IMG/VR virus record: IMGVR_UViG_3300029319_000338
Location: 1 to 29,239 of that record
DNA from: a virus
Direction: 5' to 3' (one strand)
Length of the DNA: 29,239 bases
A program made the position numbers and the translations under genes. Shown piece by piece: positions 1 through 29,239 of the stretch. A model generated the notes under the pieces. It made no database searches and was not told where the DNA came from. It saw only the letters and a list, made by a program, of their open reading frames with translations. Position 1 is the first letter of the stretch. Each line of letters starts with the position of its first letter.

Positions 1-637
1 TGTGAGAAATTTACATAGTATGGTGGAAAGAAACCTAACCATACCTCATAGATTTATTTGTTTTACAGATAACACTGTTATTCATAGAAGAAAAGAATTT
101 AAAAATACTAATATAGAATTTAAACAATTTAAAAGACACGATTTTAATGGGTGGTTTAATAAACTACAGCTGTTTAGTCCTGATAGTGGATTAGATGGTG
201 ATACTTTATATATGGATTTAGACGTGGTTATAATGAAAAATATAGATAGTTTTGCCACAATAGGTGAAAGTAAAAACTTTGTAGGTATGAATGACTTTAA
301 TCCTACTAGTGGTTTGTTTAACTCTAGTATTATGAGATTTAACAATAAGTATCATAGTAAACTCATATGGGAAGAATATCTAAAAAGACGTAGTGAATTT
401 AACAATATGCATGGTGACCAAGAAATCATATCTGCGTTGATAAAGAAACACGAAGATACTATCTCATTTCCAGATCAATGGACACAATCATATAAGTGGC
501 TGAATAGAGAAGGTAAAAGGTATCATATAGAGAAGATGACATATGAACAAGACCCTAATGCCAAGGTTTGTGTGTTCCACGGTAATCCAAATCCCGCCGA
601 ATCTACTCAAAAATGGGTACAAGAGCTGTGGAAATAG
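1..637 (+). CDS. Glycosyltransferase-like protein, 5' end cut by window edge
   Basis: The frame is open from the window edge, so the GTG at base 2 need not be the true start and the gene is treated as 5'-partial. At least 211 residues are visible. A DxD-type metal and nucleotide-sugar site (MDLDVVI, residues 71-77) lies after a short beta-rich N-terminal stretch. It is followed by GMNDFNPTSGLFNSS and HGDQEII, and the chain ends with VCVFHGNPNP, a pattern common in GT-A-fold transferases of marine phages. Such enzymes could modify DNA, virion proteins or host surface glycans; the acceptor cannot be told from sequence. No promoter is visible between this gene and the left edge, so it belongs to a transcript entering from outside. 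The GT assignment is fairly secure, its role is not. Confidence 0.75.
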   Translation, partial: VRNLHSMVERNLTIPHRFICFTDNTVIHRRKEFKNTNIEFKQFKRHDFNGWFNKLQLFSPDSGLDGDTLYMDLDVVIMKNIDSFATIGESKNFVGMNDFNPTSGLFNSSIMRFNNKYHSKLIWEEYLKRRSEFNNMHGDQEIISALIKKHEDTISFPDQWTQSYKWLNREGKRYHIEKMTYEQDPNAKVCVFHGNPNPAESTQKWVQELWK

Positions 638-652
638 ACATAATTGTGTCTA
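635..652 (+). other. Small hairpin after the glycosyltransferase gene
   Basis: TAGACA and TGTCTA form a 6-bp stem with a 6-nt loop, overlapping the stop codon. No U-tract follows, so it is at best a weak terminator or an mRNA 3'-end stabiliser. Confidence 0.3.
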
Positions 653-693
653 AAATGAGAACAAAATAAGAACATCTAGTTAAAAAACCCAGT

Positions 694-703
694 AAAATCA
701 ACG
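694..703 (+). promoter_or_regulatory. Half-site of the AAAATCAACG upstream element
   Basis: AGTAAAATCAACG at 691-703 is identical to bases 3234-3246, where the full dyad occurs. Here only the left arm and centre are kept (the right arm reads CAAAT). It ends 11 nt before the -35 box at 715, close to the 7-nt-plus-arm geometry of the copy at 3237. This is probably a site for the same regulator; inference from repetition only. Confidence 0.45.
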
Positions 704-714
704 CAAATTAGGCC

Positions 715-742
715 TTGACTTATATGTTAATCCTGATAATAT
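715..742 (+). promoter_or_regulatory. Sigma70-like promoter for the 777-3167 operon
   Basis: TTGACT (715-720) is followed after 16 nt by TAATAT (737-742); TATGAT at 740-745 is an alternative -10 with longer spacing. It precedes the first of a run of tightly spaced genes and lies just downstream of the AAAATCAACG half-site. Confidence 0.55.
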
Positions 743-776
743 GATAGTATATTAATTAAAAAAAGGAGTAAACACT

Positions 777-1004
777 ATGTCAAAAGTTAAACAATACTAC
801 ACAGACTTGACAGAAAAAAATGTTGATGATATAATGAAAAAGTATGTTGTCAATGAGATTTCTTTCAATGACGCAAAATCTAAAATTATGAAATTAGATA
901 ATTTAAATTTATTAAACATTGATGAAGATAATATTGATGAAGTTTTAATTACAGAAAAAGAGGAATATTGGAAAAAAGCTAATAAGGAAGGTAGGTCACA
1001 ATAA
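777..1004 (+). CDS. Hypothetical protein, first gene of operon
   Basis: 75 residues, charged, mostly predicted helical, with no cysteine and no recognisable motif. A strong Shine-Dalgarno (AAAAAGGAG) lies 9 nt before the ATG, and a promoter lies about 35 nt upstream, so it leads a transcript. Its stop overlaps the ATG of the next gene (TAATG), which implies translational coupling. I do not recognise the family. Position directly behind a sigma70-like promoter suggests early expression, typical of small host-takeover proteins, but nothing in the protein itself shows this. Confidence 0.75.
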   Translation: MSKVKQYYTDLTEKNVDDIMKKYVVNEISFNDAKSKIMKLDNLNLLNIDEDNIDEVLITEKEEYWKKANKEGRSQ

Positions 1005-1417
1005 TGTCAACTTTTAATGTTTGTTATTTAAGAGAGTATATAGACCCAGAGTGTGAGAGTGAAACATTTTCCGCATACGAAACTATATACAGAAATGTAC
1101 CTATCAAATATCTTAAAAAATTCTCAGATAAAAAAATGAAGATGAAATTATTAAAACATTGTGATTGGAACTATAAAGATATGGCTACTAACTATACTAA
1201 TGTTTCTAATATTGAGATAGTTATGGAAAAAGATTATTATACATCTTTTGCTGATATATTTGCTGACTCTATGGCTGAACACGAAAAAGAAAGAGAAAAA
1301 AAACATATGTGGACAGATTATGGTCAATCAAACGACAGACAATCTTTGAGAAAAGATTTTAATCCTAAATTAACAAAGAGTAAAGTTTACTCTTATAACG
1401 GTGAGAAATGCCACTAA
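1004..1417 (+). CDS. Hypothetical protein
   Basis: 137 residues, rich in Lys, Glu and Tyr. The first 30 residues (MSTFNVCYLREYIDPE...) look like a beta-strand followed by a loop, and the C-terminal third is highly charged (AEHEKEREKKH). No family is recognised. It starts inside the stop of the preceding gene (TAATG) and ends inside the start region of the DUF3310 gene, so it lies in the middle of a coupled cistron series. Similar charged small proteins are frequent in early regions of T4-like phages, but no function is claimed. Confidence 0.7.
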   Translation: MSTFNVCYLREYIDPECESETFSAYETIYRNVPIKYLKKFSDKKMKMKLLKHCDWNYKDMATNYTNVSNIEIVMEKDYYTSFADIFADSMAEHEKEREKKHMWTDYGQSNDRQSLRKDFNPKLTKSKVYSYNGEKCH

Positions 1418-1695
1418 TGAAATATAACGAAGAAAAAATTATAAAAGAAATATCAGATTATATATCTGGTACATACACAGAACATTATAGTACAACCAAA
1501 GATGGTTTTCAGGTACAAGATATGTTAAGACATTTAGGTATTGATAAAGACTTCTGTCAAGCTAATGCCATTAAGTATCTTGCGAGATATGGTAAAAAGA
1601 ATGGTAAGAATAGAAAAGATTTACTTAAAGCAATTCACTATGTAGTTTTATTAATGAGTAGTGAAGATAATAATAAGGAGGACACTAATGAGTAA
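1408..1695 (+). CDS. DUF3310 family protein
   Basis: 95 residues. The central and C-terminal part carries the DUF3310 signature as I know it: FQVQDMLRHLGI, then FCQANAIKYLARYGKKNGKNRKDLLKAIHYVVLL. The family is common in phages and is sometimes annotated as nucleotide-kinase-like, but a biochemical role is not established to my knowledge. Two starts are possible: ATG at 1408, 3-4 nt behind GGTGAG, and ATG at 1417, which overlaps the upstream stop as TAATG; the conserved part is unaffected. The next gene starts within its 3' end behind a strong AAGGAGG, so expression of the two is coupled. Confidence 0.8.
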   Translation: MPLMKYNEEKIIKEISDYISGTYTEHYSTTKDGFQVQDMLRHLGIDKDFCQANAIKYLARYGKKNGKNRKDLLKAIHYVVLLMSSEDNNKEDTNE

Positions 1696-2131
1696 AGTAG
1701 AAACAGACGTTTATACGTTTAAAGATGATGTGGGTAAAAACCTATACAGAAAGACAACATACTATACACTTAAAGTTGAACAAGATGTATTGGCAAAAGA
1801 TAAAGACGAGGCAGATCAAAAATTTTTAGATCACGGTGGTTTAGACCACGATAAAGTGACTAAAGATATGGCTCAAACAAGTGATGGTGTTGAGACATAT
1901 ATGGTTGATGCCAACTATACAGATAGCGACACTACAAAATATATTGGTAAAGTAAAATATGATACCGATAGTTATAATCAGACTTTAGAAGAAGCGATTG
2001 AGGCTGAAGATATACACATAGACACTTGGGCTGATGAAGATGAGCCACTTCAAACTGAAACTGGTACAAAAGAAGAATCAGATGTTGATGTTGCATTAAA
2101 TTTAGAAGCAGAGAGTCAAAGAGGTAAGTAA
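1688..2131 (+). CDS. Acidic hypothetical protein
   Basis: 147 residues from the ATG at 1688, chosen because AAGGAGG lies 6 nt upstream; an earlier in-frame ATG at 1661 lacks such a site. The protein is very acidic, above all its C-terminal half (repeated Asp/Glu runs such as EEAIEAEDIHIDTWADEDEP), and has a beta-like N-terminal half beginning VETDVYTFKDD. The acidity could mimic DNA, as in phage anti-restriction or anti-nuclease proteins, but this is speculation from composition alone. It overlaps the next gene by the TAATG arrangement. Confidence 0.7.
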   Translation: MSKVETDVYTFKDDVGKNLYRKTTYYTLKVEQDVLAKDKDEADQKFLDHGGLDHDKVTKDMAQTSDGVETYMVDANYTDSDTTKYIGKVKYDTDSYNQTLEEAIEAEDIHIDTWADEDEPLQTETGTKEESDVDVALNLEAESQRGK

Positions 2132-2313
2132 TGATTGATACATTAAATTTTATTGAAGACTTAAAAGAGATAAGAAAGTCTATGCCATACACTAATATTA
2201 CAAGTGAGTTGGTAGATAGTAAAATTAAAAAGTATGAAAAGATTGTAGAACAATTTGAAAAAGATAATGAACCAAAAGAACCATTAATGGTTACAGGATT
2301 GGCAACTTACTGA
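2131..2313 (+). CDS. Small helical hypothetical protein
   Basis: 60 residues, predicted to be two charged helices (IDTLNFIEDLKEIRKS and DSKIKKYEKIVEQFEKDNE), ending in a short hydrophobic tail. No cysteines and no known motif. Start and stop both overlap neighbours by one base, so it is a coupled cistron within the early-type operon. No function is assigned. Confidence 0.65.
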   Translation: MIDTLNFIEDLKEIRKSMPYTNITSELVDSKIKKYEKIVEQFEKDNEPKEPLMVTGLATY

Positions 2314-2573
2314 TGAATGTAAATATAAAAAAGAAAACATTTTTATCTGCATATAATCAACTTAAATTAATGCATGATTTACAATTTCCTAATTATCAAA
2401 AAGGTGAACCTTTGTATAACTTGGTTATGGAAATTAAGAGAGATTTAAAAAAACAAATGAGACAACCTAAAATTGTATGGTGGAAAGAACTATTAGATTT
2501 CTGGCCACTATCTATTGTGGTACCAGCAATGTTATTATCTATATTATGGGGGTCATATGCCTTGGGGTCCTAA
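2313..2573 (+). CDS. Small C-tail-anchored membrane protein
   Basis: 86 residues. The first 60 are basic and helical, followed by a tryptophan-flanked hydrophobic segment (WPLSIVVPAMLLSILWGSYAL, about residues 64-84) that should form one membrane helix at the extreme C-terminus, with the basic part in the cytoplasm. It overlaps the previous stop by one base and the next gene by 17 bases. C-tail anchors of this kind occur in phage proteins acting at the inner membrane, such as superinfection or metabolism modulators, but the role here is unknown. Confidence 0.65.
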   Translation: MNVNIKKKTFLSAYNQLKLMHDLQFPNYQKGEPLYNLVMEIKRDLKKQMRQPKIVWWKELLDFWPLSIVVPAMLLSILWGSYALGS

Positions 2574-2829
2574 AGCTTTAAGAAACAGCAGAGAAGAATT
2601 TGTGCTAGAAAAGATTGAGTATTTTAAAATCAATGAGTACAAAGGTAGATCAGATTGGCATAGACATTATTTTAAAACATATAGAGAAGCAGTTAAGAAA
2701 TGGAAAGAATTATATCATAGTGGTAAAAAGGTTTTGATCTATGCTTGTAGAGACGACAAGTTAGGTGAAATGAGTACAGGTATAAATGACAGGAGTATAT
2801 TTAAAAATGAGCAATCAAAGACCAGGTAA
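2557..2829 (+). CDS. Hypothetical protein
   Basis: 90 residues from the ATG at 2557, which follows a GGGGG purine-rich stretch; an earlier ATG at 2515 would lie deep inside the membrane protein gene and is less likely. The sequence is rich in aromatic and basic residues (SDWHRHYFKTYREAVKKWKELYHSGKKVLIYACRDD), with a helix-strand pattern, and resembles small soluble phage proteins, but no family is recognised. The 3' end overlaps the next gene by 23 bases. Confidence 0.65.
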   Translation: MPWGPKALRNSREEFVLEKIEYFKINEYKGRSDWHRHYFKTYREAVKKWKELYHSGKKVLIYACRDDKLGEMSTGINDRSIFKNEQSKTR

Positions 2830-3019
2830 ACTACAAAAACCTTTAGATAGAAATGGTGATATGCAAGTCTATAAATTTTTTAAGACTGCGGCTAAAGTAT
2901 TAAAAGATGCTGATAAAGAAGATGAGGCATTTTATTTTGAACAAATGGAAGATTATATAAAGACTGGTAAACCTTTACCAACAAGTGAAGAATCAATAAT
3001 TAGAGCATTAGGAATATAA
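2807..3019 (+). CDS. Small hypothetical protein
   Basis: 70 residues from the ATG at 2807, preferred because AGGAGT lies 10 nt upstream; the in-frame ATG at 2786 has no such site. The protein is helical (VYKFFKTAAKVLKDADKEDEAFYFEQMEDYIKTGKPLP) and reads like a small helix-turn-helix bundle of unknown role. It sits between a soluble hypothetical and a single-pass membrane microprotein, one base before the latter's start. Confidence 0.65.
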   Translation: MSNQRPGKLQKPLDRNGDMQVYKFFKTAAKVLKDADKEDEAFYFEQMEDYIKTGKPLPTSEESIIRALGI

Positions 3020-3020
3020 T

Positions 3021-3167
3021 ATGGAAATGTTTTTATTAATGACTGGTATAATCTTATTAGGTTATTTGGTGTATGTATTATATCTAAAAGATGATGTAAA
3101 GGTAAATTTAAAAGATATTAGAGAACAACTAAAAGTTGTATTTAAGGGTAAAAATGATAAAAATTAG
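3021..3167 (+). CDS. 48-residue single-pass membrane protein
   Basis: Read by eye: residues 3-22 (MFLLMTGIILLGYLVYVLYL) form one membrane helix, followed by a charged tail (KDDVKVNLKDIREQLKVVFKGKNDKN) that is probably cytoplasmic and helical. It starts one base after the previous stop and is the last cistron before a gap with a new promoter. Many such N-anchored microproteins occur in this genome (see 5289, 7260, 10703, 13569). Function unknown. Confidence 0.6.
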   Translation: MEMFLLMTGIILLGYLVYVLYLKDDVKVNLKDIREQLKVVFKGKNDKN

Positions 3168-3201
3168 GGGGGTATGTAGTATCGACTCGGGTACGATTTG
3201 C

Positions 3202-3223
3202 TCGCTCAGCGGTCGCTCAGCGG
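3202..3223 (+). repeat. Perfect tandem repeat of TCGCTCAGCGG
   Basis: Two head-to-tail copies of an 11-mer, each itself a near-palindrome (CGCT C AGCG). The patch is clearly richer in GC than the surrounding sequence. A related string, TCGCT-AGG-AGCGG, occurs at 28768-28780 in another intergenic gap. Confidence 0.8.
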
Positions 3224-3236
3224 TGAAAAATATAGT

Positions 3237-3251
3237 AAAATCAACGATTTT
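3237..3251. promoter_or_regulatory. Dyad AAAATCAACGATTTT, candidate operator
   Basis: AAAATC and GATTTT are perfect inverted arms around AAC. The identical 15-mer recurs at 10301-10315, and a half copy lies at 694. It ends 7 nt before the -35 box at 3259. Repetition at promoters suggests binding by a dimeric regulator; neither the protein nor the sign of the effect can be told. Confidence 0.6.
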
Positions 3252-3258
3252 TAGAGGG

Positions 3259-3287
3259 TTGACAAATAAATCATATCCTGATACTAT
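3259..3287 (+). promoter_or_regulatory. Sigma70-like promoter TTGACA-N17-TACTAT
   Basis: TTGACA at 3259-3264 preceded by AGGG, with TACTAT at 3282-3287. The expected start is near 3294, about 30 nt before the first gene of the 3324-6759 group. Confidence 0.75.
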
Positions 3288-3323
3288 TAACACATTATTA
3301 ACTATTAACCAAAGGACAACTAT

Positions 3324-3677
3324 ATGATGTACACAAAAGAGACACTATTTAAAGAATTTAAAGACGCAACTAAAAAAGATCAAGTAAAGAAAAAAGAAGT
3401 CTTTACTAATAGAATTAGTTATTTAAAAACATTAAAAGAAGATATGATTAAGTCACCAAAGTATTTTAATAATATTTCTATAACACCAGAACAACTTCAG
3501 AATACGATTGATTGTTGGTCATCACCAAATCCTAGAGACGCTTTCTATAAAAGTGTTTTTGGTATGACATACGCTGAGAAAAAACAACAAGAAGAAGTTG
3601 AATATACGACTTTAGATAAAAATGACAAAAAAACAGAAACTAAAAAACCTACAGAAGAAACACAATCAATACATTAA
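3324..3677 (+). CDS. Hypothetical protein
   Basis: 117 residues, highly charged and helical, beginning with an ATGATG pair (start 3324 or 3327) behind AAAGGAC. The centre carries SPNPRDAFYKSVFGMTYAE, and the last 25 residues are a Lys/Glu/Thr-rich, probably disordered tail. No family is recognised. It is the first gene of the transcript from the 3259 promoter. Its 3' end is overlapped for 56 bases by the next frame, an unusually long overlap for this genome. Confidence 0.65.
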   Translation: MMYTKETLFKEFKDATKKDQVKKKEVFTNRISYLKTLKEDMIKSPKYFNNISITPEQLQNTIDCWSSPNPRDAFYKSVFGMTYAEKKQQEEVEYTTLDKNDKKTETKKPTEETQSIH

Positions 3678-3921
3678 ATCTTTAGGGGTTAATATTGATG
3701 TTGATACTGGCGTGATTGAATCACGTTTTGAAGGTTTTGATTTCCCTGATTTATCGTGTAGGCCATCAGTTCCTACGAGTGATAATATAACTGGCGTTGG
3801 TTTGAAAAAGAAATATGCTACACAACTACCCGCTGGTAAAACAATTAGTGTGGCGTATAATAAAGGTCCTTATATGATAGTTGATAAGAAGGACTTTAAA
3901 ACTATGGGGAGGAAAATATAG
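3622..3921 (+). CDS. Hypothetical protein, start uncertain
   Basis: 99 residues if it starts at 3622, with a basic N-terminus (MTKKQKLKNLQKKHNQYIKS), then VNIDVDTGVIESRFEGFDFPDLSCRPSVPTSDNITGVGLKKKY and a C-terminal PAGKTISVAYNKGPYMIV. The start has no clear Shine-Dalgarno and lies inside the preceding gene; no later ATG keeps the conserved-looking part, so a non-ATG start is possible. I do not know the family. It is followed without gap by an exported protein gene. Confidence 0.6.
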   Translation: MTKKQKLKNLQKKHNQYIKSLGVNIDVDTGVIESRFEGFDFPDLSCRPSVPTSDNITGVGLKKKYATQLPAGKTISVAYNKGPYMIVDKKDFKTMGRKI

Positions 3922-3922
3922 T

Positions 3923-4159
3923 ATGAGAACAATGATGTTAATTACATTAGTTACTTTGATGACTGTGGCAATGGCTAAGTCAGAAGAAACTAAAACTATC
4001 TCACCTACTGTTGTGGCTGAGAATGTAAAACAACTTCCGTCAAAAGTTTCTGATTGGAGTAAATCAGAGTGGCAAAAAACAAAAGATTTCCAAAAGGCAA
4101 GTTGGGAAGAAGCTAAAACAAAATGGCCTTGGAATAAAATCTTTAAGGGTAATCAATAA
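3923..4159 (+). CDS. Small exported protein with signal peptide
   Basis: 78 residues from the ATG at 3923, which lies 9 nt after GGGAGG; an upstream in-frame ATG (3881) would bury the signal sequence. Residues 1-18 (MRTMMLITLVTLMTVAMA) form a typical signal peptide with an AMA cleavage site, leaving a mature part of about 60 residues rich in Lys, Ser and Trp (VSDWSKSEWQKTKDFQKASWEEAKTKWPW). The mature part looks amphipathic and helical. It is the first of four envelope-directed products in a row, so a periplasmic role is likely, but unknown. Confidence 0.7.
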   Translation: MRTMMLITLVTLMTVAMAKSEETKTISPTVVAENVKQLPSKVSDWSKSEWQKTKDFQKASWEEAKTKWPWNKIFKGNQ

Positions 4160-4368
4160 TGCCATACGGTGATTTTGTTTGTACTAGTCCTAATGACGGT
4201 ACACATTATTTTAGACCAGTTACTGCCAGAGCACACACTTTCTGGCAGAAACAAAACTATAATAGATTTGTGGTAGATAATAACGAAGACTATTATATTG
4301 TTAAAAGTGTGGATAGTGAGAAAATTTGTAATGAGATTAGACAAAATAATATGGATTTTACTAGTTAG
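4159..4368 (+). CDS. Hypothetical protein
   Basis: 69 residues. It begins PYGDFVCTSPNDGTHYFRPVTARAHTFWQKQNYNRFVVDNNEDYYIV, with a beta-strand pattern and two cysteines (one near each end), and no signal peptide. It is coupled to the gene before it by TAATG, and its last 38 bases overlap the start of a lipoprotein gene. No family is recognised. Confidence 0.6.
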   Translation: MPYGDFVCTSPNDGTHYFRPVTARAHTFWQKQNYNRFVVDNNEDYYIVKSVDSEKICNEIRQNNMDFTS

Positions 4369-4816
4369 TTTATTTTTAACTAACTGTACAGCGACTAGAA
4401 GTAATGTAGGTGCAACTTTAGGTGCAACCACTACAACTGGTATGTGTGTTGAGTCAGGTGTCACAGATCCTTATGTGATCGCTGCGTGTGCTGTGACTGG
4501 CGCATTTGCTGGTGCAGAGATTATGTATAATTCAGATTATGATGTTCACAATGCAACGTTTATAGATCATTTAAATCACGGACCTAGTACAAGTAGTTAT
4601 ACGAACTGGTATAATCAAAAGACTGGTAATAGTGGTATCATACATACAACTAGATCATATACTAAAGGTCCTATTAAATGTAAAGATTATAGTGCAACTG
4701 TTGACATAACAAATAGATGGCCACTTGTAGGTGTAGGCGGTGTCAATAGAAATACAATATTTGGTATTACCTGTCAAATGCCTGATGGCAGATGGGTAGA
4801 ATGGAAAGGAAACTAA
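4331..4816 (+). CDS. Lipoprotein, glycine-rich
   Basis: 161 residues from the ATG at 4331, chosen because it gives a clean lipoprotein signal: MRLDK, a hydrophobic stretch IIWILLVSLFL, then the lipobox LTNC with Cys19 as the lipid-bearing residue. The mature N-terminal part (GATLGATTTTGMCVESGVTDPYVIAACAVTGAFAGAEI) is Gly/Ala-rich like glycine-zipper membrane-associated regions, and the C-terminal half is polar with four further cysteines in the mature protein. The product should be anchored in the inner or outer membrane. Phage lipoproteins of this size often block superinfecting phages or modify the envelope; that is inference. Confidence 0.65.
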   Translation: MRLDKIIWILLVSLFLTNCTATRSNVGATLGATTTTGMCVESGVTDPYVIAACAVTGAFAGAEIMYNSDYDVHNATFIDHLNHGPSTSSYTNWYNQKTGNSGIIHTTRSYTKGPIKCKDYSATVDITNRWPLVGVGGVNRNTIFGITCQMPDGRWVEWKGN

Positions 4817-5292
4817 TGCCGTTTGATCCTAGAGTTTATATAAAGATGATGTTTTATAGTATTTGTTTAATACTGTTCTGTACTTATTTGTTTGCTAATG
4901 AGAATGGTGATCTATCAAAAGAGATATATCCTGTAGAAAATGTTAAAGTATTAGAAGTATTAGAAAAGATTGAGAAAGTAGAAAAAGACGGAGACAAAGT
5001 ATATTGGAATAAAATTACAGAGGTCAAACCAAAAGATGCAGCAGATCAGTATTGTTATGTAAAAGTAATTATCAAAGAAAGTGACAATCAAATTATAAAA
5101 GAAGAAATTTTGGAGTGTGCAGATGGTAGAAGTAGAGTCGATGCGCCAACATATTGGCAACTATTCGCTGAGTTTTACTATACAGATATGCATCAACCAG
5201 AATACTGTCGTAAATATGACAGAAAAAAACATGCTTTTAAATCGCCAGGAAAAGTATGTTTATCTAAAAACGGCGAATGGGAGGTTAAATGA
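4816..5292 (+). CDS. Exported or membrane-anchored hypothetical protein
   Basis: 158 residues from the ATG at 4816 (TAATG overlap with the previous stop, AAAGGAA 9 nt upstream). Residues 10-28 (IKMMFYSICLILFCTYLFA) are hydrophobic and end at an LFA cleavage-like site, so the chain is exported or N-anchored. The mature part starts with a charged segment (VLEVLEKIEKVEKDGDKVYW) and carries paired cysteines (YCYVKV, EECADG region, EYCRKY, KVCLSK) compatible with disulfides in the periplasm. No family is recognised. Part of the 3923-6058 envelope protein group. Confidence 0.65.
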   Translation: MPFDPRVYIKMMFYSICLILFCTYLFANENGDLSKEIYPVENVKVLEVLEKIEKVEKDGDKVYWNKITEVKPKDAADQYCYVKVIIKESDNQIIKEEILECADGRSRVDAPTYWQLFAEFYYTDMHQPEYCRKYDRKKHAFKSPGKVCLSKNGEWEVK

Positions 5293-5429
5293 TTAAAAAT
5301 TTAATCATAATCTCACTAGTTGTTGTAATTGTCACAGGTATGTCAGGGGCTGAGTTTTTAGACCACCTTGCAATCGGACTTGACAAATTACAAGAATTGG
5401 TATATACTATCAAAAGTGAGGTAAAATAA
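5289..5429 (+). CDS. 46-residue membrane or exported microprotein
   Basis: Read by eye: MIKNLIIISLVVVIVTGMSGA is a hydrophobic N-terminus that could be a signal anchor or a cleaved signal, followed by an amphipathic helix (EFLDHLAIGLDKLQELVYTIKSEVK). It overlaps the preceding stop as ATGA. A full TTGACA-N17-TATACT promoter lies within the 3' half of this small gene and would serve the lipoprotein gene after it. Confidence 0.6.
   Translation: MIKNLIIISLVVVIVTGMSGAEFLDHLAIGLDKLQELVYTIKSEVK
5380..5408 (+). promoter_or_regulatory. Sigma70-like promoter TTGACA-N17-TATACT inside a small gene
   Basis: TTGACA at 5380-5385 and TATACT at 5403-5408 with exact 17-nt spacing, the geometry of the other promoters here. 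The predicted start near 5415 lies 17 nt before the ATG of the LPP20-like lipoprotein gene. It overlaps coding sequence, so chance is possible, but position and spacing fit. Confidence 0.55.
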
Positions 5430-5431
5430 TA

Positions 5432-6058
5432 ATGAATAAGTATGTGAAAATAATGGGTGTTATCACCCTAGGTCTTTTAGTTGCCAACTGTTCTGGTACA
5501 AACTATAAGATTAAGACAGAGAAGTCTAAAGTATTGAATGAGGTACCAAAGTGGTATGTCAATGACTTCTCAAAAAAGAAGGCTTGTAATACACCTAGAT
5601 TCGGTAAAGATAAGAATAAAATGTGTATCTTTGGTGTCTCTACGGCTGTGTCGCCTGATCTACAATTGGCAATTGAAAAAGGTATGATGGTTGCTAAATC
5701 AGAACTTGCTGATAAAGTAAAAGGCGAAATGAACAAGTCATCTAAAATATTCATCACAGAACTAGGTAAAAATCATAACAAAACTACTGTGTCAGAGGTC
5801 GAATCAACAATTGTTAATTTGATTAAGAACACACCTGTTAGAGGTTATGAAATCTTTGCTAAAGACGTGACTATGACTAAAAATGGTTATTATAGAGTAT
5901 GGATTGGTTTAAGATTACCAATGGGTGAGTATAATAAGATGTATAACTTCACAATCGCAGAAGCTGTTGATGCGTATAACGTTAAATCAAAAGCTAAAAT
6001 TGCGTTTGAAAAGTTAGAAAATGAGAGTAAAGAAGATGGAAATAGTAATATACAGTAA
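5432..6058 (+). CDS. LPP20-like lipoprotein
   Basis: 208 residues. The N-terminus is a lipoprotein signal (MNKYVKIMGVITLGLLVANC, Cys20 in the lipobox). The mature part has VPKWYVNDF, FGVSTAVSPDLQLAIEKGMMVAKSELADKV and later GYYRVWIGLRLPMGE, the pattern I associate with LPP20-type outer-membrane lipoproteins of proteobacteria (a PxWy...N motif, a helix of residues A..A...A...L, and a final beta-strand). It is probably host-derived and moved into the phage as an auxiliary envelope gene. Its 3' end overlaps the glutaredoxin start by 23 bases. Family assignment is moderate; function in infection is unknown. Confidence 0.6.
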   Translation: MNKYVKIMGVITLGLLVANCSGTNYKIKTEKSKVLNEVPKWYVNDFSKKKACNTPRFGKDKNKMCIFGVSTAVSPDLQLAIEKGMMVAKSELADKVKGEMNKSSKIFITELGKNHNKTTVSEVESTIVNLIKNTPVRGYEIFAKDVTMTKNGYYRVWIGLRLPMGEYNKMYNFTIAEAVDAYNVKSKAKIAFEKLENESKEDGNSNIQ

Positions 6059-6305
6059 AAACAATTGTGTGTTTTGTAACAAGGCGAAGCACTTGGTAAA
6101 ATCGCTTGGCCTTGATTACACAGAAAAGAAACTGGAAGAGTTTGATAGTCCACAGGCAATGTTAGAAGATATTGGTAAACAAGTAAGAACTATGCCACAA
6201 ATTAAAATTGATAATAAATTAATTGGTGGGTATAATCAACTTGTAGAATACTTTGCAGATCAAGGAAAGGTAAACTTTAAAGGTGAGATCATTGACAAAG
6301 GATAA
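6036..6305 (+). CDS. Glutaredoxin
   Basis: 89 residues from the ATG at 6036. The thioredoxin-fold pattern is complete: MEIVIYSKNNCVFCNKAK with a CxxC at Cys11-Cys14, then TMPQI (cis-proline loop) and GGYNQL (the glutathione-binding Gly-Gly). Glutaredoxins of T4-like phages (T4 nrdC) supply electrons to ribonucleotide reductase for dNTP synthesis during replication; no reductase gene is in this window. The C-F-C spacing with Val-Phe is unusual compared with CPYC but keeps both cysteines. The start lies within the end of the lipoprotein gene. Confidence 0.88.
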   Translation: MEIVIYSKNNCVFCNKAKHLVKSLGLDYTEKKLEEFDSPQAMLEDIGKQVRTMPQIKIDNKLIGGYNQLVEYFADQGKVNFKGEIIDKG

Positions 6306-6759
6306 AGATTTATCTAATGTTATTCCTTTTCCTAAAAATAGAATTGTGGAAAAGTCAACTACTGGTCCAAAGAAAGACCAAAAGTTTTTAGATGAATTAC
6401 ATAGACAACAGACAAAAGAGTTTGTTGAGACAAGTGTAGATGAGATTAGTATGAACTTATTAAAACGTTTTTATGATCTAGCCATTAAGACAGAGAAGCC
6501 ATCATTTACAAAAGACTTGGCAATGTTAGTAGATGTAATGAGAGGTTTAATTTATAGAGACTTTAATATGAAACACCCATCACAGGTGTTATCAGAGAAA
6601 ATGGTAGAGTTAAGAACTTTAAAAGACGGTAGTCAGAGTGCTAGAATTAATTATGACATATTTAAAAAGGGTAAAACAGTGCCCCTAGGTCCAGAAGTCA
6701 AAGAAGAATTAAAAGATGGCCCAGGTATTTTTGAGCCAGATGGAGACCTTGACAAATGA
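6283..6759 (+). CDS. Conserved hypothetical protein (SNVIPFPK type), non-ATG start
   Basis: Up to 158 residues. There is no ATG near the 5' end: GTG at 6283 and TTG at 6292 are the candidates, the latter 6 nt behind AAGGTGAG. The protein reads DLSNVIPFPKNRIVEK, then a helical region with MLVDVMRGLIYRDFNMKHPSQVLSEKMVEL and a Pro/Gly/Asp-rich tail. I have seen similar sequences in marine T4-like phages without assigned function. It overlaps the glutaredoxin gene by 23 bases (or 14), and a 72-base gap follows. Confidence 0.65.
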   Translation: MRSLTKDKDLSNVIPFPKNRIVEKSTTGPKKDQKFLDELHRQQTKEFVETSVDEISMNLLKRFYDLAIKTEKPSFTKDLAMLVDVMRGLIYRDFNMKHPSQVLSEKMVELRTLKDGSQSARINYDIFKKGKTVPLGPEVKEELKDGPGIFEPDGDLDK

Positions 6760-6831
6760 ATTCGCTAAGAATCGCCTTCGCAGGTCGTAAAATAGTATTG
6801 TTAAACTCAAATATAAAAAGGAGAATATATT
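6760..6831. other. Short intergenic leader of the 6832 gene
   Basis: The first half (6760-6787) is a GC-richer patch with TTCGC direct repeats and GAATCGC; the second half is AT-rich and ends in AAAAAGGAG before the gene. No convincing -35/-10 pair was found: TTGACA at 6749 has no -10 at any usual spacing. Confidence 0.5.
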
Positions 6832-7218
6832 ATGTTTAAATCATTAACAAATCTATTTGCTAAAGATGAGCTAGTAAAAGTTAAAACAGTTAAAAGAACT
6901 GTTGAGACTAGAGGCAGAAAGTCTTTATCAAAAAAACAAAAAGTGTTAAACCTTTTATCAAAAGGTGATAACGTTGCTTGGACTACAATTCAAAATAGAT
7001 TTGAATTAGAGTCACCAAGGTCAATGATTGACACTTTAAGAGCCGAAGGTTATATGATCTACGGTAACAGAGTAAACGGAAAGAAATACTACAGAATGGG
7101 TACGCCAACTAGAGCTATCGTTGCTGCTGGTATTAAAGCTTTATACGGAACTCCGTTCAGATACAACAACCACAAAGTATCTGTCAAAAAAGCAGACTTA
7201 ATCGCACTTGATGCGTAA
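6832..7218 (+). CDS. Winged-helix-like putative DNA-binding protein
   Basis: 128 residues, basic. The centre (SKKQKVLNLLSKGDNVAWTTIQNRFELESPRSMIDTLRAEGYMIYGNRVNGKKYYRMG) has the helix-turn-helix then beta-wing layout of small winged-helix proteins, with the recognition helix likely at SPRSMIDTLRAEG. The N-terminal 30 residues are a basic tail, and the C-terminal 40 are rich in Ala, Lys and Tyr. It has its own leader with a strong Shine-Dalgarno and a strong terminator immediately behind it, so it may be made as a separate abundant transcript. A transcription or chromatin role is plausible, not shown. Confidence 0.7.
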   Translation: MFKSLTNLFAKDELVKVKTVKRTVETRGRKSLSKKQKVLNLLSKGDNVAWTTIQNRFELESPRSMIDTLRAEGYMIYGNRVNGKKYYRMGTPTRAIVAAGIKALYGTPFRYNNHKVSVKKADLIALDA

Positions 7219-7232
7219 TTAAAAAGCAAGAT

Positions 7233-7256
7233 GGGGCGCTTCGGCGCCCCCTTATT
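7233..7256 (+). terminator. Terminator with UUCG tetraloop
   Basis: GGGGCGC and GCGCCCC form a perfect 7-bp GC stem closed by a TTCG tetraloop (7240-7243), followed by CTTATTCTT. It lies 15 nt after the winged-helix gene. The U-tract is interrupted, so termination may be partial. Confidence 0.85.
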
Positions 7257-7259
7257 CTT

Positions 7260-7427
7260 ATGGATTTTGAACACGGATTATTATTTGGTATATTTGGTTG
7301 TCTAGTAACCTTTGTTGGTTTCTTTATTGCTTTTTTAGTTATAAATTATAATAAGAAAAAAGAAGAAGAAAAGATTAAACAAGAAAACGAATATAAAGTG
7401 CATCCTTATGGTGATGACACGGTATGA
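7260..7427 (+). CDS. 55-residue single-pass membrane protein
   Basis: Read by eye: residues 6-28 (GLLFGIFGCLVTFVGFFIAFLVI) form a membrane helix, followed by a Lys/Glu-rich cytoplasmic tail (NYNKKKEEEKIKQENEYK). The ATG abuts the terminator and has no Shine-Dalgarno, so it depends on read-through and perhaps on a later start, although no later ATG keeps the membrane segment. Its stop overlaps the next ATG (ATGA). Function unknown. Confidence 0.5.
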   Translation: MDFEHGLLFGIFGCLVTFVGFFIAFLVINYNKKKEEEKIKQENEYKVHPYGDDTV

Positions 7428-7672
7428 GTGTAAAACAAAAAATAAAATTTAAAAAACAATACTCTGCAACAGAGAATTGGAACAGAAACGTTAGAACAAT
7501 AGCAGAACACTCCAAAAAGTTTCCTATGACACGTAAGGTAGATACTTGGGAATATGAGTCATTAGGTGAGTGTATCCGAAGTGACCAGGTTCCAGCGAGT
7601 GAAATAGCAGAGATATTTACAGATAAGGCATTTTATAAATGGTATAAGAAGAAGTATTGGAATGATAGATAA
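7424..7672 (+). CDS. Hypothetical protein
   Basis: 82 residues, basic, with an aromatic-rich C-terminus (DKAFYKWYKKKYWNDR). The central part (TRKVDTWEYESLGECIRSDQVPASEIAEIFTD) looks helical. No motif is recognised. Its last 11 bases overlap the start of the PP-loop ATPase gene, so the two are translated together; a helper role for the enzyme is conceivable but has no sequence support. Confidence 0.65.
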   Translation: MSVKQKIKFKKQYSATENWNRNVRTIAEHSKKFPMTRKVDTWEYESLGECIRSDQVPASEIAEIFTDKAFYKWYKKKYWNDR

Positions 7673-8477
7673 ATTATTAATCGAACAGATTGAACAACAA
7701 ACCAGCGACAAAGAGGTCGCTGTTTTACTTTCTGGTGGTGTGGATAGTCTATCAGTTGCTTTCGCAGCACATAGATTAGGTAAGAAGATTACAGCATACA
7801 CATTTCATTTAGAAAACAATCGAACATATGACGCAATGAAAGCGGCAGAAGTGGCTAAACTATTTGGTTGGAGTTGTCATACAATTATTGTACCAACATT
7901 TAATATTAAAAATGATTTTCAAAGATTAGTAAAAGAAGTAAGGTGTAAAAAGAAAACACATTTTGAATGTTGCTTTCCATTTCTATATGTGTATCCTGAA
8001 ATACAAGAGAACGTAGTATTATCAGGTTGGGCAGCAGATGGTTATTATGGTATATCTAAAAAAGCCATATTACATTATGGTCCAGGTAAAACAAAAGAAA
8101 AATTTGATGAATTTAGAGATAACTATTTTGACATAAACAATCAAGCTGGTTATCTATGGCACGAATTGATTGCTAGAAACAATAAGAAACAATTACTAAC
8201 ACCTTATCTATCAATGACAGTAAAAGATTTTTTCTACAATAAAACTTGGGAAGAACTAAACAAACCTTTTCAAAAACATCACGTTGTAAATGCATTTCCA
8301 GAGTTTAAAAAATTTAAATTTAAGAAACATATCAATCTACAACTAGGTGCTGGTGTGGATAAACTATTTGAGACATTGATTGATGATAAGTTTATTAATT
8401 TTAAATTTAGAAAAAGAGTTATGGACATATGTAGAGACTGGTCTAAAATGTCAGATGACATTGGAGTATTACAATAA
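7662..8477 (+). CDS. PP-loop ATPase, asparagine-synthase-like
   Basis: 271 residues. LLSGGVDS (residues 22-29) is the PP-loop that binds ATP pyrophosphate in N-type ATP pyrophosphatases. Further on, VVLSGWAADGYYG (near residue 120) matches the second conserved stretch of asparagine synthetase B (LSGDGADE), and LLTPYLSMTVKDFF matches its product-domain end. The N-terminal glutaminase domain is absent, so ammonia or another nitrogen donor, or a different acceptor, must be used. The enzyme would adenylate a carboxyl group and form an amide. Cys-rich KKKTHFECCFPF could bind metal. Fold assignment is strong; the substrate is unknown. Confidence 0.8.
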   Translation: MIDKLLIEQIEQQTSDKEVAVLLSGGVDSLSVAFAAHRLGKKITAYTFHLENNRTYDAMKAAEVAKLFGWSCHTIIVPTFNIKNDFQRLVKEVRCKKKTHFECCFPFLYVYPEIQENVVLSGWAADGYYGISKKAILHYGPGKTKEKFDEFRDNYFDINNQAGYLWHELIARNNKKQLLTPYLSMTVKDFFYNKTWEELNKPFQKHHVVNAFPEFKKFKFKKHINLQLGAGVDKLFETLIDDKFINFKFRKRVMDICRDWSKMSDDIGVLQ

Positions 8478-8884
8478 TGGCGATTGCATATGTCACAAAA
8501 AAGATTAAGGAACTAGGTGGCGTCACAAAGATAGGTATATGTGACAGAAGGTTTGATTTAAAAGAGAGATTTTATAGCATGAAATCAAAACACGATTATC
8601 CTGAATTAGAAGTTTTAAAAGAGGTATATGTAGATAAAGATTTTTTACCACAATTAAGGTTTTGGGAAAAAGCACTAAAGAATAAGTTTAGTGCAAAACA
8701 AAATAAAGTTTATAGAAAGAAACATATATACACAATAGTTGGTGAGAGAACCTATGACTATATTTGGGAACAAGACACACCAGCAAATGGCGGTACAGAA
8801 TTTTATCTGTTAGATGATGACGATATAAAAGAAGTTTTAAATAGTATGGAAAATTTAGAGAAGAAATGCAATGATACTAATTGA
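8477..8884 (+). CDS. Possible GIY-YIG/T5orf172-like protein
   Basis: 135 residues. The stretch GGVTKIGICDRRFDLKERFYSMKSKHDYPELEVLKEVYVDKDFLPQLRFWEKALKNKF has the order strand-KIG-R-x-x-strand-E-L-x-x-x-F seen in GIY-YIG-fold nuclease domains of the T5orf172 kind (KIGIT...R...A..LE..LH..F). The initial GIY-like strand would be IAYVTKK, so the match is incomplete and the catalytic state doubtful. It starts on the last base of the PP-loop gene and overlaps rnh by 14 bases. The fold assignment is tentative. Confidence 0.5.
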   Translation: MAIAYVTKKIKELGGVTKIGICDRRFDLKERFYSMKSKHDYPELEVLKEVYVDKDFLPQLRFWEKALKNKFSAKQNKVYRKKHIYTIVGERTYDYIWEQDTPANGGTEFYLLDDDDIKEVLNSMENLEKKCNDTN

Positions 8885-9716
8885 TTTAAACCAAGTGATG
8901 ATTTCAAACCTGATGGCTCAGAATAGAGGTAATCTATCTGAACTACCAAGTAAAGATGCTGTTAGACATAGTATCTTAAACACTATTAGAGCTTTTAATG
9001 TAAAGTTTAAAGACGAATATGGTGAAATGGTTTTGTGTGCAGATGCTGCTGATCCTTGGCGTAGAGATATATTTCCAAACTACAAACACCAGAGACGTAA
9101 AGGTAGAGTAGAAAGCCAGATTGATTGGGATGGTTTGTTCAAAATTATGAGTGAGATAAGAGAAGAATTTATAACTAAACTACCATACAAAGTATTACAC
9201 ATAGAAAAGACAGAGGCAGATGACATAATTGCTACACTTGTTGCACAACAAACAGAAGATTTATATTTAATTATATCAGGTGACAAAGACTTTATTCAAC
9301 TACAACACTATGGTAATGTATATCAATTTAGTCCACTACTAAAAAGTTTTATAGGTGAACAAGAAGACGCTACTGTATTTTTAAGAGAACAAATAATTAA
9401 AGGTGATAGATCAGATGGTGTACCTAATATATTAAGTGATGACGATATATTTTTAAGAGACGAGAGACAGAGACCTATAAACAAAAAAAGATTAGAAGAA
9501 TGGTCTAATATAGACAACATACCATTAGGTAGTGAAACAAGAAAATACTATGATAGAAATAAGAGATTAATAGATTTGTCTATGATACCAGAGAATATAT
9601 CTCAAAGTATTATAAATAGATATAAGAACTATAAAGTAAATGACAGGTCGCTCCTGCTACAATACTTTATAGATAATAAACTAAAAGCATTGATTGAAAA
9701 TATAAATGACTTTTGA
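8871..9716 (+). CDS. rnh: RNase H / 5'-3' flap exonuclease
   Basis: 281 residues, against 305 in T4 RNase H. The FEN-family acidic residues are visible: D5 (LIDLNQ), D58 and D61 (CADAADPWR), then FPNYKHQRRKGR, the arch-type basic motif, E115-D117-D118 (EADDII), D138-D140 (SGDKDF) and D179/D182 (KGDRSDGVPN). The enzyme removes RNA primers and 5' flaps from lagging-strand fragments and normally works with gp32, which is encoded about 10 kb downstream. The position upstream of genes 33, 59 and 32 follows T4 order with insertions. The short C-terminal region after the DRSDG motif accounts for the smaller size. Confidence 0.93.
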   Translation: MILIDLNQVMISNLMAQNRGNLSELPSKDAVRHSILNTIRAFNVKFKDEYGEMVLCADAADPWRRDIFPNYKHQRRKGRVESQIDWDGLFKIMSEIREEFITKLPYKVLHIEKTEADDIIATLVAQQTEDLYLIISGDKDFIQLQHYGNVYQFSPLLKSFIGEQEDATVFLREQIIKGDRSDGVPNILSDDDIFLRDERQRPINKKRLEEWSNIDNIPLGSETRKYYDRNKRLIDLSMIPENISQSIINRYKNYKVNDRSLLLQYFIDNKLKALIENINDF

Positions 9717-9741
9717 AAACATATATATGGAGAAATAAAAA

Positions 9742-10248
9742 ATGGCTGAAAGAAATCCTAATCTTATACCACCAAAAGCAATGGAAGCGATGGCGAGAAC
9801 TGCTGGCGCTGGTAGAGAATTGATTAGTGAAATCTTTACCAAAATCAACAACGCAAAAGACAAACCAAAAAAGGTAGAAGTATTAAGACAATACGATTCA
9901 CCTGGAATGAGAATGATCTTAAAAGGTGCGTTTGATCCTAAAATTGAATGGGACTTACCTCCTGGAACACCTCCTTACATTGCTAACGAGGCACCAGCTG
10001 GTACAGAACATACTTTTTTAGAAGTTGAGGCAAAGAGATTATATAACTTTGCTAAAGGTGGTAATGACCAACTAAACAAAATAAGAAAAGAAACTTTGTT
10101 TATACAAATGTTAGAAGGCTTACACGCTGATGAAGCTAAGGTCTTAATAGACATTAAAAACAAATCACTTAATAAGACGTATAAAGGTCTAACAAGTGAA
10201 ATGGTAAAAGAAGCATTTGGCTGGAACGCCGACTTTGTAAAACCATAA
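9742..10248 (+). CDS. DUF6433-like conserved phage protein
   Basis: 168 residues. The pattern VLRQYDSPGMRMILKGAFDPKIEWDLPPGTPPYIANEAPAGTEHTFLEVEAKRLYNF and later TLFIQMLEGLHADEAKVLIDIKNKSL is one I know from cyanophages and other marine T4-like phages as a family without assigned function (DUF6433 to my recollection). It is followed directly after rnh, preceded by GGAG 7 nt before ATG-AAA spacing region, and ends before a 137-base regulatory gap. Conservation next to replication genes suggests a role in DNA metabolism; this is inference from position. Confidence 0.75.
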   Translation: MAERNPNLIPPKAMEAMARTAGAGRELISEIFTKINNAKDKPKKVEVLRQYDSPGMRMILKGAFDPKIEWDLPPGTPPYIANEAPAGTEHTFLEVEAKRLYNFAKGGNDQLNKIRKETLFIQMLEGLHADEAKVLIDIKNKSLNKTYKGLTSEMVKEAFGWNADFVKP

Positions 10249-10260
10249 AATACACGAATC

Positions 10261-10290
10261 AAAGGGTGCGACATCTTTTGTTCACCCTTT
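10261..10290 (+). terminator. Hairpin after the DUF6433-like gene
   Basis: AAAGGGTG (10261-10268) pairs with CACCCTTT (10283-10290) across a 14-nt loop, with an extra C-G pair outside. No U-tract follows (GTTCCTCTC), so it is a weak or factor-dependent terminator or a 3'-end stabiliser. Confidence 0.5.
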
Positions 10291-10300
10291 GTTCCTCTCA

Positions 10301-10315
10301 AAAATCAACGATTTT
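10301..10315. promoter_or_regulatory. Dyad AAAATCAACGATTTT, second copy
   Basis: Identical over 15 bases to 3237-3251. Here it ends 16 nt before the -35 box at 10332, against 7 nt at the first copy, a difference of 9 nt or about one helical turn. Confidence 0.6.
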
Positions 10316-10331
10316 ATTACCAAATTACCTA

Positions 10332-10360
10332 TTGACAAGCACCCGATTTTGGTGTATATT
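10332..10360 (+). promoter_or_regulatory. Sigma70-like promoter TTGACA-N17-TATATT
   Basis: TTGACA at 10332-10337 and TATATT at 10355-10360, consensus spacing. The expected start near 10367 is 19 nt before the ATG at 10386. The last T of the -10 is the first T of an overlapping late box. Confidence 0.8.
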
Positions 10361-10367
10361 ATAAATA
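10360..10367 (+). promoter_or_regulatory. T4-type late promoter box TATAAATA overlapping the early -10
   Basis: An exact TATAAATA match to the T4 late promoter, read by gp55-type sigma with gp33 co-activator. The predicted start is near 10373, with AAAGG just before the gene. It would allow the exported protein and lysis genes to be transcribed both early and late. Confidence 0.6.
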
Positions 10368-10385
10368 TAACGAAAGGCTTATATT

Positions 10386-10706
10386 ATGAAAAAAGTGATA
10401 GTAATGTTAGCTCTACTTTGGTGGGGTTTATCTGTATTTCAAAATAGTGTTAAGGCAGATGACTATACAAAAGCGGTGATTGGTCACGTAATTACAAACT
10501 CAAAAGACATAGATCACGGCAAATTGCTAGAGCAAGAAATGAGTAAAATGGGTCACCAGTTTGCTTTAGAAATGGTTTCCATTTTACAAAAACACTTACC
10601 CTATATTATGGATGGTGTAATGACTGAATTAAGACTTGAACTTGACAAAACGCATAAGTGTTTGTTGTTAAAAGATTCTAAAATTAAAGACAAGGAGTGT
10701 CTATGA
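10386..10706 (+). CDS. Small exported protein with signal peptide
   Basis: 106 residues. MKKVIVMLALLWWGLSVFQNSVKA is a signal peptide with a cleavage site near VKA-DD. The mature part (about 82 residues) is helical, with HVITNSKDIDHGKLLEQEMSKMGHQFALEMVSILQKHLPYIMDGVMTELRLELDKTHKCLL and one further Cys near the end (KECL). No family is recognised. It stands first behind the combined early and late promoter and couples by ATGA to the next small gene. A periplasmic role during infection or lysis is likely from the signal and position. Confidence 0.75.
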   Translation: MKKVIVMLALLWWGLSVFQNSVKADDYTKAVIGHVITNSKDIDHGKLLEQEMSKMGHQFALEMVSILQKHLPYIMDGVMTELRLELDKTHKCLLLKDSKIKDKECL

Positions 10707-10846
10707 TAGAAGAAATCTTAATGTGGCCAATTGAATTAAAGATAATTCTTGGCTCGGGCTTTACGCTTATAATTTACGAATTAGGAAGAGAAAAAGGTAT
10801 ATGGGGAAAACGACAACAAGACGATCATCAGTCAAAAAAATACTGA
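10703..10846 (+). CDS. 47-residue membrane-associated microprotein
   Basis: Read by eye, behind AAGGAG 8 nt upstream and overlapping the previous stop as ATGA. Residues 8-25 (WPIELKIILGSGFTLIIY) are weakly hydrophobic, followed by ELGREKGIWGKRQQDDHQSKKY. Its last 46 bases overlap the SprT-like gene in another frame. The good ribosome site supports expression; function unknown. Confidence 0.55.
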   Translation: MIEEILMWPIELKIILGSGFTLIIYELGREKGIWGKRQQDDHQSKKY

Positions 10847-11223
10847 AAAGAGAATTGGTGAGTAATAGAAAATATAGAACCACTTATAAAGACATCAAAA
10901 AGTATTTTGACATCATAAACAAGTCAGTATTTAAGAACGTACTGGCTCCGTTTAATGATATAAAGATTAAAAAGATTTACAAAGATGAGTCTAAAAAGTA
11001 TTGTTACGGACAAGTTACTGTGTGGGAATGGAAAAGAAAAGGCTCTCAACAGTTTCATTTAGAGATGCAACCTTCATATAGAAATAAAAAAGAATTTGTG
11101 GACACTTTAGGACACGAAATGGTACACCTGTATCAAATGGCCAATGTGGGTGATACTGGCAATCATAATAAACTATTTTATAGTTTTAGGCCGAAATTAA
11201 ATAGAATAGGATTAGACCTATAG
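10801..11223 (+). CDS. SprT-like zinc metalloprotease
   Basis: 140 residues. The zinc-protease motif HEMVH (His105, Glu106, His109) sits in TLGHEMVHLYQ, and a third ligand is likely His122 in NHNKLFYSF, the arrangement of the SprT/Spartan domain. The upstream YCYGQVTVWEWKRKGSQQFHLEMQ is the usual beta-sheet before the active helix. Spartan-type enzymes cut DNA-protein crosslinks; phage versions have no established substrate to my knowledge. The C-terminal zinc ribbon of bacterial SprT is absent. The start at 10801 lies within the preceding microprotein gene. Family secure, role open. Confidence 0.85.
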   Translation: MGKTTTRRSSVKKILKRELVSNRKYRTTYKDIKKYFDIINKSVFKNVLAPFNDIKIKKIYKDESKKYCYGQVTVWEWKRKGSQQFHLEMQPSYRNKKEFVDTLGHEMVHLYQMANVGDTGNHNKLFYSFRPKLNRIGLDL

Positions 11224-11238
11224 AAAGAGTGGTGTGGT

Positions 11239-11535
11239 GTGAAAAGTGGTAAAGAGTTAGACCCGTATTTAAGGGCTAGAATAGGCGAGGCAAGATTTTT
11301 ATTAGAACAATTAATAAAACCTAGTAATCCGAGCGGCACAAAGAGAGTGTACTATCTCGGTAATTTCCAAAAAGATGTACTTGATAACTTCACAGAAAAA
11401 CAGGCAAATAAAATCTTTGCGATTATGGACAAGTTTAAAAAAGATGTTCATATGTTTCAGAAGAAAGTACCTTCGTTTACAGATGCGGACGGTGTAGAGT
11501 GGTCAGGTTACGAATACATAGGAGTAAAAAAATGA
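11239..11535 (+). CDS. Hypothetical protein, GTG start
   Basis: 98 residues from a GTG at 11239, the first usable start after the SprT-like gene; purine-rich sequence upstream (AGAGTGGTGTGGT) gives a weak ribosome site. The protein (ELDPYLRARIGEARFLLEQLIKPSNP ... FTEKQANKIFAIMDKFKKDVHMFQKKVPSFTDADGVEW) is mainly helical, with no known motif. It overlaps the glucosaminidase start by 4 bases. No function is assigned. Confidence 0.65.
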   Translation: MKSGKELDPYLRARIGEARFLLEQLIKPSNPSGTKRVYYLGNFQKDVLDNFTEKQANKIFAIMDKFKKDVHMFQKKVPSFTDADGVEWSGYEYIGVKK

Positions 11536-12215
11536 AAAATGTTGACTGGCATAAAATTATAAACAAATCTTGGTATTGGACTAAAATATTATTCTTATGT
11601 TTAGGCATCATTTTAGGTGCCTATGGTTATGGCACATTTAATCCTAATGAATACGCAGAAAAGAAAATATTTAAAATCGCAGAAAATGACTATCTAGTCA
11701 AAGTAAAGAAAATGGAATTGACAGAACCTAGTATGCAATATACTAATGATGTTCAATTTGTGAGAGCGATGCATAAATGTATTGATTATATAAACTTTAC
11801 TTTACCACATAGTAAGAGAGTACCATTTGAAATGATTATAGGTCAAGCGGCATTAGAGTCTGGTTGGGGTTCAAGTAGATTCGCAAAAGAGGCAAAAAAC
11901 TTATTTGGTATTAGAGTATTTTCAAAAGATAGTCCACATCTTATGCCACAAGGTATTACAAAGTGGCCAGGTTGGGGTGTGAGAATTTTTCCGAGTAAAT
12001 GTGCTAGTGTTGTAGAATATGTAAGATTATTAAATGAACACCCAGCATATGAAGACTTTAGAGCGTTAAGAGAAAAAACAAAAGACCCTATCAAACTAAT
12101 TAAAACTTTGGATAAGTTTTCTACAACTACAGATTATGACCAGAGAGTGATTAGAATAATTAAGAAAATTAGAGAGCTAGAAGATACCTACGCTTCAGAT
12201 AAAACAATCAACTAA
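11532..12215 (+). CDS. Membrane-anchored glucosaminidase (peptidoglycan hydrolase)
   Basis: 227 residues from the ATG at 11532 (GGAG 7 nt upstream). Residues 16-36 form one N-terminal membrane helix, leaving the enzyme in the periplasm. The catalytic domain begins near residue 70; IIGQAALESGWGSSRFAKEAKNLFGI (residues 102-127) is the glucosaminidase/Bax signature, with Glu109 the likely acid. It continues with GVRIFPSKCASVVEYVRLLNEHPAYEDFR. It would cleave the glycan strand of peptidoglycan during lysis. An uncleaved anchor makes it a signal-anchor-release style candidate. The M15 peptidase at 15652 would cut the peptide part. Confidence 0.85.
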   Translation: MKNVDWHKIINKSWYWTKILFLCLGIILGAYGYGTFNPNEYAEKKIFKIAENDYLVKVKKMELTEPSMQYTNDVQFVRAMHKCIDYINFTLPHSKRVPFEMIIGQAALESGWGSSRFAKEAKNLFGIRVFSKDSPHLMPQGITKWPGWGVRIFPSKCASVVEYVRLLNEHPAYEDFRALREKTKDPIKLIKTLDKFSTTTDYDQRVIRIIKKIRELEDTYASDKTIN

Positions 12216-12223
12216 ATATAACT

Positions 12224-13171
12224 ATGTTTTTAACACTGCTAACATTTTTGTCTGCGATTAGTATATCTGTAATCGCCGCAGGTTATTCAATCATTGGACT
12301 AGCGACATTGTTTGCTGGTTCTGCTGTGGCTATCATTGCGATGGGTTCAGCATTAGAAGTTGGTAAGTTAGTTGCTGCTAGTTGGTTGTATCATAACTGG
12401 CGCAGTAATATACCTAGACTATTAAAATCATATCTATTCATAGCAATCATAGTATTAGTATTCATAACATCTATGGGTATCTTTGGTTTCTTATCAAAGG
12501 CACACCTAGATCAAGTTAAACCACAATCAAGTAATAATATAAAAATAGAATTAATAGATAAACAAATTGGTCAACAAAATTTAATCATAGACAGAGCAGA
12601 GAAACAATTAGATTTACTAGATAAAGCTTTAGAAGTTTATATTGATAAAGAATATGTAAGTAGAGGTTTAAAAGAACGTAAGAAACAAGAAGAAGAACGT
12701 AAAGAATTAACAACTGCGATAAACGATGCAAGTGATGAGATTGGTAAATTAACTTTACAAAAATCAGAGATAGAACTTACACAGGATAAAATAGAGGCAG
12801 AAGTAGGACCTATTAAATATGTGGCAGAACTTATATATGGTGAGAACGCAAAAGATAATTTTGATAAGGCTGTTAGAATTGTCATATTAGTTTTAATATT
12901 TGTATTTGACCCATTAGCAGTATTATTATTGATCGCCGCCAATATATCACTTAATCAATGGCGACAAAAGAGAGCGATAAAAAAGAGTGAAGATAGAGCT
13001 AGTTTAGAAAAACAACTAGAAAGAACTAAACAAAAAGCAGATAGATTTAAACAAAAGAGTAGAGATTATAAAAAGTTAGTGACACAATTTGGTGACTTCA
13101 AAGATATGTCACCAGATGAAATAAAAGTAAAATTAGACCAAATCTATGACTGGAACGATAAAAATAATTAG
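12224..13171 (+). CDS. Multi-pass membrane protein with central coiled coil
   Basis: 315 residues. Hydrophobic helices lie at about 2-24, 26-48, 67-90 and 215-245; between the third and fourth is a long charged coiled coil (residues about 100-205), and a second coiled coil (KSEDRASLEKQLERTKQKADRFKQKS) follows the fourth. The motif GSALEVGKLVAASWLYHNW and FGFLSKAHLDQ is familiar from a widespread marine phage family of unknown function. Between an anchored muralytic enzyme and a small lipoprotein, it could span the envelope as part of lysis, or serve in membrane reorganisation. No Shine-Dalgarno is obvious; CTAAATA precedes it. Confidence 0.75.
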   Translation: MFLTLLTFLSAISISVIAAGYSIIGLATLFAGSAVAIIAMGSALEVGKLVAASWLYHNWRSNIPRLLKSYLFIAIIVLVFITSMGIFGFLSKAHLDQVKPQSSNNIKIELIDKQIGQQNLIIDRAEKQLDLLDKALEVYIDKEYVSRGLKERKKQEEERKELTTAINDASDEIGKLTLQKSEIELTQDKIEAEVGPIKYVAELIYGENAKDNFDKAVRIVILVLIFVFDPLAVLLLIAANISLNQWRQKRAIKKSEDRASLEKQLERTKQKADRFKQKSRDYKKLVTQFGDFKDMSPDEIKVKLDQIYDWNDKNN

Positions 13172-13337
13172 TATCATATTTTTAACATTGATTCTATCAG
13201 GTTGTATGAAAACAACCTGTATATCTCATAGTCCTTGGACAACAAAATGTGAGAAAGTGAAAAAGGTAGACTGGAATAATCCTGGTTTTACACTATTGAG
13301 AACGGTTATCACCAATGGTACAAACGCTGGTAACTAG
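13146..13337 (+). CDS. Small lipoprotein, possible o-spanin-like
   Basis: 63 residues. MTGTIKIISIIFLTLILSGC is a lipoprotein signal (Cys20), leaving a mature part of 44 residues with two further cysteines (TTCISHSPWTTKCEKVKK). It begins inside the 3' end of the membrane coiled-coil gene (26-base overlap), as Rz1-type genes do with their partners, and lies in the same transcript as the glucosaminidase. The size and lipobox fit an outer-membrane spanin subunit, but Rz1 proteins are usually proline-rich and this one is not, so the assignment is tentative. Confidence 0.6.
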   Translation: MTGTIKIISIIFLTLILSGCMKTTCISHSPWTTKCEKVKKVDWNNPGFTLLRTVITNGTNAGN

Positions 13338-13339
13338 GG

Positions 13340-13368
13340 TTGACAATGGACCAAAAAGATGGTATATT
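13340..13368 (+). promoter_or_regulatory. Sigma70-like promoter TTGACA-N17-TATATT
   Basis: TTGACA at 13340-13345, preceded by AGGG, and TATATT at 13363-13368. The expected start near 13375 gives a leader of about 12 nt that contains only the GGAGG ribosome site before the ATG at 13387. Confidence 0.8.
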
Positions 13369-13386
13369 ATATAATGTGGAGGATAT

Positions 13387-13569
13387 ATGAAAACAATAGA
13401 AGACGTAAAAGTACATATTCCAATAGAAGTTAGAAGACTAAACGCTCTTGCACACGCTTGTAAGAAAGCTAAATCTAATGACTTTAAAGGTTTATGGTTT
13501 CAAAAAATGATTGATCTAGCAAAACAATATAATTTGATGGATTATGTGACAAGAAAGTTGATACACTAA
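13387..13569 (+). CDS. Small hypothetical protein
   Basis: 60 residues, helical and basic (IPIEVRRLNALAHACKKAKSNDFKGLWFQKMIDLAKQYNLMDYVTRKLIH). It has a strong GGAGG site and an immediate promoter, so it heads the 13387-16116 operon. No family is recognised. Its stop overlaps the next ATG (TAATG). Confidence 0.7.
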   Translation: MKTIEDVKVHIPIEVRRLNALAHACKKAKSNDFKGLWFQKMIDLAKQYNLMDYVTRKLIH

Positions 13570-13667
13570 TGAAAAAACTTAAATGGACAATATTAGATAA
13601 TTTACCAGGTATCTTTATAATATTAGTATTTACTTTTGGAATGTTAATGGCGTGGGGTAATGCATGA
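13569..13667 (+). CDS. 32-residue membrane microprotein
   Basis: Read by eye: MKKLKWTILDNLP is followed by a hydrophobic helix GIFIILVFTFGMLMAWG. It is coupled on both sides (TAATG upstream, ATGA downstream), which supports translation of so small a frame. Function unknown; it could partner with the next gene, which also carries one membrane helix. Confidence 0.5.
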   Translation: MKKLKWTILDNLPGIFIILVFTFGMLMAWGNA

Positions 13668-13885
13668 GTGAACAACCACAATTATTTGAAACAGAAGACC
13701 AATATGGTAATGATATTATACAAGGTCCCAAATTAGTTAAGAAAAAATTAACAAAAATAGAAGCGATGATTGACCCTAAAAATCCACACACAGTAGGTAA
13801 AAGTTTATGGAATTTAGGTAATCACACACTTGCAATATGTTTTATGATGTGTATTGCATTTGTCATATATGCGAGTTACAAATGA
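13664..13885 (+). CDS. C-tail-anchored hypothetical protein
   Basis: 73 residues. The first 50 are soluble and acidic to neutral (SEQPQLFETEDQYGNDIIQGPKLVKKKLTKIEAMIDPKNPHTVGK), and the last 20 (LAICFMMCIAFVIYASYK) form a membrane helix ending in a positive charge. The topology is probably N-in. It overlaps both neighbours by ATGA junctions. No family is recognised. Confidence 0.6.
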   Translation: MSEQPQLFETEDQYGNDIIQGPKLVKKKLTKIEAMIDPKNPHTVGKSLWNLGNHTLAICFMMCIAFVIYASYK

Positions 13886-14445
13886 ATATATTTTATTTAG
13901 ATAAAGACCCAGTAAAAGCGGCACACTACTCTTGCGACAAACACGTTGTAAAGATGATATTAGAATCAGCACAGATGTTATGTACTGCGCACAGAGTGCA
14001 AGATGGTGAAAAAGTTATAGGTCACTCTGCGACAGGTAGAAAGAGAACTACATATAAACACCCTAATCCTAATATGGATACTATTTTATATGGCGCTGGT
14101 TGGTTGAAACACCCTAGTTGTATTTGGGTTATGGATAGTGCATACAACTATATGTGGTTATATAGACATATGATGGCTCTTGGTGATGAGTACACAGCTA
14201 GATATGGTAAAGTACATTTAACAATTCAAAAACTAGGTGACTTACTAAAACACCCACCAAAGAATGCAGCATTAAATAAAAAAGGTTATGATGCCACACC
14301 TGCGATGCCAGAAGAATGTAAAATACCAGGTGATAGTGTTGCTAGTTATAGAAAATATTATATAATGAAAAAAGCTAGATTTGCTACTTGGAAGAATAGA
14401 GTACCACCAAAGTGGTTTGCTGAGGGTTTAGAAAATGGAATATGA
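13882..14445 (+). CDS. Conserved marine-phage protein (DNA-glycosylase-like annotation in relatives)
   Basis: 187 residues from the ATG at 13882 (ATGA overlap with the previous gene). MNIFYLDKDPVKAAHYSCDKHVVKMILESAQMLCTAHR and later WVMDSAYNYMWLYRHMMALGDEYTARYGKVH are strongly conserved in marine T4-like phages as I recall, sometimes annotated as pyrimidine-dimer glycosylase. The sequence does not obviously match T4 DenV, so that name is not adopted. Cys18, His21 and other conserved polar residues in CDKH could form an active or metal site. It ends by overlapping the next gene by 11 bases. Confidence 0.7.
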   Translation: MNIFYLDKDPVKAAHYSCDKHVVKMILESAQMLCTAHRVQDGEKVIGHSATGRKRTTYKHPNPNMDTILYGAGWLKHPSCIWVMDSAYNYMWLYRHMMALGDEYTARYGKVHLTIQKLGDLLKHPPKNAALNKKGYDATPAMPEECKIPGDSVASYRKYYIMKKARFATWKNRVPPKWFAEGLENGI

Positions 14446-14617
14446 AGAAATTGAAAAGTTGTCTTTAGAAGAGTCTAAAAAACAAACAAAAGAAAGACGA
14501 CAATCAGGACTAAATATGATACGACCATTTACCTTTGAAGAAAAGAAATTATTATGGGATGGTTTATTTAATGATGGATATAGTAGAGGAGTAAAAAATG
14601 AGAGCACAAATAATTGA
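14435..14617 (+). CDS. Small hypothetical protein
   Basis: 60 residues, charged, helical (EYEEIEKLSLEESKKQTKERRQSG), then IRPFTFEEKKLLWDGLFNDGYSRG. It overlaps neighbouring genes at both ends (11 and 20 bases), fitting the packed cistron series. No family is recognised. Confidence 0.6.
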   Translation: MEYEEIEKLSLEESKKQTKERRQSGLNMIRPFTFEEKKLLWDGLFNDGYSRGVKNESTNN

Positions 14618-14795
14618 GGCATTAAAAAAACACGCAGAAGGTCACATAGAAAAGCATAAAGCTAATGTAGAAGTATTATTAGAAAAAACTGCTGGTATTG
14701 CAGAGCATCCAGATACTTTAGAGACAATAGAAAAAGAACTAAAAATTATTGCTGAATATGATGACGAATTAGAAATGCTTAAAAAATATTTCTAA
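14598..14795 (+). CDS. Small helical hypothetical protein
   Basis: 65 residues forming what looks like two amphipathic helices (IIEALKKHAEGHIEKHKANVEVLLEKTAG and TLETIEKELKIIAEYDDELEMLKKYF). AGAGGAG lies 7 nt before the ATG. Sequences of this type are frequent in marine T4-like genomes without known role. TAATG overlap with the next gene. Confidence 0.65.
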   Translation: MRAQIIEALKKHAEGHIEKHKANVEVLLEKTAGIAEHPDTLETIEKELKIIAEYDDELEMLKKYF

Positions 14796-15106
14796 TGCCA
14801 ACATACACTTTTTACAATAAAAGAACTAAAAAAGAATATACTGATCTAATGAGTATTAGTGAAATGGAAGAATATTTACGTAAAAATAAACACGTTTCAC
14901 AGGTAATCAAAGGAATAAATATTGTAGCAAGTACAGGTGAACGAACAGGCAAAACAGATGCAGGTTGGAAAGAAAATTTAAGTAGAATTGCAGAGGCACA
15001 CCCTCGCAGTAATCTTGCTAAAAGATATGGTAAAAAAACTATCAAACAAATAAAGACCGATCAGGTTATTAAAAAACACACTAAAAGGATAATTAAAAAT
15101 GGCTAA
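14795..15106 (+). CDS. FmdB-like protein without zinc cysteines
   Basis: 103 residues. The first 30 (MPTYTFYNKRTKKEYTDLMSISEMEEYLRKN) resemble the start of FmdB-type zinc-ribbon regulators (MPxYxFxC...), but no cysteine is present, so no zinc can be bound in that way. The rest (TDAGWKENLSRIAEAHPRSNLAKRYGKKTIKQIKT) is basic and typical of a family seen in marine phages. It overlaps both neighbours by 1 and 8 bases. The FmdB relation is a guess from pattern; function unknown. Confidence 0.6.
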   Translation: MPTYTFYNKRTKKEYTDLMSISEMEEYLRKNKHVSQVIKGINIVASTGERTGKTDAGWKENLSRIAEAHPRSNLAKRYGKKTIKQIKTDQVIKKHTKRIIKNG

Positions 15107-15506
15107 AGATATACCAGATTATATGCGTGGTTTTGACCTTGACGAAGATTGGGGTATGACGCCAGTATCTTCAGCACCTACAGTAAAATCAGAACCTACA
15201 ATAGAAAAAAAAGATATAGAGAATTTAGGACAACAAACTAATTTAGAAATCTCTAAAGTAAAAAGTGATGTAGGATCAATTAAGGCAATGATGAATGAGA
15301 TAATGCAAATTGTTGCTGAAAAAGATACTATAACAAAAGAAGTGCAAAACGCAGACACTGTAAAAAGATTTAAAGAAATTGAAAAAATTATATTACCATT
15401 TTTGTATAACCTACAAAAAACTGATGAGCCATATATTCATTGGCCTAACAGAGGTCCAATCATTAAGGCTCAAATAGAGAAGTTACTAAAACTAACGAGA
15501 GGATAA
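15099..15506 (+). CDS. Conserved hypothetical protein with coiled coil
   Basis: 135 residues. It begins MAKDIPDYMRGFDLDEDWGMTPVS, followed by a linker, a helical region (LEISKVKSDVGSIKAMMNEIMQIVAEKD) and a C-terminal YIHWPNRGPIIKAQIEKLLKLTRG that I know from marine T4-like phages. No catalytic motif is apparent. AGGAT lies 13 nt upstream, within the preceding gene. The order of this protein, a 52-residue basic protein and the M15 peptidase is tight. Role unknown. Confidence 0.65.
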   Translation: MAKDIPDYMRGFDLDEDWGMTPVSSAPTVKSEPTIEKKDIENLGQQTNLEISKVKSDVGSIKAMMNEIMQIVAEKDTITKEVQNADTVKRFKEIEKIILPFLYNLQKTDEPYIHWPNRGPIIKAQIEKLLKLTRG

Positions 15507-15509
15507 TAT

Positions 15510-15668
15510 ATGAACTATAAAGAATATCACAAAGACCTTAAAAGACAAGTCAATCTAGCAGAGGCAACTCGAAAGAACGATAGATCGGAAAAGACCTGGA
15601 ATGATGTTCGTACTCTTAAAAAGTTGAAACTAAAAGCAAAGGATAAACTAAATGAAACTAAGCAATAA
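15510..15668 (+). CDS. 52-residue basic hypothetical protein
   Basis: Read by eye behind GAGAGGATAATAT: MNYKEYHKDLKRQVNLAEATRKNDRSEKTWNDVRTLKKLKLKAKDKLNETKQ. It is very basic, helical and lacks cysteines. It overlaps the M15 peptidase start by 17 bases. Similar short sequences occur in marine T4-like phages in my recollection; function unknown. Confidence 0.6.
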   Translation: MNYKEYHKDLKRQVNLAEATRKNDRSEKTWNDVRTLKKLKLKAKDKLNETKQ

Positions 15669-16116
15669 TTTTTCCCTAAAAGAAATGGTTGCCTCACAAA
15701 CAGCCGAGAGAAAAGGGATTAATAATAACCCAAGCGAAGATCATATGGACAATTTAAAATTGTTATGTGAAAAAGTGCTACAACCTGTGAGAGATCATTT
15801 TGGTAAAGTAGTATCTGTGAGCTCAGGTTATAGATCAGAAGAATTATGCGAGGCTATAGGATCATCAAAAACTTCACAGCATGCTAAAGGTCAAGCCGCA
15901 GATTTTGAAATCTTCGGTGTTTCTAACCAAGAACTAGTTATTTGGATAGATAAAAATTTAGATTATGACCAAATGATTTTGGAGTTTTGGAAAGGTCCAG
16001 ATGAGCCTAATTCTGGCTGGGTGCACTGCTCTTATAAGAAAGAAGGTAATAGAAAACAACTATTACGAGCTTATAAGAAAGATGGCAGAACAGTTTACGA
16101 AGAATACAAATACTGA
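15652..16116 (+). CDS. M15A-type peptidase (peptidoglycan hydrolase)
   Basis: 154 residues. The zinc site of the D-Ala-D-Ala peptidase M15A family is visible: SSGYRS, then SSKTSQHAKGQAADFEI with His77 and Asp84, and WVHCSY with His125. It has no signal peptide or membrane segment, so it needs a holin or another route to the periplasm. It would cut peptide cross-links or stems, complementing the glucosaminidase at 11532. The length is typical of phage single-domain endolysins. It ends the operon, with a promoter gap of 111 bases behind it. Family is secure. Confidence 0.9.
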   Translation: MKLSNNFSLKEMVASQTAERKGINNNPSEDHMDNLKLLCEKVLQPVRDHFGKVVSVSSGYRSEELCEAIGSSKTSQHAKGQAADFEIFGVSNQELVIWIDKNLDYDQMILEFWKGPDEPNSGWVHCSYKKEGNRKQLLRAYKKDGRTVYEEYKY

Positions 16117-16167
16117 ACGCCCAACGAGCTTAATAATATGTTTATGAAGTATAGGGCAGTCTGAGGG

Positions 16168-16196
16168 TTGACAGATTGCCTATATTATGATATAGT
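16168..16196 (+). promoter_or_regulatory. Sigma70-like promoter TTGACA-N17-TATAGT
   Basis: TTGACA at 16168-16173 and TATAGT at 16191-16196. The 19 bases TGAGGGTTGACAGATTGCC (16162-16180) are identical to 19658-19676 at another promoter. The expected start is near 16203, 25 nt before the nuclease ATG. Confidence 0.8.
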
Positions 16197-16227
16197 ATGA
16201 GTAGTAAAATATGAAGGTGAATAAAAT

Positions 16228-16923
16228 ATGACAAAGAAATTTAATTTTATAGATTTAGACAAATCAAAACTACCAGTCACAAAAGGTAAAAAAGTTGATG
16301 GTTTCCGTTTCTATGATATAGACGGAAAAGCATATCCATCTGTGACGAGTGTACTAGGTATCAAAAAGAAAGCAGAATTACAAGGTTGGCGTGAGAAGAT
16401 TGGTGAGAACGTTGCCAATTGGGAAATGGGTAGAGCCGCAAGACGTGGTAAAGCAACTCACTTATTAGTAGAAGAATATTTAAAAGGTAAAACTCCAAGT
16501 GAACGTGGTGTATTACCATTAGGTTTATTCAAACTATTAAGACCATACATAGACCAAATAGATAACATACATTTATTAGAGACTATAATGTATAGTCCAA
16601 AACTAACTATTGCTGGTCAAGTTGACTGTGTGGCAGAATATAATGGTAAATTATCAGTGATTGATTTTAAAACAGCCAACAAAGAACGACAAGAAAGTTG
16701 GATTGATAATTACTTCTTACAAACTACAGCCTATGCTCAAATGTACGAGGAGACTTTCGGAAAGAGCATAGATCAAATCGTTATCTTACTTGCCTCTGAA
16801 GATGGCTCGGTACAAAATTTTGTCAAAGAAAAAAAGGACTATATGACGCCTTTGATGAAATCTATTGACGAGTTTTATAAATATTATCAAGAGCAAAACA
16901 AAGATAAAATCAAGCAAGAATAA
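16228..16923 (+). CDS. PD-(D/E)XK exonuclease
   Basis: 231 residues. PSVTSVLG near residue 40, RGKATHLLVEEYL (His78) and the nuclease core GQVDCVAEYNGKLSVIDFKTANK are visible, with Asp133, Asp146 and Lys148 as metal and catalytic residues; NYFLQTTAYAQMYEE supplies the motif Q. This is the RecB-like nuclease pattern of MGME1-type exonucleases. Phage versions process DNA ends or recombination intermediates. It is alone behind its promoter (GAAGGTG 10 nt before the ATG), and a short hairpin separates it from an exported protein. Function family is well supported, substrate polarity is not. Confidence 0.85.
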   Translation: MTKKFNFIDLDKSKLPVTKGKKVDGFRFYDIDGKAYPSVTSVLGIKKKAELQGWREKIGENVANWEMGRAARRGKATHLLVEEYLKGKTPSERGVLPLGLFKLLRPYIDQIDNIHLLETIMYSPKLTIAGQVDCVAEYNGKLSVIDFKTANKERQESWIDNYFLQTTAYAQMYEETFGKSIDQIVILLASEDGSVQNFVKEKKDYMTPLMKSIDEFYKYYQEQNKDKIKQE

Positions 16924-16924
16924 C

Positions 16925-16954
16925 AAGCCCATATTTTATCGTAGAAAGGGCTTA
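16925..16954 (+). other. Hairpin AAGCCC / GGGCTT at the start of the 16954 gene
   Basis: AAGCCC and GGGCTT can pair across about 18 nt. The right arm covers the AAAGG ribosome site and touches the ATG, so folding would hide the start. Short stem, moderate support only. Confidence 0.35.
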
Positions 16955-17322
16955 TGAAAAAACTAATCCTATCAATTATTATCAGTACGTTTATGGCTGT
17001 GGCTGCGTATGCAGATGACTTGGTTGAAATGTTACCTGGTGTGTGGTGGGAGAAGGTTCCAGCAGTGTGTGTTGCACAAACAGATTTATACGAATTTGCC
17101 TTTAGAAAAGAATTACAACCACTTAATAGAAGTTATGGAAGAAATGGTGGTAGAGAAGACGGTGAAATAGTTTACATAATCACATATTGGGTTAACATAC
17201 ATAACGATCAATCTATGGCATCGGTTATGGTGCCAGGTGCAGACTATGAGTGTGTACTATATAGAACCTTTGATATGGAACTAAATCCTGACTTCGATTT
17301 TTCACCACGAACAGACATATAA
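16954..17322 (+). CDS. Small exported protein with signal peptide
   Basis: 122 residues. MKKLILSIIISTFMAVAAYA is a signal peptide with an AYA-DD cleavage site. The mature part (about 102 residues) is mostly beta-like, with VWWEKVPAVCVAQTDLYEFAF and DYECVLYRTF, two cysteines that could form a disulfide in the periplasm. No family is recognised. AAAGG lies 7 nt upstream, inside a possible hairpin arm. It is separated from the next operon by a promoter. Confidence 0.75.
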   Translation: MKKLILSIIISTFMAVAAYADDLVEMLPGVWWEKVPAVCVAQTDLYEFAFRKELQPLNRSYGRNGGREDGEIVYIITYWVNIHNDQSMASVMVPGADYECVLYRTFDMELNPDFDFSPRTDI

Positions 17323-17325
17323 GAC

Positions 17326-17354
17326 TTGACAGAATAGACAATGTGTGGTATATT
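17326..17354 (+). promoter_or_regulatory. Sigma70-like promoter TTGACA-N17-TATATT
   Basis: TTGACA at 17326-17331 and TATATT at 17349-17354. The expected start is near 17361, giving a 59-nt leader with a strong hairpin before the gene at 17420. Confidence 0.8.
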
Positions 17355-17373
17355 ATAAGAGTCAATTGACATA

Positions 17374-17401
17374 GGGCGCCAATGCGAGAGTGGAGGCGCC
17401 C
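17374..17401 (+). promoter_or_regulatory. GC-rich 5' leader hairpin
   Basis: GGGCGCC (17374-17380) and GGCGCCC (17395-17401) pair perfectly around a 14-nt loop that contains GCGAGAG. It lies between the promoter and the GGAGGAG ribosome site (17411-17417), with no U-tract. It is a leader structure, not a terminator: stabiliser, translational switch or protein-binding site. Confidence 0.7.
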
Positions 17402-17419
17402 ACTATATAGGAGGAGTGA

Positions 17420-17650
17420 ATGACAAGTGTAGATGATAAAGACAATGATAAGACTTTTGAGAATGAATCAAGTAAAGATACTCACCATAGTCCTATGGTG
17501 CGAATATCAATAGAAGAATACAATAATTTAAGAGATCAATCTAAAGAGGCCAGTAAGTATATTACTGACCCTAGTCTAATTGCTATTATAGATAAAATAG
17601 AAGAACTAACAAGAGCATTAAGAAAACATATACATAGAAAGTATGAATAG
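17420..17650 (+). CDS. Small hypothetical protein upstream of gp33
   Basis: 76 residues. An acidic, probably disordered start (TSVDDKDNDKTFENESSKDTHHS) is followed by VRISIEEYNNLRDQSKEASKYITDPSLIAIIDKIEELTRALRKHIHRKYE, a helical region. It has the strong GGAGGAG ribosome site and the structured leader, so it is the first cistron of the 33-59 operon. No family is recognised. It overlaps gp33 by 8 bases. Confidence 0.7.
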   Translation: MTSVDDKDNDKTFENESSKDTHHSPMVRISIEEYNNLRDQSKEASKYITDPSLIAIIDKIEELTRALRKHIHRKYE

Positions 17651-17858
17651 CAAAGAGTTTAGTTTAACAATTGAAAGTATTGTTAAAGAGAAAAAAATAT
17701 CTCATATGGATGCAATAATCTGGTATTGTGATGAGAATAATTTAGATACAGGTCAAATTTCTAGTTTAGTATCTAAATCATTAAAAGAAAAAATACAAGT
17801 TGAGGCAACAAGATTAAATATGTTGAAGATGCCAAAGTGTGGAGTGTTACCAATTTAG
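17643..17858 (+). CDS. gp33: gp33-like late transcription co-activator
   Basis: 71 residues, shorter than T4 gp33 (112). The sequence MNSKEFSLTIESIVKEKKISHMDAIIWYCDENNLDTGQISSLVSKSLKEKIQVEATRLNMLK matches what I recall of the short gp33 of cyanophages. gp33 links RNA polymerase at late promoters to the gp45 sliding clamp; the C-terminal clamp-binding tail would be KCGVLPI. It sits immediately before gp59, as in T4. Its presence agrees with TATAAATA late boxes in this window. Assignment rests on pattern and synteny rather than a catalytic motif. Confidence 0.7.
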   Translation: MNSKEFSLTIESIVKEKKISHMDAIIWYCDENNLDTGQISSLVSKSLKEKIQVEATRLNMLKMPKCGVLPI

Positions 17859-17861
17859 CGT

Positions 17862-18473
17862 ATGTATGGTGGGTTTGACGTATATAAAACTTACTTGGGT
17901 GTTAAGTTACACTTTACATCAGATACATACGACTATTATAAGTATGGTGGTAAGGTCAATACAAAACTTGACACGTTTACAAAAAGAAAGGATAGATACT
18001 TTTTTCATAAGTTAAGTACGAGATATGCAGAAGCTGATATACTTGATTTCTTTGTTGCTAACTTTCTTGCAGATAGCAAGAGATGGATTGGTAATTTGTT
18101 GGCAAATGATGGCAGAGATGTTTACTTGGATTATAAAAAACGTAAAGAAGCATTCGCCTACCATTTTAAACAAGATTGCGGAACTATTTTTTCTGACTTT
18201 AGGCGTAAGTCTATTTCTTTTGATGATGGGTTTATACCTGTTAATGGACAGCATCCAAGAGTCTTACGTTTACTTATTCAAAGGAAAATTAGTTACCAGA
18301 CCACGATCGTGCTTAATCACTTTCTTAACTTTATTAAAAATTGGGATAAAGAAATTACCGAGAAAGTTGTATGGCCTGAAATCTCACTTAAGGTTACCAG
18401 ACTAAAACCGTTTATTAATTTTAATGCAACAGAATGTAAATTAATTATGAAAGAGGTATTTATAGATGGCTAA
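17862..18473 (+). CDS. gp59: gp59-like helicase loader
   Basis: 203 residues, against 217 in T4. DVYKTYLGVKLHFTSDTYDYYKYGGKVNTKLDTFTKRKDRYFFHKLSTRY is the strongly conserved N-terminal part (KRRDKYFFQKLS in T4), followed by DFFVANFLADSKRWIGNLL (T4 ISNLVANQDAWIGD). It loads the gp41 helicase on forked DNA coated by gp32 and helps recombination-dependent replication. Position between gp33 and gp32 follows T4 order, although two accessory genes now stand before gp32. It starts 4 bases after gp33 and overlaps the next gene by 8 bases. Well supported. Confidence 0.9.
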   Translation: MYGGFDVYKTYLGVKLHFTSDTYDYYKYGGKVNTKLDTFTKRKDRYFFHKLSTRYAEADILDFFVANFLADSKRWIGNLLANDGRDVYLDYKKRKEAFAYHFKQDCGTIFSDFRRKSISFDDGFIPVNGQHPRVLRLLIQRKISYQTTIVLNHFLNFIKNWDKEITEKVVWPEISLKVTRLKPFINFNATECKLIMKEVFIDG

Positions 18474-19326
18474 AGTAGTTTTTTGTGTAGGTAATGGTGA
18501 AAGTAGAGCAGTCATAGACTTAATTAAGTTAAGACCACACGGTAAAATATATGGTTGTAATGGTTTATATAGAGATTTTAAACCAGACGTATTAACATCT
18601 GTTGATGGCCCTATGATGCACGAGATTTATCAAAGTGGTTATGATGGTGAATTGTGGTTAAGAGATTGGAATCCATTACCAGCGATGACATATAATAGTG
18701 TCATCTATTCTAATCTTACACCAAAAGAAATAGAAATCGCTAAACAAAATTTTAAATTATATGAAAATAAAAAAGGCGATAGAGAACACTATGTATTTCA
18801 CGGCAGTGCCATATCAGGTCAAATTGGTATAATTAGAAGACTTGCTGGTGGTGAACAAATAGAAAAGAAACAAATTAATCATACTGGTTGTTTTATTAGT
18901 TGGGTAGACATAAAAAACGATAAGACACATAATTTAAAAGATTTGACTAAAGAAAATAGAGATAGAGGTTGGGCATGTGGTGCATCTGCTGGTTGGGTCG
19001 CATTAAATCAAAACAAAGATTTAGAAACTTTATATTTGATAGGCCACGATATGAAAAGTAATACAGATACTGTAAACAATATGTATAAGTCAACACAAAA
19101 TTATGCTAATGAAAAAAATAAACCCATACCATCTGTAAACTGGTTAACTCAATGGCAAACTTTAATGAGAGAGTTTCCTAAAGTTAAATTTGTAAAAGTA
19201 AATCCAGATGGTATAGTAGGTAATACGCCAGTTAGTAGTAATATTGAAGAATGGAATACAGAGGCAAAGAAAAATTTAAGTTATATAAATTTTAAACAAT
19301 TCAATGAAAGTTTTAACTGCATTTAA
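18466..19326 (+). CDS. Conserved phage protein with GNGESR motif
   Basis: 286 residues. It begins MAKVVFCVGNGESRAVIDL, a strand followed by a Gly-rich loop as in nucleotide-binding folds, then HGKIYGCNGLYRDFKPDVLTSVDGPMMHEI. Later stretches are FHGSAISGQIGI, WACGASAGWVALNQN and LYLIGHDM. I know this kind of protein from marine phages; it resembles the MptE/DUF115 class of enzymes in the order C-G-N-G ... D ... G, but the match is only by eye. A sugar or nucleotide transferase role is possible. It is inserted between genes 59 and 32. Confidence 0.6.
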   Translation: MAKVVFCVGNGESRAVIDLIKLRPHGKIYGCNGLYRDFKPDVLTSVDGPMMHEIYQSGYDGELWLRDWNPLPAMTYNSVIYSNLTPKEIEIAKQNFKLYENKKGDREHYVFHGSAISGQIGIIRRLAGGEQIEKKQINHTGCFISWVDIKNDKTHNLKDLTKENRDRGWACGASAGWVALNQNKDLETLYLIGHDMKSNTDTVNNMYKSTQNYANEKNKPIPSVNWLTQWQTLMREFPKVKFVKVNPDGIVGNTPVSSNIEEWNTEAKKNLSYINFKQFNESFNCI

Positions 19327-19660
19327 TATTTTACCAGATCAAAAACAAGAATTGCTAGAAGTCAAAAATTTATTTGATTTACCAAATAGAACTGATAATG
19401 CTTATATGGAATACCTAGAAACCGTTATGAAAGATATGGATAAAAATGGTATGAAAAATCCTATACTTGTAATCGAAAAAGAAAATTACTGGAATAGGTT
19501 ACCTTGGCGTGGTGTAGATAATCAACTAGGTGTTGTTACAGGCTCTAATAGATTTAGATACGCCATTAATAGGGGTTATACACACATAGAAGGTATAATT
19601 TGTAGAAATAGACCTCATTGGTTTGGACTATGGGAAAGCACATTTAACAGAGTCAAATGA
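19304..19660 (+). CDS. ParB/Srx-like domain protein
   Basis: 118 residues. MDKNGMKNPILVIEKENYW and LGVVTGSNRFRYAINRGYTHIEGIICRNR follow the ParB N-terminal pattern (Lx..G...PI.V......v..G..R..a....g...v). There is no helix-turn-helix part, so it is a stand-alone ParB/sulfiredoxin-fold protein such as phage ParB-like nucleases or CTPases. It overlaps the preceding gene by 23 bases and is followed by a promoter starting 4 bases after its stop. Fold assignment moderate, function unknown. Confidence 0.65.
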   Translation: MKVLTAFNILPDQKQELLEVKNLFDLPNRTDNAYMEYLETVMKDMDKNGMKNPILVIEKENYWNRLPWRGVDNQLGVVTGSNRFRYAINRGYTHIEGIICRNRPHWFGLWESTFNRVK

Positions 19661-19663
19661 GGG

Positions 19664-19692
19664 TTGACAGATTGCCGATAGTGTGATATATT
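19664..19692 (+). promoter_or_regulatory. Sigma70-like promoter TTGACA-N17-TATATT
   Basis: TTGACA at 19664-19669 and TATATT at 19687-19692, within a 19-base string also found at 16162. The expected start near 19699 is only about 3 bases before the ATG at 19702. Confidence 0.8.
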
Positions 19693-19701
19693 AGAGCTAA
19701 T

Positions 19702-19869
19702 ATGTTTGATAAAATTGTATATAAGATATTAGACACAATAGTTAGTTGGTGTGAACGTTATAAAGAGTACAGAATTAAGAAGTCTCTACCTAGAGCAACC
19801 TATGATGAAAAGGCCAGAGAAGATGACCTAAAAAAATGGGTAAATCAACGTGAGAACTCTTATAAATAA
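19702..19869 (+). CDS. 55-residue hypothetical protein, near-leaderless
   Basis: Read by eye: MFDKIVYKILDTIVSWCERY, then KEYRIKKSLPRATYDEKAREDDLKKWVNQRENSYK. The first 16 residues are amphipathic, the rest is charged and helical. The promoter's predicted start lies about 3 nt before the ATG, and no Shine-Dalgarno is present. Its stop codon is part of a TATAAATA string. It is the first gene of the transcript that continues to gp32. No family is recognised. Confidence 0.55.
   Translation: MFDKIVYKILDTIVSWCERYKEYRIKKSLPRATYDEKAREDDLKKWVNQRENSYK
19861..19868 (+). promoter_or_regulatory. TATAAATA late-type box upstream of gp32
   Basis: An exact T4-type late box overlapping the end of the 55-residue gene, 63 nt before the gp32 ATG. 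It encodes Tyr-Lys-stop, so it could be accidental; a late promoter for gp32 is possible. Confidence 0.4.
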
Positions 19870-19930
19870 AATTGATACCGATTATACAGGTAACACAAAT
19901 ACAACGAATACAAAGTAATAAGGAGAATAT

Positions 19931-20818
19931 ATGGACTTTGAAACATTAAAACAATCGTCAAGTAACTTTGACAAACTCACTAAAGCCATCGAGGCTAACC
20001 TCAATCCTGAGGACAAAGAAAAAAACAAATCAAAATACCAAGACGACAGATTTTGGAAACCAGAACTAGATAAAACTGGAAATGGTTTTGCTGTAATTAG
20101 ATTTTTACCAGCGCCAGAAGGTGAAGACTTACCTTGGCAAAGAGTATGGTCACACGCATTCCAAGATGTAGGTGGTTGGTATATTGAGAACTCTCTAACA
20201 ACACTAGGCCAAAAAGACCCTGTGTCGGAAGAGAATACTAGACTTTGGAATACAGGTTTAGATAGTGATAAAGAGATCGCTAGAAAAAGAAAAAGAAAAT
20301 TATCATACTACTCAAATATTTTTGTAGTTTCTGATCCTAAGCATCCTGAGAACGAAGGTAAAGTATTTTTATTTAAATTTGGTAAGAAAATTTTTGATAA
20401 GATTACAGAAGCAATGCAACCTGCGTTTGAAGATGAGAAGCCAATGAACCCATTTGATTTTTGGAAAGGTGCAAACTTTAAACTAAAAATTAGAAAGGTT
20501 GATGGTTATTGGAACTATGACAAATCTGAATTTGAAGGTGTCTCTCAAATTAAAGAGAGTGATGACCAAATTAAATCTATCTGGTCTTCTCAACACCCTT
20601 TAAAACCATTTCTTGCACCCGATAATTTTAAAACCTATGATGAACTCAAAGAGAAACTGAATAGGACAATTACAGGTGTACGAAGCGCACAAACTGCTGA
20701 TAATACAGACCTCCCGCCTAAAAACGGCAGTGCGACTGCGAAAAGTAATGGTGTAACTTCAACAGCTAGTGAAGATGACGACACGTTATCTTATTTTAGT
20801 AAATTAGCTGAGGAGTAA
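19931..20818 (+). CDS. gp32: gp32 single-stranded DNA-binding protein
   Basis: 295 residues, against 301 in T4. DRFWKPELDKTGNGFAVIRFLPAPEGEDLPWQRVWSHAFQDVGGWYIENSLTTLGQKDPVSEENTRLWN is the conserved OB-fold core, and RKRKRKLSYYSNIFVVSDPKHPENEGKVFLFKFGKKIFDKI follows. The C-terminal tail is acidic (SEDDDTLSYFSKLAEE), as needed to recruit gp59 and other partners. It coats single-stranded DNA in replication, repair and recombination. The zinc cysteines of T4 gp32 are absent: ENS replaces ENC and DPVS replaces CPVC. Strong AAGGAG ribosome site, long leader from 19870, strong terminator behind it. Assignment is secure. Confidence 0.95.
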   Translation: MDFETLKQSSSNFDKLTKAIEANLNPEDKEKNKSKYQDDRFWKPELDKTGNGFAVIRFLPAPEGEDLPWQRVWSHAFQDVGGWYIENSLTTLGQKDPVSEENTRLWNTGLDSDKEIARKRKRKLSYYSNIFVVSDPKHPENEGKVFLFKFGKKIFDKITEAMQPAFEDEKPMNPFDFWKGANFKLKIRKVDGYWNYDKSEFEGVSQIKESDDQIKSIWSSQHPLKPFLAPDNFKTYDELKEKLNRTITGVRSAQTADNTDLPPKNGSATAKSNGVTSTASEDDDTLSYFSKLAEE

Positions 20819-20843
20819 TTCTCTCTCACACCAATAAACTTTG

Positions 20844-20872
20844 AAAGGCGCTCTGAAAAGGGCGCCTTTTTT
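20844..20872 (+). terminator. Rho-independent terminator of gp32
   Basis: AAAGGCGC pairs with GCGCCTTT, extended by a T-G and a C-G pair to a TGAAAA loop, followed by TTTTTT. It ends 2 bases before the late box at 20874, so the gp32 transcript stops where the structural transcript begins. Confidence 0.92.
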
Positions 20873-20873
20873 A

Positions 20874-20881
20874 TATAAATA
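20874..20881 (+). promoter_or_regulatory. T4-type late promoter TATAAATA of the structural operon
   Basis: An exact late box directly behind the gp32 terminator. If transcription starts 6 nt after the box, as in T4, the start is near 20887, only 2 nt before the ATG at 20889. Confidence 0.75.
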
Positions 20882-20888
20882 TTAGCAA

Positions 20889-21413
20889 ATGGCTATATCA
20901 ATACTAGACCCCATAAAACAAAAACAAGGTGGCATTCGTAAGAGTGTTGATTGGTATAGAAAAAACGTTGCTGATCTTAACAATAGAGTGACTGCGGCTG
21001 CGCTAATGAGATCAGGTAAATTAAATGGTATACCTAGTAGAGGCAGATTAAACTTCTTCTTTTACGACCCTAAATATAAACAGGTATTACCTTTGTATGA
21101 TAGATTTCCACTAGTATTACCTTTAGAGACAATACCAGGTGGGTTTATGGGTTTGAACTTTCACTATATTAGACCTGTACAACGAATTAGTTTGTTGAAC
21201 AATCTTCAAAGATATGCTTCTGGTGGTATGAAACCAAGCACACGTATTGATGCTACCTACGATGGTATAAAGAATGTTCGTATTGCTAGAAACACTATTA
21301 AAAAATATTTGTATGGACACGTTAGGTCTAGTTTTTTAAGAGTTGATTTTGATGAGGCAGCACTAGCAGTTATGTTACCAGTACAACAATTTAAGAAAGG
21401 CATGCCGTACTAA
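20889..21413 (+). CDS. Conserved marine T4-like phage protein, late operon
   Basis: 174 residues. LNFFFYDPKYKQVLPLYDRFPLVLPLETIPGGFMGLNFHYIRPVQRISLLNNL is a stretch I recognise from many marine T4-like genomes (FFYDPK...LPYYDRFPLV.P....GGF.GLN.HY), without settled function. The C-terminal part (YDGIKNVRIARNTIKKYLYGHVRSSFLRVDF) looks helical to beta. Being first behind a late promoter and upstream of tail genes, it is probably a virion or assembly protein. There is no Shine-Dalgarno and hardly a leader. The next start overlaps its stop (TAATG). Confidence 0.75.
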   Translation: MAISILDPIKQKQGGIRKSVDWYRKNVADLNNRVTAAALMRSGKLNGIPSRGRLNFFFYDPKYKQVLPLYDRFPLVLPLETIPGGFMGLNFHYIRPVQRISLLNNLQRYASGGMKPSTRIDATYDGIKNVRIARNTIKKYLYGHVRSSFLRVDFDEAALAVMLPVQQFKKGMPY

Positions 21414-21487
21414 TGACATATACAATAAAAGAAATTATAGAGGCAATGAAAAAAATATGTCCAGAGGCGTGGAAAGATAAAAGATGA
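21413..21487 (+). CDS. 24-residue micro-ORF
   Basis: MTYTIKEIIEAMKKICPEAW then KDKR. It overlaps the preceding stop (TAATG) and ends in an ATGA junction with the next micro-ORF. Evidence is the perfect tiling only; it may be a real microprotein or a translation relay. Confidence 0.45.
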   Translation: MTYTIKEIIEAMKKICPEAWKDKR

Positions 21488-21552
21488 AAAAACTTTGGAA
21501 CAAAATAATAGAAAAACTATTTGGCAAAAGATGTCAATGTAAGGACAAGTAA
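21484..21552 (+). CDS. 22-residue micro-ORF with CxC
   Basis: MKKLWNKIIEKLFGKRCQCK then DK. It joins the micro-ORF before it by ATGA and the gp54 start by TAATG. A short amphipathic helix is followed by Cys-x-Cys. Similar short sequences occur in marine phages in my recollection; function unknown. Confidence 0.45.
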   Translation: MKKLWNKIIEKLFGKRCQCKDK

Positions 21553-22508
21553 TGGCAATTTTAAGAGGCGGAAAAAGAATTGGTGGTTTTGATATACGAA
21601 TAGGTCTACCTAGAGATAGAAGTTTAGATGACGTACAATCAGATCCAAGATTAAGACAGAAAGCTGGTGGCAATCCTGAAACTACTATGGGTAGGTTTCA
21701 AGCGATGGTTAACGAGGCAGAAGGCTTTCAAAGAAAAGCTAGGTTCTATGTAGAGTTTGGTGTGCCAAGAGGCGTGGTTGATGACGGTAGAACAACTATG
21801 GCAGATGAGTTTCAAGGTTTCTCAACGTCAGTTGATACAGAGGTAATGAGAGCTGATACAACAAAAAGACGAGTACAAGCATTTTGTAGAGAGATTGCAA
21901 TGCCTAGTAGAGAGGCCATACAAAAAGAAATTAAACATAATGGTCCGACAAGAAAATTTGTATATAATTATACCACACCAGAAATCACTGCTACGTTTTA
22001 CACAGATAAGTTTATGAGAGAGAGAACTTTTTTTGAAATATGGCAGAAAACAGCATTTAGTAATACAACACATAATATTAATTACTATGATAATTATGTT
22101 TCACCAATTGACATATATGCATTAGGTAGTTTTGCTAGTAGAGATGAGAGAGATGATGTGACATATGCTGTGAGATTATTTGACTGTTATCCAAGATTAA
22201 TAAGTGAGGTTACATTTAACCACGATGCGAATGAAGTACAAACATTTACAGTCACATTTTCATTTAGAAATTGGGTTAATTACTTCATAGATAGAGCTGG
22301 AACAATACAATTAGGAGAATCAGATTTTAGACAACCTACAGTAAAAAGAGCTGGAGGTATATTCGGTGGACTAATAAGTAAGTTGCCGCCTGAAATAAGA
22401 AGAGCAGGGCGAGACGTATTGAATGAGTTGAGAAGAAGAGCACCGATAGGTAGAGTAACTGGTGGTAGAGTATTCCCACCATTTAGAATACCACCACTAA
22501 ATATTTAA
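21552..22508 (+). CDS. gp54: gp54-like baseplate tail-tube initiator
   Basis: 318 residues, against 320 in T4. The part FQRKARFYVEFGVPRGVV ... VQAFCREIAMPSREAIQKEIKHNGPTRKFVYNYTTPEITATFYTDKFMRERTFFEIWQKTAF ... NYYDNYVSPIDIYALG ... YAVRLFDCYPRLISEVTFNHDANEVQTFTVTFSFRNW has the tail-tube fold pattern, also found in gp19 and gp54. gp54 sits on gp48 and starts polymerisation of the tail tube. The C-terminus is Arg/Pro/Gly-rich. AAGGAC gives the ribosome site. Position before gp26 and the tape measure fits a tail operon. A tail-tube paralogue cannot be fully excluded, but length and context favour gp54. Confidence 0.82.
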   Translation: MAILRGGKRIGGFDIRIGLPRDRSLDDVQSDPRLRQKAGGNPETTMGRFQAMVNEAEGFQRKARFYVEFGVPRGVVDDGRTTMADEFQGFSTSVDTEVMRADTTKRRVQAFCREIAMPSREAIQKEIKHNGPTRKFVYNYTTPEITATFYTDKFMRERTFFEIWQKTAFSNTTHNINYYDNYVSPIDIYALGSFASRDERDDVTYAVRLFDCYPRLISEVTFNHDANEVQTFTVTFSFRNWVNYFIDRAGTIQLGESDFRQPTVKRAGGIFGGLISKLPPEIRRAGRDVLNELRRRAPIGRVTGGRVFPPFRIPPLNI

Positions 22509-22525
22509 TGTAATAAGGAGATATA

Positions 22526-23242
22526 ATGGCGTTACCAACGATTGAGACACCGAGATATGAATTGACTTTGCCATCGCAAGATGTTAAAGTACAATACAGA
22601 CCTTTCCTAGTCAAAGAAGAAAAGATACTTTTGGTGGCTATGGAATCCAAAGACAATAAACAAATAATATCAGCAACAAAAGACATATTGAAAGCTTGTA
22701 CTTTTGATAAAATAGATGTAGAAAAGTTACCTATGTTTGACATAGAATATCTTTTATTACAAATTAGAAGTAGATCAGTAGGTGAGGTTGCTAATTTTAA
22801 AGTTATTTGTCCAGATGATAAACAGACTGCTGCTGATGTAGAAGTTGATATATCAAAAGTAGAAGTACAAGTAGATGATGACCACAATAATAGAGTTGTT
22901 ATTGATGAAAAAAGAGACTTAGGTTTAGTGCTAAACTATCCATCGCTAGAGATAACCAAGGCTGGTTTTGATGTAAATAGTGCAAACGTGGATACTATGT
23001 TCAATGTAGTATCAAGTTGTATTGACCACATCTTTGAAGGAGATAAAACATATCCTGCGAAAGATAGCACACAGCAAGAACTTAAAGAGTTTTTAGAAGG
23101 TTTATCACAGGGTGCATTTTCAAAGATTAAAAAATTCTTTGATACGATGCCACAATTGAGACACGAAGTTGAGGTTACAAATCCTAAAACAGGTGTAAAA
23201 AGTAAAGTAACATTTAAGGGATTACAAGATTTTTTTCAATAA
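22526..23242 (+). CDS. gp26: gp26-like baseplate hub/tail assembly protein (zero-frame product)
   Basis: 238 residues, against 208 in T4. MALPTIETPRYELTLPSQDVKVQYRPFLVKEEKILLVAMESKDNKQII and VEKLPMFDIEYLLLQIRSRSVGEV match the gp26 family of marine T4-like phages. The family acts at the baseplate hub and tail assembly; its order directly before the tape measure resembles the lambda G chaperone. AAGGAG lies 8 nt before the ATG. The last codons are GAT-TTT-TTT-CAA-TAA, a slippery run that would allow -1 shifting into a 62-codon extension. See the frameshift feature. Confidence 0.82.
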   Translation: MALPTIETPRYELTLPSQDVKVQYRPFLVKEEKILLVAMESKDNKQIISATKDILKACTFDKIDVEKLPMFDIEYLLLQIRSRSVGEVANFKVICPDDKQTAADVEVDISKVEVQVDDDHNNRVVIDEKRDLGLVLNYPSLEITKAGFDVNSANVDTMFNVVSSCIDHIFEGDKTYPAKDSTQQELKEFLEGLSQGAFSKIKKFFDTMPQLRHEVEVTNPKTGVKSKVTFKGLQDFFQ

Positions 23243-23424
23243 GCCTGTCTCATAACAGCCTACAGGCCTATTACGAAACCAATTTTGCCCTAATGCAACA
23301 TCATAAATACTCATTGACGGAGTTAGATAATTTATTGCCTTGGGAAAAAGAGATATATGTAGGTATGTTATCTAATTATATTAAAGAAGAAAACGAGAGA
23401 AGAAGACGAGAGGCTAAAAAATAA
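22526..23424 (+). CDS. Predicted -1 frameshift fusion gp26-gp51-like (299 aa)
   Basis: If ribosomes slip back one base after TTT at 23234-23236, translation continues TCA-ATA-AGC and gives SISLSHNSLQAYYETNFALM, then QHHKYSLTELDNLLPWEKE and IYVGMLSNYIKEENERRRRE, ending at the TAA 23422-23424. The extension is open from the slip site without a stop. LSHNSLxxYYxTNFALMQHHKYSLTEL...PWExxIYV is a pattern I associate with the C-terminal part of T4-like gp51 and tail-chaperone T domains. The internal ATG at 23293 has no Shine-Dalgarno, so fusion is the more likely route. T4 gp51 has 249 residues. Untested inference. Confidence 0.65.
23230..23267 (+). promoter_or_regulatory. Programmed -1 frameshift signal: slippery T7 and hairpin
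   Basis: Seven T (23230-23236) phased as T-TTT-TTT fit the X-XXY-YYZ rule. Six nt later, GCCTGT (23243-23248) pairs perfectly with ACAGGC (23262-23267) around a 13-nt loop. Spacer, stem and open -1 frame are all present; efficiency is unknown. Confidence 0.65.
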
Positions 23425-23756
23425 TGAGTGAAGTAGAAGATAAAATTGTTGTACCTGCTGATAAACCAGAGATCAGTAAAAAAGTAAAAGTTGATTTAGA
23501 AGTAGATACATCTGTAAAAGATTTAGGCCCTAATCCATATGCAAAGATAATTCATATGGCTAGAGCAGTTGACGCTTGGAGAATATTTCCAAGATTGTTT
23601 TTGACAGTTTATATTATACTATTATATAAATGTGTAATATGGTATATGAACTTATCTGCACCTACAATGGAACAAAGTGGTTTAATTAGTATTGTAGTTG
23701 GCGCAGGTGCTGCATGGTTTGGTTTATATACAGGGTCAAGTAAAAAGAACAAGTAA
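23424..23756 (+). CDS. Two-helix membrane protein, holin-like candidate
   Basis: 110 residues. After an acidic cytoplasmic part (residues 1-45), two hydrophobic helices (LFLTVYIILLYKCVIWYMNL and GLISIVVGAGAAWFGLYTG) are separated by a short loop with a charged C-terminus (SSKKNK). AWRIFPRLFL and VVGAGAAWFGLY are strings I recall from marine T4-like genomes in this place. Size and topology fit a holin, but so would a tail or injection membrane factor next to the tape measure. Its ATG overlaps the stop of the frameshift extension (TAATG), not that of gp26 itself. Confidence 0.7.
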   Translation: MSEVEDKIVVPADKPEISKKVKVDLEVDTSVKDLGPNPYAKIIHMARAVDAWRIFPRLFLTVYIILLYKCVIWYMNLSAPTMEQSGLISIVVGAGAAWFGLYTGSSKKNK

Positions 23757-25195
23757 TGGCATTACCATCAACAAGATATAATTTTAAAGGCGGTAAAAAA
23801 GAAGTTGCCGAGGCTGTAGGAGAAATAGGTAAAGCTATATTCTCTCAGGTCACTATGTCTGTTGAGGGCGCTGTAAAAACAGTTGTGCCAAGTGTCTCTG
23901 ATATGGTGGTTGAAATTACAGAGGACTTAAAAACAGGTTCACTGTTAAAGTTTGAAGAAGCAATGAAGAAAATAGACACGCTAGTTAATAAATTAGGTGT
24001 TGATATTAGCATGTATAGTAAAGAACTAGGTGACTTCTTAAAAATGAGACAAGAAAAATCTATCAAATCTGAAGAAACTGTTAATCAATTAAGAGAGAAA
24101 AATATTATGGCCCAAGTAAATCAAATGGGCGAGGTACAAATACTTAATAAAAGACAAGTGCAAGAACAAGAAGAATTTTTAAGATCATATAATAATGAAA
24201 TTAGAACAGCAGAAAAAACTATAACATCACTATCTAAAAGACAACAAAAAGGTAGAGAATTAACAGAAGAACAACAAGCAGAATTACTAAAAGCAAACAA
24301 AACACTTATTGAGACTACTGAAAAAAGAAATAAGGTATTAACAACACTTAACAAAACAGAATCAGAAGATACAAGAACATTTAGACAAAAGTTTGGTGAT
24401 GCGATAGATGAATATGTGCCAGATGGTTTAAGAGATATTGGTGCTGCGTTTACAGAAGGCTTGATGGCGCCATTTACAGCAATACAAGAGTTAGGTATGT
24501 TATTTGGTAGTTTACTAAAACCACTTAAAGCGTTACCAAAATTAATGATCGCATTTTCTACTGGTGTCATATCTGCTATTGTTGCGTTGGCACCATTTAT
24601 AGGTATTGCTTTAGCAGTGATCGCTGGTATTATTGCATTGACAGCAGCAGTATTATATGTTAGAAATAACTTTGATGAGTTAAGAGAAAAACTAGTCACA
24701 TTTGGCGAAAAGATTATGGAAATACCTGGTAATATTGCTGACTTCTTTAAAGGTATATTTACACAAATTAAGAACTTCTTTATAGATGCAATCAATGGTG
24801 TCATAACATTAATTAATAAAGTACCAGGTGTTGAGATTGAAAAATTTGAAAGAACACCTGATGCAGATAGTGTTTCTGCAACAACGATAGAGCCAGCAGC
24901 TACGAATGTAGAAGCTAGTGAAGGTGCAGAAATTGTTCCTAATGTATCAGATGTCACTGCAGAGACAGAAGGTGAAGGTGTTAGTAAATTTGATATGTTT
25001 AAAAATATGTTAAAAATGTTAATGCCACAAAATAATGATTTAGTGCCTGTAATGGAAGCAAACGCTGGTGGTGCAACTATTATAGACAACTCTGTGAAGT
25101 CTGTCAATCAAAATAATGCAAATCAAAACATATCATTAGAGAGTAGAAACACTGATAATAGTTTCCACATCACAAATAGATACCAAGACGTTTAA
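23756..25195 (+). CDS. Tail tape measure protein (gp29 position)
   Basis: 479 residues, against 590 for T4 gp29. The N-terminal half is helical and coiled-coil (residues about 75-205, with KSIKSEETVNQLREKN, EEQQAELLKANKTL). A hydrophobic block follows (about 230-305: LMIAFSTGVISAIVALAPFIGIALAVIAGIIALTAAVLY), typical of tape measures, then an Ala/Glu/Asn-rich tail. It follows gp26 and its extension, the usual order chaperone-tape measure. It should set tail length and take part in DNA injection; if length scales as in other phages, the tail is shorter than T4's. Sequence similarity to gp29 is not clear by eye; context carries the call. Confidence 0.75.
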   Translation: MALPSTRYNFKGGKKEVAEAVGEIGKAIFSQVTMSVEGAVKTVVPSVSDMVVEITEDLKTGSLLKFEEAMKKIDTLVNKLGVDISMYSKELGDFLKMRQEKSIKSEETVNQLREKNIMAQVNQMGEVQILNKRQVQEQEEFLRSYNNEIRTAEKTITSLSKRQQKGRELTEEQQAELLKANKTLIETTEKRNKVLTTLNKTESEDTRTFRQKFGDAIDEYVPDGLRDIGAAFTEGLMAPFTAIQELGMLFGSLLKPLKALPKLMIAFSTGVISAIVALAPFIGIALAVIAGIIALTAAVLYVRNNFDELREKLVTFGEKIMEIPGNIADFFKGIFTQIKNFFIDAINGVITLINKVPGVEIEKFERTPDADSVSATTIEPAATNVEASEGAEIVPNVSDVTAETEGEGVSKFDMFKNMLKMLMPQNNDLVPVMEANAGGATIIDNSVKSVNQNNANQNISLESRNTDNSFHITNRYQDV

Positions 25196-25623
25196 TAAGA
25201 ACCCAAATCTTTTTCTGTAATTAATTTAAACTTGGCATTATTGTCATCAGCATATTTTTGTGCGGCTTTCCATTTCGCTTGATTTTTAATATACATAAAA
25301 CTCTCTCTCATAAATGCTCTAGTTTTCTTTTTAGGTGTTTTTGGTCGTTTAGTTTGACGAGATGGTTTGATCTCAACAAGTATCTTATCGCCTTTGATTG
25401 TTCTAACTATGAAGTCAGGATAGTATGAATGATACTTTTTGTCAAGTGGATTATAATATCTTATTGACAATTCTTCACTTGCCCAGTATGTTATGTCAGG
25501 ATTACGGTCACAGTAAAGCATAAACTTACGCTCTAGTAAAGAACGATATACTATTCTGTCAACGTCACCAACGTATTTTTTAGGGTTTGTCGGACGATAT
25601 AAACCTTTATAAGACTTCTTCAT
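25192..25623 (-). CDS. gp4: gp4-like head completion protein
   Basis: 143 residues, against about 150 in T4, on the minus strand, the only clear minus-strand gene of the window. VYRSLLERKFMLYCDRNPDITYWASEELSIRYYNPLDKKYHSYYPDFIVRTIKGDKILVEIKP is the signature: a restriction-like nuclease fold with E (LLERKF), D (YYPDF) and ExK (LVEIK) as in TnsA. gp4 completes DNA-filled heads before tail joining. Its 3' end overlaps the tape measure gene's end by 4 bases, converging with it. CTAAATA lies about 28 nt upstream of its start (25651-25657, minus). No strong Shine-Dalgarno. Confidence 0.88.
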   Translation of the reverse strand: MKKSYKGLYRPTNPKKYVGDVDRIVYRSLLERKFMLYCDRNPDITYWASEELSIRYYNPLDKKYHSYYPDFIVRTIKGDKILVEIKPSRQTKRPKTPKKKTRAFMRESFMYIKNQAKWKAAQKYADDNNAKFKLITEKDLGSY

Positions 25624-25627
25624 TTCG

Positions 25628-25635
25628 TATAAATA
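25628..25635 (+). promoter_or_regulatory. T4-type late promoter TATAAATA before gp48
   Basis: An exact late box in the gap between the divergent gp4 and gp48 genes. The predicted start near 25641 gives a leader of 17 nt containing AAGGA, before the ATG at 25658. Confidence 0.75.
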
Positions 25636-25657
25636 TTAACATTATAAGGATATTTAG

Positions 25658-26788
25658 ATGAGTTTTACAAACAAGGTTTCAAACATCATAAAAACAAAGA
25701 TAGCGAACAACTTAATTAGTGGTTTCGTAAATAATGCTATTGGTCAACCAAAGAAACTAGCTGCTAAATTGGCTAACAAGTCACCACTAGATTTATCAAA
25801 AAGTCCTGTGGCTCATATGGAGGCAGTTAATAATCCATACACATATGGTAGTGTGTATTATCCACAAGAGACAAGTCAATTAGGCGAAGGTCATTATATA
25901 ATATTTGACATCATAGAGAATAACAAAACAAATTACGGTGATGAACAAGTATCAGGTTCTATTATGGGTGGCGACTTACATAGATCAGGTGGTACAGCAT
26001 ATCCAGAATCACTAGGCACAGTTGGTGAGAGAAAACTTGGTCAAGGTAAAAGAATAGCAAAACTAAAAGAACAAGGTTTTCAAACAAGTAGTGATGTTGT
26101 TAGAAAACAAAAAAGTGGAATGGCACAACACTTTCAAACACATAGTAGATTAGCTGATAGTATTATATTATATACACCACCGACAGGAAATAAGTTTGAA
26201 TACAAAGTTGGTTATGAGAATGTTGATACAGGTATCGCTGGTCTTGCGGCTGGCCTATTAGATTTAAATAATATACTAGGTGTTGCTGGTGGTGTTGGTA
26301 AAACATTTTTAGAAAATGTATCAAAGGCAGCGATAGAGATAGCATTACCAGGTTTTGGTGGGGCGATTGATAAAGCATTAGGTAGATCGGTTAATCCAAA
26401 CGCAGAACTTGTATTTAAAAACGTGCCATTTAGAACATTTAGTTATCCATATGAGTTTTCACCTAAGAATGAAAAAGAAAAAGAAGATGTACAAAAAATA
26501 TTAAGTATGTTTAAGTTTCATATGATGCCAGAGAAATTTAGTGAAGGTTATCTAGCTGCTCCAGCACAATTTCAAATAACTTATATGTATAGAGACGGTG
26601 CCAATATGTATATACCTAAAATTAGTAGATGTGCACTAACAGATATGACAGTGGATTATTCACCAGAGGGTGTGTTTACAACATTTAAAGGTGATGATAA
26701 AGGTGCTGCGCCAGTATTAACTAAAATGGATTTAACATTTACAGAGATGGAAATAATGACAAAAGAAACGATAGCAGCAGGATTCTAA
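25658..26788 (+). CDS. gp48: gp48-like baseplate tail-tube cap
   Basis: 376 residues, against 364 in T4. YYPQETSQLGEGHYIIFDIIENN is the conserved N-terminal region; SRLADSIILYTPPTGNKFEYKVGYENVDTGIAGLA and the C-terminal PFRTFSYPYEFSPKNEKEKEDVQKILSMFKFHMMPE ... LAAPAQFQITYMYRDGANMYIPKISRCALTDMTVDYSPEGVFTTFKG correspond to the tube-like domain. gp48 caps the central hub and carries gp54. It is first behind the second late promoter and precedes gp53. The middle segment (GLLDLNNILGVAGGVGKTFLEN) is hydrophobic and glycine-rich. Assignment is good. Confidence 0.85.
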   Translation: MSFTNKVSNIIKTKIANNLISGFVNNAIGQPKKLAAKLANKSPLDLSKSPVAHMEAVNNPYTYGSVYYPQETSQLGEGHYIIFDIIENNKTNYGDEQVSGSIMGGDLHRSGGTAYPESLGTVGERKLGQGKRIAKLKEQGFQTSSDVVRKQKSGMAQHFQTHSRLADSIILYTPPTGNKFEYKVGYENVDTGIAGLAAGLLDLNNILGVAGGVGKTFLENVSKAAIEIALPGFGGAIDKALGRSVNPNAELVFKNVPFRTFSYPYEFSPKNEKEKEDVQKILSMFKFHMMPEKFSEGYLAAPAQFQITYMYRDGANMYIPKISRCALTDMTVDYSPEGVFTTFKGDDKGAAPVLTKMDLTFTEMEIMTKETIAAGF

Positions 26789-26789
26789 T

Positions 26790-27323
26790 ATGTATTTTAG
26801 ACAATTTGAAAAAGGTTATTACGATTTAAAAGGTGACGGTAAAAAGAAACTTGTTACCGATTTAATGACTCGTGTAAAAGTAAGAGAAAAGATTTTAGAT
26901 GAGGCTAGTCTCTACGACAAATATGAAGTGCCAAGTGGCGAAAGACCAGAACATACAGCATTTAAACATTTTGGGTCAAGTCAATACCATTGGGTAGTAT
27001 TACTTACAAATAATATCACAGATGCGTTATATGATTGGCCGTTGAGTGAGCAAGACTTTGAAACATTTATTAGAGACAAGTATTCTAATCCAGATGCTAT
27101 ACATCATTATGAAGTAACTACATCAAGTGGTAAAACAACTGGTAGTGGACCAGATGACTATTCACATAAGATAGAGGTAAACAGTGACGCTACAGGCGCT
27201 CAATCTGTCTCTAATCGGGAATATGAACAAAGAATACAAGATAGTAAGAGATCAATTAATTTATTAAATCCAGCATACCTAACGACATTTATAGAAGAAT
27301 TTAATAATTTAGTGAGGAACTAA
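26790..27323 (+). CDS. gp53: gp53-like baseplate wedge protein
   Basis: 177 residues, against 196 in T4. LVTDLMTRVKVREKILDEASLYDKYEVPSGERPEHTAFKHFGSSQYHWVVLLTNNITDALYDWPLSEQDFETFIRDKYSNP is the hallmark of gp53 (YDWPLSEQDFE). The C-terminal part is INLLNPAYLTTFIEEFNNLVRN. gp53 clamps wedges to the hub in the baseplate. It follows gp48 after one base and overlaps the next gene by one (TAATG with GAGG upstream). Assignment is strong. Confidence 0.92.
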   Translation: MYFRQFEKGYYDLKGDGKKKLVTDLMTRVKVREKILDEASLYDKYEVPSGERPEHTAFKHFGSSQYHWVVLLTNNITDALYDWPLSEQDFETFIRDKYSNPDAIHHYEVTTSSGKTTGSGPDDYSHKIEVNSDATGAQSVSNREYEQRIQDSKRSINLLNPAYLTTFIEEFNNLVRN

Positions 27324-28744
27324 TGACCATAGTGAATGATAGACCTGGTGCATTTGAGCTAGGTAGTATAATATTAATATCATACCAATCCTTTGATGGA
27401 TCAGGCACACCTAAAAGACTTGACATAAGAAACTTGGTACAAGAGTTTTCTATCTATGAAAGTATAGATGGTAAGTTTCTATCTGGTGATATGACACTAC
27501 TAGATGCCACAAATGCCATACAAGAATTACCTATTACAGGATTTGAGCGTGTGGAGTTTTTCTTTAGAACACCTGGTACAACAAAAGGCTTTGATTTTTC
27601 TATCAAGTCTGGTCACCCAATGTTTGTTTACTCACTTACAAATAGACAAGCTGTCAATCCTAGATCACAGATATACACACTAAAGTTTATATCACTAGAG
27701 GCAATAAGAGATCACCAAACAAGAATATCAAAAGCATTTACTGGTGGTGTAGATCAAATGATTGTAGATGTATGTAAAGATTTTTTAAAGACTAAAAAAG
27801 ATATATTGGTAGAAGAAACAAAAGGTAATTACAAGTTAGTCTTTCCTAGAATTAAACCAACACAGGTCATAGAAAATTTAAGAAAGAACGCTAGATCAAA
27901 AGATTATGTCAATAGTGGTTTTCACTTTTATGAGACTGCGATGGGTTTCAATTTCAAATCATATGAAGGTCTATTCTGTAAAGAAAACGGTTCGCCACGT
28001 AAAGTAAAGGCATTCTACTCACCAAAGATTAAAAACACAGGCGAAGACGATATATACAATTTACAATCAGTCGAAGATTACTCAATCAAGTCTCAATTTA
28101 ACACACTTGAAAACACGTACAATGGTGTCTATTCGAGTCGATTAATCACACACGATTTATTTACAAAGACATTTAAAGAATATGACTTTGATTACAACGT
28201 AGAGTATGGTAAACAAAATCATTTAGAACAAGACGCTAGAGGTGGTAAACGAGACGACAATGGTATATTACCATATTTCAACTATGACAATGGCGACACG
28301 TTTGGAACAAAGAACGAAGGTGTATTACACTATCAATCATCAACAACAAAATTACATAACAATTACGAACAGCCAGAGGTAGAGGAAATACTACAAAAAC
28401 GTATAAGTCAACACATCGCCGCAAACAATCTACAGATAGAGATTACGGTCCCTGGTACGACAGAGATAAACGTAGGTGATCTGGTACACTTTAGTTTACC
28501 CAAATATGCCGAGGCGAGTAAGGTCGATCAAAAGGACCAAGACAAATATCTAACTGGACGATACTTAATAAGTGCCGCTAGACACCACGTTTCAACGTTA
28601 AATAAGCGCCACACATTGGTATTAGAACTAGTTAAAGATAGTTTTAACGTAAGTTATCCAGACGAAAACATAGAACTATTTACAAATAATGAAAACGATC
28701 AGGGAGAGATTTATAGTGCCGCACAAGTGGACAAATACGTATAA
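27323..28744 (+). CDS. gp27: gp27-like baseplate hub protein
   Basis: 473 residues, longer than T4 gp27 (391). The N-terminal half (LDIRNLVQEFSIYESIDGKFLSGDMTLLDATNAIQELPITGFERVEFFFRTPG and LTNRQAVNPRSQIYTLKFISLEAIRDHQTRISKAFTGGVDQMI) has the hub tube-domain pattern; the C-terminal EITVPGTTEINVGDLVHFSLP and LTGRYLISAARHHVSTLNKRHTLVLELVKDSF is typical of gp27/gpD-like hub ends. It would form the trimer that carries the gp5 spike, whose gene begins 400 bases downstream. Family call moderate, position supports it. The 3' end is richer in GC than its neighbours. Confidence 0.7.
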   Translation: MTIVNDRPGAFELGSIILISYQSFDGSGTPKRLDIRNLVQEFSIYESIDGKFLSGDMTLLDATNAIQELPITGFERVEFFFRTPGTTKGFDFSIKSGHPMFVYSLTNRQAVNPRSQIYTLKFISLEAIRDHQTRISKAFTGGVDQMIVDVCKDFLKTKKDILVEETKGNYKLVFPRIKPTQVIENLRKNARSKDYVNSGFHFYETAMGFNFKSYEGLFCKENGSPRKVKAFYSPKIKNTGEDDIYNLQSVEDYSIKSQFNTLENTYNGVYSSRLITHDLFTKTFKEYDFDYNVEYGKQNHLEQDARGGKRDDNGILPYFNYDNGDTFGTKNEGVLHYQSSTTKLHNNYEQPEVEEILQKRISQHIAANNLQIEITVPGTTEINVGDLVHFSLPKYAEASKVDQKDQDKYLTGRYLISAARHHVSTLNKRHTLVLELVKDSFNVSYPDENIELFTNNENDQGEIYSAAQVDKYV

Positions 28745-28845
28745 CCTCCGAGAATCGCTGCTGAGAGTCGCTAGGAGCGGTGGCAATGAGAGACATATAT
28801 ATCTCATATGAGGGTAAGAAATATTACAAATAACGAGATGAAACA
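28745..28845. other. Short gap with GAGARTCGCT repeat and a micro-ORF
   Basis: GAGAATCGCT (28750-28759) and GAGAGTCGCT (28763-28772) form an imperfect direct repeat with period 13, richer in GC than the surroundings. A 15-codon frame MRDIYISYEGKKYYK (28786-28833) stands 8 nt after AGGAG; expression cannot be judged. Confidence 0.45.
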
Positions 28846-29055
28846 ATGAATATCAAAGACAGGATTGAGAAAATCATAGAAGACTACTCATTTGCGAAAG
28901 ATGAGGCTGATACAAGAAATAGAATAAAGACTATGTACAAAGGGGCATCCGAAGCCACTGAGAGCACTTGGGATTACGTAAAAGACCCTATTTTACTTAA
29001 AGTTAAAGGCCTTGTCCCGTACGTGAATTGTATTAGAAACAAATTTAGGAGATAA
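28846..29055 (+). CDS. Small hypothetical protein between hub and spike genes
   Basis: 69 residues: MNIKDRIEKIIEDYSFAKDEADTRNRIKTMYKGASEATESTWDYVKDPILLKVKGLVPYVNCIRNKFRR. The first part is helical; the end is basic with one Cys. Codon use is more GC-rich than in the structural genes before it. It could be an assembly helper for the hub or spike because of its place, but no motif supports that. A weak GAGATGAAAC precedes the ATG. Confidence 0.6.
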   Translation: MNIKDRIEKIIEDYSFAKDEADTRNRIKTMYKGASEATESTWDYVKDPILLKVKGLVPYVNCIRNKFRR

Positions 29056-29077
29056 ATGGCCGCCTGCGTAGAATGCT

Positions 29078-29093
29078 TTTAAATGCATTTAAA
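29078..29093. repeat. 16-bp perfect palindrome upstream of gp5
   Basis: TTTAAATGCATTTAAA reads the same on both strands. It lies in the 87-base gap before the gp5 start, flanked by an outer CTGC (29063) and GCAG (29101) pair. It may be a cruciform or operator, or chance in AT-rich DNA. Confidence 0.45.
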
Positions 29094-29142
29094 TGACGTA
29101 AGCAGACCTTATTAAAACAAGAGGCATATCGGAAAAAAAACT

Positions 29143-29239
29143 ATGGCGAATGATAAATTTTTAGGACACAATGGCTTTCTATGGTTCACTGGAGTAGTAG
29201 AAGATAGAAATGATCCGCAGAAAGCAGGCAGAGTAAGAG
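29143..29239 (+). CDS. gp5: gp5-like baseplate hub spike, 3' end cut by window edge
   Basis: Only 32 residues are visible: MANDKFLGHNGFLWFTGVV then EDRNDPQKAGRVR, running off the window. WFTGVVEDRNDPxxxGRVR matches the N-terminal OB-fold of T4 gp5 (WFVGVVEDRMDPLKLGRVR) very closely. gp5 forms the central spike with gp27; in T4 a lysozyme domain follows, which cannot be checked here. A GGAAAA stretch lies 11 nt before the ATG. Confidence 0.88.
   Translation, partial: MANDKFLGHNGFLWFTGVVEDRNDPQKAGRVR

Follow-up and report, generated by a model that had tools for sequence, protein, structure and literature searches.

The locus considered here raises the question of how a phage translates a protein domain that lies directly behind the end of a gene, in another reading frame. 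In the 29,239-base virus record analysed here (hereafter the window), a T4 gp26-like gene is followed in the -1 frame by a gp51-like domain (the C domain), for which a usable start is lacking in the window as well as in many relatives. We propose, with a probability of about 93% judged from sequence, that this locus of a marine T4-type phage makes a pair of tail assembly chaperones (TACs) of the lambda G/GT type by -1 frameshifting. A preliminary description of this DNA had claimed such a shift, fusing gp26 to a gp51/T-like domain, and we find it supported by the conservation of the slippery run, of the -1 frame and of a hairpin, as well as by the lack of a usable start.

The gp26 gene (22526..23242, + strand) of the window, whose nearest named relative at this locus is Pelagibacter phage Mosig, encodes the short chaperone TAC-N (238 aa) and was identified by PF12322, phrog_150, a structural model and its ribosome site. 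Its 3' end reads CAA GAT TTT TTT CAA TAA, with the stop codon at 23240-23242, and the phase of the run of seven T is that of a tandem -1 slippery heptamer, GA[T TTT TTT] CAA TAA. This heptamer (T-TTT-TTT, 23230..23236, + strand, in gp26 phase) ends three bases before the gp26 stop, as previously noted, and falls within the region open in both frames; the -1 frame is free of stops from 23218 to 23421, its flanking stop codons lying at 23215 and 23422. In translation, a -1 slip adds 62 codons to gp26 (TAC-C; 23236..23424 with the stop, + strand) and yields a 299-residue fusion, TAC-NC, in agreement with the earlier reading; its predicted junction peptides include GLQDFFSISLSH. Seven-T runs occur twice on the + strand of the window, and when slippery heptamers near the end of long frames were considered throughout it, a long -1 frame was entered only here and at the A7 at 11526. 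The latter run (11526-11535) overlaps the 3' end of an ORF (11239-11535), and a move into the -1 frame there leads to the following long ORF, which extends to 12215. Although this run is shaped like a slippery site, it resembles an ordinary ATGA gene overlap.

Profile searches assigned gp26 to PF12322 (E 1.1e-63) and phrog_150 (E 1.6e-69), and the -1 domain to phrog_634 (baseplate hub assembly catalyst, E 1.5e-28); the 299-residue fusion matched phrog_150 over residues 1-284. T4 gp51 matches phrog_150 over nearly its full length, phrog_634 at its end and PF12322 over residues 1-201, and is therefore a natural N-C fusion, whereas T4 gp26 matches the N part alone. The -1 domain is homologous to the C-terminal part of T4 gp51, both matching phrog_634. 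A Pfam search with the window's C domain gave no match, and a scan of 22 such C domains gave scattered chance hits only. In the AlphaFold2 model of gp26 (pLDDT 88.6), residues 1-85 cover 83 of the 107 residues of the HK97 TAC 2ob9 (Z 7.4, rmsd 3.9). When residues 1-87 were compared with 754 chains using VIA-align, where a Z below 8 can reflect a common arrangement, the best three were 3fgx (Z 7.8), 2ob9 (7.4) and YqbN 3klu (6.6), followed by a chain at Z 4.7; 3fgx and 3klu are small bacterial proteins. Given this clear step in Z, and since the match spans most of the HK97 protein, we favour, with moderate confidence in what the model suggests, a true TAC fold for residues 1-85, as in HK97. A Foldseek search of gp26 against the PDB returned nothing significant, and a PDB sequence search found nothing.

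Two scans for relatives provided 160 marine ones, to which named phages of other hosts were added; as these loci share ancestry, the counts over them are not independent trials. The sequence T-TTT-TTY stands in phase at all 178 loci where gp26 ends with a Phe-Phe pair. Among the 126 distinct closed junctions, the heptamer is TTTTTTC in 91 and TTTTTTT in 35, and the -1 frame is open in every one, for 56-68 codons. Two observations indicate that the heptamer is not explained by protein constraint alone. First, 126/126 junctions use TTT for the first Phe, versus 78% elsewhere in gp26. Second, the third base of the preceding codon is T in 126/126, though the residue encoded is Asp, Ser, Asn or Ala. 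Past the gp26 stop, the pN/pS of the -1 frame is 0.27 in the pelagiphage-like group and 0.14 in the cyanophage-like group, and the two other frames show values of about 1 or more and 4-5 stops per 38 codons; judged from these ratios, the -1 codons are under purifying selection.

A slippery heptamer (T-TTT-TTY or, in RHph_Y68, T-TTT-TTG) and a gp51-like -1 frame are also found in Mosig, P-SSM2, S-PM2, nt-1, pf16, phiM7, RHph_Y68, Mendera, Milchi, Aswh_1, OLIVR5 and Aeh1. The alignment of homologues, proposed in the preliminary description as a check, showed the run and the open -1 frame to be kept in every motif-bearing relative, and the hairpin in most. The same description had placed this arrangement in a T4-type phage, which is correct, but the arrangement is not special to the window, being general in the sampled T4-like phages outside the T4 type. 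The Phe-Phe pair is absent at four distant loci, RHph_Y68 (T-TTT-TTG) and the Ackermannviridae-like Menlow, TSW001 and K364. Menlow (Ackermannviridae) and the similar TSW001, K364 and Cygsa01 carry, after gp26, a -1 domain with an MPWH motif and no T6 heptamer (L177 2289-2462, L173 2223-2435, L174 2208-2402 and L194 1398-1679), which in Menlow bears no annotation; judging from their sequences, the shift site of these four phages, if any, would be of another type. At one further locus (L038 3706-3753), a run of eight T makes the exact slip position ambiguous.

These comparisons bear on other explanations of the locus. First, the C domain might be a separate small gene, expressed from a start of its own or through reinitiation once the gp26 stop has been reached, as suggested by its annotation as a gene of its own (GenBank gp51 in cyanophages) in P-SSM2, S-PM2, Mosig and others, and by the ATG lying a few codons past the slip or the gp26 stop in many cyanophage junctions, which could permit reinitiation. 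However, the first -1-frame ATG after the slip in the window (23293) lies inside the C domain and lacks a ribosome site, as had been stated before, with an anti-SD pairing of 0.1 kcal/mol versus the strong -9.3 kcal/mol upstream of gp26. Furthermore, 54 of the 126 junctions have no ATG, GTG or TTG within the first 13 codons of the -1 frame, the heptamer and the open frame being always kept, and T4 gp51 is a natural fusion of the two parts, so that we consider a separate gene very unlikely. Second, slippage of the RNA polymerase on the T7, a homopolymer that the window does possess, could add a base to some messages and so fuse the frames. This appears extremely improbable, since 91 of the 126 junctions have only T6 followed by C, what is kept is the codon phase and not the run length, and a selected hairpin at a fixed spacing fits ribosomal shifting. 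Third, the frames directly adjoin each other, and an additional base would turn them into a single open frame, as in a sequencing error or a broken fusion gene; this possibility is refuted by the occurrence of the same frame change in 126 distinct junctions and many isolate genomes.

Returning to ribosomal frameshifting, the hairpin is found, as first described, six nt after the heptamer (23243..23267, + strand), with a 6-bp stem GCCTGT/ACAGGC (23243-23248 paired with 23262-23267) that folding extends by four outer pairs. Its energy in the window is -8.7 kcal/mol, with a z of about -1.9 to -2.1 versus synonymous shuffles. Over the 126 junctions, the fold after the slip has a mean z of -3.6 on the same comparison, 94% being below -1.5, versus mean z values of -0.6 to 0.0 for control stretches upstream and downstream. 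In the window's group, one stem pair is compensatory (C-G in 26 sequences, G-C in 5), the change coupling a synonymous Leu change with a Gln to Glu replacement. The P-SSM2-like group has a 10-bp stem at the same spacing, in a different pairing register, one pair of which is U-A in 25, G-C in 7 and A-U in 3, and is unpaired in 15 sequences; RNAalifold recovered the outer part alone of the cyanophage hairpin. An Rfam scan of the window found no family at threshold. From the folding and covariation data, we consider that the downstream hairpin is under selection; it is weak or absent in pf16, Milchi, Aswh_1, syn9 and Desulfovibrio phage 7757.

The run, the hairpin and the open frame reported in the preliminary description all stand, but that description was incomplete in overlooking a ribosome-site-like stretch upstream of the slip, AAGGGA (23216..23221, + strand), which lies 8 nt before the heptamer and was recognised from anti-SD pairing and codon bias. 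Its counterpart in many cyanophages is GAGGGA. Across the 126 junctions, anti-SD pairing peaks at this stretch (-6.5 versus -4.4 kcal/mol in synonymous shuffles), the pairing of the window's own AAGGGA being modest (-5.2 versus about -4 in shuffles). GAG, AAG, GGA and GGG codons are enriched in the stretch: GAG is used in 60 cases versus GAA in 8 (GAG, 29% elsewhere), and the Gly codons are GGA or GGG in 93 of 125, versus 32% elsewhere. This bias is strong at pelagiphage-like and P-SSM2-like loci, which make up the two main marine groups. In the comparison with synonymous shuffles, the upstream pairing is not above chance in nt-1, phiM7, Mendera, Milchi, syn9 and others. This stretch may be a stimulator of slipping. 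Because the hairpin and the upstream stretch are missing or at chance level in several lineages, the heptamer looks like the constant part of the signal, and the two other elements resemble lineage-specific aids, neither of which would be essential.

The T4 type served as a control, in which a T4 gp26 query reached six IMG/VR loci and a few of these were taken together with named phages. T4, 44RR, JSE, Apostate and Kosakonia phage 305 each carry gp26 apart from a second, full-length gene of the gp51 type, and the two genes have diverged. The T4 gp26 end, GGC CTC AAA GAG TTC TTT GAG, has no slippery phase and an early -1 stop, and at gp26 of 44RR, JSE, Apostate and Kosakonia phage 305 we found neither the heptamer nor a gp51-like -1 domain. 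In the sampled genomes, the frameshift signal is absent wherever a separate fused gene is present. We are evenly balanced on the wider proposal that a tripartite signal under selection, made up of ribosome-site-like stretch, T6Y heptamer and hairpin, is the ancestral route to the chaperone pair across T4-like phages, with the hairpin retained in marine lineages even as its sequence and pairing register change, and that the T4 type lost the signal after the split into divergent gp26 and fused gp51.

The neighbourhood of the locus comprises the tail tube gene upstream (21552-22508, phrog_45) and the presumed tape measure gene (23756..25195, + strand, phrog_1272 E 2.6e-7), the expected client, which is the second gene downstream of the chaperone, one small gene lying between. 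This position, together with the domain homologies, identifies a TAC locus. The ATG of the small gene (23424) does overlap the -1 stop (TAATG), as already noticed. The further suggestion that translation of this gene is coupled to shifting is unsupported, the genes of relatives at this place being different and the ATG having a modest ribosome site of its own (anti-SD pairing -5.1). The window's small gene (23424-23756) matches phrog_10198 (unknown function), the deposited relatives of which are mostly from Vibrio phages, including the KVP40 type. In the loci L001-L080, differing small genes occupy the interval between chaperone and tape measure, often starting from the same TAATG.

We propose the following pathway. 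Most ribosomes would end at the gp26 stop, thereby producing the 238-residue TAC-N. The hairpin six bases downstream would hold some ribosomes at the in-frame T-TTT-TTT, as would, probably, the pairing of the 16S tail with AAGGGA upstream. Both Phe tRNAs would then slip back by one base, and translation would proceed through 62 more codons to give the 299-residue TAC-NC. If lambda G/GT is taken as the guide, the long form, as the minor product, would attach to the tape measure via its added domain, and the short form would coat the tape measure, so that the tail tube assembles around the tape measure protein. In this pathway we infer that slipping occurs, how often it does so, what the upstream site contributes and that the tape measure is bound, the lambda analogy being our basis for the ratio of the two forms, for the role of each stimulator and for that binding.

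The lambda G/GT chaperone frameshift was reportedly described by Levin in 1993 and by Xu, Hendrix and Duda in 2004. Similarly to lambda, the present locus has two overlapping frames flanked by the genes for tail tube and tape measure, a proposed -1 shift late in the upstream gene, and predicted short and long products. It differs in its T4 gp26/gp51 family domains, its conserved hairpin and, in some groups, its upstream stretch; moreover, the lambda slippery sequence is G-rich, unlike the T-rich one found here. The dnaX element of E. coli, composed of an upstream ribosome-like site, a slippery heptamer and a downstream hairpin, has the same three-part layout, but it belongs to an unrelated gene and its heptamer is A-rich. 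As for T4 itself, gp26 (N only) is homologous to gp26 of the window and gp51 (N plus C) to the fusion, T4 using two separate, divergent genes without a frameshift signal where the window has one locus and a putative -1 shift.

The title of the 2022 article by Vladimirov, Gautam and Davidson (Virology 566:9) is said to argue for a mechanism other than frameshifting. According to passages of two later papers, these authors recognised T4 gp26 and gp51 as tail assembly chaperones (PMC10885494, PMC12846349). A passage of the PRFect paper, citing Vladimirov 2022, has it that 'some' T4-like phages possess separate short and fused genes (PMC10885494), and one in the phage Adele paper credits the same work with poly-T -1 signals in T4-like TAC-N genes (PMC12846349). 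The latter paper also reports that the TAC frameshift of Vandenendeviridae and Andersonviridae uses GTTTTT; in its relevant passages, the Vandenendeviridae resemble the present case in having a poly-T -1 site ending TAC-N and a -1 frame open in every allele examined, whereas both families differ from it in their slippery motif, and no covarying hairpin is mentioned in those passages (PMC12846349). A frameshift in some T4-like TAC loci thus appears to have been described already. What is apparently new is the three-part signal in marine phages, together with an explanation for the 'truncated' gp51 of cyanophages and the 'missing' gp51 of Aeh1; our literature search, which did not reach the full text of Vladimirov 2022, found no covarying hairpin or upstream stretch described in marine phages.

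Sullivan 2010 reported that cyanophage and marine vibriophage gp51 is shorter by ~200 residues at its N-terminal end, and that Aeh1 has no gp51 (PMC3037559). Both the truncation and the absence would be accounted for by the frameshift, the missing part being gp26. In Aeromonas phage Aeh1 (L191 1177-1383), an unannotated gp51-like -1 domain follows directly after GAT TTT TTC GAC TGA. In many public annotations of abundant marine phages, what would be a single product is divided between two genes. Both gp26 and gp51 were catalogued for a long time as baseplate hub parts of unclear function. The signal would offer a simple handle on how the ratio of the short and long forms is set.
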